Source of the DNA: Limisphaerales bacterium | GTDB taxonomy: Bacteria > Verrucomicrobiota > Verrucomicrobiia > Limisphaerales > AAA164-E04 | DNA: 64,000 bases | Assembly (NCBI GenBank): GCA_024761205.1 | Contig: JAMASS010000011.1 | Location: 1 to 64,000, forward strand | Direction of reading: 5' to 3' | In this document: positions 1 through 64,000 of the stretch, one piece after another | Numbering within the stretch: the stretch's first letter is position 1 | Layout of the letters: the number at the start of each line of letters is the position of its first letter | The notes under the pieces: generated by a model | Told to the model about the DNA's origin: nothing | Seen by the model: only the letters and a program-made list of their open reading frames with translations | The model's database searches: none | Made by a program: the position numbers and the translations under genes

Positions 1-448
1 CGATCCGCAGTGGTCGGCAATAGAAAGACTCTACATTGGCATAGTCGAATTCCAGCCCGCATTCCCATGCCTTATTTTTCTCTACACCTTCAACAATGAT
101 GTCGATACAGACGTTTTTTGTTTGCTGACGGCCATCTTTTTTTGAGATGTCCCGTGTGTGAAGTCTGCGCCAAAGAAGGTTGGCGCTCGGGTGTGGAATG
201 GCAAGCAGATCTCGCCGGTTGACCGTAACGCCCGGGCGCTTCTTCGGCACATTACCTTGGCGTTTCTTCGGCACATTGCCCTGGCGCTTTTCGTTCCATC
301 GCTTCAATCCGATATCCCATAAAGCCAGTGCCTGCATGGCAGTGGTCTTGCCTGAGTTGTTCGGGCCGATAAAGACGACAGGATTGCCCAGGGCGATTTC
401 CACCTCGTCGAAGCGCTTAAAGTTTCGGACGGTGAGCTTGGTCAGCAT
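1..448 (-). CDS. AAA/OLD-like ATPase, N-terminal part (runs off the left edge)
   Basis: The minus-strand frame opens at an ATG at 446-448 and stays open to the window edge (149 codons). It begins MLTKLTVRNFKRF, the usual start of RecF/OLD/SMC-like ATPases, and has a Walker A motif GPNNSGKTT near residue 30. The C-terminal ATPase half lies outside the window. A 24-bp tandem duplication at about 240-287 repeats KRQGNVPK inside the early linker. It sits 93 bp after the DUF4411 gene on the same strand, so it probably belongs to the same defence or toxin island. Such ATPases often work with nucleases or effectors, but the partner is not visible here. The ATPase call is firm; the exact role is unknown. 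Confidence 0.75.
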   Translation of the reverse strand, partial: MLTKLTVRNFKRFDEVEIALGNPVVFIGPNNSGKTTAMQALALWDIGLKRWNEKRQGNVPKKRQGNVPKKRPGVTVNRRDLLAIPHPSANLLWRRLHTRDISKKDGRQQTKNVCIDIIVEGVEKNKAWECGLEFDYANVESFYCRPLRI

Positions 449-541
449 TCTTAGGTTCTCATTTTCCTACAACTATGGTCCAAAACATAGCCGCTGGCCA
501 TGTCCTGAAAATCCTCCAGGGAGCCCTCTTTGGAAGATGAT

Positions 542-1066
542 TCAAGGGGAACCCTCGCCACATTTGACCACCGCAACTCGCGCCAGGACGAATCTGGCTC
601 GTTCCCGCCGCAGCATCTCGTAGGGAGTCACGCAGCGCAGACCGAGGCCGATACAGGCATTTGGAATCTTGATTTTTTTAGCGGAGTCATTTCGAACCTC
701 GTGAGTGACGACGGTCCAGTCATGAGCCAGCGCGTGAGCGACCAACCAATAGTCGGCAACCTGCAGAAAGGTGTGGACGGCAGCAGGCTTATAATTGTTG
801 CTATTCGCCCATTTGCTGACAGCGGGCGCCGCGGCCAGCACGGCACTATCCGGCCTTAGAAAGAAGGCCTCACTGCGTTTCTCAGCCCATTTCACCAGTT
901 CATCTTCTCCCGAGTACAGCTCTTCCGCCACCTTCTCGATACTGGCCACCCTTCCGGCACGGTTCTGCTCGACCAGCCAATCCCAAAAGGCGGGGCAGAA
1001 ATCGAAGCCGTAGTGCCTGTTCTTTGCTTGGATAAAGACATCCGTGTCGAGAAGGTATCGGTTCAT
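542..1066 (-). CDS. DUF4411 (PIN-like) family protein, putative toxin
   Basis: A protein of 174 residues starting MNRYLLDTDVFIQAKNRHY, the N-terminus of DUF4411 proteins, which have a PIN-like fold with an acidic residue (D8/D10) at the putative metal site. A second conserved stretch is VADYWLVAHALAHDWTVVTHE, followed by KKIKIPNAC near the C-terminus. Its ATG overlaps the stop of the upstream XRE-ImmA gene (ATGA, 1063-1066), so the two are translationally coupled. DUF4411 next to an XRE/ImmA-IrrE protein is a recurrent pairing thought to be a toxin-antitoxin system: PIN-like nuclease toxin plus DNA-binding protease antitoxin. That role is inference from the pairing. Confidence 0.8.
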   Translation of the reverse strand: MNRYLLDTDVFIQAKNRHYGFDFCPAFWDWLVEQNRAGRVASIEKVAEELYSGEDELVKWAEKRSEAFFLRPDSAVLAAAPAVSKWANSNNYKPAAVHTFLQVADYWLVAHALAHDWTVVTHEVRNDSAKKIKIPNACIGLGLRCVTPYEMLRRERARFVLARVAVVKCGEGSP

Positions 1067-2217
1067 CCCATCACCCCGACTTCGCGCCCGAGATTGTTAA
1101 ATGTCCTGGTCTTGGACACGCCGAGCATCCGGAAGGCATCTCGATAGAGCGTCTGCCCTTCAAGGGTGCTGATCACCAGGGCGCGCGTGAATCTAGGGCT
1201 CACGCGGGCAAGGGTTGTACGGTAGAAATCGCCGCCCCCGCCGCCACTCTGAGCAAAAGCCTGCAAATCCTCAAGCTCTTGCTTCCAGGCAGCATTGAAG
1301 CGTTCGCGATCAAGCCAGTTCGCATCAAGCAGACGCCGCAGAATGACCAGAGTGCTGACCTTGAAGGTCCGCGCAAGCCGAGGAAGAGCGTCCGAGAGCG
1401 GTTCGCGGGGCAAAAGCTCATCTTGCAGGGAGGCCAGCGGCACCAGAAGCTCGGCCGCCACGGCGTTGCACCACACCTCTTCGCGTCGGAAACCGGGCCC
1501 CGGCGCGGTTCCGATGTTCGACAGGGCCGAATCCCCCAGCCAGATATGCGCGAGTTCATGGGCAAGCGTGAACATCTGCGCCGCCTTCGTGTCCGCGCCG
1601 TTGACGAAGACAAGGGGAGCGTGAGGATCGGATAGCGCGAAGCCGCGAAACTCAGCCGGATCGAGGCGGCGTTGATTGTTGCTCATCACTACTCCGCTGA
1701 CCATGACGAGCACACCGGCTTCGTCAACCTGGCGGATGAACAGCCGCAAGGCATCGGCCCAGGTAGAGCACTCCCGGCGGGCGGCGAGGTCGAAACCCAA
1801 CGTCTCGCGCATCTGAGCCGCCACGGTCTCGGGAGGATTATCAAGCGTCGCGCTGCCGACAAAACCGAGTTCCGGCTGACCGGACACACGAACGAAATCC
1901 TGATACCAGCTCTGGCGTTCCTGACAGGTATAGATCGTCTCCAATAGATTCGGACTTGGGCGTGCCACAGTTTTCCCGGCGATGGTGCGAAAATCGAGAA
2001 TGGGAATAGATTCCTCAGGCGGCTCTGCGAGGAACAGATAACCGACCGGCACATGAACGGCGCGGGCGAATGCCTCCACCTGCTTCAGGGTAGGGTTCGC
2101 TTCGCCGCTCTCCCATTGCGGCAGCTTCTTGAACTTGCGCGCCAAGTCCTCTTGCGCCCTCCCGTCCCGCTCGCGCGCCCAACGAAGAAGTTCAGGTTTG
2201 ATAGGTACGCGGGTCAT
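1063..2217 (-). CDS. XRE-family HTH plus ImmA/IrrE-type metallopeptidase
   Basis: 384 residues. An N-terminal XRE-type helix-turn-helix (about residues 1-65, with the typical WESGEANPTLKQVEAFA) is followed by an ImmA/IrrE (DUF955) domain with the zinc motif HELAH at 220-224 and a downstream EEVWCNAVAAELLVP that supplies the third ligand region. Relatives cleave or sequester a regulator or partner toxin in response to stress. The start ATG overlaps the stop of an HsdS-tail remnant (2214-2216), and its own stop overlaps the DUF4411 start. This places it as the probable antitoxin or regulator of the DUF4411 protein. The family is clear; the substrate is unknown. Confidence 0.85.
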   Translation of the reverse strand: MTRVPIKPELLRWARERDGRAQEDLARKFKKLPQWESGEANPTLKQVEAFARAVHVPVGYLFLAEPPEESIPILDFRTIAGKTVARPSPNLLETIYTCQERQSWYQDFVRVSGQPELGFVGSATLDNPPETVAAQMRETLGFDLAARRECSTWADALRLFIRQVDEAGVLVMVSGVVMSNNQRRLDPAEFRGFALSDPHAPLVFVNGADTKAAQMFTLAHELAHIWLGDSALSNIGTAPGPGFRREEVWCNAVAAELLVPLASLQDELLPREPLSDALPRLARTFKVSTLVILRRLLDANWLDRERFNAAWKQELEDLQAFAQSGGGGGDFYRTTLARVSPRFTRALVISTLEGQTLYRDAFRMLGVSKTRTFNNLGREVGVMG

Positions 2218-2334
2218 GCCATAGCCTCCGCCACATTCTCAGCTTTGACAATGCGGATTTCACCGGAGACGAGATTAGGTAGCAACAGGTCGCGGGTTTG
2301 GGTGAGAGTCCGCGATTGCTTGGCCAGCAATGCT
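2214..2334 (-). pseudogene. HsdS C-terminal remnant
   Basis: In the frame ending TGA at 2214-2216 the DNA reads LTQTRDLLLPNLVSGEIR, the standard C-terminal end of type I restriction specificity subunits (compare LTTLRDTLLPKLMTGEVR at the end of the intact HsdS just upstream). Only about 38 codons survive and there is no start. It overlaps the DUF2806-like fragment in another frame. It shows that the XRE-ImmA gene once followed a second hsdS with an ATGA overlap, and that the rest of that gene was deleted. Confidence 0.65.
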
Positions 2335-2406
2335 ACCTACTCCGCTGGCTACATAGTCTACAAGTTTTTCTATCGCAGGAATCTTTACGTTTATATCTAC
2401 ATCCAT
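2275..2406 (-). CDS. Truncated DUF2806-like small ORF
   Basis: 43 codons starting at an ATG 12 bp after the hsdS stop, with a good ribosome site (AGGAG) that lies in the hsdS tail. The N-terminus MDVDINVKIPAIEKLVDY followed by ASGVGSIAG matches the start of DUF2806 proteins, which are often found with type I restriction loci. After about 29 residues the family match ends, and the frame continues through an HsdS-tail remnant out of frame to a stop. This looks like a deletion joining the 5' end of a DUF2806 gene to the 3' end of an hsdS gene. Whether the stub is translated usefully is doubtful. Confidence 0.5.
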   Translation of the reverse strand: MDVDINVKIPAIEKLVDYVASGVGSIAGQAIADSHPNPRPVAT

Positions 2407-2417
2407 AATTCTAGCTC

Positions 2418-3761
2418 CTAACCTTTTTCGCGCGCCATTCGCACCTCACCGGTCATAAGCTTTGGCAATAGTGTATCACGTAGGGTGGTGAGAGTACAAG
2501 ATTCTCGCAAATTGCGGAGTATGCGCTCCATCACTGAATATACCGTAGATTCGAATGCTTGCGCCACAGCCGTCGGTGCTAGTACTGTTTCGGCGATTTT
2601 GAAAGTCTCACGCGTTATGGTGTCGAATATCGTGCCGTGTACTCTGGCTTGCAACTCGTTGACCGCGTTCCTGACGTTCCAATAGGTAAAATAATCGGGG
2701 AACCCGTGGCCACCACGAATTCCGTAACATGTCTGATTCATAGCCATAGGGATTCCAAGACAGGCCAGTCGACCTACCGTACCGCGGGCAGTGATAATGG
2801 TTGTCCCTGCGGGGAGAACTTTTGTTGAACTGTTGTCAATCCCCGCTTGGGTTATTGCCTTTTCAGTAGCCAAGACGAAGATGTCACTTATAACGGGAGC
2901 GTCCTTCGCGGTGTACCAAGGGATATCCCCATCCCAATAAGCAGATACCGACGTGCGAGGCGTTCCCCCACTCAGGATTTCTATAGCATCCCCCAGTGAC
3001 CGTACCCCCCATCCCTCCGGTATTTCGCCTAGTTCCGAGTCCTGCATCCGGTCGGGAAACAGGTTCCAGATTTCGGGGGCGAGGTAGGGATCGCGGCCTT
3101 CGGCTTTGGCGCGGGTGGGACCGAAGTCAATAAACCAATCCTTGAAGATCGCCCGCGCCATCGCTTCCAGCGTCTTGTTCATCCGTCGGTTCAGTTCGAT
3201 CTTGTCGTCCAGCGTGCTGAGAATGTGTGCGATGGTACGTTGTTCGGAGAGAGGAGGAATAGGGACTGTAAGATGTTGCAGGGAGTTTGTGGGCACTCTT
3301 TGGCGTCCAGAAGTACCGGTCATCTGACTAATCGCGTAGCTACGCACTTCCTTCCACTGCGTCAAATAATAGGCGAACTCGGTATCCGTGACACCGGGGC
3401 GTCCACTGATAACAATGAATTCCGTCGATCCGTGCGCAGCTTCTGAAGCGTCAGATGCACAGTAGCGGGCAATCTTGCCATTTTCCAAGCAAGGTGTGAT
3501 GCGCGCCATGAGCGTGTCACCTTTCTGGAAGCGCGACCCACCGCCAGAATACTCACGCCGCTCAGCTTCATATGCACATCGGGAACCAGCATTGATCGCA
3601 GCCATATCAACAAATGAATACACTTTGCCTCGCTCAAGACGAACTGTTGGATTGACTAGAACAGCGTCGGTAAACGGCATGTCGCGCCACCCATCCACTG
3701 GGACTTGCACCTCCACTCCATCTTGGCGAGCAATTTTACGAAAGACTTCGTCGGTCTTCAC
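2418..3761 (-). CDS. hsdS: Type I restriction-modification specificity subunit HsdS
   Basis: 447 residues, full length for HsdS. Two target recognition domains (about residues 20-165 and 235-395) are separated by the conserved central helix region (IPPLSEQRTIAHILSTLDDKI, then LEAMARAIFKDWFIDFGP) and closed by a second helical repeat ending LLPKLMTGEVR. HsdS tells the HsdM methylase and HsdR nuclease which DNA sequence to bind. Start is GTG at 3761, overlapping the stop of the preceding small ORF (GTGA). No intact hsdM or hsdR lies in the window, so this subunit is an orphan here unless partners exist elsewhere. Domain identity is clear. Confidence 0.9.
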   Translation of the reverse strand: MKTDEVFRKIARQDGVEVQVPVDGWRDMPFTDAVLVNPTVRLERGKVYSFVDMAAINAGSRCAYEAERREYSGGGSRFQKGDTLMARITPCLENGKIARYCASDASEAAHGSTEFIVISGRPGVTDTEFAYYLTQWKEVRSYAISQMTGTSGRQRVPTNSLQHLTVPIPPLSEQRTIAHILSTLDDKIELNRRMNKTLEAMARAIFKDWFIDFGPTRAKAEGRDPYLAPEIWNLFPDRMQDSELGEIPEGWGVRSLGDAIEILSGGTPRTSVSAYWDGDIPWYTAKDAPVISDIFVLATEKAITQAGIDNSSTKVLPAGTTIITARGTVGRLACLGIPMAMNQTCYGIRGGHGFPDYFTYWNVRNAVNELQARVHGTIFDTITRETFKIAETVLAPTAVAQAFESTVYSVMERILRNLRESCTLTTLRDTLLPKLMTGEVRMAREKG

Positions 3762-3901
3762 AACTCTCGATCCCCAAGCCCCAAGGCCTTCAGGTTTTCG
3801 GCAATGGCGGCATTGAGCCGCACGCCTTCCATCTGCTGCTCACGCAACAACGCCTCCAGTGTCTGGATGTAGTAATGCAGAAAGGCCGTGTCAATGCTCA
3901 C
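3758..3901 (-). CDS. Short ORF resembling the HsdM C-terminal tail
   Basis: 47 codons from a GTG that overlaps the Fic stop (GTGA at 3898-3901), ending in a TGA that overlaps the hsdS start (3758-3761). It reads SIDTAFLHYYIQTLEALLRE, then EGVRLNAAIAENLKALGLG. The last part resembles the C-terminal tail of type I methylases, and a near-copy (LSNAAIADNLKSLGFG) lies upstream of the Fic gene at 5070-5141. It may be an independent small coupling protein, or a piece of HsdM left when the fic gene was inserted. The overlapping start and stop signals argue that it is translated. Confidence 0.6.
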   Translation of the reverse strand: MSIDTAFLHYYIQTLEALLREQQMEGVRLNAAIAENLKALGLGDREL

Positions 3902-4992
3902 TGGTCATCCCCTGATTCGATCAGGAACAGTTTAACCAGTTCCACGTTGACATAATAATTGTTGCGCCCGGCTCGCCGCTTCTCCACGAACCCATGCTCT
4001 GCCAGGGTATTCAAATACTTGGCGGCGGTTGGGCGCGTCACTTTCAGGTCCCGCTTGATGAAATCTATACGCGTGTAGGGATGGAGAAACAGACTGTTCA
4101 GCAGGTCCTGAGAGTAGAGTTTTGGCAATTCGTCGCGCAGACGCTGTTTCATATAGGCCATCTGACCGCGCATCTCTTCTACAATGCGCAGCGTCGCGGC
4201 TGCGGTCTCGGTCACCGCCTCCAACATGTAGAGCACCCAATCCTCCCAGGCACCGTGGTCGCGCACGGCCCGGAGCAGGCGGTAGTAATCGGCCCTGGTG
4301 CGGATAATATAGCGGCTGTGATAGAGGATGGGGATATCCAGCAAACCGGCTCGGGTAAGGTACAGCAGGTTCAAAATGCGGCCGACGCGCCCGTTGCCGT
4401 CATGGAACGGATGGATGCTTTCAAACTGATAGTGGATCAGTGCCATCTTGATCAGCGGGTCGAGGCGGCAGCTTTCGTCCTCGTTGATGAAGCGTTCGAG
4501 GGCGGTCATCCGAGCGATGACTTCGTTGCCGTCCTGGGGCGGAACATGGACGGTCTCGCCGGTGGCCTCGTTCATGAGCACGGTGCCCGGGATGGTGCGA
4601 AAACCGTCGCCCCGCGCCAGCAGCCGGCGGCACAGATCGATCAGCAGGTTGTTGGTAATCAGGCCTTGGGTCTTCTGCAGGCGTTCATATCCGAGTCTCA
4701 ACGTTTTGCGGTAACGAGCTACTTCCCTGACAGCGGGGACGTACGATGTCTCCGGGTAGAGGCTGGCGCGAAACAATTCATCTTGGGTGGTGACGATGTT
4801 TTCAATCTCAGACGATGCCTTGGCTTCCTGCAAAGCAAGAGTGTCGATCAGAATGCCTTGGTTGGGGATTGCCGCCGCGCGACCCTTGAGTTCCGCCAGC
4901 GACCGGCTGGCGGCGGCGAGTGCCTTCAATACCCGGGGCGTCTCCAGGTCAATGGCAGGCGGTAGATCGGGTAGTTGTGCGGGCGGACCCAT
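3898..4992 (-). CDS. Fic/DOC-family AMPylase with C-terminal winged helix
   Basis: 364 residues. The Fic core carries the complete catalytic motif HPFHDGNGRVGR (residues 194-205), so AMP-transfer activity is expected. An N-terminal motif SSEIEN (60-65) fits the S/T-xxx-E-G/N inhibitory helix of class II Fic proteins, which blocks ATP binding until relieved. The C-terminus (about 300-350, KRDLKVTRPTAAKYLNTLAE) is a winged-helix DNA-binding domain, suggesting autoregulation. Start is the ATG at 4992, just downstream of an 11+11 bp palindrome. It is the first gene of the overlapping defence cluster. Fic genes are frequently embedded in type I restriction loci; the protein target is unknown. Confidence 0.9.
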   Translation of the reverse strand: MGPPAQLPDLPPAIDLETPRVLKALAAASRSLAELKGRAAAIPNQGILIDTLALQEAKASSEIENIVTTQDELFRASLYPETSYVPAVREVARYRKTLRLGYERLQKTQGLITNNLLIDLCRRLLARGDGFRTIPGTVLMNEATGETVHVPPQDGNEVIARMTALERFINEDESCRLDPLIKMALIHYQFESIHPFHDGNGRVGRILNLLYLTRAGLLDIPILYHSRYIIRTRADYYRLLRAVRDHGAWEDWVLYMLEAVTETAAATLRIVEEMRGQMAYMKQRLRDELPKLYSQDLLNSLFLHPYTRIDFIKRDLKVTRPTAAKYLNTLAEHGFVEKRRAGRNNYYVNVELVKLFLIESGDDQ

Positions 4993-5006
4993 TATGGGAT
5001 GCTTCT

Positions 5007-5039
5007 ATATGTAAAAATAATGCAATATTTTTTACATAT
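5007..5039. promoter_or_regulatory. Palindrome upstream of fic, candidate operator
   Basis: Perfect inverted repeat: ATATGTAAAAA at 5007-5017 and TTTTTACATAT at 5029-5039 with an 11-bp AT-rich spacer. It ends 15 bp before the fic start codon. Position and symmetry suit a dimeric repressor; the winged-helix domain of the Fic protein itself is the obvious candidate. Function is inferred. Confidence 0.5.
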
Positions 5040-5069
5040 TAGGGAGGATATGTCAAACGAATTGCCCTT

Positions 5070-5141
5070 TCATCGCTCTATTTCTTCCGGGAGACCGAAC
5101 CCGAGAGATTTCAGGTTGTCGGCAATGGCGGCGTTCGACAA
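5070..5141 (-). pseudogene. HsdM C-terminal remnant (second copy of the tail)
   Basis: Reads LSNAAIADNLKSLGFG and ends in a stop at 5070-5072. It is closely related to the tail of the small ORF between fic and hsdS. No start or upstream coding sequence remains, because the adjacent DNA is a trypsin-like pseudogene. The two tail copies flank fic. Confidence 0.5.
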
Positions 5142-5189
5142 CCCCGAATAGCACTACAAAAGAAGCCGGGAGAAGCATTGGAATCCTCA

Positions 5190-5690
5190 CCATGAACGGT
5201 TCCCCGATACCCCGCCGCGCGAATCTCTACCACCAGCAGCAAAACCCGCCGGCAGCATGTCCGCCATGAGTGTCATCTCGTAGGATCCGGTTGCCGGCGC
5301 GATTTCCAAAGAAACGATGGGGATATCCACCTCCCGAAGCTGGGCTGAAGGGCTCCCCGCCCTCCGACTTCAGCCCCCAACCAATGGCCCGGCTCATGAT
5401 TCCGGGAGCGGCCAGGGATTCATCAGATATCAGTGGCAACGGTTCCATATCCGTGATAGCCTCCCAGAGCTTCAGAAGAGCAATATCGGCGTCAATACCG
5501 CCGTCTTGATTGAAGTATCCCGCATGGGCGATGATTCGGGCCACCCGTATCCGGCGAAACTTCGCGCTGTCTCGCAGATCGCCGGCTCCAATCATCTACG
5601 TCACCCGCAATCTCGTTTTCCACACAATGCGCCGCCGTGATAACCCCGGGCGGGACGGTCAAACTGCCCCCGTAAGACCTATGCGTTGGT
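5190..5690 (-). pseudogene. Trypsin-like (S1) serine protease remnant
   Basis: Three frames must be joined. The first gives GGSLTVPPGVITAAHC with the catalytic His. The second gives VARIIAHAGY and DADIALLKLWEAI with the catalytic Asp, then GIMSRAIGWGLKSEGG. The third gives REVDIPIVSLEIAP and MLPAGFAAGGRDSRGGVSG, where the catalytic GDSGGP has become GGVSGNR. Two frameshifts and loss of the serine motif show a dead gene. The original was probably a secreted chymotrypsin-fold protease. Confidence 0.75.
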
Positions 5691-6176
5691 CAGATCAGCT
5701 TCATTCCTCAACGCCACTCCCCCCGCTTCCTACGAACTCAGCCTCTTTGTCACAAGACCAGAGATACCGAGGGCCAACAACAATGATGCAAGGCACGAAA
5801 TCAATTGATGATATGACTCTTACTCATCGCTTTCATTTTATTCCCTATTCACTCGTTAACATTCTCCGTCAACCATGACGCCGAGAGTTGATAAAAAGCG
5901 AACATCCCACAAACACTCCAATGATGTAGTGACGCATCAAATCGTCGCAATTAACTGCTAAAAAGAGTAATTTACAAATTTACATAAAGTGCGCTTGCAG
6001 TCTTTTTCAAGATCTCTATCCAATCAGACCAATGGCGACATCGGAGAAAAAACTGCGCCGTTTAAGGTGAAGCATCACCGCTTTCCCCAACGATTAGTTC
6101 TGGTGAAAAGAATCGGACGCCAGTAACATCCCAGCTCGGAGGCACCAATGACCTCCAACCTACGGAATACCCAATT
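5691..6176. other. Intergenic, no gene recognised
   Basis: No reading frame here has a recognisable family match. It contains the upstream region of the DUF5009 gene at 6177, but no convincing promoter boxes were picked out by eye. Confidence 0.5.
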
Positions 6177-7430
6177 ATGAACCAAAAGCCGGCCCCAACA
6201 GAGCAAGATTCAGTTGCTGAACCTTTCCTCCAAGAGCGACTAACGTCTTTGGACGCTTATCGGGGATTGGTCATGATCTCACTGGCCTTTGGCGGATTCG
6301 GCCTAGCTGCAACGGCTCGCAACCACCTCGAAAACCAACCGGACTCCGCCCTGTGGGCAGAAATCTTGCGCCAATTCACCCACATTCAGTGGACTGGGTG
6401 CACCTATTGGGATCTCATCCAACCTTCATTTATGTTCATGGTCGGACTATCAATGGCCTACTCCTACGCCAAACGACAAAAGAACGGTGCCTCTTATCTC
6501 GGCATGTTGGCCCATGCCCTTTTCCGATCCATCATTCTCATTGGTCTCGGCATCTTTTTGATTTCGAACAACGACGCCAGCACTAACTGGTCCCTGATGA
6601 ACGTGCTGAGCCAGATCGGTCTTGGTTACACTTTTGTTTTCCTCCTTTGGCGGAAGCCGAAAATCATCCAATGGTTGGCAGCGATCGCGATCTTGGGAAC
6701 CACGTGGTCTCTCTACGAAACCCACTCCAACACCGGATTAACTCCAAATCAAGATCACTCAGATGTCGGCGTCAGCCGCGAATGGGCCGACGAACATCTC
6801 TCTGAGGCAAGTCCCGCCTGGCATAAAAATGCGAATTTTGGGCACGCCGTAGATCGGTGGCTGCTCAATCTACCCAATCAATACCTGCCACGAAAACAAC
6901 CCTTCGAGTTCAACGCCGGTGGCTACCAGACGATCAACTTTCTGCCCTCCATCGTCACGATGCTTTTCGGCCTCATGTGCGGAGAATTCTTACGTTCCGG
7001 TGCCAGTAAAAAACAGGTGATCCAGACCCTACTGATTGCCGGTGCTTTAGGCATTTTATGGGGATACAATCTGCATCAAACCGGTGTGTCCCCGTTGATC
7101 AAACGACTTTGGTCTCCCTCCTGGGTGATTTTTTCCACGAGCTGTTGCTGTCTGCTTCTGCTCGTGTCCTATCTGCTGTTTGATGTCATGAAGTTACGGT
7201 GGCTTGCCTTCCCATTGATTGTGGTTGGGACCAACTCGATCGTGATGTACTTAATGAGCATGTTGCTCAAGCCTTGGGTGGCGGGTGCCATCAAAACGCA
7301 CGCTGGACCGGATATCTTCGAACGCTTCAGCGCCGATTTTCAGCCCACGGTGCAAGCTGTAGCAGTTGGCTTGGTGTTCTGGCTCATTTGTTTCCACTTG
7401 TATCGCAAACGCCTGTTCGTTCGTATCTGA
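6177..7430 (+). CDS. DUF5009 / HGSNAT-like multi-pass membrane acyltransferase family protein
   Basis: 417 residues, polytopic. The N-terminus has the family signature RLTSLDAYRGLVM followed by TYWDLIQPSFMFMVGLSMAY, typical of DUF5009/heparan-alpha-glucosaminide N-acetyltransferase-like proteins of Planctomycetes and Verrucomicrobia. About ten hydrophobic segments follow, with a soluble loop near residues 175-245 (ANFGHAVDRWLLNLPNQYLP). The eukaryotic relative moves an acetyl group across a membrane onto a sugar; the bacterial substrate is not known. The gene is intact although both flanks are pseudogenes. Start is the ATG at 6177; a strong Shine-Dalgarno is not evident. Confidence 0.8.
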   Translation: MNQKPAPTEQDSVAEPFLQERLTSLDAYRGLVMISLAFGGFGLAATARNHLENQPDSALWAEILRQFTHIQWTGCTYWDLIQPSFMFMVGLSMAYSYAKRQKNGASYLGMLAHALFRSIILIGLGIFLISNNDASTNWSLMNVLSQIGLGYTFVFLLWRKPKIIQWLAAIAILGTTWSLYETHSNTGLTPNQDHSDVGVSREWADEHLSEASPAWHKNANFGHAVDRWLLNLPNQYLPRKQPFEFNAGGYQTINFLPSIVTMLFGLMCGEFLRSGASKKQVIQTLLIAGALGILWGYNLHQTGVSPLIKRLWSPSWVIFSTSCCCLLLLVSYLLFDVMKLRWLAFPLIVVGTNSIVMYLMSMLLKPWVAGAIKTHAGPDIFERFSADFQPTVQAVAVGLVFWLICFHLYRKRLFVRI

Positions 7431-7532
7431 AAAGATGAGCAGGAGCTGCCGGATTTTTCCTTCATGACAATCCTGAATCTGTAGGAAAAACAAAGAGGGA
7501 GCTCTTACCCAAAGGCTCGGCGCGAGAGTTTC

Positions 7533-8154
7533 CTACTTCCCCAAGTATCTGGCCTCGGCGCGAGAAGCCGCCTGAAGCTTCTCACAGATATTCCACAGAT
7601 GGCTTCGAATCATGTTTTCACTCACTGAGAGCTCCACCCCAATTTCTTTATTCCGCAGCCCCCTTCGCCAACCGATCCAAAATCTCCCGCTCCCGCTCGC
7701 TCAGTTTTTCAACCCCCTCCGCATCAGTCTTGGCACTCTGAAAATAACTCACCAATATCGAGTCATCTTTCCGGCGAGTGACGAGTAACCGTTGTGGACA
7801 GCAGAAGCAACTTCGAGGGCTCTTGTCGGCGGCGTGCGTTTCAACAAACCACTCACCGCCCCGGCTCGCAATGATTCAAATAATGAGTCTTTATCTTCGT
7901 AAATCCCAACATGATTACATTGACGTCCGGGAGGCTTCGCTTGAGTTGCCGAAGACATTCGATCCCGCTCATCCCGAGCATTTTATGTCCATCAGCACCA
8001 CATCCGGCCGATCTTCCGACAACAATTTCAAGGCCGCCTCACCCCGGGGATAGTCACCGACCACACGATAACCCGGGGAACCGTCCATGAGGGCACCTAG
8101 CCCGTCACGCACCCGCGAATCATCCTCAACCAAACAAACCCTGCTATCTCGCAT
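7533..8154 (-). pseudogene. NarL/LuxR-type response regulator remnant
   Basis: The receiver domain begins MRDSRVCLVEDDSRVRDGL and reaches RPDVVLMDIK (phosphorylated Asp). A frameshift leads to YEDKDSLFESLRAGAVSGLLK. Another region reads KLSEREREILDRLAKG, and after a further shift RNKEIGVELSVSENMIRSHL, ending ARYLGK and a TAG at 7533-7535. All parts of a receiver plus LuxR helix-turn-helix regulator are present, but at least two shifts break it. It follows, on the same strand, the remains of its cognate-type sensor kinase. Confidence 0.8.
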
Positions 8155-9349
8155 ACGGATTGAGCCCATTCCCTTGCTCAGTGCTCTCAGGGAGAACAAA
8201 GCCCGCCCCATTGTCGTGGATCTTGACCAACAATATCTCCTCCGAAATCTCAGCCGTAACCCAGACATCCGCAGCCCCGCTGTGTTTGCTCGCGCTATTG
8301 ATCGCCTCCTTGACGATCAACACGACGTCATGTCGATACTGATCGACCACCGTTCGATCCGGCCCACCTCCGGATAAGAGCCATGGAGTATCCACTCTAG
8401 TCGCCTCACTCAGCTCCGTTACGGTCTGGCGCCAAATGGAAAAAGGGAAACCAATCGCTACTCATCGGCTTCCCGCTGGAATGACGACAATTGACGCGTG
8501 ATTCTCCGTGGGCACAACCGATTCGCCGTCCACGCAAACATCCAGAACCCTCATCGGTGATATGCGCGCTCGGAGCAGTTCCCCAATCTGAGAAAGGTTC
8601 CACCACCTCGGCAATCCCCACACATCAGGGGAAAAAGCCCCCCAACCGACTGCTTGATACGCTAGAGAAGGCGCCTCAATGATCCATCCAAACGCCATCC
8701 TAATGCCATCGCAATTGATGGCCTGCAGTGTGATCTACAGGCCAATTGCGCGGCTCGAAACCAAGGCGTAGCCCCTGCATGATCTTCCGAAGTATCCGCA
8801 TGAAGTTCGGGAAGCACTCACGACCACTTATCCTCAACCAATACATTGAACTCGGCGTGCCGTCCTCCCCAGAATCGACCGTGTTGATCCACGACACACC
8901 GGCTTCCGGGCGAAAACTCTTGATTCAGTTCGGGCCATTGGCGCGGACGCCACAGAGCCTTAACCTCCTGAATCGTGATCTCGAACAAAAGGCCTTTCTC
9001 CGTGGTCGCCAGAACTTTGTCTTTTGATCCGCCGATAATGGTCCAGACAAAGTCTCCGTCGATGAGTTGAGGCGCATTGATCATTCGAAATTAGAGGCCA
9101 ACATAATTGCCAACCTCTCCCTGCCGATTGGCGAACCAACCCGTTTGGTCGCCAGCTATGTAGAGCGCTTAAGTCACTGCCCGTGAGTTTGGAAGCGCTG
9201 ACATAGCCAAAAACCGTAAAGTGAATCCCCTCAAAACGTATCCAGCCCCGTGGTGTCGCCAACCAAAGATATCCATCACCTGATCGATTGATATCCACCA
9301 CCTGAGAGCTCGGCAGTCCTTCTCCGATACTCCATTGCGCGCATCCCAT
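8144..9349 (-). pseudogene. Propeller-type sensor histidine kinase remnant
   Basis: The upstream end reads GEGLPSSQVVDINRSGDGYL and WLATPRGWIRFEGIHFTVFG, a two-component-regulator propeller blade. The middle has RVLDVCVDGESVV and ASIVVIPAGSR, the beginning of a Y_Y_Y domain. The downstream end (8144-8395) has the ATPase: DVVLIVKEAINSASKHSGAA and LLVKIHDNGAGF. Intact relatives are around 1000 residues; only about 1.2 kb remains, so most of the propeller and the phosphoacceptor helix are deleted. It overlaps the response-regulator remnant at its end, as in intact pairs. Confidence 0.7.
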
Positions 9350-9479
9350 AACCCGGTTACGCCCCGCCTATCCCGTCCAATCCCTTTCCCTGATCATTCA
9401 TGACAAACGGTCCCCAACGATCACCCGTTACCATCAAAACACAGCGGAACCCATAACAATCCACGTTACCTCAACGAAG

Positions 9480-10020
9480 CGAGCATGCCGTTTGGGCGCT
9501 AAGATATTGCGGAACGTTTTCACTCGAAAGAATCCGCCACGCACAACACCCGATACCGCTTTTCGTCATACCAACCCTCACACCACTCCCACACATTACC
9601 CACAAGGTCATGCAAGCCGAGTCGGTCGGCGCGAAAGAACCCACCGGCGACATACACGGAAACAAATCCACCTCCATGTCCGAACCCAAGTTGCCGATCC
9701 CTTCCGGCACCGGCCAGTCACCTTCCCAAACGAATCCACCCTCCGCATCCTCATCCAAATCCCGGAGCAAACCATCCCGCACCTCAAAACCTCCCAACAT
9801 CCGTGTCCATTCACGACCCGTCGGCAAACGATAGAAGTCATTCGATCCAATAAATCCTAATCCACGCTCTCGCTCCGTCAGCCATTGGCAAAATCCCTTC
9901 GCCTAGTGCCAAATGATGGCGATACCGGATGATCATCTGTCTGCTCAAACGAAGAGGGGAGGGAATCAAAAGAATCTCCGACTCTGCCGCAAAAGTTCGA
10001 AAATCACCACCCGGGCTCCT
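9480..10020 (-). pseudogene. FGE/SUMF1-type (formylglycine-generating enzyme-like) remnant
   Basis: Pieces in several frames match the C-type-lectin-like FGE fold: HHLALGEGFCQWLTERERG, then RLPTGREWTRML, then GDWPVPEGIGNLG, then SPVGSFAP followed in other frames by GNVWEWCE-like and end-of-domain text. The order matches the family. Frameshifts disrupt it. Whether the parent was a true sulfatase-modifying enzyme or one of the many FGE-like domain proteins of Verrucomicrobia cannot be told. Confidence 0.6.
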
Positions 10021-10029
10021 CACGCAGCA

Positions 10030-10674
10030 ATCCTCAAATTAACCTGAATGCCCCCAACAAATTTCATCCCCAAGCCGTTGGGCCAGGATGTCAGAATGAA
10101 CTCTTCGGTGATGAGAATGAATAGCTGAGCGGTGGCGCCGGTGGAAAAATCACTGAAAATCCCGCTCGGAGCACGAAACCAAACCGAACCCCATCACGTT
10201 CCTCAAAGGATGTATCTCGCTTGCCGTGCTCCAAAAGACAAGCTCCTTAGGCGGACGATCACGAGGAAAGAACATAGCCCCCATTCCCACCGAAAATCCA
10301 GTTCGGATCAAAACTCCAGAATGCTCGGAATACCCGAAGGGGGGCATCGGCAATGCCGGGGTTATTCCCTTCAAAACCATGTGACGATTGAGACGTGAAG
10401 CAACCTTTCTTCAGGCAATCCGACATCGGAAAATCCAAAGTGGCGAAGAATCGCCACACTCCACGACCTACCGGCACTTCGCTCAGCTCTAGTGAACACG
10501 GTAGCGTCCATTCGTCATCCGGAGTCTTGGCGAAAGATGAAAGTGCGGTAATCTTTTGCCGTTCTCTCCAAGCATGGCCCTTCACATGCCCGGTTCTCCC
10601 CTCCACCCAAACCGTTCAATTCATTTCCGCGTATTTAGTGTATTCCGCAGTGAAGATTCCCAGCCCGAAGGAAC
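10030..10674. other. Eroded sequence, no gene recognised
   Basis: A minus-strand frame at 10259-10606 is open and reads plausibly (VGRGVWRFFATLDFPMSD), but has no family I recognise and no start context. It may be another decayed secreted protein. Nothing else can be supported before the ispG stop. Confidence 0.4.
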
Positions 10675-12480
10675 CTATGCAAAAACCACCGCAGCTTCTT
10701 CAGCCGCCTCTGTGTCGGTCTCCGGATCTCGCCATTTCTCATGCTCACGAATCAGATCCACCAACCGCTCCACGGCTTCGGCTTCCGGAATATTGAACTT
10801 CACCGGTGTCTTCCCGACATACAAATTGATCTTTCCGGGCGCTCCGCCGACATAACCAAAATCCGCATCGGCCATTTCACCTGGCCCGTTCACGATGCAA
10901 CCCATGACCGCAATTTTCACTCCCTTAAGGTGCTCAGTCCGACTCCGAATCTTGGCAGTGACCGTTTGGAGATTGAACAGCGTCCGCCCGCACGACGGAC
11001 ACGCCACATAGTCCGTCTTAAACGATCGACTCCCGACCCCTTGAAGAATGTTGAAGGCAAGGCGCAGCGATTGCCCCGGTCCAGTTTCATTGCGCACCAT
11101 GATGGCATCACCGATCCCATCCGAAAGCAGCGAACCAATCACCACCGCACTCCGCAACAAAGCGATCTGAGGCTTCAACGGCGTCTCCGTAACCATCAAG
11201 GTGTCCTTCAACAAAATCGGATTATTCAAACCCAATCTCTTGAGCTTGGCTGCAAGCAGCCGAAAAGCTGTAATCGCGGGCAAAGGCACATCATCAACAA
11301 CCGTCATGAGTTGGGTGTTACAGTTCACGGAAAACTCCTCCCGTGGATCCACCTCAAGAATATTGAGCTCCTCGTAAACCGCCTCCGGCCGAACATCATC
11401 ACGCAGACGGATCTTGGGGGCGACCATTTCCCAAGTCGGCTGCGTCACGACCACCCGAATCGGTTGCTCTCCCCCGGCGGCCATATTCTCCGACAACTCA
11501 ACTTCGGGTGTGACACGACGACAATACGCAAACGGATCGTAGCTAGCCGGAAGCTCCAAAACCGAAGCGTCCCGATCCGTTAAGGCCGGAATCTCCGCCA
11601 ATAGGTCATTGCACACGGCAATCTCATTCGGCGAATCCTCCGTCAAAGAAACTCGAATCGTATCCCCCAAGCCATCGCAAAGCAACGAGCCAATCCCAAT
11701 CGCACTCTTGATGCGACCATCCTCGCCGTCTCCGGCCTCCGTCACTCCCAAATGAATCGGATAGTTCCAGTCCGCTCCCAGCTCACTGAGCCGTGCCACC
11801 AAGAGACGATAACACTCGATCATCACCTTCGGATTGCTCGACTTCATAGAAAACTTGAAATTGTGATAATCAAGGTTTCGTGCAATGCGAGCAAACTCCA
11901 GCGCGCTTTCGACCATGCCCAACGGCGTATCCCCAAATCGATTCATGATGCGATCACTCAATGAACCATGATTGGTCCCAATCCGCATCGCTCGACCGAG
12001 TTCTTTGCAACGCTCAACCAGCGGTCCAAACTTCGCCTCAATCCGGTTAATCTCACCGGCGTACTCCGCATCAGTATACTCCCGAACGGCAAACTTCTTA
12101 CTGTCCACATAATTACCCGGGTTCACGCGCACCACCTCCACCCACTTGACCGCCTCCATGGCGGCTTCGGGTTTGAAATGGATATCCGCAACAATCGGCA
12201 CTTGGCACCCCCCGGCCCGGAGCCGCTTGACAATATGCTCGAGATTCGCCGCATGCCGCACCGTCTGAGCCGTGATGCGCACAATTTGACAACCCACCCC
12301 GACCAAATCCAAAGTTTGCTGGACACAAGCATCCGTGTCCAAGGTGTCGCAGGTGATCATCGATTGCCGAACGACCGGATAACCTCCGCCGACAATTACC
12401 CCACCGTTCATCGGATCACCGATGACCACTTCACGAGTCCTCCGACGTTGGAAGCGAAAAAAAGAGGAACAATAGCTCAT
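10675..12480 (-). CDS. ispG: 4-hydroxy-3-methylbut-2-en-1-yl diphosphate synthase (long form)
   Basis: 601 residues. IspG reduces MEcPP to HMBPP in the MEP isoprenoid pathway using a [4Fe-4S] cluster. The TIM-barrel domain begins at RTREVVIGDPMNGG and IVRITAQTV. A large insert (about residues 270-470, including EVDPREEFSVNCNTQLMTV) marks the three-domain long form known from Chlamydiae, Bacteroidetes and plants rather than the roughly 370-residue E. coli form. The C-terminal cluster domain has ACPSCGRTLF and GCIVNGPGEMADADFGY, giving the three cysteines and the catalytic Glu. Its ATG lies 4 bp after the rseP stop on the same strand, so the two are co-transcribed. Start and identity are secure. 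Confidence 0.95.
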   Translation of the reverse strand: MSYCSSFFRFQRRRTREVVIGDPMNGGVIVGGGYPVVRQSMITCDTLDTDACVQQTLDLVGVGCQIVRITAQTVRHAANLEHIVKRLRAGGCQVPIVADIHFKPEAAMEAVKWVEVVRVNPGNYVDSKKFAVREYTDAEYAGEINRIEAKFGPLVERCKELGRAMRIGTNHGSLSDRIMNRFGDTPLGMVESALEFARIARNLDYHNFKFSMKSSNPKVMIECYRLLVARLSELGADWNYPIHLGVTEAGDGEDGRIKSAIGIGSLLCDGLGDTIRVSLTEDSPNEIAVCNDLLAEIPALTDRDASVLELPASYDPFAYCRRVTPEVELSENMAAGGEQPIRVVVTQPTWEMVAPKIRLRDDVRPEAVYEELNILEVDPREEFSVNCNTQLMTVVDDVPLPAITAFRLLAAKLKRLGLNNPILLKDTLMVTETPLKPQIALLRSAVVIGSLLSDGIGDAIMVRNETGPGQSLRLAFNILQGVGSRSFKTDYVACPSCGRTLFNLQTVTAKIRSRTEHLKGVKIAVMGCIVNGPGEMADADFGYVGGAPGKINLYVGKTPVKFNIPEAEAVERLVDLIREHEKWRDPETDTEAAEEAAVVFA

Positions 12481-12486
12481 TCGGGA

Positions 12487-13941
12487 TTACCGAGCGGTCG
12501 CTGGTTCGACAGCGGGAACAGTCTTGGCTGAAGGAGCAGCAAAATAAATCTCTGGTACCTTCTCGCGTTTCCAAGGCAAATCCTGCACGTCATAAAAGGT
12601 GAGATAGAGTATGTAGCCGATGACGAGCAGAGCACAACCGGCCTGGACATAATTCAAAATCCAAAACGGAATCGGACGGCGGAACAATCCCTCGATGGTG
12701 GCCATCACGATATGCCCTCCATCCAAAACCGGAATCGGCAACAGGTTTAAAAGAGCCAAATTCACGTTCAACAACACACTGAACCACAAAGCCAAGCGCC
12801 AGCCAAACTCACTTTCAAAAAGCAGATAGTAGATTCGCATGATCCCAACCGGACCGCTCAAGTGCTGCGCACCAATATCCGACTTGGCAGCAAACAATGC
12901 CTTAAAAGTGTTGGCCATCTTCATCACACTGTCATTGATTTGCTCCCATGGGCCGGGATGGGTGATGGTTATGTTGCCTGAAAGATCCCAGAGCACGCCG
13001 ATCATGACCCGTTTCTCCTCTTTATACTCCTCCGGATACACGGGCATCACCGGCCGCAGCGTCACCTGCACCGGTTGATCATTACGCCGAATATCCAAAA
13101 CCAATTCCTCATCCGGGTTTTCCTGAATGTAACGACTCAAACCACGAGGATTGTAAAGTTTGATGGAATTGACCGCCTCGATCACATCGTTGACCTCAAT
13201 CCCAGCGCGCTCAGCCGGGCTATTGGCCTGCACCTCGGCAACAATCGGGGTTTGGACCGGAATCATCTCAATCTGACGCAGACTAGCTCTCTCCCAGAAT
13301 TTGGTCTCTGCACGCGTAGGCGTGGCCACCAGTTCCTTGCTCTCACCGTTTCGATCAACCTTGATCGCAATCGTTTCACCAACACTGCTCACCACCCGCC
13401 AAGTCACCGCATCACCGATTCCCGACCAGCGATCCACCGGACCTCCATCGATCTCAAGAACCCTGTCTCCGGGAAGAATCCCTGCCTGCTCTGCCGGCGA
13501 TCCCGGAACAACATAACCGACCACGGTTGTCGTGTCGGTCTCGCTCACCGGCTGGCCAATTATCCAAACCACGCAGGCAAAAAAGAGCGCCAAGCCAAAA
13601 CTGAACAACGGACCGGCAAAAGCAACGATGATCTTGTCGATCGCTCCGATCTTGGGCAAATCAGCGTAGCTGACCTCACTTTCACCTTCCAGCGCCTCCA
13701 TGGGCGCCATCTGCGGCAAGGCGACAAAACCGCCCGCAGGAATCGATCCCCAAGAGTATTTCACCCCGCCAAAAGTTCGTTCCCACAAAGGCTTCCCAAA
13801 CCAAATACCAAATCGCTCAACGTGGAGACCCCGCCACCTTGCCGCCAAAAAATGCCCCAACTCATGCACAATAATGAGCAAGTTGAAGAGCACCAAAACT
13901 TCCAGAATGATAAAAATGAAGTTTAATCCCTGCATAACCAT
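12487..13941 (-). CDS. rseP: Site-2 metalloprotease RseP
   Basis: 484 residues. A membrane zinc protease of the S2P family that cleaves anti-sigma factors or signal-peptide remnants within the inner membrane. The first membrane segment carries the zinc motif HELGHFLAARW (about residues 26-36). Two PDZ domains follow (PGSPAEQAGILPGD and NSPAERAGIEVNDV). The last metal ligand motif is LLPIPVLDGGH in the C-terminal membrane part. ispG follows immediately downstream, a common order in bacteria where dxr-rseP-ispG or pieces of it cluster; dxr itself is absent here. Transcription diverges from trmL, with about 200 bp between. An alternative start is 6 bp downstream (MQGLNF). Confidence 0.95.
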   Translation of the reverse strand: MVMQGLNFIFIILEVLVLFNLLIIVHELGHFLAARWRGLHVERFGIWFGKPLWERTFGGVKYSWGSIPAGGFVALPQMAPMEALEGESEVSYADLPKIGAIDKIIVAFAGPLFSFGLALFFACVVWIIGQPVSETDTTTVVGYVVPGSPAEQAGILPGDRVLEIDGGPVDRWSGIGDAVTWRVVSSVGETIAIKVDRNGESKELVATPTRAETKFWERASLRQIEMIPVQTPIVAEVQANSPAERAGIEVNDVIEAVNSIKLYNPRGLSRYIQENPDEELVLDIRRNDQPVQVTLRPVMPVYPEEYKEEKRVMIGVLWDLSGNITITHPGPWEQINDSVMKMANTFKALFAAKSDIGAQHLSGPVGIMRIYYLLFESEFGWRLALWFSVLLNVNLALLNLLPIPVLDGGHIVMATIEGLFRRPIPFWILNYVQAGCALLVIGYILYLTFYDVQDLPWKREKVPEIYFAAPSAKTVPAVEPATAR

Positions 13942-14140
13942 AAATCAGGCGCCGTGCGCCCGATGACGCTGATCAATATAGCGGCTGATCCTTACCTGGC
14001 AACCAGGGAAATTCACCCGGCCGCTTCCCCGCCGACCACCCGCACGGCAGCCGCAACCCCTTGACGTTCAAAGAGTCCCGCCAATCTAAGCCCAAACTTT
14101 TTGATCGCCTTCACACCTCACCCACAACAAAGATCCACTA

Positions 14141-14647
14141 ATGCACATCGTCCTGCTCGAACCCGAAATCCCACCCAATACCGGCAACATCGCCCGACTT
14201 TGCGCAGCGACCAAAACGACACTGCATCTGATCGAGCCCCTGGGATTCAAGTTGAATGACAAACGCTTGCAACGCGCCGGAATGGACTACTGGCAGCACG
14301 TCTCATGGCATCAATGGGCCAATTGGTCAGCCTTCCACAACGCACACCCGACCAACGGACGATTCTGGTTGATCGAATCCGCCGGCACCAAACACCACGC
14401 CGAGGCGAACTACCGCCCCTCAGATTATCTCGTATTCGGTCGTGAATCCGCAGGCCTCCCCCAGAAACTGCTGGCCCAATACCCCGACGCCTGGCTGCGC
14501 ATCCCCATGTTCACCCCCGATTCCCGATCACTCAACCTCGCCAACTGCGCCGCCATTGTCCTCTACGAAGCCCTCCGCCAACAAGGTTTCCCCGGCGAAA
14601 CCCGTAACCGCCGCTCATTGCATGATTCGAGACCGCAGGAAATTTGA
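14141..14647 (+). CDS. trmL: tRNA (cytidine/uridine-34-2'-O)-methyltransferase TrmL
   Basis: 168 residues, the family length. A SPOUT-fold enzyme that 2'-O-methylates the wobble base of some tRNA-Leu species using S-adenosylmethionine. The knot motifs are visible: MHIVLLEPEIPPNTGNIARL at the start, YLVFGRESAGLP (about 98-109), and RIPMFTPDSRSLNLANCAAI near the end. The ATG at 14141 starts exactly at the family N-terminus. It is transcribed away from rseP and appears monocistronic; the LRR array lies on the opposite strand downstream. Confidence 0.93.
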   Translation: MHIVLLEPEIPPNTGNIARLCAATKTTLHLIEPLGFKLNDKRLQRAGMDYWQHVSWHQWANWSAFHNAHPTNGRFWLIESAGTKHHAEANYRPSDYLVFGRESAGLPQKLLAQYPDAWLRIPMFTPDSRSLNLANCAAIVLYEALRQQGFPGETRNRRSLHDSRPQEI

Positions 14648-14955
14648 GCCGCGCGGCCACCGCTGCAAGACCTCAGCAAAAGCGCCCAAAAGCCAAGAGC
14701 GTTAATCACATGAAACATCCATTCCGCCACCGGCCTTCCCGGCAAACTTCATCCTCTCAAATCCGTTTCCCAAGGCCGGCGCTGACAGCCATGCTCCGGT
14801 GCCAAAGCACGCCTCGGCGATCCACCGAACCAAAACCTCGGACGCCGACTGCCGCAAACACCTGAAACCGCCCGCGGGCACTCCGGGGCAAAACAACCGG
14901 AGACGCATTGCCTCAAACCCATCCCCGCCCCTCGGCCGGCACTGGCAAGGCCCCC
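14648..14955. other. Gap between trmL and the LRR array
   Basis: GC-rich sequence between two convergent genes. Frames are open on both strands because of composition, but none has a recognisable product. No clear terminator hairpin with a T-run was seen. Confidence 0.4.
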
Positions 14956-16068
14956 TCAATTCCCGCCTGCCGGCACCAGCCGGAAGAACCGCTTCCCGCC
15001 CTCATTGGGCAAACGCACCACGCCTTCCGTGATGGTGGCGTGCGTCGCCCTCGTCCAAGGGCCCTCCACCGAATCCGCCCATTGCAGCATGAACTCAAGC
15101 TCGACCGGCGGCACAGGAACCGGCGGCGGCTCCACAGGCGGCGGCTCTACGGGAGTCGGGTCGTAATAAACCACGTTGTCCTTGAAAAAGCCGGAAAGAT
15201 CGAGCCGGGAAAGATTGAAACCCCGCGGCACTCGCAATACCCCAATGGGATTGCCCTGAAGATACAACATCCTTAAACTCCTCATGTCTTCGGGCAGGGT
15301 CAGGCTCCTCAGTTGGTTGCGCACAAGATTCAACCACTCCAGACTCGCCAAGCCTTCGGGCAACGTCAGGCTCGCCAGTTGATTGTCCCAAAGTTCCAAC
15401 CTCTTCAGACTCGTCAAGCCTTCGGGCAAGGTCAGGCTCCTCAATTGGTTGTTCTGAAGATACAACACCTCCAGACTCGTCAAGCCTTCGGGCAAGGTCA
15501 GGCTCCTCAATTGGTTGTTCTGAAGATACAACACCTCCAGATTCGTCAAGCCTTCGGGTAGGGTCAGGCTCTCCAGTTGGCTGCTCTCAAGATTCAACGT
15601 CTTCAGACTCGCCAAGCCTTCGGGCAGCGTCAGGCTCGTCAGGGGGTTGTACCTAAGATCCAACTCCTCCAGACTCGTCAAGCCTTCGGGCAACGTCAGG
15701 CTCGTCAGTTGGCTTTGCACAAGATTCAACTCCTCCAGACTCGTCATGTCTTCAGGCAGCGTCAGGCTCGTCAGGCGGTTGTGCCAAAGATTCAACCACT
15801 TCAGATTCGTCCAGCCTTTGCTGAAGGTGATGCTGGTCAACCCCTGATCGGACAAATCCAGTTGCGTTGAGTCCTTGGGGTAGTGGAGGGTTTCGGAGCT
15901 TCCGTCTCTTCCCACGATGGTGACGGACACTTCGTCAGCTTGCTGAGCGCGGGCGGTGAGTGAGAGGGCGGCGAGGCAAAGGACTGCCAAGAGCAGTTTT
16001 CCGGGCTTTATGGCGGCAGCTGTCGGGAGAGACAAGTGTTTGGCGAGGGATTTCACGTGATTTTTCAT
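14956..16068 (-). CDS. Secreted leucine-rich-repeat protein 1 (with C-terminal FFRL tail)
   Basis: 370 residues. The N-terminus MKNHVKSLAKHLSLP is followed by a hydrophobic stretch and ALSLTARAQQ, a probable signal peptide cut near residue 42. About nine repeats of 22 residues follow, with consensus LTLPEGLTSLExLxLxxNxL; two neighbouring repeats are identical at the DNA level (66-bp units near 15421-15552). The C-terminus is a proline-rich linker and the tail VELEFMLQWADSVEGPW...KRFFRLVP, a tail shared by many verrucomicrobial secreted proteins. LRRs form protein-binding solenoids; the ligand is unknown. It is the last of five paralogues on this strand and has the conserved C-rich 5' leader. 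Confidence 0.9.
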   Translation of the reverse strand: MKNHVKSLAKHLSLPTAAAIKPGKLLLAVLCLAALSLTARAQQADEVSVTIVGRDGSSETLHYPKDSTQLDLSDQGLTSITFSKGWTNLKWLNLWHNRLTSLTLPEDMTSLEELNLVQSQLTSLTLPEGLTSLEELDLRYNPLTSLTLPEGLASLKTLNLESSQLESLTLPEGLTNLEVLYLQNNQLRSLTLPEGLTSLEVLYLQNNQLRSLTLPEGLTSLKRLELWDNQLASLTLPEGLASLEWLNLVRNQLRSLTLPEDMRSLRMLYLQGNPIGVLRVPRGFNLSRLDLSGFFKDNVVYYDPTPVEPPPVEPPPVPVPPVELEFMLQWADSVEGPWTRATHATITEGVVRLPNEGGKRFFRLVPAGGN

Positions 16069-16125
16069 CGGCGGGAAGGGTGGCTTTTGGGGAGACTTGC
16101 GGCAAGGTTTTTCTCGGGCACCGGC

Positions 16126-16989
16126 TCAATCGGTCGGTGGCGGCGCGGGAGCCGAGTCGTAATAAGTCACAGTCCCGCTATCTTTGAAAAAGCCGGAAAG
16201 ATTGAAATCCCGCGGCGCCCGCAGTTCCTCAAAGGGATTGTCCCAAAGACCCAACCACCACAGACTCGTCATGCCTTCGGGCAGGGTCAGGCTCGTCAGT
16301 TGGTTGCCTGCAAGGTTCAACCACTCCAGACGTGTCCAGTTTTCGGGCAGCGTCAGGCTCGTCAGTTGGTTGTTCTCAAGATACAACCCCAGCAGACGCG
16401 TCATGCTTTCGGGCAGGGTCAGGCTCGTCAGTTGGTTGCCTGCAAGATGCAACCACCACAGGCTCGTCATATCTTCGGGCAGCGTCAGGCCCGTCAGGCG
16501 GTTATCCTCAAGGTTCAACGTCTTCAGACTCGTCATGCCTTCGGGCAGCGTCAGGCTCTCCAGGCGATTGTTCTCAAGATTCAACCGCTCCAGACTCGTC
16601 ATGCCTTCGGGCAGCGTCAGGCTCTCCAGGCGATTGTTCTCAAGATTCAACATCCTCAGACTCACCGAGCCTTCGGGCAGGGTCAGGCTCGTCAGTTGGT
16701 TGCCCTCAAGATTCAACGTCTTCAGATTCGTCCAGCCTTTGCTGAGGGTGAGGCCGGCCAACCCTCGATTGGCCAAATCCAGTCGCGTCGTTTCCTTGGG
16801 GTAGCGGCGGGTCTCGGAGCTTCCGTCTTCCCGCACAAGACTGACGGACACTTCGTCAGTTTGCTGAGCGCAGTTGGTGAGCGAAAGGGCGGCGAGGCAG
16901 AGGACTGCCAAGAGCGGTTTTCCGGGTTTCACAGCGGCAGCCGGCGGGAGGGACAAGCGTCCGGCGAGGGATTTCATGTGATTTTTCAT
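16126..16989 (-). CDS. Secreted leucine-rich-repeat protein 2 (tail-less)
   Basis: 287 residues from the MKNHMKSLAGRLSLP start. The frame extends 90 bp further upstream, but homology to the paralogues starts at this ATG. A signal peptide (ALSLTNCAQQ cut region) precedes about eight 22-residue LRRs with the same SLTLPEGMTSL core. It ends at VTYYDSAPAPPPTD, just where the paralogues with tails continue into the LQWADS domain, so it lacks the C-terminal domain. Whether that is a natural short form or a deletion is unclear; LRR4 stops at the same point. The conserved leader sequence lies directly upstream, at 16990-17036. Confidence 0.88.
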   Translation of the reverse strand: MKNHMKSLAGRLSLPPAAAVKPGKPLLAVLCLAALSLTNCAQQTDEVSVSLVREDGSSETRRYPKETTRLDLANRGLAGLTLSKGWTNLKTLNLEGNQLTSLTLPEGSVSLRMLNLENNRLESLTLPEGMTSLERLNLENNRLESLTLPEGMTSLKTLNLEDNRLTGLTLPEDMTSLWWLHLAGNQLTSLTLPESMTRLLGLYLENNQLTSLTLPENWTRLEWLNLAGNQLTSLTLPEGMTSLWWLGLWDNPFEELRAPRDFNLSGFFKDSGTVTYYDSAPAPPPTD

Positions 16990-17085
16990 CGGGGGGAAAG
17001 GGTGGCTTTTGGGGAGACTTGCGGCAAGGTTTTTCGGACGTGACCAAGCCGCTTCCCGCCCCTCAGCCGGCAGTTGCAAAGCCCT

Positions 17086-18123
17086 CTAATTCGCGCCCGC
17101 CGGTGCGAGCCGGAAGAACCGCTTCCCGCCCTCGTTGGGCAAACGCACCACGCCTTCCGTGACGGTGATATGCGCCGCCCTCGTCCAAGGGCCCTCCACC
17201 GAATCCGCCCATTGCAGCATGAACTCAAGCTCGACCGGCGGCACAGGAACCGGCGGTGACGGCACGCCCGCCGGGTCGTAAAAAGTCACAGTCCCGCCGT
17301 CTTTGAAAAAGCCGAGCAGCTTAAGCTGGGAAAGATTGAAACCCTGTGGCACCCACAATTCCTTAAGGGGATTGTTCTGAAGATTCAACGTCCTCAGGCT
17401 CGTCAAACCTTCGGGCAAGGTCAGGCTCGTCAGTTGGTTATCCGCAAGATGCAACTCCACCAGACTCGTCATGTCGTTGGGCAGCGTCAGGCTCCTCAGG
17501 CGGTTATCCGAAAGATGCAACCTCTCCAGACTCGTCAAGCCTTCGGGCAAGGTTAGGCTCGCCAGCTGGTTATTCCAAAGACGCAACTCCACCAAACTCA
17601 TCATGCCTGCGGGCAGCGTCAGGCTTGTCAGGCGGTTGAGCGAAAGATTCAACGTTTCCAGCTTCGTCAAGCCTGCGGGCAAGGTCAGGTTCGTCAGGCG
17701 GTTGAGCGAAAGATTCAACGTTTCCAGCTTCGTCAAGCCTGCGGGCAAGGTCAGGCTCCTCAGTTGGTTGCCCGAAAGACTCAACTCCACCAGACCCGTC
17801 ATGTCTTCGGGCAGCATCAGGCTCGCCAGTGGGGTGCTCTGAAGATACAACGTCCTCAGACTCGTTAAGCCTCTGCTGAAGGTGATGCTAGTTAAGGCCT
17901 CCTGGGACAAATTCAGTTGCGTTGAGTCCTTGGGGTAGTGGCGGATTTCGGAGCTTCCGTCTTCCCCCACGATGGTGACGGACACTTCGTCAGCTTGTTG
18001 GGCGCGGGCGGTGAGTGAGAGAGCGGCGAGGCAAAGGATTGCCAAGAGCGGTTTTCCGGGTTTCACAGCGGCAGCCGGCGGGATGGACAAGTGTTTGGCG
18101 AGGGATTTCACGTGATTTTTCAT
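17086..18123 (-). CDS. Secreted leucine-rich-repeat protein 3 (with tail)
   Basis: 345 residues. The same build as LRR1: MKNHVKSLAKHLSIP start, signal peptide ending ARAQQ, about eight LRRs of 22 residues, then PPVPVPPVELEFMLQWADSV and GKRFFRLAPAGAN. Two adjacent repeats (about 17640-17760, LTKLETLNLSLNRL) are near-identical in DNA, a sign of recent repeat expansion. Ninety-six bp separate it from LRR2. The repeats vary mainly at the exposed positions of the LxLxxN strand. Confidence 0.9.
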   Translation of the reverse strand: MKNHVKSLAKHLSIPPAAAVKPGKPLLAILCLAALSLTARAQQADEVSVTIVGEDGSSEIRHYPKDSTQLNLSQEALTSITFSRGLTSLRTLYLQSTPLASLMLPEDMTGLVELSLSGNQLRSLTLPAGLTKLETLNLSLNRLTNLTLPAGLTKLETLNLSLNRLTSLTLPAGMMSLVELRLWNNQLASLTLPEGLTSLERLHLSDNRLRSLTLPNDMTSLVELHLADNQLTSLTLPEGLTSLRTLNLQNNPLKELWVPQGFNLSQLKLLGFFKDGGTVTFYDPAGVPSPPVPVPPVELEFMLQWADSVEGPWTRAAHITVTEGVVRLPNEGGKRFFRLAPAGAN

Positions 18124-18228
18124 CGGCGGGGAGGGTGGCTTTTGGGGAGCCTTGCGGCAAGTTTTTTTCAGACGACGGCAAGCCGCCTCCCGCCCCTCGT
18201 TGGCATGAACTCAAGCTCGACCGGCGGC

Positions 18229-19287
18229 TTAATCAGACGACGGCGGCACGGGAGCCGGGTCGTAATAAATCACGTCGTCCTTGGAAAAGCCGGAAAGATC
18301 GAGCCGGGAAAGATTGAAACCTTGCGGCACTCGCAGTTTTTTAAGGGGATTTTTATCAAGATTCAACTCCTTCAGCCTTGTCAAGCTTTTGGGCAAGGTC
18401 AGGTTTGTTGTCAGTCGGTTGCCTGAAAGATTCAACGCCTCCAGCCTCCTCATATCTTTGGGCAGGGTCAGGCTCGTCAGGCGGTTGCCCGCAAGATTCA
18501 ACAGCGTCAGCCTCCTCATACCTTCGGGCAGGGTCAGGCTCGTCAGGGAATTGTCCGCAAGATGCAACCAACTTAGCCTCGTCATGCCTTCGGGCAGGGT
18601 CAGGCTCGTCAGGCGGTTGCCCCCAAGATACAACGAACCCAGATTCGTCATGTCTTGGGGCAAGGTCAGGCTCGTCAGGTCGCTGTTCCTAACACTCAAC
18701 GTCTTCAGATTCGTCAAGCCTTTGGGCAGGGTCAGGCTCGTCAGACGATTGGCGTAAAGATACAACTCCTTCAGCTTCGTCAAGCCTTCGGGCAGGGTCA
18801 GACTCCTCAGCCCGTTGGTGTGAAGATCCAACTCTTCCAAGCTCGCCAAACCCTCGGGCAAGACCAGTCTCCTTAGTTGATTCGACGCAAGATTCAACTT
18901 CTTCAGCTTCGCCAAGCCCTCGGGCAGGGTCAGGCTCGTCAGACGATTGTCCGCAAGAATCAACTCCTCCAAGCTCGCCAAGTCTTCGGGCAGGGTCAGG
19001 CTCGTCAGGCGGTTGTACCTAAGGTTCAAGGTCTTCAGACTCGTCCAGCCTTTGCTGAGGGTGAGGCCGGTTAAGCCATAATCGGTCAAATCCAGTTGCG
19101 TCGTGTCCTTGGGGTAGCGGCGGGTCTCGGCGTTTCCGTCTCGCTCGAGGGTGACGGACACTTCGTCAGCTTGCTGGGCGTGGGCGGTGATTGAGAAGGC
19201 GGCAAGGCAAAGGGCCGCCAAGAGCGGTTTTCCGGGTTTCATGGCGGCAACTGTCGAGTGGGACAAGCGTTTGGCAAGGGATTTCAT
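18229..19287 (-). CDS. Secreted leucine-rich-repeat protein 4 (tail-less, 5' end replaced by a mobile element)
   Basis: 352 residues from the ATG at 19287 (MKSLAKRLSHSTVAAMKPGK). In the paralogues this Met/Val is residue 5, preceded by MKNH; here those codons are replaced by the end of the Panacea element, and the original start-plus-leader is found beyond it at 20207. A signal peptide (FSITAHAQQ) and about eleven LRRs follow. It ends at DPAPVPPSSD without the FFRL tail; a scrap of tail DNA (PPVELEFM) remains past the stop at about 18206-18230. An in-frame ATG at 19347 inside the element would add 20 residues. Promoter boxes in the element repeat may drive it. Confidence 0.85.
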   Translation of the reverse strand: MKSLAKRLSHSTVAAMKPGKPLLAALCLAAFSITAHAQQADEVSVTLERDGNAETRRYPKDTTQLDLTDYGLTGLTLSKGWTSLKTLNLRYNRLTSLTLPEDLASLEELILADNRLTSLTLPEGLAKLKKLNLASNQLRRLVLPEGLASLEELDLHTNGLRSLTLPEGLTKLKELYLYANRLTSLTLPKGLTNLKTLSVRNSDLTSLTLPQDMTNLGSLYLGGNRLTSLTLPEGMTRLSWLHLADNSLTSLTLPEGMRRLTLLNLAGNRLTSLTLPKDMRRLEALNLSGNRLTTNLTLPKSLTRLKELNLDKNPLKKLRVPQGFNLSRLDLSGFSKDDVIYYDPAPVPPSSD

Positions 19288-19296
19288 ATAAGTTTT

Positions 19297-19354
19297 GGGA
19301 CTTATTAACTTAACTAAAGAGGGTGTCAAGGGTAGTTTTAGGGGCATGAATGGT
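19297..19354. repeat. Left terminal inverted repeat of the Panacea element
   Basis: Pairs with 20142-20198. Read outward (minus strand) it contains TTGACA (19324-19329) and TTAATA/TAATAA 15-16 bp further on (19302-19308), a candidate promoter aimed at the LRR4 start at 19287. Confidence 0.8.
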
Positions 19355-19357
19355 GGC

Positions 19358-19639
19358 TTATTTTGAAAAGATGTCTCTGAGTATTACTATTCCTAGCGCG
19401 GCAAGTCCTCCAATTCCTATCCTCCAATATACTTCCTTTAGTCCTTTTTCAAGTTGCCCTTGCGTGACGTAAAAGCCTTTTTCTACTAGACTTTCTATTT
19501 TTGCTAGACGTGCAGGCAGATTTTCTTTTGCCAACAGGCCTATCAGAAAACCTTGCTCTTCTGCCGATTTCTCTGATTCTTTCTTCCCTTTTTCTGGAGA
19601 AGGAATGTTCTCTTCATCTCGATTTTCTGGGTCTTTCAC
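19358..19639 (-). CDS. Small protein with C-terminal membrane helix, candidate Panacea-partner toxin
   Basis: 93 residues. A charged N-terminus rich in Lys/Glu (1-30), an amphipathic middle (ARLAKIESLVEKGFYVTQGQ) and one hydrophobic helix near 73-90 (WRIGIGGLAALGIVIL) ending in DIFSK. The start ATG overlaps the end of the Panacea gene by 26 bp, so the pair is co-translated. Panacea-domain antitoxins are known to neutralise many unrelated small toxins, including membrane-acting ones, encoded next door. That context, not sequence homology, is the reason for the toxin call. I do not recognise the family. Confidence 0.6.
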   Translation of the reverse strand: MKDPENRDEENIPSPEKGKKESEKSAEEQGFLIGLLAKENLPARLAKIESLVEKGFYVTQGQLEKGLKEVYWRIGIGGLAALGIVILRDIFSK

Positions 19640-20081
19640 GAGCTAATTTTTTGTAATGCTCCTTAATCATTGTATTGGGAATAATGCATCCATCTCCGAA
19701 CTTTCGGCGAGTGATATCCCACGGTGTTCCTTCTTCGTGAGTAATTGTGGATAGCAAACGAGCGCTATGACCTCGGTAGGCATCAACAACTTTCTGAATA
19801 AGACGGGATTGTTCCTCTTTAAAATCTTCGGTTCGATCAATGAGATCGATCATTATGTCGCCTGCTTTGAATTCTTTGTAGCGGTGATACGTGCTCGGAA
19901 TAACCGGGCCGTATTGCCATGCGAAAACGTCTTCATACGTCAGAGAACGATCATGCAGCCCTAACATCCAACCATGAGCAATATAGACCAGCTTGATGAG
20001 GTGCATTGGCGTCGTGGAAATATCTCTCCGCAACCACAAAATCTGCTTTTCAATCAATTCCGCTGATTTACTGTCATTCAT
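19614..20081 (-). CDS. Panacea-domain (SocA/DUF4065-like) antitoxin
   Basis: 155 residues. The family hallmark is clear: LIKLVYIAHGWMLGLHDRSL followed by AWQYGPVIPSTYHRYKEF (residues 28-71). Panacea (DUF4065, GepA/SocA-like) domains act as promiscuous antitoxins that bind diverse toxins. The C-terminus (ITRRKFGDGCIIPNTMIKEHYKKLARERPRKSR region) is basic. There is a good ribosome site (AAGAGGAAG) before the ATG at 20081. It is the first gene of the pair inside the inverted-repeat element. Family assignment is strong; toxin neutralisation is inferred from the family. Confidence 0.85.
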   Translation of the reverse strand: MNDSKSAELIEKQILWLRRDISTTPMHLIKLVYIAHGWMLGLHDRSLTYEDVFAWQYGPVIPSTYHRYKEFKAGDIMIDLIDRTEDFKEEQSRLIQKVVDAYRGHSARLLSTITHEEGTPWDITRRKFGDGCIIPNTMIKEHYKKLARERPRKSR

Positions 20082-20141
20082 CGGTCTTCCTCTTTTTAAT
20101 TCCGGCAGGCTTCATTACTTATCCCCAGCACCAGAATCTCT

Positions 20142-20198
20142 ACCATTCATACACTAAAACTACCCTTGACACCCTCTCCAATCAAGTTAATGAGTCCC
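20142..20198. repeat. Right terminal inverted repeat of the Panacea element
   Basis: Pairs with 19297-19354. Outward-reading TTGACA is at 20166-20171, with TTAATG/TAATGA 15-16 bp on, mirroring the left end. Outside lies the direct repeat TAAGTTCT (20199-20206). Confidence 0.8.
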
Positions 20199-20206
20199 TA
20201 AGTTCT

Positions 20207-20255
20207 CATTGGCGGGGAGGGTGTGCTTGCGGGTCACTTGCGGCAAGGTTTCTTT
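20207..20255 (-). repeat. Orphan copy of the LRR-gene 5' leader
   Basis: Copies of this leader lie just upstream of LRR1 (16069-16115), LRR2 (16990-17036), LRR3 (18124-18168) and LRR5 (21354-21402). Its core on the minus strand is CCTTGCCGCAAG followed by a C-rich run up to the ATG. Here the leader and original start codon (CAT at 20207-20209) have been separated from LRR4 by the mobile element. The leader lacks a purine-rich Shine-Dalgarno, which is unusual for five conserved copies. Confidence 0.7.
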
Positions 20256-20312
20256 CGGGTGCCGGCAGCGGTTTCCCGCCCCTCGGCCAATGGCCAACAG
20301 TTGCAAGGCCCT

Positions 20313-21353
20313 CTAATTCCCGCCCATCGGTGCGAGCCGGAAGAACCGCCTCCCGCCTTCGTTGGGCAGACGCACCACGCCGTCGGAAACAACCAACGGC
20401 ATCCAAGGGCCCTCCACCGAATCCGCCCATTGCAGCATGAACTCAAGCTCGACCGGCAGCGGCTCCACGGGCGGCGGCGACACAGGAACCGGCGGCGGCA
20501 CGGATGCCGGGTCGTAATAAGTCACGGCGTCCATGGGAAAGCCGGAAAAATCGGAAAGATGGAAACCCTCCGGCACTCGCAATGCCCCAATGGGATTGGA
20601 ATGAAGCTGCAACGTCCTCAGACTCGTCAAGCCTTCGAGCAAGGTCAGGCTCGTCAGGCGATTGTTCTGAAGATTCAACGACTCCAGATTCGTCATGTCT
20701 TCGGGCAAAGTCAGGCTCGTCAGGCGATTGCTCTGAAGATTCAACGACTTCAGACTCGTCAAGCCTTCGGGCAGCGTCAGGCTCCTCAGTTGGTTGCCCT
20801 GAAGATCCAACGACTCCAGACTCCTCATATCTTCGGGCAAAGTCAGGCTCGTCAGGCGATTGTTCTGAAGATTCAACCCCACCAGATTCCTCATGTCTTC
20901 GGGCAAAGTCAGGCTCGTTAGTTGGTTGTCCACAAGATACACCGACTTCAGATTCCTCATGCCTTCGAGCAAAGTCAGACTCGTTAGTTGGTTGTTCCCA
21001 AGATGCAAGTTCTCCAGACTCTTCAAGTCTTCAGACAAGGTCAGGCTCGTCAGGCCGTTGCAACAAAGATTCAACCACTTCAGATTCGTCCAGCCTCCGC
21101 TGAAGGTGACGCCGGTCAACTCTTGATTGCTCCACCGCAGCTGCGTTGAGTCATGGGGGTAGTGGAGGGTCTCGGAGATTCCGTCTCCCCACACGAAGGT
21201 GACGGACACTATGTCAGCTTCGTGCGGGGCGTCGTGGGCGGTGAGTGAGAGGGCGGCGAGGCAAAGGGCCGCCAAGAGCGGTCTTCCGGGTTTCAGGGCG
21301 GCAGACGTCGGGAGAGGCAAGTGTTTGGCAAGGGATTTCATGTGATTTTTCAT
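20313..21353 (-). CDS. Secreted leucine-rich-repeat protein 5 (with tail)
   Basis: 346 residues from the MKNHMKSLAKHLPLP start. The frame runs 198 bp further upstream, but the conserved leader ends at this ATG. A signal peptide (AALSLTAHDAP) is followed by about nine 22-residue repeats, a Pro-rich linker and the tail VELEFMLQWADSVEGPW...GRRFFRLAP. The early part (HEADIVSVTFVWGDG, LHYPHDSTQL) matches the EVSVT..DGSSE cap of the other copies but is more diverged. It is first in the array direction; no promoter boxes were identified upstream. Confidence 0.9.
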   Translation of the reverse strand: MKNHMKSLAKHLPLPTSAALKPGRPLLAALCLAALSLTAHDAPHEADIVSVTFVWGDGISETLHYPHDSTQLRWSNQELTGVTFSGGWTNLKWLNLCCNGLTSLTLSEDLKSLENLHLGNNQLTSLTLLEGMRNLKSVYLVDNQLTSLTLPEDMRNLVGLNLQNNRLTSLTLPEDMRSLESLDLQGNQLRSLTLPEGLTSLKSLNLQSNRLTSLTLPEDMTNLESLNLQNNRLTSLTLLEGLTSLRTLQLHSNPIGALRVPEGFHLSDFSGFPMDAVTYYDPASVPPPVPVSPPPVEPLPVELEFMLQWADSVEGPWMPLVVSDGVVRLPNEGGRRFFRLAPMGGN

Positions 21354-21661
21354 CGGCGGGAAGGGTGGCTTTTGGGGAGCCTTGCGGCAAGTTTTTTTTC
21401 GGGCGACGGCAGCGGTTTCCCTGAACGTGTGGCAGCGGTGTTGTTGCCTTTGGGGCGCCGTGTTCGGGGCGAGGGCACAGGCGGCCGCCCGGAAAAGCCC
21501 ATATGCAGCGACGGTTGGCCTCAGCCGAAAACCCGCCTCCCGGCAAACCAAAACGCTTTAATCACCCGCAGCGGGCCGCTTTGGGATGAGCGTTGCCACC
21601 GGAAGGCAATAGAATCTGGTTTCGGCCAGGATAGAAGAGGCCCCAAATCATTGAGGGAAAA

Positions 21662-21737
21662 TGGCGGGCCCAGAGGGACTCGAACCCCCGACCAAGCGAT
21701 TATGAGTCACCTGCTCTAACCACTGAGCTATGGGCCC
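21662..21737 (-). tRNA. ileX: tRNA-Ile(CAU), lysidine-modified type
   Basis: A complete 76-nt cloverleaf with encoded CCA. Acceptor GGGCCCA/TGGGCCC, D-arm GCTC...GAGC, anticodon loop CTCATAA (anticodon CAU), T-arm GGGGG TTCGAGT CCCTC. The anticodon-arm region (ACTCATAATCGCTTGGTC) is the same as in E. coli tRNA-Ile2, whose C34 becomes lysidine by TilS so that it reads AUA. This favours Ile2 over elongator Met. The discriminator base is G rather than the A normal for tRNA-Ile. Confidence 0.9.
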
Positions 21738-22689
21738 TGCCCGATCCCAAGGAAACCGACCATTAGGCCAAGGCAGTCTGCCAAAAACCCTCTTTCCGGC
21801 AAGCCAAATCAAAGAACGAACCAGCCAAGAATAGGCAATCCTGAAATCCAAAGCCCCAGGGGATTGGCCGAGATACGGTTGAAGAGGGGACACTTTGGAC
21901 TGATTTGAGCCAACCGTTAGGAAACCGTTCTTCGCCTCGCTCCGTGGAGTCGGGCTGCTTCGCCGGGGTCTGTCGGAGTTGGTTGTTCGGGGTTTTCGAA
22001 ATCCGGTCCTCCGAATGGCCCCGGGGCTCAAGGGATTGATGGAATCTCATCGTTTGCCGCCGACTACCGGTTTTCGGCCCCGCGGGTTTTTAAGCTGCTC
22101 GGCCTTTTTCAATGGCACCGGGTCGGCGGTCTGCTTGGGGGGATTGAGCTGCTCCTAGGGGCGAAAGGCATCTCGGGGCAGTTGTTCGGCCGTCTCAATG
22201 GCGCAATGAACGAAGCCTCTCCCTTGGCCCTCATCCTGCGGGACCGGCGGCAGCAACATCGGCGGATCGCGGGGGTTTGTGAAATCGAGCCCCATGCGCC
22301 ACGGGATGCCAACGGCTCAGCCGTTTCTCAAGAGACCCCCGGCGGTTTGCCGAGAAAAAAGACCGGCAGGCACTTTAGACGAATTCAACTGGTCGGCCTG
22401 ACCGGGTTCCCTCTGCCGTATTATTCCCTCGTCAAACACGAATCTGCCAATGGCAGTTATCGACTGACCAACGCCGAAGCCAACGATCTGGCCGCACGAT
22501 ATAAAAGAGCCCTTTTTCCGTGCCAACCTGCTCGATCCTCAACGAAAAAGAAAATCATCAACCGCCTGCTCAGAAACCTCCGGTCCTTTACCCAAGAAGA
22601 GGAATCCCTAGCCAAGAGCCTCCCCCTATCTGGATATCCTGATCGCGTTGAATCCCGCGACCGCCAATTTACCAGGGACGCGCGTGGAT
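21738..22689. other. Eroded sequence, no gene recognised
   Basis: On the minus strand 22040-22330 reads coherently for a stretch (GIPWRMGLDFTNPRDPPMLL) with an internal stop. On the plus strand 22182-22814 is open without a known family. Nothing firm can be named. Confidence 0.35.
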
Positions 22690-23400
22690 TCACATGCGCA
22701 GCGAAAACACCGGAAGTATCCTCCGGGTATATCCCATCGCGCCCATACACAGTCAGCTACCCTGCAGGACAGCGGAGTCCGTCGTCATGGATGGCGGCCA
22801 AAGCGCGACGCTAGTCACCCTGAACAAAACAACCGGCGAAGAAATCCGGTGCAATCTCTCCACCCAGGATTCAAGGTATTGCCATCCGATTATCATCAAA
22901 TTCGCCGGCATTCGCTAGCTTGTCACTTGGCATCCGGAAGCCATCAATTCATTAAGACAGGCGAACTCTATCGGTCCATTCCCTGAATCAACCGCGTGAA
23001 TCTCCTACGCCCCACCAATGGCGACGCCCGCGAACAGATGGTCGTTTGGTCCGCCTCACCTGTGCTGACTGACATACCATCGTTCGCAACGGCGAAGAAA
23101 TCATCCGGGTGTCGCTGGCAGAGTAGTCGTAAATTACCGATACACTTTTCTACGATAGGCAACGGTGATACCAAGACGCCCAGCGCCCGATCCCGGATCT
23201 GCTTTGAGTGCTTCGCCACATTGCCGTGGATTCACATCTCCACGGACTCGTCGATCAAGGCGCTTGAAGATAAGCCCCTGAGCCGATCCCCTGCAGATCT
23301 TTTGCTACAGCCCGAGAGTCAAATCGATAAACCCAACTCACGCTTCACTTCCTCAGCGGAATATGTCTCAGCCGGACTATTCAAACGCCGACTAGCGATG
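22690..23400 (+). pseudogene. PQQ-like beta-propeller (quinoprotein/BamB-like) remnant
   Basis: Segments in shifting frames read DGGQSATLVTLNKTTGEEI, then HPIIIKFAGIR, LVTWHPEAINSL, TGELYRSIP and MVVWSASPVLTDIP. This is the spacing and wording of PQQ-like propeller blades (ATLVALDKKTGKE..., IIxFxGxRQLVTW). Several frameshifts and no start. Typical parents in Verrucomicrobia and Planctomycetes are secreted PQQ-repeat proteins. Confidence 0.5.
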
Positions 23401-23625
23401 TAAATACTCTCAAGTTCATCCCGATACTCGAGAATGGCTTCACGGGCATAAAGGATATGCTACGCCCAGTTTGCTCGGCCAAACGCTCCAAGCGATGCTC
23501 TCGATATCGGGGTCGAGTTGGATTTCCGACATAGATCAAGCATGCTGACGGCTACTCTTTAGCAATCATCATTTCGCGTCAGATACAAGGAGAGCCGACC
23601 GTTCATTTACGCCCACCCCTGCACA

Positions 23626-23940
23626 TTACCGATAGTCCTCCCGAATCGGGCAGAACACATCGATCACATGACATTGAGTTAGCCTCGATCGGAGTGGACC
23701 GCATTCGAAGGAATGATCCCGACGCCACCCGTCTTGAGGACGCGGCTTTCGCTATCGATTCATCAGTTCAAATTCACCCTGAATCACCTTGCAAACCTGC
23801 TCATGGGGATGCTCAGGGAGGACGGCTCCGGGCTCAATATTCCAATGCGCAAAAGTCATTTGTTCGGAGTGAACAAACCGCACGTGAAAATCCGGAATCA
23901 AATCACGCGATTCGATATCTGAAAGACCGAGAAACGGCAT
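23626..23940 (-). pseudogene. Cupin-domain protein remnant
   Basis: Starts MPFLGLSDIESRDLIPDFHV and continues ARW-like to PEHPHEQVCKVIQGEFELM. A frameshift follows, then IDSESRVLKTGGVGIIPSN and AVHSDR, and after a second shift LTQCHVIDVFCPIREDYR with a stop at 23626-23628. The order matches a single-domain cupin of about 110 residues. The His motif also appears shortened (EHPHEQ where EHSHPHEQ is usual). Two frameshifts make it dead. Confidence 0.8.
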
Positions 23941-24064
23941 GCCGAATGAATACCGCCACCGCAAGTGAGCCTCATGCAGACACCAAAGGACAGGCTGCCA
24001 TCCGCTTAGACTAACAGAAGCGGAATTGCATTTCTCGGGAAAATCGGTTTGATTATCGAACTTT

Positions 24065-24943
24065 ATGCCCGATCCAGACCCAATTCGCATGCCGCTAGGC
24101 AAGGCCTTGCTCGTCCTAGGGCGCGCTTCCAACCTGCCCACGGTTTGGTCTAACTGTTTCGTCGCTTATGCCTTGGCAGGACATGGTCCTCCTTGGAGCG
24201 GACTGGTTCCCATTATGATCGGAGCAACCCTGTTTTACCTTGGCGGGATGTACCTCAACGATGCCTTCGACGTCGGTTTTGATCGTCAGTATCGCAAGGA
24301 ACGGCCCATTCCCTCCGGGGTTATTAGCGAAAAAGCAGTTTGGATTCTTGGCTGCACCCAGTTGCTTCTCGGCTTCCTCTCTTTCTCGGTTGTCAGCCGA
24401 GTACCTTATGCCCTCTCCCTTTTGCTAGCGGCCTTGATTTTGATTTACAACGCGTTGCACAAAAGGATCTCCTATTCCCCGGTCCTGATGGCGCTTTGCC
24501 GCTTTGTCCTCTTCCTCTCAGTCGCCTCTGTGGGCAATTCAAGGATTACCGGAATCGCCCTGTGGAGTGCGGTAGGGCTGGCAGCCTATATCATCGGTTT
24601 AAGCTACGTCGCCCGCCGCGAAAGCACAGGCGGGATAATTGCGTACTGGCCCTGCCTGTTCCTGATTTTTCCAGCGATTCTCAGTTACTTGGTCAATAAC
24701 GGCCCCTATCGAACCACTGGGGTAATCATGATCATCGTGTATTCGAGCTGGGTGCTGCATTGTTTGCGCCACATCTATTGGACGCAGCAGCCGAAGATCG
24801 GCAAGGCAGTTTCACACTTTTTAGCCGGCATCGTGCTCCTTGACCTCATGGCACTTGGGCTGGTGCACACTGAGTGGACGGTGCTGATGGCCGGCCTTTT
24901 TTGCGCCGCCCTCCTCTTCCAAAGATTCATCCCGGCGACATAG
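24065..24943 (+). CDS. UbiA-family prenyltransferase, EboC-like
   Basis: 292 residues with about eight membrane helices. The first aspartate-rich motif is NDAFDVGFDRQYRKERPIPS (about residues 60-79), typical of UbiA-type enzymes that attach isoprenoid chains to an aromatic or polar acceptor. The N-terminus LGRASNLPTVWSNCFVAYALAG and the compact form resemble EboC of the ebo (eustigmatophyte/bacterial) gene cluster. A possible EboF homologue lies about 8 kb away. Start is the ATG at 24065. The isoprenoid could come from the MEP pathway (ispG is in the window). UbiA membership is firm; EboC is a likely but unproven assignment. Confidence 0.8.
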   Translation: MPDPDPIRMPLGKALLVLGRASNLPTVWSNCFVAYALAGHGPPWSGLVPIMIGATLFYLGGMYLNDAFDVGFDRQYRKERPIPSGVISEKAVWILGCTQLLLGFLSFSVVSRVPYALSLLLAALILIYNALHKRISYSPVLMALCRFVLFLSVASVGNSRITGIALWSAVGLAAYIIGLSYVARRESTGGIIAYWPCLFLIFPAILSYLVNNGPYRTTGVIMIIVYSSWVLHCLRHIYWTQQPKIGKAVSHFLAGIVLLDLMALGLVHTEWTVLMAGLFCAALLFQRFIPAT

Positions 24944-24984
24944 GCTTAGAGAGGTCACTATTGTTGCAAGAAGAGAATACCAGA

Positions 24985-25560
24985 TCACGGTCCAGCCCCA
25001 TATAAAGCTCTCTCTACCTCCTGACTCCGAAGAACGGCAAAGCCTTCGACTCCGTCACCGTGATAGTTCTTGACGATGTAACATGGTCCGAATTCGCAAC
25101 TACCTGGAATGCCGCAAGTAACGAAGCCATAATGCCTGAGCAATTCAACTCGGTGGCACAAAACCAGGTCTGCGCCTAGTTCGCTCCACGTGGTATTGGT
25201 CCCAACAGCTGGCTTCAAGATGAGCGCCACCAAACACAAGTCCGGCAGCGGTTTATGTTGCTGGGCGAAACACTGGATTCGATGCAAGCTTTCGATATCA
25301 TCAGAGGACTCCAAAACCCTCCGTACGCTGCCAGGCTTCAAGGATGCTGCTCTCAACCTCAGCACTGGTGGCATGATGAGGGTCAACTGCCTCTACGCTT
25401 CCCTCTTTGGACCGCCGCTTCAAACGCTCCAAGCCGTCGACCTGCCTGCTGATCACCGCAATAGTCCGGACTATCTCAACATCCTCCGATACCGCAAGTG
25501 CTCGCTTGTAGCCTCGAAGAAGAACTCCGTTGAGCTGCTAGAGCCAACTCAAGCGGTCTA
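24985..25560 (-). pseudogene. Unrecognised frameshifted gene
   Basis: The upstream part (25330-25540) reads SEDVEIVRTIAVISRQVDG and LERLKRRSKEGSVEAVDP, helical in character. The downstream part in another frame (24985-25386) reads ELLRHYGFVTCGIPGSCEFG and YIVKNYHGDGVEGFAVLRSQ. The texts join near 25330 by one shift. I do not recognise a family. The following stretch to 25645 holds nothing else. Confidence 0.4.
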
Positions 25561-25645
25561 CGAATACGCCGCAAAAGCCCATCGCCAATTCCAGTGGCCA
25601 ACAAAACTTCGCATCAAAGAGGTGAAAAGCACATCTCCCTTGACC

Positions 25646-25677
25646 GCAAAAAAAGCGCAGCCCCCAGACCTGCGCTT
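25646..25677 (-). terminator. Intrinsic terminator of leuA
   Basis: On the minus strand AAGCGCAG (25670-25677) pairs with CTGCGCTT (25653-25660) around a 9-nt loop, followed by a run of seven T (25648-25654). It lies about 30 bp past the leuA stop. Confidence 0.85.
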
Positions 25678-25708
25678 GGCAGAATTCGATTCCGAGGCCA
25701 ACATCCAT

Positions 25709-27280
25709 CTACGGCGTCCGTTTCTTTCGTCGGTCATTTCGCTTTTCAGCGTTTAGGAACCGATTCACCGCATTGAGGTAGGCCTTGGCACTCGCCTCGA
25801 TAATGTCGGTGCTCGCGCCTTTACCGGTCACCAACTCGCCGTCGCCGAAGTCTGCTTTCACTGTCACCTCGCCCAGAGCATCCTTGCCCTGAGAAACCCC
25901 CCGCATAGAGAAGTCCTTCAACCGTCCGCGAGTTTCGGTCAACCGGTCGATCGCCTTGAGCGCGGCATCAACCGGTCCATCTCCCACCCCAGCATCTTGC
26001 AGGACCTTTTTCTTTTTGGAGCCTGCGCGGGCCAATCGAACGGTGGCAGTGGGCACCGTGGAGGATCCGCTCGAAACACTGATATAGTCCAGCGACCATG
26101 TCTCGGGCAGCATCGTAATGTGGCCTTCCACCAGTGCTGCCAAATCATCGTCGTAGACAAATTTCTTTTTGTCTCCGATCTCTTTGAAGCGCGCAAAAAT
26201 CGCGCTCACATCATCATCGGTCATCTTGAAGCCCAAGTGCTTCAAGCGGGAGGCAACCGCCGCCCGGCCACTGTGTTTTGTCAGCGGCAACTCGGTCTTG
26301 CCCCAACCAACCTGGAGAGGATCCACAATCTCGTAGGTCTCCCGCTTCTTCAAGATACCGTCCTGATGAATACCACTGCTGTGGGCAAAGGCATTCTCAC
26401 CCACGATGGCTTTGCTCCGCTGGACACTCAACCCGGACATCCTGGCAACAAGACGCGAGGACCGAACGATCTCCTTGGTGTTCACACCACACTTGAAGCC
26501 GCGATAGACATCCTTACGGGTATTCAACGCCATGGTGATTTCCTCAAGTGCCGCATTGCCGGCGCGCTCGCCAATTCCGTTCATGGTGCATTCCACCTGG
26601 CGGGCACCCGCGCGAATCGCCGCCAAGGAGTTGGCAACGGCCAGGCCCAGGTCGTTGTGGCAGTGCACACTAATCACCGCCTTACCGGACTGAAACTCGG
26701 GCACGGAATCGTAGAGGTGCCGAATCAATGCCTCGAACTCCACCGGCACCGCCCAGCCAACAGTATCGGGAATATTCACCGTCGTTGCACCGGCATCGAC
26801 CGATGCCTGGCACACCTTCGCCAGGAACTCCGGCTCGGTCCTCGACGCGTCCTCCGGCGAAAACTCAACATCATCCACGTACGACTTCGCATGCTTTACC
26901 CCCCTGACAGCCAAACGAACAATCTCGCTCTCCGCCTTCCCCAACTTGAACTCTCGATGGATTTTCGAGGTGGCCAAGAACACATGGATCCGACCACGTT
27001 TGCCGGCCGGTTTGACGGCGGCACCAGCCGCATCGATGTCCTCGGAAACACAGCGGGCCAGACCGGCGATCGTCGGTCCCTTGAGCTCGCGGGCAATGGT
27101 CTCGACCGCGGTAAAGTCCCCCTCGCTAATGACTGGAAATCCCGCCTCAATCACATCCACCTTGAGACGTTCCAGCTGGCGGGCCACCTCTAGTTTTTCA
27201 CGAAGATTCATTGAGGCCCCGGGACACTGCTCTCCATCGCGCAATGTGGTATCAAAGACGATAATGCGTTTATTCTTCAT
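25709..27280 (-). CDS. leuA: 2-isopropylmalate synthase
   Basis: 523 residues from the ATG at 27280 (MKNKRIIVFDTTLRDGEQ); a TTG 12 bp upstream is also in frame but less likely. LeuA condenses acetyl-CoA with 2-oxoisovalerate, the first step of leucine synthesis. The HMGL-like TIM barrel shows DTTLRDGEQCPGASM, the metal site HCHNDLG and the GIGERAGNAALEE motif. The C-terminal LeuA dimer domain (about 370-510) binds leucine for feedback inhibition. The other leu genes are not in the window. Upstream lies a leucine-rich leader ORF and attenuator hairpin, so expression is probably set by charged tRNA-Leu. Confidence 0.95.
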   Translation of the reverse strand: MKNKRIIVFDTTLRDGEQCPGASMNLREKLEVARQLERLKVDVIEAGFPVISEGDFTAVETIARELKGPTIAGLARCVSEDIDAAGAAVKPAGKRGRIHVFLATSKIHREFKLGKAESEIVRLAVRGVKHAKSYVDDVEFSPEDASRTEPEFLAKVCQASVDAGATTVNIPDTVGWAVPVEFEALIRHLYDSVPEFQSGKAVISVHCHNDLGLAVANSLAAIRAGARQVECTMNGIGERAGNAALEEITMALNTRKDVYRGFKCGVNTKEIVRSSRLVARMSGLSVQRSKAIVGENAFAHSSGIHQDGILKKRETYEIVDPLQVGWGKTELPLTKHSGRAAVASRLKHLGFKMTDDDVSAIFARFKEIGDKKKFVYDDDLAALVEGHITMLPETWSLDYISVSSGSSTVPTATVRLARAGSKKKKVLQDAGVGDGPVDAALKAIDRLTETRGRLKDFSMRGVSQGKDALGEVTVKADFGDGELVTGKGASTDIIEASAKAYLNAVNRFLNAEKRNDRRKKRTP

Positions 27281-27329
27281 CGATTCCGCCAATCATAGTT
27301 TTCGGTTTCCATCCACACGGTTGGTTGAC

Positions 27330-27367
27330 AAAATAAAACCCCACCGCCATCTCCGTGGCAGTGGGGT
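27330..27367 (-). terminator. leuA attenuator hairpin
   Basis: A 12-bp stem on the minus strand: ACCCCACTGCCA (27356-27367) pairs with TGGCGGTGGGGT (27338-27349), with only one G-U pair, a 6-nt loop (27350-27355) and TTTTATTTT directly after (27330-27338). It sits between the leader ORF and leuA. The 5' arm can instead pair with GGCAGTCGGG in the leader ORF (27394-27403; 9 of 10 bases), which would form an antiterminator. Confidence 0.85.
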
Positions 27368-27387
27368 CCTAAAAAGATCTTCCAAGA

Positions 27388-27462
27388 CTAGCACCCGACT
27401 GCCGGACTGCCAAGAAGCAGCCCGCTGATAAGCAGCAGTAGAATGTCTAGCGATTTCCGCAT
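27388..27462 (-). CDS. leuL: Leucine-rich leader peptide of leuA
   Basis: 24 codons, ATG at 27462, TAG at 27388-27390. Eight of 24 residues are Leu, in runs LLLL (codons 8-11) and LLL (15-17), plus two Ile. The stop is 20 bp before the attenuator stem. An in-frame ATG at 27480 could add MLVSVP. The end (GSPAVGC) also looks like a lipobox that stops right after Cys, so a tiny lipoprotein is the alternative. The position before a terminator upstream of leuA makes ribosome-stalling attenuation the better reading. I use the symbol leuL by analogy with known leu leaders. Confidence 0.75.
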   Translation of the reverse strand: MRKSLDILLLLISGLLLGSPAVGC

Positions 27463-28217
27463 CGGCACAGACACTAGCATTTTCGAATGCGCCGGGTCAA
27501 TGGAAATGTTCCCCTTCGAAATCACCAAAACTTTGCGAATTCCTGCAACAACCGTTACAAAAGATCATCCCTAAAAATGCTTAAGAGACTATTGAACATG
27601 AACGCTCCTTCATCAGCCAACGAGGACGTCAACCATCACACTTTTCTCAAAACCTCCGCCCCCGGTAAAGCCAGTGATTTGGCAGCAGACATCTCCAAAC
27701 ACTCACCGAGTTCATCCTGCCCGCTAACATCAATACTCACGAAAACCTCATGCTCGTCTCAGATATTGGCGCGCGCATTACCTTGGAGAATAAGAGAAAT
27801 GAAATCATCGCCCATCTCTGCAAATATCCTGAATGGCGCGAACTCGTTTCTTCACCCTCACAACGCCTGCTTTCATCAGGAAGGGAATATCCGTCGCCGA
27901 ATGGGTGGCTACCGGAAGAGTGACCAAGCTGCGTCGACTCTCGTAAGTCATTCCCACTTCAATACCAACAGACGGTGAGTCCGTTTCCAAGAAGGTGAGG
28001 TGAGACTCCGACGAGCCGCTCTTGCCTTACGGGGCCTAAAGGATCTGCGAGGTTCATTTCGCCAACTGTTGCCTTTTGGAATGGGATTCCATCCGCCTTC
28101 GCTTCGCTACAGAGGGCAGCGGTTCGTGAGACCCTCATCACGCTCAATCGGACACCCAACCAGCTCATCCCGCAATGAATTCGTGACTGTCTTGAACCAC
28201 CATGGCACACTCACTGC
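27463..28217. other. Intergenic region with one unrecognised coherent frame
   Basis: On the plus strand 27702-27923 reads LTEFILPANINTHENLMLVS and on to PEWRELVSSPSQRLLSSG before a stop. It looks like real coding sequence (perhaps the 3' end of a broken gene whose 5' part lies near 27600 in another frame), but I recognise no family. The rest up to larB holds nothing I can name. Confidence 0.4.
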
Positions 28218-28979
28218 GTGACCAGCGATGAAGCGCGTAAGCTCCTCGAATCTTTTAAAATAGGCCAGGCCTCGGAAAGCGACGTTCTGGCCCGATTTCA
28301 AGCGAGCCCCTTTGCTGAATTGGACTACGCGAAGGTAGACACTGGCCGATCTCAACGCCAGGGCTTCCCAGAAGTCATCCTCGGATCAGGCAAAGCCCCG
28401 AAACAGATTATCGGCATTGCCAGAGCGTTGCAGGAAGCCAATCAACCAGTGCTAGTCACGCGTGTGGACAAAGAAACCGTCACGCAATTCCGACAAGCCT
28501 TTCCCGAGAGCCAACACCATGAGCAAGCCCGTTGCCTTACCCTCGCCCGCCAACCGCCTCCCAAGAAGTCAGGTATGATCGCAATCGCAACCGGTGGTAC
28601 CAGCGATATCCCCATAGCAGAAGAAGCGGCCGTGACAGCCGATTTCATGGGAAATCAGGTGGAGAGAATTTATGATATTGGCGTCGCTTGCATCCATCGG
28701 GTCCTCGACCATATCCACGACTTGCGTCAAGCGAACGTTATCATTGTGGTGGCTGGAATGGAAGGAGCCTTGCCCAGCGTGGTGGCCGGCCTCGTCGACA
28801 AGCCCATCATCGCAGTCCCGACTAGCATCGGTTACGGCGCAAACTTTGGTGGTGTGGCCGCACTCCTCGGGATGCTCAATAGCTGCGGTAGCGGTGTCAC
28901 TGTGGTCAACATCGACAACGGATTCGGCGCCGCATTCTCAGCAAACCAAATCAATCGGCTTCAGAACCAGTCAACATGA
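28218..28979 (+). CDS. larB: Nickel-pincer cofactor biosynthesis protein LarB
   Basis: 253 residues from a GTG at 28218. LarB carboxylates and hydrolyses nicotinic acid adenine dinucleotide to start the nickel-pincer nucleotide used by lactate racemase LarA and relatives. The PurE-like core shows MIAIATGGTSDIPIAEEAAV, DIGVACIHRVLDH and VVAGMEGALPSVVAGLVDKP, all family landmarks. The N-terminal helix region has DTGRSQRQGFPEVILGSGK. The stop overlaps the larC start (ATGA, 28976-28979). No larA or larE is in the window. Confidence 0.93.
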   Translation: MTSDEARKLLESFKIGQASESDVLARFQASPFAELDYAKVDTGRSQRQGFPEVILGSGKAPKQIIGIARALQEANQPVLVTRVDKETVTQFRQAFPESQHHEQARCLTLARQPPPKKSGMIAIATGGTSDIPIAEEAAVTADFMGNQVERIYDIGVACIHRVLDHIHDLRQANVIIVVAGMEGALPSVVAGLVDKPIIAVPTSIGYGANFGGVAALLGMLNSCGSGVTVVNIDNGFGAAFSANQINRLQNQST

Positions 28980-30193
28980 GAACTCTTTACCTAGATGCCT
29001 TCAGCGGAATCAGCGGCGACATGTTTCTCGGTGCGATGATCGATCTCGGTATTTCCGAAGAAAGGCTAACTAGCGAACTCGCAAAACTCAGGCTTGAGGA
29101 ATACGATCTTCAGATCCGGCGCCAGCAGAAATTCAATATTAAGGGAGTCAAATTCGACGTCATACTTCGCACTCATTCACACGGCCGAAATTTCTCTCAG
29201 ATCAGAGCGCTCATCAACGAAAGCACGCTGTCTGATTGGGTCAAAGAAAACGCCATTGAGACATTCGCCCGTGTCGCCCGCGCCGAAGGCAAGGCCCATG
29301 GCATGCCACCAGATGAAGTTCATTTTCACGAAGTGGGCGCGGTCGATTCGATCATGGATATTGTCGGCGCCAGCATTGCGATCGATCTCCTCGATAGGCC
29401 CCGCGTCCAATCCTCGATGGTTGTCGAGGGCACAGGTTGGGTTCACTGCGCTCATGGCCGGTTCCCAGTGCCCACTATGGCTACGTTATCGATCTTGGGC
29501 GAACGCGGCGTCGCCGTCAGCCAATGCGACGAGCCCCACGAGCTCGTTACACCCACCGGTGCCGCCATTCTCGCGCAATTCGCAGAGTCATTCGGCCCTA
29601 TGAACCAACTGGTCGCTTCGAAGATCGGCTATGGTTTGGGAACCCGCGATCACAAATCTCGCCCCAACGTGCTCCGCGCAGTCATCGGAGAAGCATCCGC
29701 TCAATCAGCGGAGAGCCGCTGGGACACGGACACCATCGGCGTCGTTGAGTGCAACCTGGATGATCAGTCGCCTGAGATCCTTGGGTATACTTTCGAGCTG
29801 GCACTTCGAGAGGGCGCACTGGATGTGTTTCACAGCCCGATCCAAATGAAGAAACAACGCCTAGGCACGCTCTTCACCATCCTCTGCGAGCTCCCCGACA
29901 GCGAACGATTCGCTCGACTCATCCTCCGAGAAACCTCGGCATTTGGTGTCCGAACCTACGAGTCCAAAAGATTTAAACTGCGCCGATCTCAAGACACGGT
30001 TGAAACTCCCTACGGACCGGTTGCCGTCAAGATCGGGCGCCTGGAGGACAAAGTGATCAAAGTCTCACCGGAATATGAGGCCTGTAAGACCCTGGCCCAA
30101 CAGACCGGTGTGTCGATTCAGGAAATCTTCAAGGCAGTAGCCGCTGCCACCGCCAATCCAACTCAAAACGATTCTCCTTCAGATTCGACATAG
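28976..30193 (+). CDS. larC: Nickel-pincer cofactor nickel chelatase LarC
   Basis: 405 residues, one continuous frame (in some bacteria larC is split by a programmed frameshift). LarC inserts nickel into the pincer cofactor in a CTP-dependent reaction. It begins RTLYLDAFSGISGDMFLGAM and carries PPDEVHFHEVGAVDSIMDIV with metal-binding His residues; the second half has NLDDQSPEILGYTFELALRE and PIQMKKQRLGTLFTILC. It forms an operon with larB. The 3' end overlaps the convergent Rieske gene by 31 bp. Confidence 0.93.
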   Translation: MRTLYLDAFSGISGDMFLGAMIDLGISEERLTSELAKLRLEEYDLQIRRQQKFNIKGVKFDVILRTHSHGRNFSQIRALINESTLSDWVKENAIETFARVARAEGKAHGMPPDEVHFHEVGAVDSIMDIVGASIAIDLLDRPRVQSSMVVEGTGWVHCAHGRFPVPTMATLSILGERGVAVSQCDEPHELVTPTGAAILAQFAESFGPMNQLVASKIGYGLGTRDHKSRPNVLRAVIGEASAQSAESRWDTDTIGVVECNLDDQSPEILGYTFELALREGALDVFHSPIQMKKQRLGTLFTILCELPDSERFARLILRETSAFGVRTYESKRFKLRRSQDTVETPYGPVAVKIGRLEDKVIKVSPEYEACKTLAQQTGVSIQEIFKAVAAATANPTQNDSPSDST

Positions 30194-30510
30194 ATCTCTC
30201 CTTTGAGTTCCTCGAATTCGATCGGAAACAAGCGGGCTCCTTGACAGGGACCGCGTAGGCAGAGGCCGGAATCGGGTTCATAGATGGCTCCATGAGTTTG
30301 GCACACAAGATGCCGTCTGGCCTCGTCAAAGAAACGACCGTCATCATAGTCCAAGGAAAGAGGCAGATGCCGGCACTTGTTCTCGTAAGCAAATATCTCT
30401 CCCTGATAACGGATCAAAAAACCGTGAACGTAACGTCTGGCGCGGACGATTCGGAAAAGCACAGCCTGCCCCTCTTGAACAGCCGCAGTCTTGGAGATCT
30501 TCATTTTCAT
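30163..30510 (-). CDS. Rieske [2Fe-2S] domain protein
   Basis: 115 residues from the ATG at 30510; a TTG at 30534 is an alternative. The two cluster-binding boxes are CRH (NKCRHLPLSLD) and CQTH (HLVCQTHGAIYEPDSGLC), with the usual spacing and the following CxxGPCxGA. It is a stand-alone ferredoxin-like Rieske protein of the kind that supplies electrons to oxygenases or acts in nitrite reductase small subunits; no partner enzyme is adjacent. It converges with and overlaps larC at the 3' end. Confidence 0.88.
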   Translation of the reverse strand: MKMKISKTAAVQEGQAVLFRIVRARRYVHGFLIRYQGEIFAYENKCRHLPLSLDYDDGRFFDEARRHLVCQTHGAIYEPDSGLCLRGPCQGARLFPIEFEELKGEIYVESEGESF

Positions 30511-30772
30511 AGTGACGAATCTCGAAGCCTTCAAAAGTAGGGAGAGTCTCTGTCAAACCGCCGGTTCATAAAGTGGGACGGATCCCCAAGGATTTCGCCC
30601 TTCCCCCAATTCCCTGGAAAAGGAATCCGTCTCGCACAAGCCAGACTGCGGCTCGACAAAGTCTCGCCTCACCTTGACTCCAGGCTTGCAATAGCACCTG
30701 GCTTCGCTATTTTCGCGAGCTTGATTCTTCGAGCGTTTTTGGCAACAGACTTTTAGGCAACCCAGCAAGATT

Positions 30773-31330
30773 ATGGCAACTGGAAACGACATCCGCAAGG
30801 GCATGGCCATCAACTATAACGGTGAAATTAACATCATTCTGGATACCCAGCATCGCACCCCAGGTAACAAACGCGCCTTCGTCCAGGTGAGCCTTCGCAA
30901 TCTTCGGACCGGAAATTCCTCCGACGTCCGGTTCAGCTCGACCGAACGCGTTGAAGTCATCCCCTTAATCTCCAAGAAAATGGAGTTCAGCTACGTCGAT
31001 GGCACAGATTATGTTTTCTCCGACCCGGACACCTACGAAACCGTCCCCCTCAATCAGGATATCATCGGAGACGCCAAGAATTATTTGGTCGAAAACGAAA
31101 CCTGCACCGTCACCTTTGTTGAAGAACGGGCGGTCGCCATTGAATTACCCGCCAGTGTTACATTAACCGTCAAGGAAGCACCAGAAGGAATCAAAGGCGA
31201 CTCAACTAGTAACGTTCAAAAGACAATCACGCTCGAAACTGGGATCAACGTCCAAGCACCACTATTCATCAAGACGGGCGAAAGAATCCGAGTCGACACC
31301 CGAAGTGGAAAATACATGGAGCGAGCCTAA
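30773..31330 (+). CDS. efp: Translation elongation factor P
   Basis: 185 residues, three-domain length. EF-P binds ribosomes stalled on polyproline. The KOW-like N-domain starts MATGNDIRKGMAINYNGEIN; the OB domains carry VELPASVTLTVKEAPEGIKG-type text and the C-terminal TGERIRVDTRSGKYMERA signature. The loop that enters the peptidyl-transferase centre reads RTPGNKRAF, where most EF-Ps have PGK or PGR. So the tip residue is Asn (N32), not Lys or Arg. No EpmA or EarP modification gene is nearby. Identity is certain; activity with an Asn tip is a question. Confidence 0.95.
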   Translation: MATGNDIRKGMAINYNGEINIILDTQHRTPGNKRAFVQVSLRNLRTGNSSDVRFSSTERVEVIPLISKKMEFSYVDGTDYVFSDPDTYETVPLNQDIIGDAKNYLVENETCTVTFVEERAVAIELPASVTLTVKEAPEGIKGDSTSNVQKTITLETGINVQAPLFIKTGERIRVDTRSGKYMERA

Positions 31331-31490
31331 GCTCCAGTCACGACCCTGCAAGAGGCCAGAGTGGCGAAAAATCGTCGATCTCCAGGACCTTGCGGCATTT
31401 CACGGTGACACCTGGGGAGGTGTGGTTCTTCACCGCTTTCAATCTCACTGAGGAGACTCCAAGCGTCTGCTTCTGTCAAACCAACGAATC
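31331..31490. other. Short gap between convergent efp and sugar kinase
   Basis: The two genes end toward each other here. No convincing terminator hairpin with T-run was seen on either strand. Confidence 0.4.
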
Positions 31491-32543
31491 CTAGCGGTAA
31501 TAGGTCTTGTCCAACCTCGGTCGGGGGCGATATTTTTTAGCCAGCGCCTGGCACTCTTCCAGAGATACCACACCTCCCGTGCAAGTAGGGTCTGCCAGCG
31601 AAGCCGCAGCCGAGCAGACACCGGTAAACAAACTCTTCTGCAGGTCCCAACCCTCATGGATACCCATCAACACCCCGGCACAAAACGCATCGCCCGCCCC
31701 AGCGGAGCCCTTGATGTACTTGGCCGGCAGTTTTAGGGACGACTGCCAGACATCCACGCCATCCTTGGTACGTGCGAACGCACCCTCCGGGAAATGAATC
31801 ACAACAGTCTCGCGTATGCCCGCCTGAAGCAGTTCTCCCGCGGCATGCTTAATGGCCACCGCATCCAATTCATCATCACTGCCACGAACCTTAAAGCCGG
31901 TTGTCTTGCTGGCTTCCACTTCATTCAGGATACAATAGTCCGTGTACCTTAGCGCCGGTGTCACTACCTCCGAAAATCGATCGCTATCTTCGCTAACCAC
32001 ATCCACCGAAGTCTTCAGCCCCGCCCGTTGTGCTCGGGCCAGCAATGCCGCTGCGTTGGTCCCATACCTCTTGTCCGGCTGATCCATTGCATCCAGCAAC
32101 AACAAATATCCCAGATGGAAAAATCGTGCCTTGGATCGATCGAAATCCAACTTCTTTCCCGTCCACTCCGCATTAGCTCCTCGAAAATGAAAGAACGTGC
32201 GGCGACCGGAATCAATCTCCGTCATCACGTCGGTGTAAGATGTCGCAGCGTCTTTGCTGACTGTTAATTGTTTAGTATCAATCTTATGGCTCCTGCAGTG
32301 CCGAACGATTTCCTTTCCCAGCTCGTCCGCGCCTACTAATCCAGCGGCACTGAGCGGGAATTTTGCGCCTAACTTCGCTAGATTGATCAAGACATTATAT
32401 GGAGCCCCCCCAGTGCCGCGAGATTCGCTGCTAATATTCGACAAAGTCTCAGGGTGGGGAAACACATTGATCAGCTTGACTTGATCGATGATCCAATTGC
32501 CGCCCGCCAAGATCCCTCGACGAGTCGTTTTCTTCGTTTTCAT
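31491..32543 (-). CDS. PfkB-family sugar kinase
   Basis: 350 residues. The ribokinase-fold signatures are present: GGAPYNVLINLAKLGA near residue 47 and the C-terminal GSAGAGDAFCAGVLMG, with the catalytic Asp in AGDAF. It phosphorylates a carbohydrate or nucleoside hydroxyl with ATP; substrate not predictable. It lies 150 bp downstream of the EboF-like phosphatase on the same strand, so the two may be co-expressed. Start is the ATG at 32543 (MKTKKTTRRGILAGGNW). The gene has no sign of decay. Confidence 0.9.
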   Translation of the reverse strand: MKTKKTTRRGILAGGNWIIDQVKLINVFPHPETLSNISSESRGTGGAPYNVLINLAKLGAKFPLSAAGLVGADELGKEIVRHCRSHKIDTKQLTVSKDAATSYTDVMTEIDSGRRTFFHFRGANAEWTGKKLDFDRSKARFFHLGYLLLLDAMDQPDKRYGTNAAALLARAQRAGLKTSVDVVSEDSDRFSEVVTPALRYTDYCILNEVEASKTTGFKVRGSDDELDAVAIKHAAGELLQAGIRETVVIHFPEGAFARTKDGVDVWQSSLKLPAKYIKGSAGAGDAFCAGVLMGIHEGWDLQKSLFTGVCSAAASLADPTCTGGVVSLEECQALAKKYRPRPRLDKTYYR

Positions 32544-32693
32544 ACGCTCTAGCAGGCAAGTAGACAGCTACCACAACATTGATAGCTAAGGTCGACTACA
32601 GGCCTAATGTAACCTGCCCTTACGATGAGCCGATTTTCCAGGACATGCAACCCATGAACCTCACTGGAATTCCAATCCGGTCGGTCTTCAAAA

Positions 32694-34085
32694 TCAAGCC
32701 ATCATCCGAAGGAGAAGATCGAACACCTCGGTCGAGTCGATGGTTGAATCCTCATGACCCACATTCGGACCAATAATCACAGGGTATTCGTCAACATTCG
32801 TCGGGCAATTCCCATGCGAGCCTCTGACGAGTGAAGCATCGAGAGGGATGACATCCATCAGCATCCGGAAGCCCAGTTTCTTCCGCAGCAGACGCCAGAT
32901 AATCTTCAATTTTGGCAATCGGATCGCAGGATCCAGAAACAACTCCACCGGATCGTAGCCCGGTTTGCGATGGATATCGACGCAGCGAGCAAAGTCCGGC
33001 GCCAGCGCATCATCCAGCCAATAGTAATACGTAAACCAAGCTGTATCCTCAGCAACGGCAACCAAGTCCCCCGCACGCTCGTGCGCAATGCCCGCCTGTT
33101 GCTTCCCCTCTTCATCCAAAACCTCAGCAACACCATCGACTCTCTCCACCAATTGCCGCACTCCTCCCAAGAGCAACTTGTCGTTCACATAAATATGACA
33201 CACCTGGTGATCTGCCACACCAAAGACACGACTTTGGCCGCAATCCAACATCTCCAACCCCAGCTCCTCTTTAATCGTGATCCACCCCTGCTTTCGAAAC
33301 TCTCGATTAAGATGAATTGGCTGGCTTACCGAACTGATGCCATACTCAGAGAGTAACCAGACTTGGACATCGGCCGCGGCAAAGAAATCCAGCAAATCAC
33401 CCACAATAAAATCCAGCCGTTGATAATCACAATCGATTTCGGGATGATCCGGACCGAGCCGCTGTAGATTGTAGTCGAGATGCGGAAGATAGATCAGACT
33501 CAGATCCGGATGATAGCGAGACTCAACCCACTTCGCCGCCTCGGCAATCCAGCGCGACACGGCATCGGGCGGTCCTTGAGGTGACAACTGCCCCGCAGCA
33601 GGCCCCCAAAAGGTTGGAAAAGGAAACTCCCCCAAATCCTTCTTAATTTCCATTCGAATCTCGTATGGAAAGGAATAAATATCAAAGAACTTCCTGCCAT
33701 CCGCAGGATACACAGGGCGGGGGGTGATCGAGTAGTCGGCACTAGAGTACATATTGTACCACCAAAAGAGTTTGGCGCAGGTAAAGCCCTCACGCTTGCG
33801 TCGTATGACATCCCAAACCTTTTCCCCGTGAACCAGCGCGTTGGACTGCTTCCAAAACTGAACCTCCGCCAACTCGCGATGATACCAACCATTCGCAACA
33901 ATCCCATGAGACCCTGGAACCTTCCCGGTCAGGTAATTGCTCTGAGCAGTGCACGTAACGGCAGGAAATGCCGGTCGAACCGTTCTCAGCCCAGTCTGCT
34001 CGCTGTATTTGGCAATGCGCGGCGTGGCTTTCCCGATAGCGGCACCGCACAGCCCAACGGCATTGATAACCACAAGACGAGTCAT
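32694..34085 (-). CDS. Alkaline-phosphatase-superfamily protein, nucleotide pyrophosphatase/EboF-like
   Basis: 463 residues. A type I phosphodiesterase/nucleotide pyrophosphatase fold: FPAVTCTAQSNYLTGKVPGS near residue 39 contains the nucleophilic Thr and metal-binding surroundings; SLIYLPHLDYNLQRLGPDHP gives further metal ligands; WLLSEYGISSV and the late GSHGNCP complete the pattern. The overall form, cytosolic without signal peptide, resembles EboF of ebo clusters, and an EboC-like UbiA enzyme is in the window. The family is sure; the Ebo link is inference. Just upstream are remains of a sodium/solute symporter. Confidence 0.8.
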   Translation of the reverse strand: MTRLVVINAVGLCGAAIGKATPRIAKYSEQTGLRTVRPAFPAVTCTAQSNYLTGKVPGSHGIVANGWYHRELAEVQFWKQSNALVHGEKVWDVIRRKREGFTCAKLFWWYNMYSSADYSITPRPVYPADGRKFFDIYSFPYEIRMEIKKDLGEFPFPTFWGPAAGQLSPQGPPDAVSRWIAEAAKWVESRYHPDLSLIYLPHLDYNLQRLGPDHPEIDCDYQRLDFIVGDLLDFFAAADVQVWLLSEYGISSVSQPIHLNREFRKQGWITIKEELGLEMLDCGQSRVFGVADHQVCHIYVNDKLLLGGVRQLVERVDGVAEVLDEEGKQQAGIAHERAGDLVAVAEDTAWFTYYYWLDDALAPDFARCVDIHRKPGYDPVELFLDPAIRLPKLKIIWRLLRKKLGFRMLMDVIPLDASLVRGSHGNCPTNVDEYPVIIGPNVGHEDSTIDSTEVFDLLLRMMA

Positions 34086-34089
34086 AACA

Positions 34090-34860
34090 AGAAATGATGG
34101 GTTCGAATCAAATCAAGGGTGAGTCGAAAAAGAAACCACAAGCACTTAAGGGGATAAAAAGGATATGGAGGAACAACCAAGGTTTGAGCCATGTGCCAGG
34201 CTTGGTCAATGACAACCGGAGAATCAGGCAAAAGCACACAGCGATCAATGCGACCGGGTTTTTGGCCCATCGAGATATCTGCCCCAACAAAAAAATGCCC
34301 AACATGCCGCCACTGAAGACCCAGACAGGTCCCAATGAAGGATAGCCTGCGACAATCGGTGGAAAGAGTAGAGCGCCAACCAAACATTAAATCGTACATC
34401 GCGAATCCGGCTTCGCCGTGATGTAGCGCTGCACAAAACTTTGATCGATCCCAAAGTTCTGCAAGTTGATAAAGGCGCCACAAATCAAGATCATCCAAAA
34501 GTAGGTTCGGATAGACTCAAGTAAAAGGCCCCTAGGCTAAACTTGTTGTGATCTCAGGCAATCTTAAAGAGCTGCCCTTGTCCAGGCCGGCATTCCAAAC
34601 AGGAGCAAACCTGCACAAAGCACCTCGCCAACCGTCAGCATCACACTTTGAATCACACCGTCCAGATCGATTTCCCCGGAACGCTGAGCATGACCACTCT
34701 CATCAACAACAATACTGCAACACAATAGCGGCATTCCCTTCCCATATGGAGCCAACAAAAAACCACAATAGGTCATGAGTCCGCCACAAATATCAAACTT
34801 GGAATGGGAAGTCATGAAGGTCGTCTGCAGCAAGCCTCCACGACCGCAAATCAAGTCTGT
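34090..34860 (-). pseudogene. Sodium:solute symporter (SSS) remnant
   Basis: Upstream part: GVIQSVMLTVGEVLCAGLLL (34564-34878). Middle: [20 protein letters not shown] then [13 protein letters not shown], the diagnostic SSS motif (NxGxDQxxVQRYxTAKS). Then a stop, followed in another frame by GYPSLGPVWVFSGGMLGIFL. Order and wording match SSS transporters, but the gene is broken by stops and frameshifts and shorter than the usual 500 or more residues. Confidence 0.75.
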
Positions 34861-34880
34861 GAGTTTCTCCTGCTCCACTT

Positions 34881-35104
34881 CGATTGGAAACCACGAACGT
34901 TACAGACGCTTTTAACTCGACTGCGCAAAAGGGTGTTCTCACCTACGAAAAAAAGGGACGGGAATTTGTTCACACACCACTCTACTCCGAATCCGAGTGC
35001 ACGCACGCGAACGGCCGGACCTTCAACGACCGTGCCTTCAACAGAAGAGATCGCTGAACTGAAGGCGATCCTCAACCGAAAGAAACGATCCTAGAGCAGT
35101 CGCT
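34881..35104. other. Nothing recognised
   Basis: Eroded sequence between the symporter remnant and the next degraded region. No supported gene. Confidence 0.35.
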
Positions 35105-36080
35105 ATGCAATTACTTCAAGAAATCGCGCCTTGGTCTCAGGTAGTCTTCATCGCACGAGGTGTCCTTGCGACCACCCTTTGGATACTGACACTCCACCAA
35201 AGCCGGAAAATTTCTGAATTGCTTTGGGTTCAATACTTGCCGGGAAAGTCACTTACTGATACACAACAACATCCGCCTCAAGAGGCCATCCCCGAATCAT
35301 CCTCAGCGATGTTGTCAGTCCGAGGCGGCGACAGTGGCATTCTGGAAGCACCGGGGCACGGAAACCAAAACTGTGACATCACCGAAATCGACCTCTCCGC
35401 CTTCGATTCCGGAGGTATGCTCTTGATCGATATCACCCTGTGGAGATGGAGAAAGTGACGGCTCGTGCGACTTATTCCACGAAGGCACCCCGTTGCCAGA
35501 CGGAACCCCTGAAGGCTTAGTCGCAAACGCCTACGATATCTCACCAGGTGAATCCAGAACCATCCTCTTCCAATTCGAAGAAGGGGGCGTCTACCGCTTC
35601 GGTGTCACCGGAAACTGGTTTAGTGAAAAAGGAGCGACGAATGACTTCGAAATGCGGGCGGCCACTCAAATCATCGCATACGTTTTAGCTACCCGATGAT
35701 CAGCACACTTGATCCTGCTAACACCACGAAGCCCTATAGAGTCAGTACAATCACAGCGCCGGTTGACGTCAACGTAGTCCCGGTAATCATCGGCGCTGAG
35801 GGCGTGCTCTTTGTCGCTCGATCCCATGGTCGGAGTTGCGACCGTCAGTGACTCGAACATTGCTCTTTCACTCAATCTTGTGGGAAAGACCACCAAGGCC
35901 AAACCAAAGGCACTCGATATCGTCGTGGAGAGCGAACTTGTCGAATCGAAAGACGATGCACAAGAAGCAAGTCACGAGTTTTCTCCTTACCAAAAGGCAA
36001 CGAAAAACCAGACAAGGTAAGAGCCTATCAATTTGATGCCAGAAAGAAGGAGGCGAAAGCTCTGAAGGTGTCAAACTAAG
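35105..36080 (+). pseudogene. Remnants of a secreted protein of unknown family
   Basis: Open pieces in different frames: GHGNQNCDITEIDLSAFDSG, then SPGESRTILFQFEEGGVYRF and GVTGNWFSEKGATNDFEMRA, then TAPVDVNVVPVIIGAEG. The wording is that of extracellular beta-rich domains, but I cannot name the family. No single frame spans it and no start was found. Confidence 0.4.
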
Positions 36081-36370
36081 ACAACCAGGAAAGGGAAAAC
36101 TGACAATCCAGAAGTGCTTGAGCCGGACCGCCAATCACTCTACGCAAACTCAAAATCGTCAGAGCCGCAAATACCCGACAATCGGTCGGAATTGAGATTC
36201 CCCTGAATACTTCCCGAGGGACCGTCCCACAGAGAGGGATCAAATACCCGTGGGGTAGAGGAAAACGAGACGTGAGCATCTCCCCACCTCAAGCACATTC
36301 AAACCCACCGGACTCCGCTGCGTTTTGTGAGGGGTGGTTTTGTACGAGCAGACAAAGCCGGTGAAAAAGG

Positions 36371-36675
36371 CGCCATTAGGATTTAGAGACTTAGGCGGTG
36401 GCGGCAAACCATTTTGGCAATGGGGTTTTGAAAGATCGTCTCCGAAAGCACGTTGAAGATGCTGCATCCGGCACGGCAATTCCACCGCTCAATCTTTTGC
36501 AACAGCCGCTTGCGTGCCCCCTGGTTGCTTTGGCAAAGCGGATATTGGGGGCGAATGCTCTCCAAGCGGCTAATGCAGTGCGCTTGGTCGGGAAATCTTT
36601 CCATGAGCTTAATCAAATTCATCCCCACAACAGCAATTTCATTCCAACCCATTAAACCTCTAAATCCTAATGGCG
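36371..36675. mobile_element. 305-bp MITE derived from an IS1595-type insertion sequence
   Basis: Perfect 18-bp terminal inverted repeats CGCCATTAGGATTTAGAG (36371-36388) and its complement (36658-36675), flanked by an exact 8-bp direct repeat GAAAAAGG (36363-36370 and 36676-36683). IS1595-family elements make 8-bp duplications, and the interior encodes the N-terminus of an IS1595-like transposase. So it is an internally deleted copy, not able to move on its own. Confidence 0.85.
36383..36622 (-). pseudogene. IS1595-type transposase, N-terminal fragment
   Basis: 79 codons: MNLIKLMERFPDQAHCISRL begins like IS1595 transposases. A zinc-ribbon follows in damaged form (YPLCQSNQGARKR, then IERWNCRAGCSIFNVLSETI, matching the ...GRWNCxxCxxxFxxLSGTIF motif). 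The catalytic DDE/DDN part is missing; the frame ends in the terminal repeat. One Cys pair appears altered. Confidence 0.8.
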
Positions 36676-36839
36676 GAAAAAGGTCTGATCGGAGACAAGT
36701 TGAGTCGCCTTCTCGGCAATCAGCGTCCCACTGCCGTTCGTTTTCGCTCTTGGGATTAGGGAATTGCCGGTTGTTGGGTCTGCGGATAGTAGACATAACT
36801 CGAACGCACCCAAGCTCCCTGCGTTACGGGAAAGGGATT

Positions 36840-37299
36840 CTAATCGTTTTGGTAGTGCTTCAATTCGTAGCCTCGACCTTCCAACTCCGCAAACGCCCCT
36901 TTTAGCCCCGGATCGAAGTAGAGATTGGGCTCGGCAACATACCCCAAGTGTCCGTGATTGAAAGGATTCTCCGTACCAGCGAGCTGATCATCAGTCCCTT
37001 CGAAGAGTCGATAGGGCCACCACAGCTGGCTCCGGTGGATCTTTTCCGGGTTGAACAGTGAAGGATAGAGTTCGTCCTCGCGGTCATCTGTGTAGATGAA
37101 CATCGCGATGCCAAACTGCCGCAGATTGCTGATGTAAGCTGCCCGGTGGTCTTTGTTTTTGGCGGCATTGAGCGACGGAAGCAGCATGACGGCGAGAATC
37201 GCGATGATCACTCACCCCCAGGAGTTTGATGAGGGCAAATCCGACATTGGCGGGATAACCACGATATAGCGCGGATGATGTGACAGCTTTCGGTTTCAT
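36840..37299 (-). pseudogene. Type II pseudopilin-like protein remnant
   Basis: Begins MKPKAVTSSALYRGYPANVG and reaches FALIKLLGV, a degraded prepilin cleavage/methylation motif (normally FTLIELLVVIAIIAIL). After one frameshift it continues IIAILAVMLLPSLNAAKNKD, then ISNLRQFGIAMFIYTDDRED, typical of verrucomicrobial and planctomycete pseudopilins, and ends at KHYQND. The frameshift and the change of the conserved Glu to Lys in the motif indicate loss of function; the usual C-terminal half is shortened. Confidence 0.8.
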
Positions 37300-37550
37300 T
37301 TAGAATAAACTGAAGCTCTATCTACATCACCCAGTATCCAACAAAGTCGTTCAACCGAATTGTGAAGCGCCGATGAGTAAGATTCGAAAAAGGTGGGGCG
37401 AGAGTCTCTCGAACCAGCCTCCTTCGCTGGGCTACAAAAAATAGAAAACGTAGACAGGGCGGTTGATTAATGATCAGGCCCCTGTTGCTGCCATTCCTAG
37501 AATCTAGGCCACCATAGCGGTTCGACAGAATCTCGCCCCTCCTTGCCACC

Positions 37551-40100
37551 CTACCGTCGGACGAGGTAATTGGCTTCAACCAAAGCGCTCCAATCGCCAT
37601 CCAATAAAACACGCGCCTTGATCTTCGTATTCCGCCGAATTTCAATCGCCTCCGTGTATAACTGCGCCCAATCGGCAACTCTTCCTCCGACGCATCGAGG
37701 ATCCAATCCATCGGTGGTGTAATAAATCGTCCCGACCGCTGCTTTCATCTCTAAGCGATAGCCAGACTTCACCTTGCCACCAAGTCGACTGAGCTGCGGC
37801 GGATCAACGTCCGGATACAAGCCCTGCCGATACAATTGCGCCAGCGCAACATCGCTGCGCTTCGGCACGTACTCGTTGAGAATCCGATTCATTTCGGGAC
37901 GCCAATCGTCCTCCCGATTGAACGCGCGAACTAATTTTCTGTTTTCATCACGGCGCGGGTCCTGTCCCTGTCGAAAGCCGTGCTCCACATCACCCCAGCG
38001 GGCAGATTCACAAATCACAGCGGACTCAATCTCTTCCGCACGTTTTTTGATGCAGTCGCGAACCGCCGCTGCCGTGAGTGGCCCTCCGTTGAAAAAATTC
38101 TTGTAGATATGATCCGCCACTCGGAGCCGGAACTCCGCATTGTCGAGACACTGCTGCCAAAGCCACTGAGGGCTGCTGTAGTCGACCGAATCTCCGGTCC
38201 GAAACGGCCCGGTTCGATCCTCTTCGACATTCAGCAGCGTGTGTTCCGCATCCCAGATAAAGAATTGAAACCCTTCCTCACCGCCGCGCCGGTAAAGGCC
38301 ATGCCAGTTGTTAGGCCCTCGATTGCCTCCAAACGCGGAGATCGGTGCGTCCAAGTTACCGCCATAGAAAATGACCAGCATGTAGCTGATCAAATTATCG
38401 ACGTCCATCAAAGCCTCCTTCGTGGGGCTGGGGCTTCCGTCCGCGTTCATGCCCTGCAGGCCGAAGTAGGCCTCATTGCCAGCCAAGCCGGCACTGGCCT
38501 TTTCGTACAATCGCTCCCATGCCTCCCGGTTCCCATCAGTGGGCACCACCGTGTAGGTACTCCGCCGAGTCGTCCAGCCTGAGTCAATCTTGATAGCGTC
38601 GTAGTCCTCTTTGTCCCCCCCCAAGTAGGTCTCGCCAAAAGACGCCTTAATCCGCTCGCAGGTGTTATAAATCCCCCAATAGTGACCGTTGAGATACAAA
38701 TGACAAAACTCACCTCGCGCTCCAGGCTCCCCCATCGCCAACTGAATATCTCGATTCACTTGATCGCGGATAAAAACGCCCCGCGGATCAAGTTGATAAC
38801 TCCAGGAGTAGTTCTGAAAGGTGCGCAAATCGATGTTGTCAAATTCGTCGGCGCCGTCCTTGCCAAACAGCGGATATTTGAGTTTGGACGGACCGTATTC
38901 GTCGCGAAAGAAAAAGCGGAATGCGTGTTTGGCATTGACGGGATTTCGACTGAATCCCCCCCGAATTCGAATACCACAATCGATTTGGAATCCCTTCTTC
39001 CCGTTCGGGTAGATCAGTTCCAGCGAGCAGGGCCGCTCCCACTCGCGACCTTGCTCACCCGGATTAGAATAAATCCCACTCTCCGCATCAAACAGGTGCG
39101 CCATGTCCGTGACGACAGAAAAGGTAGGGATGGACTTCAGCCCATCCACAATCTCATCTTGATACCGCGGATCTTCAACCACCTTAGGGTCCATGCCATA
39201 GTCGACATGGTTCTTGCCCCAGAGATAAGGAAACAACTCAGGAGGCAACCCGTCTGGTGACTGAAAGATTACATCCTCCGGGAAAACAAAGGTGTGGCTC
39301 TTGACCTTGCTGGGCCGATATCCCGGCTTGAACGCCGCGATTCGCAAGACCGTTGTTCGCTCAATAGGAATGGCCGCTTCACATATCGTTCCATGCTGTG
39401 CCGATGGCTCCGAGCCATCGAAGGTATAGCGAATCGTAGCACCTTCGGTCTTGGTTCGAAGTTCGAGCCGAAAGCCCTTGGAGTAAAATCCGCGGCTGTG
39501 GCTCATCTTGACACTGGCTACATCTCCCAGCAAAACAGCGGCGTTTGCCGCTCCCGGTGTGGGCACCTCCAAGAATTGATAATGCGCCTCGTATGGAGCA
39601 CCCGGTTTCCACTCCCTCGACAAACCATACGACACATCCTTCCGCTGCTTGGGAAACTTCTTGCCGAACTCCTGGATCACAGTCCGCCCATTCGAAGCTA
39701 CGAGAGCCAAGTAGTCGCCCTTCGCGTTCAACTGAAAGTTCGCATGTAGATTCCCTTCAACATGAGAGGAGGCCCCGCTGGCAAAAATGATCAGGAAAGC
39801 CCCAGCATCAAGATTCATCTTCGGAAACACCCACTTCGTCGGCTCGCGGCGGCTATCTGTCAAATAGCAACCGGTGAGTTCCACTTTGTCGGGACCAAAG
39901 TTATGCAGTTCAATCCAATCGGAGTACTCCCCTGCCCCATCCTTGAGGGTTGAATCGTTTGCCGCCATGAACTCGCTAATGACGACTGTGGGTAATTCTG
40001 CACCGCTACCAGAGGCCAAGGTCCATAACATGCCCATGCACAGGTATTGGCAGACACCAAAACGGCTCTGCTTGGCTTCTCTGCGAATCAATCCAAACAT
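37551..40100 (-). CDS. Secreted lamin-tail / chitobiase-C / CotH-kinase-like protein
   Basis: 849 residues. A signal peptide (CMGMLWTLASGSGAE) leads to a lamin-tail domain (VVISEFMAANDSTLKDGAGE, SDWIELHNFGPDKVELTGCY; about 38-140). A chitobiase/hexosaminidase C-terminal-type domain follows (ATIRYTFDGSEPSA, about 200-270). The centre is a CotH-like kinase domain (CGIRIRGGFSRNPVNAKHAF, KIDSGW..., FQFFIWDAEHTLL; about 350-680). The C-terminus repeats a CHB_HEX_C-type domain (GTIYYTTDGLDPR). CotH in spores is an atypical protein kinase; verrucomicrobial versions are extracellular and uncharacterised. It overlaps the upstream EF-hand gene by 13 bp. A good AAGGAG ribosome site supports the start. 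Confidence 0.88.
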   Translation of the reverse strand: MFGLIRREAKQSRFGVCQYLCMGMLWTLASGSGAELPTVVISEFMAANDSTLKDGAGEYSDWIELHNFGPDKVELTGCYLTDSRREPTKWVFPKMNLDAGAFLIIFASGASSHVEGNLHANFQLNAKGDYLALVASNGRTVIQEFGKKFPKQRKDVSYGLSREWKPGAPYEAHYQFLEVPTPGAANAAVLLGDVASVKMSHSRGFYSKGFRLELRTKTEGATIRYTFDGSEPSAQHGTICEAAIPIERTTVLRIAAFKPGYRPSKVKSHTFVFPEDVIFQSPDGLPPELFPYLWGKNHVDYGMDPKVVEDPRYQDEIVDGLKSIPTFSVVTDMAHLFDAESGIYSNPGEQGREWERPCSLELIYPNGKKGFQIDCGIRIRGGFSRNPVNAKHAFRFFFRDEYGPSKLKYPLFGKDGADEFDNIDLRTFQNYSWSYQLDPRGVFIRDQVNRDIQLAMGEPGARGEFCHLYLNGHYWGIYNTCERIKASFGETYLGGDKEDYDAIKIDSGWTTRRSTYTVVPTDGNREAWERLYEKASAGLAGNEAYFGLQGMNADGSPSPTKEALMDVDNLISYMLVIFYGGNLDAPISAFGGNRGPNNWHGLYRRGGEEGFQFFIWDAEHTLLNVEEDRTGPFRTGDSVDYSSPQWLWQQCLDNAEFRLRVADHIYKNFFNGGPLTAAAVRDCIKKRAEEIESAVICESARWGDVEHGFRQGQDPRRDENRKLVRAFNREDDWRPEMNRILNEYVPKRSDVALAQLYRQGLYPDVDPPQLSRLGGKVKSGYRLEMKAAVGTIYYTTDGLDPRCVGGRVADWAQLYTEAIEIRRNTKIKARVLLDGDWSALVEANYLVRR

Positions 40101-40741
40101 TCTGTTCGCTCCTTAAGGGTATTAAACTTCACAACCGGACCGCGACTATCGCGAATAGCTTCGAGTTCGGCTCGGCTGGCGATACCATCGCTATCCAAAT
40201 CAAAGACCAAGAGCTTTTGGCTTTTCTCCAAATACTCTGGTGAACGCCACCGCCTCCTGCGCTCCTTCTTTTCCTCCTCTGGCTCCCGAGCCGCAAATCC
40301 TGCGATGTGCATCCAAACCTCCTTGTACTTTCCCGCCTTAATGGCAGCATGAACCGTCTTACGCTCCGCACCGTTCAACTTCCCGTCACCGTCCTGATCG
40401 TGCTTCTTGATAATGATAGCGACCTCAGTCAGCCAAGCCACTCCCCATTCTTCGGAGCTCATTTCCCCGTCGTGATCTTTGTCGTATTTTTCGAGAAACT
40501 CCTTAGGCAACCCGTCGTCATCCTTGGCCTTGATCCGTTCTGCAAGCCGCATCGTTTCTCGCTCTTTTGCGTCCAATCGCAGATCCCCGTTAGTGTCAAA
40601 CCGAGCAATCAAAGCAGCCCGCCGCTCATAAAAAATATCTCCCGGACCTTGCGCTTGGGCCGGCCACAAAAGAAAATTGCTCCCCACTACAAGGATACCT
40701 AAGATCATTCCTGCAACTCGCAGTCGTAGACACCGATTCAT
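40088..40741 (-). CDS. Secreted EF-hand protein
   Basis: 217 residues from the ATG at 40741 (MNRCLRLRVAGMILGILVVG...AQAQ signal peptide). Four EF-hand calcium loops: DTNGDLRLDAKE, DKDHDGEMSSEE, DQDGDGKLNGAE and DLDSDGIASRAE. The first two and last pairs are separated by a basic stretch (KKERRRRWRSP). Small EF-hand proteins of this type often precede CotH-type genes in Verrucomicrobia and Planctomycetes. The 3' end overlaps the CotH gene start, so they form an operon. Calcium-dependent binding of the CotH protein is a guess. Confidence 0.85.
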   Translation of the reverse strand: MNRCLRLRVAGMILGILVVGSNFLLWPAQAQGPGDIFYERRAALIARFDTNGDLRLDAKERETMRLAERIKAKDDDGLPKEFLEKYDKDHDGEMSSEEWGVAWLTEVAIIIKKHDQDGDGKLNGAERKTVHAAIKAGKYKEVWMHIAGFAAREPEEEKKERRRRWRSPEYLEKSQKLLVFDLDSDGIASRAELEAIRDSRGPVVKFNTLKERTECLD

Positions 40742-41116
40742 GATTCGTCTTCTAAGTGGTTGTTCAGCCCCAAATCTTACCTCTTCGGAATACGGAAATT
40801 TCACCATAATGACACAAAAGATCAATATTTTGTTACCTATTCGTTACATTTGTTCCATTCAATATACTGTGCACTCAATCCTGCAGCATCCCGTTTCGAC
40901 AAAAGGCTGGCGAACAAATCCGCCGGACGTGAGGGCCGCCGGCATGAAAACCGATGCGAGAACTGCGACCTCAAATAAGCCCGCCTCGCTCAAGTCATGG
41001 GGATGAGACGACTGAAACGCGAGATGGCAAATGACTTTGCCCCTGGCGAAGACGGAATTACCCTTGCGTCCGAAAGGCAGTTTCCCTAATTTCCCCGCCC
41101 ATAACATCCGTCTCCC

Positions 41117-42319
41117 ATGAAAAATATGAACCCTTTCAGCAAACCAATCCTCCTCGCCCTCGCCTCCCTCTGCACCGCCGCCGCCCTGCACGCTCAATCG
41201 CCGCTGCACCGGGCCGCCGAAGCCGGTGATTTGGAATTGGTCAACCTCCTCATCACCCTCGGCAAGGATGATGTCAATGCCTTCCGGAACGGCGAAGCAC
41301 CGCTGCACGTCGCTGCCCGGAATGGACATGCGGCCATCGTGAACGCACTCATTGATGCCGGTGCCAACGTTAACATCGTCCAGGATGCCAGATCCCTCGA
41401 CCCGGCGCCGCTGCACGCCGCTGCACGGAATGGACATACGGCCATCGTGAACGCACTCATTGATGCCGGCGCCGATGTCAACATCCGCTGGTGGAAATCC
41501 AACTTCAACTCGACGCCGCTGTACGAAGCCGCCTTGAATGGACATACGGCCACTGTGAATGCACTCATTGATGCCGGTGCCAACGTCAACCCCGACGACA
41601 ACGAAGGCCGCGACCCAACGCCGCTGCACGTCGCCGCCTTGAATGGACATACGGCCATCGTGGACGCTCTCATTGATGCCGGCGCCAACGTCCATGCCAG
41701 ACTCCATAACACTATTAACGTCTGGTCCAGCAGCGGACAGTTGTGGTTGCCAGCAAGATCGACGCCGTTGCACGGAGCCGCCTGGAATGGATATGCTGCC
41801 ATCGTGGACGCTCTCATTAACGCTGGCGCCAACGTCCATGCCGATACCACCGGAATCGGGACGCCGCTGCACGTCGCCGCCCGGAATGGGCATGCGGCCA
41901 TTGTGGACGCTCTCATTGATGCCGGCGCCAATGTCAATGCCGATACCACCGGAATCGGGACGCCGCTGCATGAAGCAGTTCGGTTTGGATCATCAAACGA
42001 TGATTGTTGTCGTCACTCGATCATTGGGAGACGGCTCATCGCCGCCGGCGCCGACATCGCCGCCGAGCACAGCCCGCTGTACCTGGAATCGGACCTTGCC
42101 GTCGTCAAGGCTTGGGTGGCGACGGCTGTGCAACCTCAAGCTCCCGACTTGGCAATCGAACGCGAAGGCGGGAACGTCATCGTGTATTGGCGCAACGGGA
42201 CTTTGCAAAGCGCCCCCACTTCGGAAGGGCCTTGGGAGACGCTGTACAGAGCCGCAGCGGAAGGAGATATCCATACTTTCGAACTCGACAGCCCGGCTGC
42301 TTTTTTCCGCCTGCGTTAA
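41117..42319 (+). CDS. Secreted ankyrin-repeat protein with verrucomicrobial C-terminal tail
   Basis: 400 residues. A signal peptide ([15 protein letters not shown]) is followed by about eight ankyrin repeats of roughly 33 residues ([26 protein letters not shown]...), two with longer loops. The repeats share high DNA identity. The C-terminus ([35 protein letters not shown]) is the same type of tail as in the LRR proteins. Ankyrin repeats bind proteins; secreted ones are often used against or for eukaryotic hosts. The antisense strand is also open over most of the gene, which is a by-product of the repeat composition. Confidence 0.9.
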
Positions 42320-42510
42320 AGCCGCGCCAAAGGTCAGGGGAGCCGAACCAAGCCGCCTCAACCCGAGGCAGGCGCAGCGCCGGCATTGATGGCGCCGAGC
42401 GAGAGCGCCGATTGCGAACAAGCTCGAAATTGGAGTCGCTTTCCCCCTTCCTGCAATCTACCATCCTCCCACCTAAATACCAATCAACCGCGAAAGGAAT
42501 CAGACAAATT

Positions 42511-44019
42511 ATGTGGATACCCAAATGGCAACGCGACCAGCAAAAAGGCGTCGATTCACCTATCCCCACCCAAATCGTTTCCAACGAGGAATTCATCCCT
42601 CGCCCCCAGAACGAACGCCAACAACAATGGGAACACCTCATCAGAAAACTCGCCGAGGAAAAATCGAAGAAGCTCGGCATGAACAAACGAGACTTCCTGA
42701 GAAGCTCCATGGGGATGGCCACCGCCTTCCTCGCCAGCAACATGGTCTACGGCGACTATTGGGAAGTCGAAGCGGCGGAAACCCTGGAACCATCCGCCAC
42801 TGAAGAAAAGTTCCCCAAAGGAGAATACTTCATCATGGACGTTCAAGGCCACTTCACCGACGGCATCTCCATCGGCTCCCGGGGTTCCGCCTTCATGAAG
42901 AACATGGGCTTCAAACTCGCCGACCACGCCGAGGCATACAGCTTCCACAGCTTCGTCCGGGAAATGTACTTCGATAGCGAGACCAGCGTCGTCGTAATCT
43001 CCGGCGTCCCCGGTCGAGAGAAACAAAAAGACGCCGACGGCAACACCTTGGAAGGCAAAGCCCGCGGCGGCGGCATCCTGCCCTCTTGGCTCATGTCCCA
43101 ACGCCGCAAAGAGATCAACAACCTCGCCGGCGGCACGCGCGCCTTCTGCCAAGGCAACTGCGCCCCCAATCACTACTGGGACCGCACCAAGAACCGGCCC
43201 GACTTCCCCGCCCTCTTCGAACAGATGGAGCGCGAGAAAAATCTCTACCAAATCGACTCCTGGAAATGGTACTGCCACACCGACCCCGGCCGCTCCGGAG
43301 ACGGCTTCCGCTTGGACGACGAAACCTTGGCCTACCCCTTTTACGAGAAATCCCGCGAACTCGGCCTCAAAATCTTTAGCTGTCACAAAGGCTTTGCCGC
43401 CCAATCCCGCACTCTCGGCCACTACGCCCATCCCGGTGACTTAGAGAAAGCCGCGCTGGATAACCCGGACTTCACCTTCATCGCCTATCACTCCGCCCTC
43501 AAACACAGCCCCTGGGAACCGCAGTTCGCCAAAAATAACAACTACGACCCCACCACCGGAGACTTTGAATGGCACGAAGACCTGATGAAGATCAAACAAC
43601 GCAACCCGCAGATCCAGAACCTCTACTGCGAAATCGGCTCCTCTTTCGGCATGACCTTCATCGCCCACCCCGAAATGTGCATGCACCTCATCGGCAAAAA
43701 CATCCAAACCTACGGCGCCGATCACGTCCTTTGGGGCACCGACTGCCTCTGGTGGGGTTCGCCGCAATGGGTCATCGACGCCATGAAGCGGTTCCAGATC
43801 ACCGACGAAATGTGCGAAAAATTCGGCTACGCCAAAGTCACCAAAGAAGACAAAGCCAAGATTTTCGGTCTTAACGCCGCCAAAATCTACGGCCTCGATC
43901 TGAAAGAAAAGCTGAAAACCCTTCCATCGGACGCCCTGGGTCGGCTGAAGACGGTCTACACCGAACAAGGCCACCAGCGCGACAACGTGGCGTACGGCTG
44001 GGTCCGCACCGAAGCCTAG
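42511..44019 (+). CDS. Amidohydrolase-family protein (Amidohydro_2) with N-terminal export-like signal
   Basis: 502 residues from the ATG at 42511 ([17 protein letters not shown]). The frame is open further upstream through the ankyrin gene end, but homology-like text starts here. Residues 54-80 ([20 protein letters not shown]) resemble a Tat signal with KR instead of RR. The TIM-barrel body has [10 protein letters not shown] at the first strand, [10 protein letters not shown] and [13 protein letters not shown] with the conserved Asp. Relatives are decarboxylases or hydrolases acting on small aromatic acids; substrate unknown. It ends 120 bp before the convergent metalloprotease gene. Confidence 0.85.
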
Positions 44020-44139
44020 CCCTCTCTGATTCTTTTGGAACAGGAGACAACGGAGAGAAAGAAAACCCCTCTGCCCTCGCCGAACGGAACCGGCAGGACC
44101 CGCTTCGGGCGGGTGCGATGCCAGCAAAGATCAGATAGC

Positions 44140-45105
44140 CTAGGCGATGCGAGTGCACGCCAGCCGCTTCCGAACGCAAACAAACATCACCAATGCCAAC
44201 CCGGTGATTAGGGCATACTCGTGAGGTTCCGGAACAATCAGGGTGTAGCCAATGTCTTTGAGGATTCCGATCTCCACCTCGCTAACCGCTCGAATCCCCT
44301 GCCCCCTACCCGAAAAGGCATTCATCACCATTCCTTGAGTACCGGAAAAATCATCATCAAGATGAACGACGGCACCAGCCCACTCCGTCGGCGAGTATAA
44401 AGGGACGGGATTGCCGCCAAACACCGACATCGCAGCCGGACCATTGAAATAAAGGCCATTGCTCGGCGGGATTGTTCCCTTTCCCCCCACGCTAGCCGTG
44501 TTCCAGCGATCGACATCCAACCGGTAATTCCTGCCGATAATGGACCCCGTGGAATCAGCGACATACCTATCAAATGGCGCCCAAATGTCTGGACTTCCCA
44601 GGCGCCGGTTAAGATAGCCCTGCCCCTGTTCAGTAATCCAGCTGCTAAAACCCACTACGTGCAATAGCTCGTGGATCATGATCGATTTGAAATCGAAAGC
44701 GTTGCCGGCAATGTCATCATCAAAATCCCAGGGATGATAAAAGTTGACAGTAAGAGCACCGTCGGGGCCCCCCCTATTTGAGTCCCTCTTTCCCAGGATT
44801 TTGTCCCCCGCGACCCCGATGAGGTCGAAACTAGGCGTATTGAATATCGGAGGCTGTATTACCGGTCCCGCAGAGGCAAGCGTGGAACCCCTGGTATTCA
44901 TGGACTCGACTTCCACAGAAATCGTCGCCGAATAGTTTCTAAACAAGCCCTCGACAACCGAAGCAGCGGACTCCAATGCCACCTTGCTTGGCTCGGTGAA
45001 ATGCGATGGTTCCGAAAAATTGAATTCAAAATTAATCTGCGCCCGTGCACTCACGGTTGCCAGCGCAAGAACAGTGATCGACAATGCTAATTTCTTTAGG
45101 ATCAT
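44140..45105 (-). CDS. PEP-CTERM secreted metalloprotease (HExxH)
   Basis: 321 residues from the ATG at 45105 (a TTG at 45126 is in frame). Signal peptide MILKKLALSITVLALATVSA. The zinc motif HELLHVVGFSS (about 145-155) fits a metzincin-like secreted protease, with a further downstream MSVFGG stretch that could be the Met-turn. The C-terminus is a PEP-CTERM sorting signal: VPEPHEYALITGLALVMFVC followed by basic residues. Exosortase would cleave it and anchor or release the protein at the envelope; no exosortase gene is in the window. Confidence 0.85.
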   Translation of the reverse strand: MILKKLALSITVLALATVSARAQINFEFNFSEPSHFTEPSKVALESAASVVEGLFRNYSATISVEVESMNTRGSTLASAGPVIQPPIFNTPSFDLIGVAGDKILGKRDSNRGGPDGALTVNFYHPWDFDDDIAGNAFDFKSIMIHELLHVVGFSSWITEQGQGYLNRRLGSPDIWAPFDRYVADSTGSIIGRNYRLDVDRWNTASVGGKGTIPPSNGLYFNGPAAMSVFGGNPVPLYSPTEWAGAVVHLDDDFSGTQGMVMNAFSGRGQGIRAVSEVEIGILKDIGYTLIVPEPHEYALITGLALVMFVCVRKRLACTRIA

Positions 45106-45460
45106 GGGATATGCAAGCAGGTTCAAAAGTGCCGCCTTTTCTCAGTTGCGGAGGGATTCTTACAATACAACCGGCGGTCTGACCAGAAAAAAGGCCCAAT
45201 ATCCAGTTTCAAAAAATGCTGAATCAGACTCTCCGGCATTGTCATGGCCCTCTCTCTAGGCGAAAAACCCGGGCTAAGGAACCCGAACACCCGCCCGAAC
45301 ACAAGCGGAATCCTCCCTCAGCCGATGGCCAAAACTCACTTCCCCAGACAATCAAAGCACCCTAGGAGACAACTCCGACCGCCCCATCACGTTTTTGTGC
45401 CCTTCTCGAAAAAACGCTTGCGCTCTTCCTTTGGACATTGGTATCGGTTCCTTCCTCAAC
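45106..45460. other. Divergent intergenic region
   Basis: Holds the 5' regions of the metalloprotease (minus) and topoisomerase (plus). No convincing regulatory motif was recognised. Confidence 0.4.
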
Positions 45461-48289
45461 ATGGGCAAATCACTCGTCATTGCTGAGAAACCGTCGGTCG
45501 CCTCCGATATAGCCAAGGCCATAGGAGGATTTACTCGGCACGACGACTACTTCGAGAACGATGCCTACCTCATCTCGTCAGCCATAGGCCATCTCCTGGA
45601 AATCACCGTCCCGCCCGAATCTGAAGTAAAACGCGGCAAATGGACTTTTATGCATCTGCCCCAGATTCCGCCGCACTTTGATCTTCGCCCCATCCCCAAG
45701 ACCGCATCTCGACTAAATCTTCTCAAACGCCTGATCAAACGGAAGGATATCGATACACTGATCAATGCGTGTGATGCGGGCAGAGAAGGCGAGTTGATTT
45801 TCCGCTACATCATCCAACATGCGAAGACCAAGAAACCGGTCAAGCGGCTGTGGTTACAATCCATGACCAAGTCCGCGATTCGGGATGGCTTCACGAAACT
45901 TCGCACGGATGAAGCCCTGATTCCTTTGGCCAACGCCGCTATCTGCCGGTCGGAATCCGATTGGCTCGTCGGCATCAATGGAACCCGGGCAATGACCGCC
46001 TTTAACTCGAAATCGGGCGGCTTTCACCTCACCACCGTCGGGCGCGTGCAGACCCCCACGCTCACCATCCTGGTAGAACGCGAGGAGAAGATCAAAAAAT
46101 TCAAATCGCGCAAATACTGGGAAGTACACGCGGTTTTTCAAGCCCAGGCCGGCACGTATAAGGGGCGGTGGTTCGACGAGAAATTCGACAAGGCAAAAAA
46201 AGAAAAAGATAGCGAACTGCGGCCGGAACGCATTTGGGAGCGAGATGAAGCACTTAAACTGGTCAAGGAATGTGAAGGCGAAGTCGGAATCGCGACCGAG
46301 GAGAGCAAACCAAGTTACCAGCAATCACCGCTCCTTTTTGATCTGACCAGTCTCCAAAGAGAGGCAAACTCTCGCTTCAGCCTGCCCGCCGCCCGGACGC
46401 TCCAAATCGCCCAAGTACTATACGAGCGCCACAAATTGATCACCTACCCGAGAACCGACTCAAGGGCTCTGCCCGAGGATTACCTGGCGATGGCCACCGA
46501 AACCTTAAAGGCTTTTGAACAATCGGAATACGAGGCCTTCTCACAGCAGATTCTCAGTCAAAGTTGGGTCAAACCAAATAAAAGAATTTTTAACAACAGC
46601 AAAATTTCCGATCACTTCGCGATTATCCCCACCTCCATTGGCCCTAAGAAGCTGAACAAACACGAAGGCAATCTCTACGATCTCATCACTTGCCGTTTCC
46701 TCGCCGTCTTTTATCCGGCAGCCAAATTCCTGCTGACCACGAGGACGACCCGGGTTGGGAAACAACCCTTCAAGACGGAGGGCAAAGTCTTAGTAACCGC
46801 CGGCTGGCTCGCAGTTTACGGCAAGAAAAGCCAAGATGATGGCAAACCGAATCTGACCCCCATCGAACCGGAGGAGAACGTCCACACGATCGAAATCGAA
46901 ACACAAGAATTCAAAACCAAGCCGCCGCCACACTACACCGAAGCAACCCTCCTCAGTGCCATGGAAGGTGCAGGAAAACTCGTCGATGACGAAGAACTCC
47001 GCGCTGCGATGAGCACCAAAGGCTTGGGAACTCCAGCGACCCGCGCCGCAATCATCGACGAACTGATCAAAAAAGAATATCTCATCCGCAACGCTCGAGA
47101 CTTGCAACCTACCGCCAAGGCGTTCTCACTCATCACCCTCCTTCGCGGCCTGGGTATTCCAGAATTGTGCTCCCCGGACCTCACGGGAAACTGGGAATAC
47201 GAGCTCAATCAAATGGAACAGGGCCATCTGCAACGGGATGAGTTCATGGCCAAGATTCGAGCCATGACGGAGGCCATTGTTGAAAAAGCCAAAAGCCACG
47301 AGAGCGACACGGTCTCCGGAGATTTTGACACACTCAAGACTCCCTGTCCCAAATGCGGGACCGGAACTGTCAAGGAAACTTACAAGAATTACCAGTGCGG
47401 GGCCTGTGACTTTTTTCTTTGGAAAATCGTGTCCGGCAGACAATTAGAGTCTCACGAAATGGAGGAGCTGCTGACCAATCGAACCCTAGGCCCCCTTCAA
47501 GGATTTCGTAGCAAGCAAGGGCGGCTTTTCCCTGCAATAATCAAGCTTACTAACGAATTCAAAGCGGAATTTGATTTCGGTAACAAAGAAGAAAAATCAG
47601 AACAAGAAGCCCCAGATTTCTCCGGCAAGGAAACCCTGGGCGCCTGTCCGAAGTGCAAAGCCAAGGTCTACGACGCCGGGATGAACTACGTGTGTGAGAA
47701 ATCAATCGGCTCCGGTAAATCCTGCGCTTTCCAAACCGGCAAGATCATTTTGCAGCGGGAGATCCCGGAGGAGCAGGTCAAGAAACTCCTCGCCAACGGC
47801 AAGACAGACCTCCTTGATCGGTTCATCTCTAAAAAGACCGGTCGCGCCTTCAACGCCTTTCTGGTCTTGGGCAAAAACGGAAAAGTGGGCTTCGAGTTTG
47901 AACCCCGCGCGGCCAAGAAGAAGTCGGCCAAGGTAAAGCCCGCCAAAGAACCTGCAACGAAGGTCGATCTCACCGGCAAAAAGCCTATCGGCAACTGCCC
48001 CCGCTGCGGCGGCGGTGTTTATGACACTGAAGCGGAATACATCTGTGAGCACAGTCAGAAGGACGAAAAACCATGTAAATTCAAGTCCGGTAAGATCATC
48101 TGCCAACAACCCGTGGAACGGACACAAATGGTCAAGCTGCTCACCAATGGACGCACCGACATGCTGGACAAGTTTGTCTCTCGTCGAGGCTTTCCTTTCA
48201 CGGCCGCACTCATCTTGGAGGATTCGGGGAAAGTTGGCTTTAAGTTCGCCCCGCGTGACACCGATTCTAATACCAGTGCCGAAGCCTAA
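45461..48289 (+). CDS. topB: DNA topoisomerase IA (topoisomerase III-like, with C-terminal repeats)
   Basis: 942 residues from the ATG at 45461 (MGKSLVIAEKPSVASDIAKA). It relaxes or decatenates DNA by cutting one strand. The TOPRIM domain shows EKPSVA and INACDAGREGELIFRYI; the active-site tyrosine lies in LITYPRTDSRAL. The C-terminus has a zinc-ribbon-like unit (CPKCGTGTVKETYKNYQCGACDF) and then Toprim_Crpt repeats (CPKCKAKVYDAGMNYVCEKS, CPRCGGGVYDTEAEYICEHS, each followed by KTGRAFNAFLVLG-type text). This domain make-up is usual for TopB-like enzymes of Bacteroidetes and Verrucomicrobia. xerC follows after 31 bp. topB is used as the nearest symbol. Confidence 0.92.
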   Translation: MGKSLVIAEKPSVASDIAKAIGGFTRHDDYFENDAYLISSAIGHLLEITVPPESEVKRGKWTFMHLPQIPPHFDLRPIPKTASRLNLLKRLIKRKDIDTLINACDAGREGELIFRYIIQHAKTKKPVKRLWLQSMTKSAIRDGFTKLRTDEALIPLANAAICRSESDWLVGINGTRAMTAFNSKSGGFHLTTVGRVQTPTLTILVEREEKIKKFKSRKYWEVHAVFQAQAGTYKGRWFDEKFDKAKKEKDSELRPERIWERDEALKLVKECEGEVGIATEESKPSYQQSPLLFDLTSLQREANSRFSLPAARTLQIAQVLYERHKLITYPRTDSRALPEDYLAMATETLKAFEQSEYEAFSQQILSQSWVKPNKRIFNNSKISDHFAIIPTSIGPKKLNKHEGNLYDLITCRFLAVFYPAAKFLLTTRTTRVGKQPFKTEGKVLVTAGWLAVYGKKSQDDGKPNLTPIEPEENVHTIEIETQEFKTKPPPHYTEATLLSAMEGAGKLVDDEELRAAMSTKGLGTPATRAAIIDELIKKEYLIRNARDLQPTAKAFSLITLLRGLGIPELCSPDLTGNWEYELNQMEQGHLQRDEFMAKIRAMTEAIVEKAKSHESDTVSGDFDTLKTPCPKCGTGTVKETYKNYQCGACDFFLWKIVSGRQLESHEMEELLTNRTLGPLQGFRSKQGRLFPAIIKLTNEFKAEFDFGNKEEKSEQEAPDFSGKETLGACPKCKAKVYDAGMNYVCEKSIGSGKSCAFQTGKIILQREIPEEQVKKLLANGKTDLLDRFISKKTGRAFNAFLVLGKNGKVGFEFEPRAAKKKSAKVKPAKEPATKVDLTGKKPIGNCPRCGGGVYDTEAEYICEHSQKDEKPCKFKSGKIICQQPVERTQMVKLLTNGRTDMLDKFVSRRGFPFTAALILEDSGKVGFKFAPRDTDSNTSAEA

Positions 48290-48320
48290 TATCGGATACT
48301 TCTTCTGGTAAGCCTGCCTG

Positions 48321-49268
48321 ATGGACCACAAAGAACACCAGGACGAATGGATCACCCGCTTCCTGGAACACCTCGAGATTGATCGCAACGCCTCACCCCA
48401 CACCAAAAGAAATTACCGCCAGACATTACTCGAGTTTGCTGACTGGCGCCGCGAGACCCAAAATCAAGCTCCACACTGGCAGACGCTCCAACGCAACCAC
48501 TTCCGCGCTTTCCTCAGACATCTCAGCCGCAAGCAACTCAGCCGCTCGGCTATCCAACTGCGCTTTTCCGCCCTTCGCACCTTCTATCGGTATCTCGTCC
48601 GCATGGGTGAACTAGAGGAGATCCCCATCAGACAGATATCGATTCCCAAAGCCCAAAAGCATCTCCCCAGATTTTTGACACTGGAGCAGATGACCGATCT
48701 CCTAAAAACACCGCTTTCCGCCCTTCAAAACAAATCCGAAAAATCCAAGTCAGCGCCCGATCCGGCACCGCTCATCCGTGATGCTGCAATCCTCGAAGCG
48801 ATCTATTCCTGCGGACTACGGATCAGTGAACTCTGCGGCATGGTCGTCGAGAATCTCCGCTGGGAGGACCAACTCGTTCGAGTGATGGGGAAAGGAAAGA
48901 AAGAACGTCACCTTCCCATCGGCGCGCCCGCGCTGGAGTCGATTCGCTACTATTGGCAAGTCGCTCAACATCCCAAACTCCCTCATCTGCCGGTCTTCCT
49001 GGCCAACCACGCCAAACGCACACCCATGTATCCCCGACTCATCCAACTCCGCCTCAAGAAGTATCTGAGCCTGTGTGGCCTTGATCCAGCCATTACCCCC
49101 CACAAACTCCGTCACAGCTTCGCAACCCACCTCCTGAATGCCGGCGCCGATCTTAGAAGTGTCCAAGAACTCCTGGGCCACGCCCATCTCGCAACCACAC
49201 AGATCTACACCCACCTTTCCACCGACCGATTGCAATCCGCCTATAAAAAAGCCCACCCACGCGCTTAG
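48321..49268 (+). CDS. xerC: Tyrosine recombinase XerC/XerD
   Basis: 315 residues. The N-terminal SAM-like core-binding domain (about 8-100) precedes the catalytic domain. The six active residues are in place: R167 (CGLRISELC), K193 region (GKGKKERHLP), H261 and R264 (HKLRHSFATH), H287 (LGHAHL), Y296 (TQIYTHLS). Xer enzymes resolve chromosome dimers at dif. Length and the absence of phage features favour a housekeeping Xer over an integrase; XerC versus XerD cannot be told. Co-directional with topB, 31 bp downstream. Confidence 0.88.
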   Translation: MDHKEHQDEWITRFLEHLEIDRNASPHTKRNYRQTLLEFADWRRETQNQAPHWQTLQRNHFRAFLRHLSRKQLSRSAIQLRFSALRTFYRYLVRMGELEEIPIRQISIPKAQKHLPRFLTLEQMTDLLKTPLSALQNKSEKSKSAPDPAPLIRDAAILEAIYSCGLRISELCGMVVENLRWEDQLVRVMGKGKKERHLPIGAPALESIRYYWQVAQHPKLPHLPVFLANHAKRTPMYPRLIQLRLKKYLSLCGLDPAITPHKLRHSFATHLLNAGADLRSVQELLGHAHLATTQIYTHLSTDRLQSAYKKAHPRA

Positions 49269-49378
49269 CGAAAAGAAGCCCCCAAACCGCCCCGATCAAG
49301 CTTTAAACCGCATGCCACTTCACCTTCGTTGAGGAGGATGAGACGTCAATTCTTGAGCAAAACCACAAAAACGGGAAT

Positions 49379-49637
49379 ATGAGCCGGAAAACAACACTCG
49401 ATATCCCCGACACAACCTTTCGCAAAGCTAAGACCTCGGCTGCCGCTACCAGAATGACCCTGAAGCAACTTGAAACCATAGAGGACCGCCTACAACGAAC
49501 CCCACTGCGGCCTCCGCCAGCCCCCCCCGTGGATGAAGGGCTTCGGTGGGCTCTCGCACTTCAGCAAAGAAAGCGCCCGGATTCAACAGATCATCAAGGA
49601 AGCATTCGAACACATTGAGCCGGAAGACTTGTCATGA
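49379..49637 (+). pseudogene. VapB-type antitoxin, frameshifted
   Basis: Starts MSRKTTLDIPDTTFRKAKTS, the VapB N-terminus. The frame shifts at a run of eight C (49521-49528). In the corrected frame it continues PWMKGFGGLSHFSKESARIQ, then EAFEHIEPEDLS, and the TGA (49635-49637) overlaps the vapC ATG. Parts of the middle also look lost. Uncorrected, the reading ends at 49618. Confidence 0.75.
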
Positions 49638-49940
49638 TCCTCGACACCAATGCACTGTCCGCCGGGCCTGAAGAAATTCACGGAGCAAAAAGGCAGCCGG
49701 CGACTGCACGCAAGCTAGTCGTTCCCTCCATTGTCTTTGGGAACATCTTTTTGGTATTCGGCAATCTCACCATTGCCGATCCTATGAAAAATGGCTCGCC
49801 GATTTTCTTCCGATGACCAGATTGGCGACAGCCGGACAAGACACCTCGAATCACTGTGCGACCATAAGAATAGAACTGAAAAAGAAAGCTCGCCCGATCC
49901 CCAACTGCGGGAAATCTCACTCAAACAACTTACCCGCGCT
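49634..49940 (+). pseudogene. VapC PIN-domain toxin, broken
   Basis: MILDTNALSAGPEE begins as in VapC with the first catalytic Asp, and ARKLVVPSIVFGNIF follows. A frameshift leads to YEKWLADFLPMTRLATAGQD and ELKKKARPIPN, after which the final PIN Asp region is missing and other sequence follows. The start overlaps vapB (ATGA). Both halves of the pair are inactive. Confidence 0.75.
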
Positions 49941-50471
49941 CTTTTTGATCCGCGCCTCTTGGTTGAATTGCTGGAAATTTTAGTTCCCCCGAATTGTTCC
50001 TACGAGAAGACGGAATCTGGCACAGTTGATCTGATCGAGATCATCAACAACAATTTCCGCAAGATCACCGGAGGTGCCTAGGAGGTGCTCTTTCCCCGCA
50101 CTGAATTCAGTTTAGCTGCCGACGCCACCGCCAGTTTTGGACAGCCTGTCTCTACCACAATCCACACCGACAACATGGTCGAGACCTTCCAAGGGCTGTT
50201 CTTCGAACCTCACAAGGACCGCTTCCTCTCCCTCAATGGCGGCCCGGTCAAAAAGCGAGGCATCCGACTACAGGACGCCATCTCTGAATATCTTGAGAAA
50301 GCCAATGAACATTTCGGGAATGGCCGGCCGGTGCGCAACTGTTTCGAGCAAGCGGTCAATGCTCAAGCCAATCGTCTGGCTTCAAACATCAATCCCGATC
50401 CGGATGCCTTGGTCAATCTCATTGAAGACGGTCTGGATTCGCCAGCCCTCCCGAATCTCGTCAAATACTGA
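49905..50471 (+). pseudogene. AAA ATPase (SpoVK/CbbX-like) C-terminal remnant
   Basis: The end part (50085-50471) reads AISEYLEKANEHFGNGRPVR then NCFEQAVNAQANRLAS, the arginine-finger and lid signature of CbbX/SpoVK-type AAA proteins. An upstream open stretch (LKQLTRALFDPRLLVELLEI) in a different frame may belong to it. Walker motifs are absent, so only the C-terminal end survives, fused to the broken vapC. Scraps after the stop (YVVRCPDCEEAFSP) look like a zinc-ribbon in another frame. Confidence 0.55.
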
Positions 50472-51300
50472 AAACGACAAGAAAGTTACGTGGTCCGCTG
50501 TCCCGACTGTGAAGAAGCCTTTTCTCCCAAACCCCGGACATTAACATTTCCTACTCGGAATGCATGCAATGCCAAAAACCTATAACTTGAGAATTTGGTG
50601 AATTAGCTGGCTAGCCCGGATTTCTCGCGAATAGAGATGACCCCCATGAGGCCGCCAAGATTTTGAGGGCTTCTCGAGGATGGGGCGGCGGGCGGCTTGA
50701 GCCGCTGTTCCCCCGGCTGGGACCGCAAGGCCATCTCTTGGCCTCGAGATCAAAGCCTCCGCCGAGCTTAGGCGCAGTCACTGCGCCCCGCCGGGTTGCG
50801 GGCCCGGACGAACCAAGAGAAAACGCCCCGGACGACGCACCAGCGTCGCCCGGCATCACGGCCTACCTCGTTAGCCACCCGGGGTGGAGCGTTCCCCCCA
50901 AGCGGAATCGGCAACGGCCTAGCCGAAGCATTGGCCAAGACCCCAAGCGCGAGCCCTCCGCTCATGTGCCAACCTCCTTGCCGTTGTACAATCTTCATTG
51001 GTGAGAAATCCGGGCCAGTTTGCGCCCCGGTTCCTTGATATTCACCGTATCAACGAAACCCACGAGCATATTGGGATGATCTATTGGCCACCACCACGGC
51101 TTCGGATCTCTGCCTAACCCCCGATGAACACATCGCAATCCGCTGATGCGCGAGGGGCGAGTTGGATAAACTAACGCCTCAAAACGAACCATTGATCCGA
51201 TGCTACCACAAGGCATTCGAAGAAGTCCCCTCTTAGCCACTCAATCGTTGCGCGACTCAAGAACCGGAGCCATCGCCGACTGACTTGCCTTGAGAGACCC
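50472..51300. other. Gap with a GC-rich inverted-repeat segment
   Basis: Imperfect 18-bp inverted repeats (50611-50628 and 51001-51018; 16 of 18) flank about 370 bp of clearly higher GC content. The outer-end text resembles insertion-sequence ends, but no clear target duplication was found and no transposase is coded. The part 51019-51300 holds nothing recognised. Confidence 0.4.
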
Positions 51301-51537
51301 CTAAGTAAGGAATCCTCGAATCGTACCCATGGGCACACACAGCCAAACTCGTTCATGCAAATAATAGACGAAGAACTTCGCCACAAACTCGATGCCGCCT
51401 ATCTTGAGCGCCAGCATGACATCCCCAGAGGTCAGCCAGGCAATCAACATCGTAGTCCCAGTCGCGACCAATCTCCACGTCAGGCCCTTTAGTAAGCTCC
51501 GTAGGTGAGACTCTCTCTGCAATTCTGAATCATCCAT
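51301..51537 (-). CDS. DUF2061 small membrane protein
   Basis: 78 residues from the ATG at 51537 (MDDSELQRESHLRSLLKGLT). It has the family pattern TWRLVATGTTMLIAWLTSGD and GGIEFVAKFFVYYLHERVW with two short membrane helices. DUF2061 function is unknown; members are often near sulfate-assimilation or transport genes, not seen here. It starts 50 bp after the phosphohexomutase stop on the same strand, a possible operon. Confidence 0.8.
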   Translation of the reverse strand: MDDSELQRESHLRSLLKGLTWRLVATGTTMLIAWLTSGDVMLALKIGGIEFVAKFFVYYLHERVWLCVPMGTIRGFLT

Positions 51538-51586
51538 CAGCGGCCACACTCTTACCGTGGACCCCGTCGCAATCAAGCTCTGAAAG

Positions 51587-52996
51587 CTATACTTTCCTCG
51601 TCAGACTCAACCCGAGTTTCAGCAACTTGCCGGCGTTGGCGTCAGAATTCGCCTCGGCATAGATACGCAAAACGGGCTCGGTTCCCGAGCCTCGCAGCAT
51701 CAACCATGCACCGTTCTCCGCGACATATTTGACGCCATCAAAAGTTTTGACCGCGGCGACAGGTGAACCAGTCAACGATCCAGGCGGATTCGCCACGCAG
51801 AATTCCATCAAAGCGGATCGCTTCTCGAGGGGAAAATGACTGTCAATTCGCGCGTAGTGATACGGCCCAAATTCCTTCTCCAGCCGAGCCAAAAGCTTCG
51901 GTACCGGCTTTTTCTCCACCGCCAACATCTCCAAAAGCATCAGCCCGGCAAGAATTCCATCACGCTCGGGCACATGCTCTGGAAATCCAATCCCGCCACT
52001 TTCCTCAAACCCCAAAAGCACGTCACCCTTCAACATCTCGGCGCAGATATACTTGAAGCCCACACCCGTTTCGACCAAAGGCAGATCATAGGCCCGGCAC
52101 ATCTTGTCAACCATGGATGTCGTAGTGAGCGTCTTCACCACCCTGCCCCTGCCTCGCCGATTGACCACAAAATGGTAGAGCAACAGACAAATAATCTGGT
52201 GGGTGGTGATCGGATTCCCCCGACCGTCCATTCCGCCGACACGATCCGCATCACCATCGGTCACCAAACAGAGATCGTGCGGATGTTTCTTAAGATACTC
52301 GCTGCTGGCGCGATAATTCGCAGCGATGGGCTCAGGATTGATCCCGCCAAACTCGGAATTGTGGTCGCCGCGCAAGGTCGTTACTCGACAAGTCGTTCCC
52401 GCTAGGATTCGGTCAAAGCACCCGGCCCCGACACCGTAAAGCGCGTCATGCGCAAACCTGGCCTTGGACTTTCGGATCAACTCAAAATCGACCAATTGAG
52501 TTAAGCGCCGAAAGTACGATTTTGTGAGATTCTTGACCTTGAGCTTGCGATCTTCCCCGAGCGACGCAACCTTCACCGGACTCCGGTCCAACCACGCTTC
52601 AACCTTTTGACAAAGTGAAACATCAGCAGACCCACCAAAATGGGCTTTGATTTTGAAACCATTGAATTTTGGGGGATTGTGACTCGCTGTAATCATGATC
52701 CCTCCGATTGCTCGCTCAGCCTTTACTTCATAGGATACCGCGGGCGTCGGTACCGCCTCGTGGGAAAGTACCACATCAAACCCATTGCCAGCAAAGATCT
52801 CCGCTGTCCGACGTGCGAATTCAGCCGAAAGAAATCGTCGATCATATCCGACAATTACCTTTCTCCGAGTACCAGCGATTCGCTGGCATCTCCAAACATC
52901 CGCCGTCGCCTGCGCGACTCGTTCCAAATTGGCGAAGGTGAAATCTTCCGCCACTACGGCACGCCAACCATCCGTACCAAACTTGATTGTCCTCAT
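51587..52996 (-). CDS. Phosphoglucomutase/phosphomannomutase family
   Basis: 469 residues from the ATG at 52996 (MRTIKFGTDGWRAVVAEDFT); the frame extends 36 bp further but homology starts here. An alpha-D-phosphohexomutase: phosphoserine loop TASHNPPKFNG (Ser at 105), metal loop DGDADRVGG near 240, substrate loop GFEESGG near 330 and C-terminal phosphate-binding RGSGTEPVLRIY. It interconverts sugar 1- and 6-phosphates for envelope or glycogen synthesis. Its first 155 bp also encode, in another frame, the end of the restriction-endonuclease ORF upstream. Confidence 0.93.
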   Translation of the reverse strand: MRTIKFGTDGWRAVVAEDFTFANLERVAQATADVWRCQRIAGTRRKVIVGYDRRFLSAEFARRTAEIFAGNGFDVVLSHEAVPTPAVSYEVKAERAIGGIMITASHNPPKFNGFKIKAHFGGSADVSLCQKVEAWLDRSPVKVASLGEDRKLKVKNLTKSYFRRLTQLVDFELIRKSKARFAHDALYGVGAGCFDRILAGTTCRVTTLRGDHNSEFGGINPEPIAANYRASSEYLKKHPHDLCLVTDGDADRVGGMDGRGNPITTHQIICLLLYHFVVNRRGRGRVVKTLTTTSMVDKMCRAYDLPLVETGVGFKYICAEMLKGDVLLGFEESGGIGFPEHVPERDGILAGLMLLEMLAVEKKPVPKLLARLEKEFGPYHYARIDSHFPLEKRSALMEFCVANPPGSLTGSPVAAVKTFDGVKYVAENGAWLMLRGSGTEPVLRIYAEANSDANAGKLLKLGLSLTRKV

Positions 52997-53693
52997 GGAA
53001 ATTACTAACTTGGCTAGAAGGGCGTGAGTCAAGGAGTCTTAACTGAATTTGCGCGAGCCACTGCGTATCTGGAGAGGGAGCACTAGAGTTCCGAAATGTT
53101 CGTTGTGGAGGGGTGTAATCATCCGGTTCTAGTAATTTAATAAGATAGTCTAGATGGATGCTGCATTGAAGTCTTCGTTGGTTTTTAGAGTCTATTTTTG
53201 GGTTCAGAGTGACGAGACCTATCCGTTCCTCAAGTAACTGTTTTCGCTCTTGCGCCCATGCGCTGGCTTGTTTTTGCGCATCAGGTCCCGGCCCGAATTG
53301 CCTCAATCTATTATGAAATTGTGTGATATCATCTTCTGAGACATCGCCCAGCACGTGCGACCTATATTTGGAATGAAAAATGATCTCGTAGATGAGATCA
53401 AATACTTTCCGGTTGCCTTTTTGTCTGTAGGCACCGACGATCATCCGATATGGCATAAAACGGAACGATTCCCAGAACGATCGTGCATCCGACAAGCCGA
53501 TGATGTTATTTCCAGTGGACTTTATGGAAGTTGGGATGCCACGCTCCAGGTCGTCTTCTCGCCCGATATCGAACCTCTCATGAGGTGAGCGCTTTCTGTC
53601 TGAGGAGAAGGAACTGAATATACCGTTGTTGGCGGCTTTTATCATGTTCTCGAAGGTCTTGCCGTGCAGCTGATTGTCGGAGTGTCTAGACAT
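52842..53693 (-). CDS. Type II restriction endonuclease-like protein (C-terminus runs into the mutase gene)
   Basis: 283 codons. The N-terminus MSRHSDNQLHGKTFENMIKA overlaps the methylase stop, as in paired restriction-modification genes. FDIGREDDLERGIPTSIKS (about 41-59) could be a PD-(D/E)xK-type site, with D...SIK. Residues after about 230 come from the mutase gene's 5' region read in another frame, so the native C-terminus is probably lost. I do not recognise the specificity. Call rests on the paired methylase and the possible active-site pattern; activity is doubtful. Confidence 0.6.
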   Translation of the reverse strand: MSRHSDNQLHGKTFENMIKAANNGIFSSFSSDRKRSPHERFDIGREDDLERGIPTSIKSTGNNIIGLSDARSFWESFRFMPYRMIVGAYRQKGNRKVFDLIYEIIFHSKYRSHVLGDVSEDDITQFHNRLRQFGPGPDAQKQASAWAQERKQLLEERIGLVTLNPKIDSKNQRRLQCSIHLDYLIKLLEPDDYTPPQRTFRNSSAPSPDTQWLAQIQLRLLDSRPSSQVSNFHEDNQVWYGWLACRSGGRFHLRQFGTSRAGDGGCLEMPANRWYSEKGNCRI

Positions 53694-54426
53694 GGCAAAC
53701 CTTGCTGAGCTTAAAGGCTATCTCTGCTTTGGAGAGCGAGCGGACACCGGCTGTTTGCGACGCTACGTCCGTCCACTTTACTTGGCGCAATGCCTCAATA
53801 ACCCCGCAGACTTTTTCTCGTAGGAAGTAATGGGTTGTCTGAGAAAGAGAACGCAGATTTTTGGTATGCACCCGTCCAGCATAAAAGCCTACTCGACGCA
53901 TGGCGAAGTCAGCAAACCTAGGGGTGGTGTAGTCGATTAAATGATCGACGGAAGGGGGAGACGGCATAGTTCTCTCTACCGTGCGCCGATTCCATACTTG
54001 CCAGGCGCAAGGAACATGATGTGGTTCGCCTAAGCGAAGGTTTTGAATGCTTCGCTTACGAAATGTGCGAGGCACAATAAAGGCAATTTCATCGGCAAAG
54101 TCTGCTGCACGATTAAAGAACCGAACCGCGATGCAGGCGTTCTTGCCGAACGGAGGGTTGCCAATGACGACAATCTTCGAGTGATTGCCTGAAAAGATAT
54201 TCGTTATTTCCAAAAAATCTCGGCGAAGAATACCAGGTGCTTGCGGGTCAATATCAATGGCTTTTACTTTTCGTCCGGCATTCTTCAAAGGTTTTATGAA
54301 TGCGCCGGTGCCGGCAGACGGTTCAACAAATAAAACACCAGGGTCTTTCCATCTGTTCGCAACCTCGGACACATAACCCCTCGCTATCTCCGGGCGTGTA
54401 TAGAACTGATCTATCCGGTGGTTCAT
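53686..54426 (-). CDS. Adenine-specific DNA methyltransferase of a type II system
   Basis: 246 residues. N6-adenine methylase with the S-adenosylmethionine motif VEPSAGTGAF (34-43), DIDPQ acid loop (58-62), and catalytic NPPFGKNA (90-97). The N-terminus MNHRIDQFYTRPEIARGYVS is a typical start for this group. It overlaps the endonuclease gene by 8 bp, so the two form a restriction-modification pair; the methylase protects the site cut by the nuclease. If the nuclease is truncated, this may now be an orphan methylase. Lower GC than the neighbours suggests transfer. Confidence 0.85.
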   Translation of the reverse strand: MNHRIDQFYTRPEIARGYVSEVANRWKDPGVLFVEPSAGTGAFIKPLKNAGRKVKAIDIDPQAPGILRRDFLEITNIFSGNHSKIVVIGNPPFGKNACIAVRFFNRAADFADEIAFIVPRTFRKRSIQNLRLGEPHHVPCAWQVWNRRTVERTMPSPPSVDHLIDYTTPRFADFAMRRVGFYAGRVHTKNLRSLSQTTHYFLREKVCGVIEALRQVKWTDVASQTAGVRSLSKAEIAFKLSKVCHV

Positions 54427-54461
54427 ACAGAGTGTTTGCTGGAATTTGTGTCTTCATTCGT

Positions 54462-54638
54462 TTAATCTTTCTCTGTTTGCCCCGATTTTTGTGAGGCAAC
54501 GGCGGAATAGGTGCACCTTTGTGGCTGTTGTATCTTTCTATGCTTAGCTTTTGCCGGTTTATCCGGCTTTTTCTGGACAAGGGATTCAACCAGATCATTG
54601 AACTTGCCATAGAGTGGGTTGTCTTTCCGTGCTCTCAT
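54462..54638 (-). CDS. Small lysine-rich ORF upstream of the methylase
   Basis: 58 codons, ATG at 54638, TAA at 54462-54464. Reads MRARKDNPLYGKFNDLVESL then a Lys-rich stretch (QKKPDKPAKAKHRK). It precedes the methylase by 36 bp in the same direction. It has no helix-turn-helix that I can see, so it is not an evident controller protein. Real coding is plausible but unproven. Confidence 0.45.
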   Translation of the reverse strand: MRARKDNPLYGKFNDLVESLVQKKPDKPAKAKHRKIQQPQRCTYSAVASQKSGQTEKD

Positions 54639-54745
54639 TTTTTTCTTTTTGGTAGAGTTCTACTGTTTGTTGCGTCAGTTGTTTCCAAGTAGTAGCTGTC
54701 CAATCATCCATCCAAAGAAAGATTCTAGGCAACTCATTTTTTTAT

Positions 54746-55095
54746 TTAATACCTCAAACATGTGTCTGCATTCAACAACCTCGGGTCCGTCCGGCTCAGG
54801 GACTTCATCCAAAGCCGCCAAAACTCTGCGGTGTCATCATCAATGCCGGATTTCCGCATGAGCACCGCAACTGCTCAATGGCGCGAATCCGCTCACCGTC
54901 CAACGTCCATTGATCGCAAAAGACCTCGACCTGTTCTGGCAAAGGACGCCCGGTCTCGTCTTTATAGATAGCGTTGTAGGCCCTGTTCGAGTTGAAGGGC
55001 GGGTCGAGGTAAATCAGGTCCGTGCTGCCCGGACCCAATTTATCCTGCATAACAGTCAGGCAATCGTCGTAATAAAGCTGATTGATCCGGCTCAC
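54746..55095 (-). pseudogene. DNA methyltransferase (N4/N6, DPPF type) N-terminal remnant
   Basis: Starts MSRINQLYYDDCLTVMQDKL and contains TDLIYLDPPFNSNRAYN (catalytic DPPF) and LPEQVEVFCDQW. A frameshift near 54840 leads to VLMRKSGIDDDTAEFWRLWM then a stop at 54746-54748. Intact relatives (phage- or restriction-associated site-specific methylases) are several hundred residues longer. Not related by homology to the methylase at 53686. Confidence 0.78.
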
Positions 55096-55941
55096 GCGAG
55101 TGCCCTCCGCATGAAGCAGGCAGAGGCGATCCCCTTGTTGTATTTCCAGATCGCCTCAGCGATGAAAAGCAGCATACAACGTTTGCTGTAGTGGCGGAGC
55201 GACCCAAGCCCGTTTTATCAGGGCTTGGCCTTCAATCGTGTTGACGAGCCCTTCCGCATAAGCGAGGGCGTGATTGATGACGGCGCGCCGAAAACCGGAG
55301 CGGGGCGATAGGCGCGGTATTTATCGGTAATCGGAAGGGTGCCCTGCTTTTCAACAGCCCTTGGCAGGAAACGGAGAATGCCCTTGCCGGACAAAGGCTC
55401 GGCAACACGGGCGACAACCCTTCCGCCCCGTTCTACAGCGCCAATGACCGGAGTTGGAATATGGTCAACAGATTCACAAGCGCGCCCTCATCCGCACGCC
55501 CGAGGTGAAGCATCACCCACTACCGGTCAAGCCCATAATTTATCATTGCATAAGCTTTAATAGGTTAAAGAAGTTGTCAATTCCCAGGGTCTTTTGGTGG
55601 GTTGCTGGAGAGTGCAGGACTGTAGATTAAAGCCGCCACTTGTATGTATTTTCCCTTAATTTCGCTCACGTTTTTAGGGTGCTCAGTGCTGCTACGAGTT
55701 GAAAGAATTGTGCCTTGCGTCCAGTGGTCCCAATACCGTGGAATTGAGGAAACCTCGGCGATTTACGGTCGAGTCTGAATGCATAAGAGGGTCCCAGAAT
55801 GGTGAAGCATTGGAGCACGGTTTCAATAGATTTTTCTGCGAAGAGACTAGCATTGTCTTGGACTGAGGCAGTCTGAATTGGCTGGCAACGCTGGGTCAAT
55901 CCTCCCAACATGCGGTTGTGTTTGCTGGATGTCATCAGAAT
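55096..55941. other. Eroded region
   Basis: Plus-strand fragments such as FNRVDEPFRISEGVIDDGAP (55230-55300), and later FYSANDRSWNMVNRFTSAPS, look like former coding sequence of unknown family. Minus-strand 55666-55860 reads FRLDRKSPRFPQFHGIGTTG, again unknown. No gene can be supported. Confidence 0.35.
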
Positions 55942-57582
55942 ATGTGGGACTGGACTCGATTTTTGGCGATTTTGGTCTCAGTGGTTTTGATGATCATTGT
56001 GCTTTGCTGGATAGACGCGCCCACGTTTTTGGCTGCGCTGGGGGAAGCGAATTTGATGGGGCTCCTTTTGGCGTGGGGAATCTTCGGAACTAGTCTCCTG
56101 TTTTCCTCGTGGCGTTGGCACTTGGTGCTGAGGTTCGGCGGGAATGTTGTGCATCCTGGGGCAACCGTGCGCGGGACCATCATCGGGCATTGTTCGCACA
56201 CTTTCCTTTTTGGGGCTGTTGGGGGTGATGTGGTGAAATCGGGAATTTATGCACGCTGGTATCGGTTGAAGATGTCCGAGGTGCTGGGCGCTGCGCCGTT
56301 GGACCGGCTAATGGCGTTGATTGGGGCAATCACTTTTGGTGGCTCAATGGTTCTGGTGGGCGCTCTTTCCGGGGGCTTTACCGACCTACGCGGTAGTCAG
56401 TTACTATTACCGGTGGCGTGGATTTTTGGGGTTCTCTGCGCGGTAGGATTGATTGTCGTGGTTTTCTCTCGGTGGCGTGGCACTCGATTTAGGGCGCTCG
56501 ATCGATTTCGCGCAACGTTGCAGGACGGCGGCAAGAGATTGTTGAGAGATCGAGTGATTTTGTTGAAGACCGGATTAGCGGCGTTTTGTGTTCACGCGTG
56601 TATCAGCTTTACGATGGTGGTGTGTTTGGCGTCGGTCTCGAGTGTGGATATTTCGTGGTTCGCTGTGCTGTGGTTGTTTCCGGTCATTTCGATGATTTCG
56701 GGATTGCCGATTGGCGTGGGCGGTGCCGGTTTGCGAGAGGGCTCAGCTTTGGTTTTTTTGGGGCTCTTTGGGATTCCGGTTGAGGATGCCGTGGCTGCGG
56801 CGCTGTTCACCTTAGCCATCAGTTTTTCATGGTGTTTTGCCGGTTTGTTCTTGTGGTGGCGAGGTGAGAAGATTTTGGTCCCGAAAGCAGATGAGCGTTT
56901 GCCCGAAACCATTTCCGTCGTGATTCCTACCTTGAATGAGGCGGATTCTTTGGCGGAAACTATTAACTCTGTGAGGCGAATCCCGGAGGTGACCGAGATA
57001 TTGATTGCGGACGGGGGAAGTGACGATGAGACGCGTGAGATTGCGGAATCGTTAGATTGTCGGGTCTTTCGAACTGCGAAGGGGCGGGGGACTCAAATGC
57101 GGGAGGCCACTCGGCATGTCTGCGGTGATGTTGTCCTCATGTTGCATGCAGACACCATTGTCCCGAAGAATGGAGGGCGTCGGCTGTTGAATGTCTTTCG
57201 GGATCGCCGAGTGGTTGGCGGAGGATTTTGGAAGAGCTTTGACCGGTCGAGCGTTTGGAGGTGGGGCTCGCGTTTTCGGTGCTTGCTCCGGCTTTACCTA
57301 GGGGGGCGGGCAATGGGTGATCAAGCCATGTTTGCGCGACGGAAGGATTTAGAAGCGATAGGTGGCGTGCCGGATCTCCCGTTAATGGAAGAATTTGAGT
57401 TATGTCGTCAACTTAGGCGGGTAGGGCACCTGGCACTGGCGGATGGGACGGTCATCACTTCAGCCCGGAGGTTTCGCCGTCAAGGAAATTTGAAAACGTA
57501 TTGGTTGATGTGGCTAGTGACCGTTCGGTATTATTTAGGTGCGTCGGTGCGTGAATTGGCAGAAATATATTCACGGAGATAG
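55942..57582 (+). CDS. Fusion: flippase-like membrane domain (UPF0104) plus family-2 glycosyltransferase
   Basis: 546 residues from MWDWTRF at 55942. The first ~300 residues are a lysylphosphatidylglycerol-synthase-type membrane domain (LLAWGIFGTSLLFSSWRWHL, FLFGAVGGDVVKSGIYARWY, SGLPIGVGGAGLREG). The rest is a GT-A glycosyltransferase of the TIGR04283 kind: SVVIPTLNEADSLAETINSV, ILIADGGSDDETREIA, LMLHADTIVPKNG, MGDQAMFARRKDLEAIGGVP. The two parts are usually separate genes. It likely makes and moves a glycosylated lipid. panB starts 2 bp later, so translation is coupled. Confidence 0.88.
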   Translation: MWDWTRFLAILVSVVLMIIVLCWIDAPTFLAALGEANLMGLLLAWGIFGTSLLFSSWRWHLVLRFGGNVVHPGATVRGTIIGHCSHTFLFGAVGGDVVKSGIYARWYRLKMSEVLGAAPLDRLMALIGAITFGGSMVLVGALSGGFTDLRGSQLLLPVAWIFGVLCAVGLIVVVFSRWRGTRFRALDRFRATLQDGGKRLLRDRVILLKTGLAAFCVHACISFTMVVCLASVSSVDISWFAVLWLFPVISMISGLPIGVGGAGLREGSALVFLGLFGIPVEDAVAAALFTLAISFSWCFAGLFLWWRGEKILVPKADERLPETISVVIPTLNEADSLAETINSVRRIPEVTEILIADGGSDDETREIAESLDCRVFRTAKGRGTQMREATRHVCGDVVLMLHADTIVPKNGGRRLLNVFRDRRVVGGGFWKSFDRSSVWRWGSRFRCLLRLYLGGRAMGDQAMFARRKDLEAIGGVPDLPLMEEFELCRQLRRVGHLALADGTVITSARRFRRQGNLKTYWLMWLVTVRYYLGASVRELAEIYSRR

Positions 57583-57583
57583 A

Positions 57584-58372
57584 ATGATAGCTGGTGGAGT
57601 CATCGAGAAAGTTTCGATCGACAAGATTCGATCCTTCAAAGGTCGCGAACGTCTACCCATCCTCACGGCCTACGATTACCCTATGGCCAAGCTTTTGGAT
57701 GAGCTGGGGATGCCGATGGTTTTGGTGGGCGATTCGTTGGGAATGGTCGTTTTGGGCTATCCCGATACGACGCATGTCACGATGGAAGACATGCTCCATC
57801 ACGTTCGTGCTGTCGCCCGAGCAGAACCCTCGGCACTGGTTGTGGCCGATCTACCCTACCGGAGTTATGACTCGGTGGAAGCAGCTTTAGCCAATAGCCG
57901 TCGTTTGGTTGAGGCTGGTGCCGATGCTGTGAAGGCGGAGGGGGGACAAGCCATCCACTCTCAAATTAAGGCCATCATGGAAAGTGGCATTCCCTTTATG
58001 GGCCACATTGGCATGTTGCCCCAACACATCAAGGAAGAGGGGTGCTATCAAATCAAGGGCAAGGTGGAAGAAGAAAAAGAGCGCCTGATACGGGACGCTC
58101 TCTTGCTAGATGAATTAGGGGCTTTTGGTATGGTGCTCGAACTCGTGAAACCCTCGGTCGCCACAGGAATAACGGATCGAATCAAGGGCTTGACGATCGG
58201 TATTGGATCGGGAACGGAGTGCGACGGCCAGATTCTGGTGAGCCACGACTTGGTTGGAGGATTTCCTTGGTTTACCCCGCGATTTGTGAAGCCGAAGCTC
58301 AACGTTTCGGAATTGATCAAGGAAGCCATTGACCGCTGGCGTCAAGAAGTGCGAGGTCCGAGCGCTCGGTAA
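57584..58372 (+). CDS. panB: 3-methyl-2-oxobutanoate hydroxymethyltransferase
   Basis: 262 residues from the ATG at 57584 (MIAGGVIEKVSIDKIRSFKG). PanB adds a hydroxymethyl group from methylene-tetrahydrofolate to 2-oxoisovalerate in pantothenate/CoA synthesis. Landmarks: LTAYDYPMAKLLDE, VGDSLGMVVLGY (metal-binding Asp), AVKAEGGQAI, and GIPFMGHIGMLPQ. The stop and moaC start overlap (TAATG at 58370-58374). 2-Oxoisovalerate is shared with LeuA. panC is absent here. Confidence 0.95.
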   Translation: MIAGGVIEKVSIDKIRSFKGRERLPILTAYDYPMAKLLDELGMPMVLVGDSLGMVVLGYPDTTHVTMEDMLHHVRAVARAEPSALVVADLPYRSYDSVEAALANSRRLVEAGADAVKAEGGQAIHSQIKAIMESGIPFMGHIGMLPQHIKEEGCYQIKGKVEEEKERLIRDALLLDELGAFGMVLELVKPSVATGITDRIKGLTIGIGSGTECDGQILVSHDLVGGFPWFTPRFVKPKLNVSELIKEAIDRWRQEVRGPSAR

Positions 58373-58893
58373 TGGAACACGGTGAGATGATGAGCCAACC
58401 AGTCAGCCCCGGAACGGCAAGATCGGATCAACCACAATTACTAACCCACATCGATCGAACGGGCGAAGCCACTATGGTTGATGTGTCTCAGAAACCCCTT
58501 TCACATCGGAACGCCATTGCCGGCGGAACAATCTTTCTTCATCCCGGAACGATTGACCTCATCGAATCGGATCAAGTAGCGAAAGGCAACGTTTTAGCCA
58601 CGGCGCGGCTGGCCGGCATTATGGCTGCAAAGAAAACCGGCGAACTCATCCCTTTGGCGCATCCTTTGCCGATTACCCATGCCGAGGTACGGTTTGAAAT
58701 TCCTGAGTCTCGGGACCGCATTCTCATCTCCGCATCGGCACAGATCACTTCGCGGACCGGTGTCGAAATGGAGGCTCTTGCTGCGGTAAGCATTGCGGCA
58801 CTGACGATCTACGACATGTGTAAAGCCGCTGATAAGGAGATGCGAATTGACGATGTTCGGCTGATTTCCAAGGAGAAGGTTCCAGTCAGCTAA
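58372..58893 (+). CDS. moaC: Cyclic pyranopterin monophosphate synthase
   Basis: 173 residues. MoaC converts the MoaA product to cPMP in molybdenum cofactor synthesis. Signature text: LTHIDRTGEATMVDVSQKPL, AKGNVLATARLAGIMAAKKT, GELIPLAHPLPITHAEV, and TGVEMEALAAVSIAALTIYD MCK. The start ATG overlaps the panB stop; MMSQPV at 58387 is a possible later start. Other moa genes are not in the window. Confidence 0.95.
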   Translation: MEHGEMMSQPVSPGTARSDQPQLLTHIDRTGEATMVDVSQKPLSHRNAIAGGTIFLHPGTIDLIESDQVAKGNVLATARLAGIMAAKKTGELIPLAHPLPITHAEVRFEIPESRDRILISASAQITSRTGVEMEALAAVSIAALTIYDMCKAADKEMRIDDVRLISKEKVPVS

Positions 58894-59169
58894 ATTCTGA
58901 ATCGGCATCCTATTTCCGAAACTGGATCAGAACCAGAGTGCGCTGAGTTGCGCATGGGGCGTGATTCAAACAAGGGCAGGAATCACGCCTTCGTATCTAT
59001 CGAAGAGGATCCAAGACGTTAACGCCGAGTTGCTCTCTTGCTGAACTCCGAAAAGGAGTTTCCAGTCCCACAAGCACTAGGAAGCAGGGGACGAAGTTAC
59101 GGCTTTGGTTCTCCGGTGGCCAAGAAATTGCCTCAAGTTGGATGGTGGATGATTTTTATGAAGGGTGGA

Positions 59170-59518
59170 TCAATCTCCTGCGAGGGGCAGTCTTTCGAAA
59201 CAGTTGGTGCAACTCATGGAGACGGTGGCCGGTTGTGGGACTAGTGATTTATCACGACGGAGCGAAATAATATTGAATCCACCTCGAGAGAGGATGTCAC
59301 AGCAGGGGTAGGTCATCAAAATTAGCCAGATGCCGGTCGCCTCTGGAACAGTCATTGTTAATGGCGTTGACATTATCAAACTGGTAATGTGTGGCGAGAG
59401 TGGACGAGACCACCGCCTGAACGGAATCGTGATGGCACAAAACAGCGAAAACAGACGCCAATCCTAAAACCGTCGGCAAAAATCCCCTAAGTCGCAATAT
59501 ATCCGAGCTTTCCCACAT
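59170..59518 (-). pseudogene. Remnant of a secreted LamG-type protein, N-terminal part
   Basis: Starts MWESSDILRLRGFLPTVLGL with a signal-like stretch and continues ATHYQFDNVNAINNDC, resembling the first strand of LamG domains (AAxWxFDExxxxxxxDSSG). The frame ends within 73 residues and the following DNA has pieces in other frames. The region 58894-59169 shows nothing. Confidence 0.4.
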
Positions 59519-59906
59519 GAACCGATCATCGATTGTAAAGCGTGGGTTCAGATGGATGCGCATCAAGATTTCCGTGAACTCCGCGAACAAAAACAGTCTA
59601 TACGAACCTCCCGCCAACGCATTCAACTAAAACCAGACAGCGGTCAGGGAAAGCCATTCCTCAGTTGCCTCATGAACCAACGGAAATTTACCTGCCCCTT
59701 GCTACATCCCATCGATAAAACGGGCCTCAACCAAGAATTACCGAAAATCTTTCTCGAGCGAAAACAACCGCCGCAGTTAAGCTCTCTTTCCAACAGATTC
59801 TGGCAAATATTGGGTAACAAATGGGGAAGATCTTCGTTTTGACTTAGAAAGAAAACAAAATTGGACTTTTATAGCCCCCTTGGCTAGAGACCATCTGAGC
59901 ATCGCC
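59519..59906. other. Nothing recognised
   Basis: No supported gene or motif in this stretch. Confidence 0.35.
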
Positions 59907-60287
59907 ATGAACGAGACATTAGGAGAGACATTCGAAGCGCGATTCTGCGATCGATATCACATCAGGTCCGAGCTGTTTGAGAGACGGCTCTTTCTTCTCG
60001 GTCTTATATCTTTCTGGCGTCCGGTGGCTTGGGTTCTCCTCCAACTTGGCACCAGCCTCTTCAAAGAAGAACCCCAAAACCTTTCGAGAACCCGGTCAGT
60101 AACAAACCGAGCTGACTTCTGCTTGAAACTACAGTCGATCGCCGATTTCAACGCTCATCGCCTTTCGTTGTGGCGGCTACTGATCGGTCTCAGGTTATCC
60201 ACGAGACGTCTCGCCAAACAGCGCAAGCATCTGACGGCAAAACAATGGTCAGACGAAAGCGATAAATCCGAGTGCAAAGAAAGATAA
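59907..60287 (+). CDS. Conserved-looking hypothetical protein
   Basis: 126 residues from the ATG at 59907 (MNETLGETFEARFCDRYHIR). It has a hydrophobic segment near 35-52 (GLISFWRPVAWVLLQLGTSL) and a basic C-terminal half (NAHRLSLWRLLIGLRLSTRR). The character is that of small soluble or peripheral verrucomicrobial proteins of unknown function. It is the only undamaged-looking gene between moaC and the right edge. No start signal is obvious. Confidence 0.5.
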   Translation: MNETLGETFEARFCDRYHIRSELFERRLFLLGLISFWRPVAWVLLQLGTSLFKEEPQNLSRTRSVTNRADFCLKLQSIADFNAHRLSLWRLLIGLRLSTRRLAKQRKHLTAKQWSDESDKSECKER

Positions 60288-61295
60288 ACGTCAAAGCACC
60301 ACCCATTCGAACGGTTTCGGAAGGATATAGCGCCTTGAAGCCCACCACAGGAACGCACTCATTCTGAGTGCAGTCGCAGAGGTCAAGCCGGAACCCACTG
60401 CACGGATTAACGGTAAAACTGACAACCGCTCACCAGAAATACTGTATAATAGAAGAAGCGCACTTTCATTTTAACTAATGTGAGTGAGAAATATAACATC
60501 CTTACAAACGAACCAAGAGACGATCAAGTATAAGAGATGCACAGTTTGAATCGTTTCAAGTCACTCTGCACGATCACCATCCTTCCCTAACCTCGTCATG
60601 ATTCAGCGTAATGACAACCGTCTGATCCTACGAAATCAAGACATCTAGAAGTAAAGGACTCTACAGAAAAGTATTTGATCGCTCTTTTAGTCCTTGTTTG
60701 CCACGCGTTTTATGCAAACGCGAAGAATTTTGCCCAACTGCTCGACGGATTGACGGAGATTGGAACGCCATTCTTACAAGGCGAACCGTTAGCACACGAT
60801 CCAGCTTAGTAGGGAATTATCGGCGACAACGGTGATGACAGCGCACGCCTCACACATCGCTCTGAACCGCATCGAACGTTTTAGCTTGGACCTCCTCACT
60901 GACTAGTTGGGCGTTCAAGATTCCGCTACTTCCAAAAGTCCAAGACCTACGATGAAGTACGAGCTCGGTTATGACCACTGTACGCGAGCGCTTTTATACC
61001 ACACTTGGAAAATGCCTCTGGTGAGAGGCGTGAGCAGAGCGGCAGCAGATCGCCGAAGTGGGCGGTGCTTCCCTTCACCCTATGCCGAAATCCTTGTCGA
61101 AAACGGAGTCTGCCTCATGGACAATAAATAACGTCACTGGGCGCCGAACAACTGATCTTTCTTGGAACCTTGTTGAATCTGATCTAGGCTGAACTTCACG
61201 ATTTAAACTGTATCGGGTTCCTTGCCTCCCCCCCCCGTTAAGTTGCTTTACGGGCACTGCAGCGCACGAAGTCAACCATAATCGCTAATGCGTTC
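60288..61295. other. Long non-coding stretch
   Basis: About 1 kb without a recognisable gene or RNA. A small open frame at 60907-61131 has no known family. The sequence contains a run of nine or more C near 61228 and several AT-rich parts but no repeat pairs that I could find. Confidence 0.4.
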
Positions 61296-61631
61296 ATGAT
61301 TGATTCTGCAAAGCAATCGTTGGCTCGTAAGACGGCGCTCAATCAAGCCGCCGGAAACGAACCCATGAATTACTTACGCAGCATGTTCCAGGTGGAATTC
61401 TTTGCTTCGATCGCAAACGAATGGTTTGCCGGCAGCTTCAATACTTTTTCCCTCGGCTTTACCCGGTTTGATAGAGGGTATTATGAACTGTTAAATCAAT
61501 CTGTTTTCTTTGCAGATCTCTATTCGTGGGATGGCAACGAAACCTATTTTTACCAAACCAACATAAAGGGTAAATATCGCGCGCGCCAATCACAGTGGAA
61601 CGCGATGGGAACGGAAACATCAAGCAAATGA
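61296..61631 (+). pseudogene. Fragment of an unrecognised gene
   Basis: A frame reading VEFFASIANEWFAGSFNTFS and RGYYELLNQSVFFADLYSWD has the look of coding sequence common in verrucomicrobial hypothetical proteins (NEFFA..ANxWF...NQxLFFADVYS). Neither start nor end is natural; the surroundings have no matching continuation. Confidence 0.4.
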
Positions 61632-62019
61632 GCTATGTAAGCGCGGATCACCATTGGAAATGCAATACCGCCCCGAGCCGGTTCCGGCAGTGGAGTCAAC
61701 CCTCCAAACGCAGCCCGGACTGATGCGTACCGTGGCATACTCCGATGATTTGGCTCGATGAAATCTTTTGCAACCGACAAAGACCACCGAGGAGACAGGC
61801 AAGACTTTACATGAAATTCCTAGAGGCCGCCCCAACCGATGCTACCGGCTATCAGCTTCCAACTGGAAAGAAATAACGGACAGCGGCGCGGATTCGCTCC
61901 AAATACCCCAAGGCAAAAACACTACTCCGAAAACATCTTTTCCCCTCGCCCGAAAAATCAACCTTACGAGCCTGCCATTAGCCGCCGGAGTGTCGCCATT
62001 CCGGGTGAAACCATTAAAC

Positions 62020-63674
62020 TCATCGCAACCTGAAGAACCGTTGGGAATCCACCGCCCCACAGCACGGGTCTACCCTGGTTGTCTTCTTCAATTGGATTCC
62101 ACGCGCCAAGTAAATCATCGGCACTCTCTAACACAAAACCCCTAGCGTTCGCATCCCAGCTCAGGATCACGTCGCTTCCAGTGATCTCAATAGTCAATGA
62201 CGGCATCACGGCGAGGCAAGGCGCCAAAACCTCGCTCCCCATCGATCCATAGGCATCCATAATCACCTTGGGAGCTTTGCTTCCCCTGATTCACCTGACG
62301 ACCACCGCCATTGGGAGCAATCTTCGCAGTCGCTCCGTTAAAATCAGATGTTTCCGAAACGTGTCCTGTCGCTGTGGTGCCATAGTGGTAGTGATCCGAA
62401 AACGACTCATTCTTGATCCGCAAAATCGGCACCTACGGTTTGCAGCAAGGTTCCCGGAATCGAAACACCAGAGCCCTTTGATTGGCAACCTCCAGGCACC
62501 GGAATCCCGACTGCGGAAAGACCGCCAAGGGCAGCGATTTCATCCGCACTCATTGCGCCGTTGCGAAGCTGAATCGGCCCTGAGGTAGACCGTGCTCTGC
62601 TCGTTGTCGCTCCCGTCCTGAAAAAGATCCATTCAGGTCCCAGCGAAAATCGCAAACCGAGAGCATTCCCACTAATGTCGGAGCGATGCAGGACTGACGC
62701 ACCCGGAACTTGAAACCCGACGAAGTGAGATCGAACAAAAACTCTCGACCATCCAAATAGGCTAAGGTGATCAAATGCACGGAACCGGACGCCAACAAAC
62801 CGAGCAGACCATAGAAAACGACGGTAACACCGCCCATCTCCACGACCTCGGCGTTCACCACCTAGCCATCAAACGAAAGCAAAACTTCCGGCACTGACGC
62901 GCTCGATCCTTACTGCTGCATCACCTAACCAGGAATCAGACTGCGGACGAATGTTTCCGCCACCGCGGTCGTTTCAACCCCAAAATTGTCGATCCAACGA
63001 TGTCACGAGCAGAGGCGGCCGACTCTTCGGTGCCCGCACCAAAACCAAAGCGCCCGGCAACCAGCGTGTAACCGATGGCCGCCTCATCAAAGACTCTGAC
63101 CCCATCGTAAATCACGTCCAGAGCGCCGTTGGAATTCAAACTGACTTTAACATCCACGAGCCGATCCCCCGCTCGAATTCCATCAAACCACTGCGCCACA
63201 ACCTTCGCTCCGCCGAGGCACACAATGATCCCGGAGAGCCTCGCCAATCTCATTTCCCTCCGTAGCGCTCTGTAGACTGACCCGGACGGCAACCGCATCA
63301 AACGAAACAACCAAACCCAGCACCTCTCCACCCGCTTTGCGAAAAGGCACTTCCACCTTTGCGATCTCCAGATCAAAAACAAAGCTGAATCCCTGCGAAG
63401 GACATTCCGGCCCACCGCCGACTCGGGCTTGAAAACGCGCACGGAACGACGCCACCCACTGCCCACCATCAATGTCCCAAAATACATACGGACCAGGTAG
63501 CGAAAGAGGCGCAAAACCGGACTCCAGATCCTCCAAATCCGTCAACTTGAGAACCCCTTGATCCACCTTAGCATGCCCGAGAGCCAACTCCTGTTCGCTA
63601 AAAAAGTCGTCACTGATTGAGCTGGCCAAAAGTGCCAGAGGACTGACGGCCACAGCCATCAACACAATCTTCAT
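62020..63674 (-). pseudogene. Large secreted protein with lectin/LamG-type domains and FFRL tail, decayed
   Basis: Begins MKIVLMAVAVSPLALLASSI (signal peptide), then SDDFFSEQELALGHAKVDQG and SQGFSFVFDLEIAKV of a concanavalin-like domain. After shifts: LNSNGALDVIYDGVRVFDEA and YTLVAGRFGFGAGTEESA. Later LRNGAMSADEIAALGGLSAV. The end is IEITGSDVILSWDANARGF then FVLESADDLLGAWNP and, after another shift, VDSQRFFRLR with a stop at 62020-62022. At least four shifts. It shows the same terminal tail as the LRR and ankyrin proteins. Confidence 0.7.
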
Positions 63675-63764
63675 AGATAGAAACCACATCCGTCTTATCA
63701 CATCTAAACATCGCATGAACGCGACAAGCCTAACGACTTATAAGGTGGATGACAAAGTGAGCAC

Positions 63765-64000
63765 TTAGCCGCCCACTTCGATGTTCCCCAAAACGGGATC
63801 AACCAAATCATCACAGATGTTGCCAATGCCATCAGCGTCAATATCGAGCTCATCAGGATTAGCGGGCAGTTGTCTTCGGCATTTTCGATGCCACCTCCAT
63901 CAATGGCCGAGCCGCAAGCCTCTCCTAAGCCATCCCCATCGGATTGATCGGAATTGCTAAGTTCCGGACAGTTGTCCGCATCGTTTCCAACTCCATCTCC
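63765..64000 (-). pseudogene. Thrombospondin type-3-repeat protein, C-terminal end (frameshifted, cut by right edge)
   Basis: Reads [20 protein letters not shown], then [16 protein letters not shown] and NAEDNCPL, the Asp-rich calcium-binding type-3 repeat pattern. A one-base deletion after NCPL shifts the frame; corrected it continues [20 protein letters not shown] and [11 protein letters not shown] with a TAA at 63765-63767. The main part lies beyond the window. Upstream genes in this family are large surface proteins. Confidence 0.75.

Follow-up and report, generated by a model that had tools for sequence, protein, structure and literature searches.

Directly in front of leuA, the gene for 2-isopropylmalate synthase, the genome of a Limisphaerales bacterium carries a short open reading frame rich in leucine codons, followed by a structure with the features of an intrinsic terminator. 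What are these two elements doing there, and do they act together on leuA? The locus lies in a stretch of 64,000 nucleotides (contig JAMASS010000011.1), referred to here as the window. The original prediction for it, made from the DNA letters alone, was ribosome-mediated attenuation of leuA transcription. The leuA product matches two NCBIfam models, NF002086 (741.8 bits) and TIGR00973 (681.8 bits), both over cut-off. All elements of the proposed attenuator are located on the minus strand, at 27500-27334, with leuA downstream of them:

27495..27500, minus strand: -35 element TTGACC, of which TTGAC is conserved in relatives
27471..27476, minus strand: -10 element TAGTGT, separated from the -35 element by an 18-base spacer
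27462-27388, minus strand: leader peptide reading frame, MRKSLDILLLLISGLLLGSPAVGC, 24 codons plus TAG, 8 of the 24 coding for Leu
27416..27424, minus strand: 5' arm of hairpin P1, CGGGCTGCT, which includes Leu control codons
27403..27411, minus strand: 3' arm of hairpin P1, GGCAGTCCG
27394..27403, minus strand: antiterminator strand, GGCAGTCGGG, within the last leader codons
27371-27334, minus strand: terminator, a 16 bp stem with a 6-base loop, then TTTTATTTT
27356..27371, minus strand: 5' arm of the terminator, TAGGACCCCACTGCCA, which doubles as partner of the antiterminator strand
27334..27349, minus strand: 3' arm of the terminator, TGGCGGTGGGGTTTTA, then TTTTG
25709..27277, minus strand: leuA, the presumed regulated gene, with ATG at 27277 and an alternative TTG at 27292

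The ATG (MKNKRIIVF...) is the more likely start of leuA, since alignments with homologs begin at residue 3-5. On its other side the leader is flanked by larB, which is divergent from leuA, and the terminator therefore serves no upstream gene. The segment between the leader promoter and larB (27580-28215 of the window) contains only short open reading frames on both strands and may represent a decayed gene.

The 24-codon frame with its eight leucines was found as originally described, and so was the alternative pairing, in which GGCAGTCGGG (27403-27394) matches CCCCACTGCC of the terminator 5' arm at 9 of 10 positions. The terminator had been given as a 12 bp stem 20 bp past the frame; the distance of about 20 bases holds for a 12-bp core, but the full stem has 16 bp and begins 16 bases after the stop codon. 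A second, weaker copy of the antiterminator motif had also been reported. The motif, GGCAGTCCGG, is present, but at 27411-27402, one base off the position given for it and with two bases common with the first copy, and it is mainly the 3' arm of P1 rather than an alternative pairing partner. Folding of the RNA from leader to terminator gave -65.3 kcal/mol, compared with a mean of -49.7 for shuffled sequences (z = -4.1).

Conservation was assessed in 116 related genomes, about 60 of which possess a leuA of the window type. The order is taken here as Limisphaerales/Pedosphaerales, as inferred from named relatives (Verrucomicrobia MAGs including UBA2970, and Pedosphaera). A Leu-rich reading frame followed by a terminator stands just 5' of leuA in 57 of the 58 same-order loci with upstream sequence, the window included; the element is absent from one locus only (L039), and at another (L004) the contig ends within the upstream region. 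As had been proposed with the original prediction, the leuA upstream regions of relatives were aligned, and the Leu-rich mini-ORF proved to be conserved and its stems to covary. The alignment (A1) comprises 52 leaders with a median pairwise identity of 57%, five less canonical loci being left out. Its leaders have 18-25 codons, among them 4-9 for Leu. Counted back from the stop, the Leu codons cluster in two blocks, -16 to -14 and -10 to -8. At these six control-codon positions Leu occurs in 241 of 312 cases. Ninety-nine of the 241 codons are not CTG, the commonest one; the amino acid is therefore retained although its codons vary. The gap between stop codon and stem is 15-25 bases among relatives.

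A counterpart of the leader was found in front of another gene of branched-chain amino acid synthesis. In front of ilvB, again within the order, TTGAC, a leader with a run of Val codons and a terminator are present in 27 of 30 loci (L222-L251 and L217). One such leader reads MIKNVQQVLVVVVVGGVAGACRG, and many relatives have VVVV or VVVVV; the terminator has the form CCCACGGC...GTCGTGGG. In the window's own genome, ilvB (G000:C24:14118; L217, about 1229-1400) is preceded by the leader MNLNFEVSVGLVGLGQGVLVTRGSCRY, rich in Val and Leu without a long run, and by a terminator. Among 25 loci each of trpE and hisG from the same order, no comparable leader arrangement was seen upstream. With Leu codons at leuA and Val codons at ilvB, the codon run follows the pathway, and no other observation argues as strongly for ribosome stalling specific to the amino acid. 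Judged from these loci, the combination of leader and terminator is far beyond chance, because it recurs in 57 of 58 leuA loci and is absent at trpE and hisG.

The promoter of the leader was recognised only on aligning the relatives; a simple sigma-70 promoter scan of the window returned no site. TTGAC occurs within 25-50 bases 5' of the leader start codon in 57 of 57 loci, at distances of 35-50 bases and mostly 35-41, with 0.9 expected from shuffled sequences, and in the leuA leaders of the order a TA-rich hexamer follows it after 16-18 bases. The promoter resembles the sigma-70 type. In the window the transcription start is predicted at about 27464, which would leave about 2 bases of 5' UTR, and in most loci it is predicted about 0-5 bases from the leader start codon. 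As TTGAC stands so near the start codon, the leader reading frame of leuA is predicted to be leaderless. The same is predicted for the ilvB leaders, whose start codons lie 34-42 bases after TTGAC, the same spacing as at leuA. The alternative that survives best keeps attenuation by the ribosome and disputes just this point: transcription would start further upstream, and TTGAC would bind something else. The start is a prediction, the -10 matches are weak (TAGTGT in the window) and the simple scan saw no promoter, all of which would fit such a reading; the invariable TTGAC at its narrow range of distances, the TA-rich hexamer behind it and the similar spacing at ilvB speak against it, and we regard it as improbable.

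The RNA structure of the leader consists of hairpins that compete with each other. In hairpin P1 the last Leu block pairs with the codons that follow it; the window has a 9-bp stem of -14.9 kcal/mol here, and in A1 both sides are changed in 6 of 7 P1 pairs. In the antiterminator, the final codons of the leader pair with the 5' arm of the terminator, and 7 of 12 of these pairs are double-changed in A1. Because covariation shuffles retain shared ancestry, weight was put on these double-changed pairs and on controls slid along the alignment. P1 and antiterminator together have 13 of 19 pairs double-changed, a level reached in 0 of 500 shuffles, and the sliding controls were lower on every measure. 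The terminator is 97% paired in A1, with 8 of 12 pairs double-changed (again 0 of 500 shuffles as high). An outer pairing, P0, between the first Leu block and the antiterminator strand covaries weakly, 43 of 500 shuffles being as high. At -11.8 kcal/mol, P1 is also more stable than in synonymous-codon shuffles (-7.7 kcal/mol), and the upstream part of the reading frame sequesters the antiterminator strand with 11.7 pairs, compared with 10.2 in shuffles (largest replicate 10.7). Covariation and stem stability thus assign the second motif copy to the P1 3' arm, and its candidacy as a spare antiterminator was rejected. Terminator and antiterminator share the terminator 5' arm and are mutually exclusive.

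One position of the antiterminator helix is peculiar. At alignment column 69, the third base of codon -3, the antiterminator is unpaired in 47 of 52 sequences, and the partner column is paired in the terminator in 52 of 52. Codon -3 is Val in 30 leaders, and in none of them is it GTG, with which the antiterminator helix would be complete; in the window's leuA, GTG makes up 24 of 48 Val codons. We read this mismatch as tuning that keeps the terminator stronger, the counts being taken from related sequences with kinship uncorrected.

Conserved RNA structure with mutually exclusive hairpins is also what a ligand-binding riboswitch or a T-box would display, either of which could control the terminator without any translated leader. 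Rfam was searched at permissive thresholds, E = 10 with the window and E = 1 with seven relatives, and neither search yielded Leu_leader, a T-box, a riboswitch or any other relevant family. Nearly all of the structure lies inside a conserved reading frame whose codon run fits the pathway, and a riboswitch or T-box is very unlikely. Still less credible is a genuine small lipoprotein or membrane peptide as the product of the mini-ORF, with the terminator belonging to this gene. The window's peptide does have a hydrophobic core and a lipobox-like end, AVGC, with a terminator after it; across the 52 leaders, however, the last residue varies (F in 18, V in 16, C in 6, L in 6 and H in 2), Cys is last in just those six and none continues past it. 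The conserved C-terminal residues are accounted for by antiterminator pairing, and the control residues match the downstream gene, Leu at leuA and Val at ilvB. Finally, intrinsic terminators are common, but an ordinary terminator without regulatory role, beside a frame that arose by chance, can be dismissed, since the divergent larB leaves no transcript in need of ending, and conservation, covariation and the match of the codon run to the pathway rule out chance.

Attenuation thus remains as the reading of the locus: leuA is very probably under leucine-responsive, ribosome-mediated control of transcription. The Leu codons, the antiterminator with its alternative pairing, the terminator and the strand placement are all conserved, as the original prediction requires of them, and the reading frame does not behave as that of a lipoprotein. 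From the elements observed here, their conservation, covariation and geometry, we infer leader translation, the transcription start, the start codons, termination and the response to leucine in the following form. Transcription would begin at or a few bases from the leader start codon, and ribosomes would enter the RNA at its 5' end, with no Shine-Dalgarno site involved. When leucyl-tRNA is scarce, a ribosome would stall on the Leu codons and melt P1 and the outer pairing, leaving the antiterminator strand GGCAGTCGGG free just ahead of it; this strand would capture CCCCACTGCC of the terminator 5' arm, and RNA polymerase would proceed into leuA. When leucine is plentiful, the ribosome would reach the stop codon and cover the antiterminator strand, the terminator would form and transcription would end. 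Without translation the reading frame would fold on itself and tend to sequester the antiterminator strand, so that termination would be favoured as well.

Ribosome positions were modelled as footprints on the nascent RNA. With the ribosome on the second Leu block, the median number of antiterminator pairs in the model is 9.9; with the ribosome at the stop codon it is 0. Untranslated nascent RNA gives an intermediate median of 3.4 through self-folding. The window's own untranslated RNA still forms the antiterminator in the model (10.8 pairs), and the state without translation is therefore uncertain for this genome. Full-length RNA at equilibrium always prefers the terminator in the model, and readthrough must therefore have a kinetic basis, as is accepted for known attenuators.

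How far the element extends was examined with a covariance model (R1) at a threshold of E <= 0.001. Within the order, R1 has matches in 251 of 293 genomes, or in 138 of 154 when only those of good quality are counted; matches near E = 0.001 may include chance terminators. Elsewhere in the class, the 12 matches retrieved at E <= 3e-7 (L173-L184) all stand before leuA, and nearly all have clear Leu-run leaders; weaker class-level matches are mixed. In several genomes of the order the element also precedes a second type of leuA, about 30% identical to the LeuA of the window (L141, L145-L147, L150, L155, L171, L172), and one genome (G072) has both types with the element before each. This suggests either replacement of the gene under a kept element or transfer of the element. 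In several families, among them f64 and f68, which are probably Akkermansia and its kin, no such leader was found upstream of leuA.

Five matches of the model (L185-L189) are not at leuA, and no Rfam family was found at the match in L185, L187, L188 and L189. Two of these (L187:419-559 and L188:498-607, E about 5e-8 and 1e-7, with moderate scores) have in common a GCAGGTAATAGA stretch before an AAACCCYGCTT terminator, and the match in L187 is upstream of a tRNA cluster. Among more distant leuA genes, those of Desulfobacterota MAGs (L105, L109, L110, L111, L117, L119) have Leu leaders of their own, for example MRLLPLELLLLPGLLRGGVCLR, and a different terminator, GGGCCGCAGG; they likely constitute a separate family of leu attenuators. 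In more distant members of the phylum (L201, L203, L204, L205), Leu-run mini-ORFs (RALLLLLLEG, LLLLRCAAVG) occur at leuA, sometimes with a terminator, hinting that the attenuator may be older than the class.

The leu attenuators of Proteobacteria are represented by E. coli leuL and the Rfam family Leu_leader. They share with the element described here a run of Leu codons in a short leader reading frame, an antiterminator and an intrinsic terminator 5' of leuA; in the present element, in contrast, the final codons of the leader double as the antiterminator strand, and a leaderless start is predicted. The actinobacterial LEU element and LeuL1 likewise have a Leu-rich leader reading frame 5' of leuA (PMC1262725, PMC8079986), but the actinobacterial leuA leader lacks a typical intrinsic terminator, and a pseudoknot has been proposed instead, whose base stem pairs Leu codons with the leuA ribosome site (PMC1262725, PMC8079986), whereas the Limisphaerales element has a strong covarying terminator. 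LeuL1 of Streptomyces lividans is leaderless (PMC8079986). LeuL2 of Streptomyces leuS is a leaderless Leu leader as well, followed by a hairpin and a U-run, but it regulates a tRNA synthetase gene and has 12 codons with 3 Leu (PMC8079986). With leaderless leu leaders known from Streptomyces (PMC8079986), the leaderless start is therefore not new as a kind. The three-hairpin attenuator of Corynebacterium glutamicum ilvBNC, with control codons in its leader and an antiantiterminator, antiterminator and terminator (PMC11857589), follows a logic close to the role proposed here for P0/P1, antiterminator and terminator; it differs in gene, control codons and phylum, and it is mutation-tested (PMC11857589) where ours is predicted from sequence.

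Naville and Gautheret described leader-peptide systems as shown only in Proteobacteria and Actinobacteria, and added Firmicutes (PMC2965389). In agreement with the original prediction, which knew of no attenuation of leuA in Verrucomicrobiota, our search of openly available journal papers found no attenuator described in this phylum. The mechanism is a textbook one; what appears to be new is the family, its phylum and the pairing of a Leu with a Val version. We consider it reasonably probable that Verrucomicrobiota own an old family of leaderless branched-chain attenuators, with Leu at leuA, Val at ilvB and the antiterminator in the final codons, in which the leu element stayed in place or moved as a non-orthologous leuA was swapped in, and in which the mismatch at codon -3 is deliberate.

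An order-wide, covarying family in Verrucomicrobiota widens the known range of leader-peptide attenuation and predicts a mode of gene regulation in a phylum that is largely uncultured. The predicted leaderless start is of interest in view of Akkermansia, a member of this phylum that is reportedly poor in Shine-Dalgarno sites (PMC10783764). In such leaders, coupling of the first ribosome to RNA polymerase would set in with the first transcribed bases, and the paired Leu and Val versions make codon specificity directly testable.
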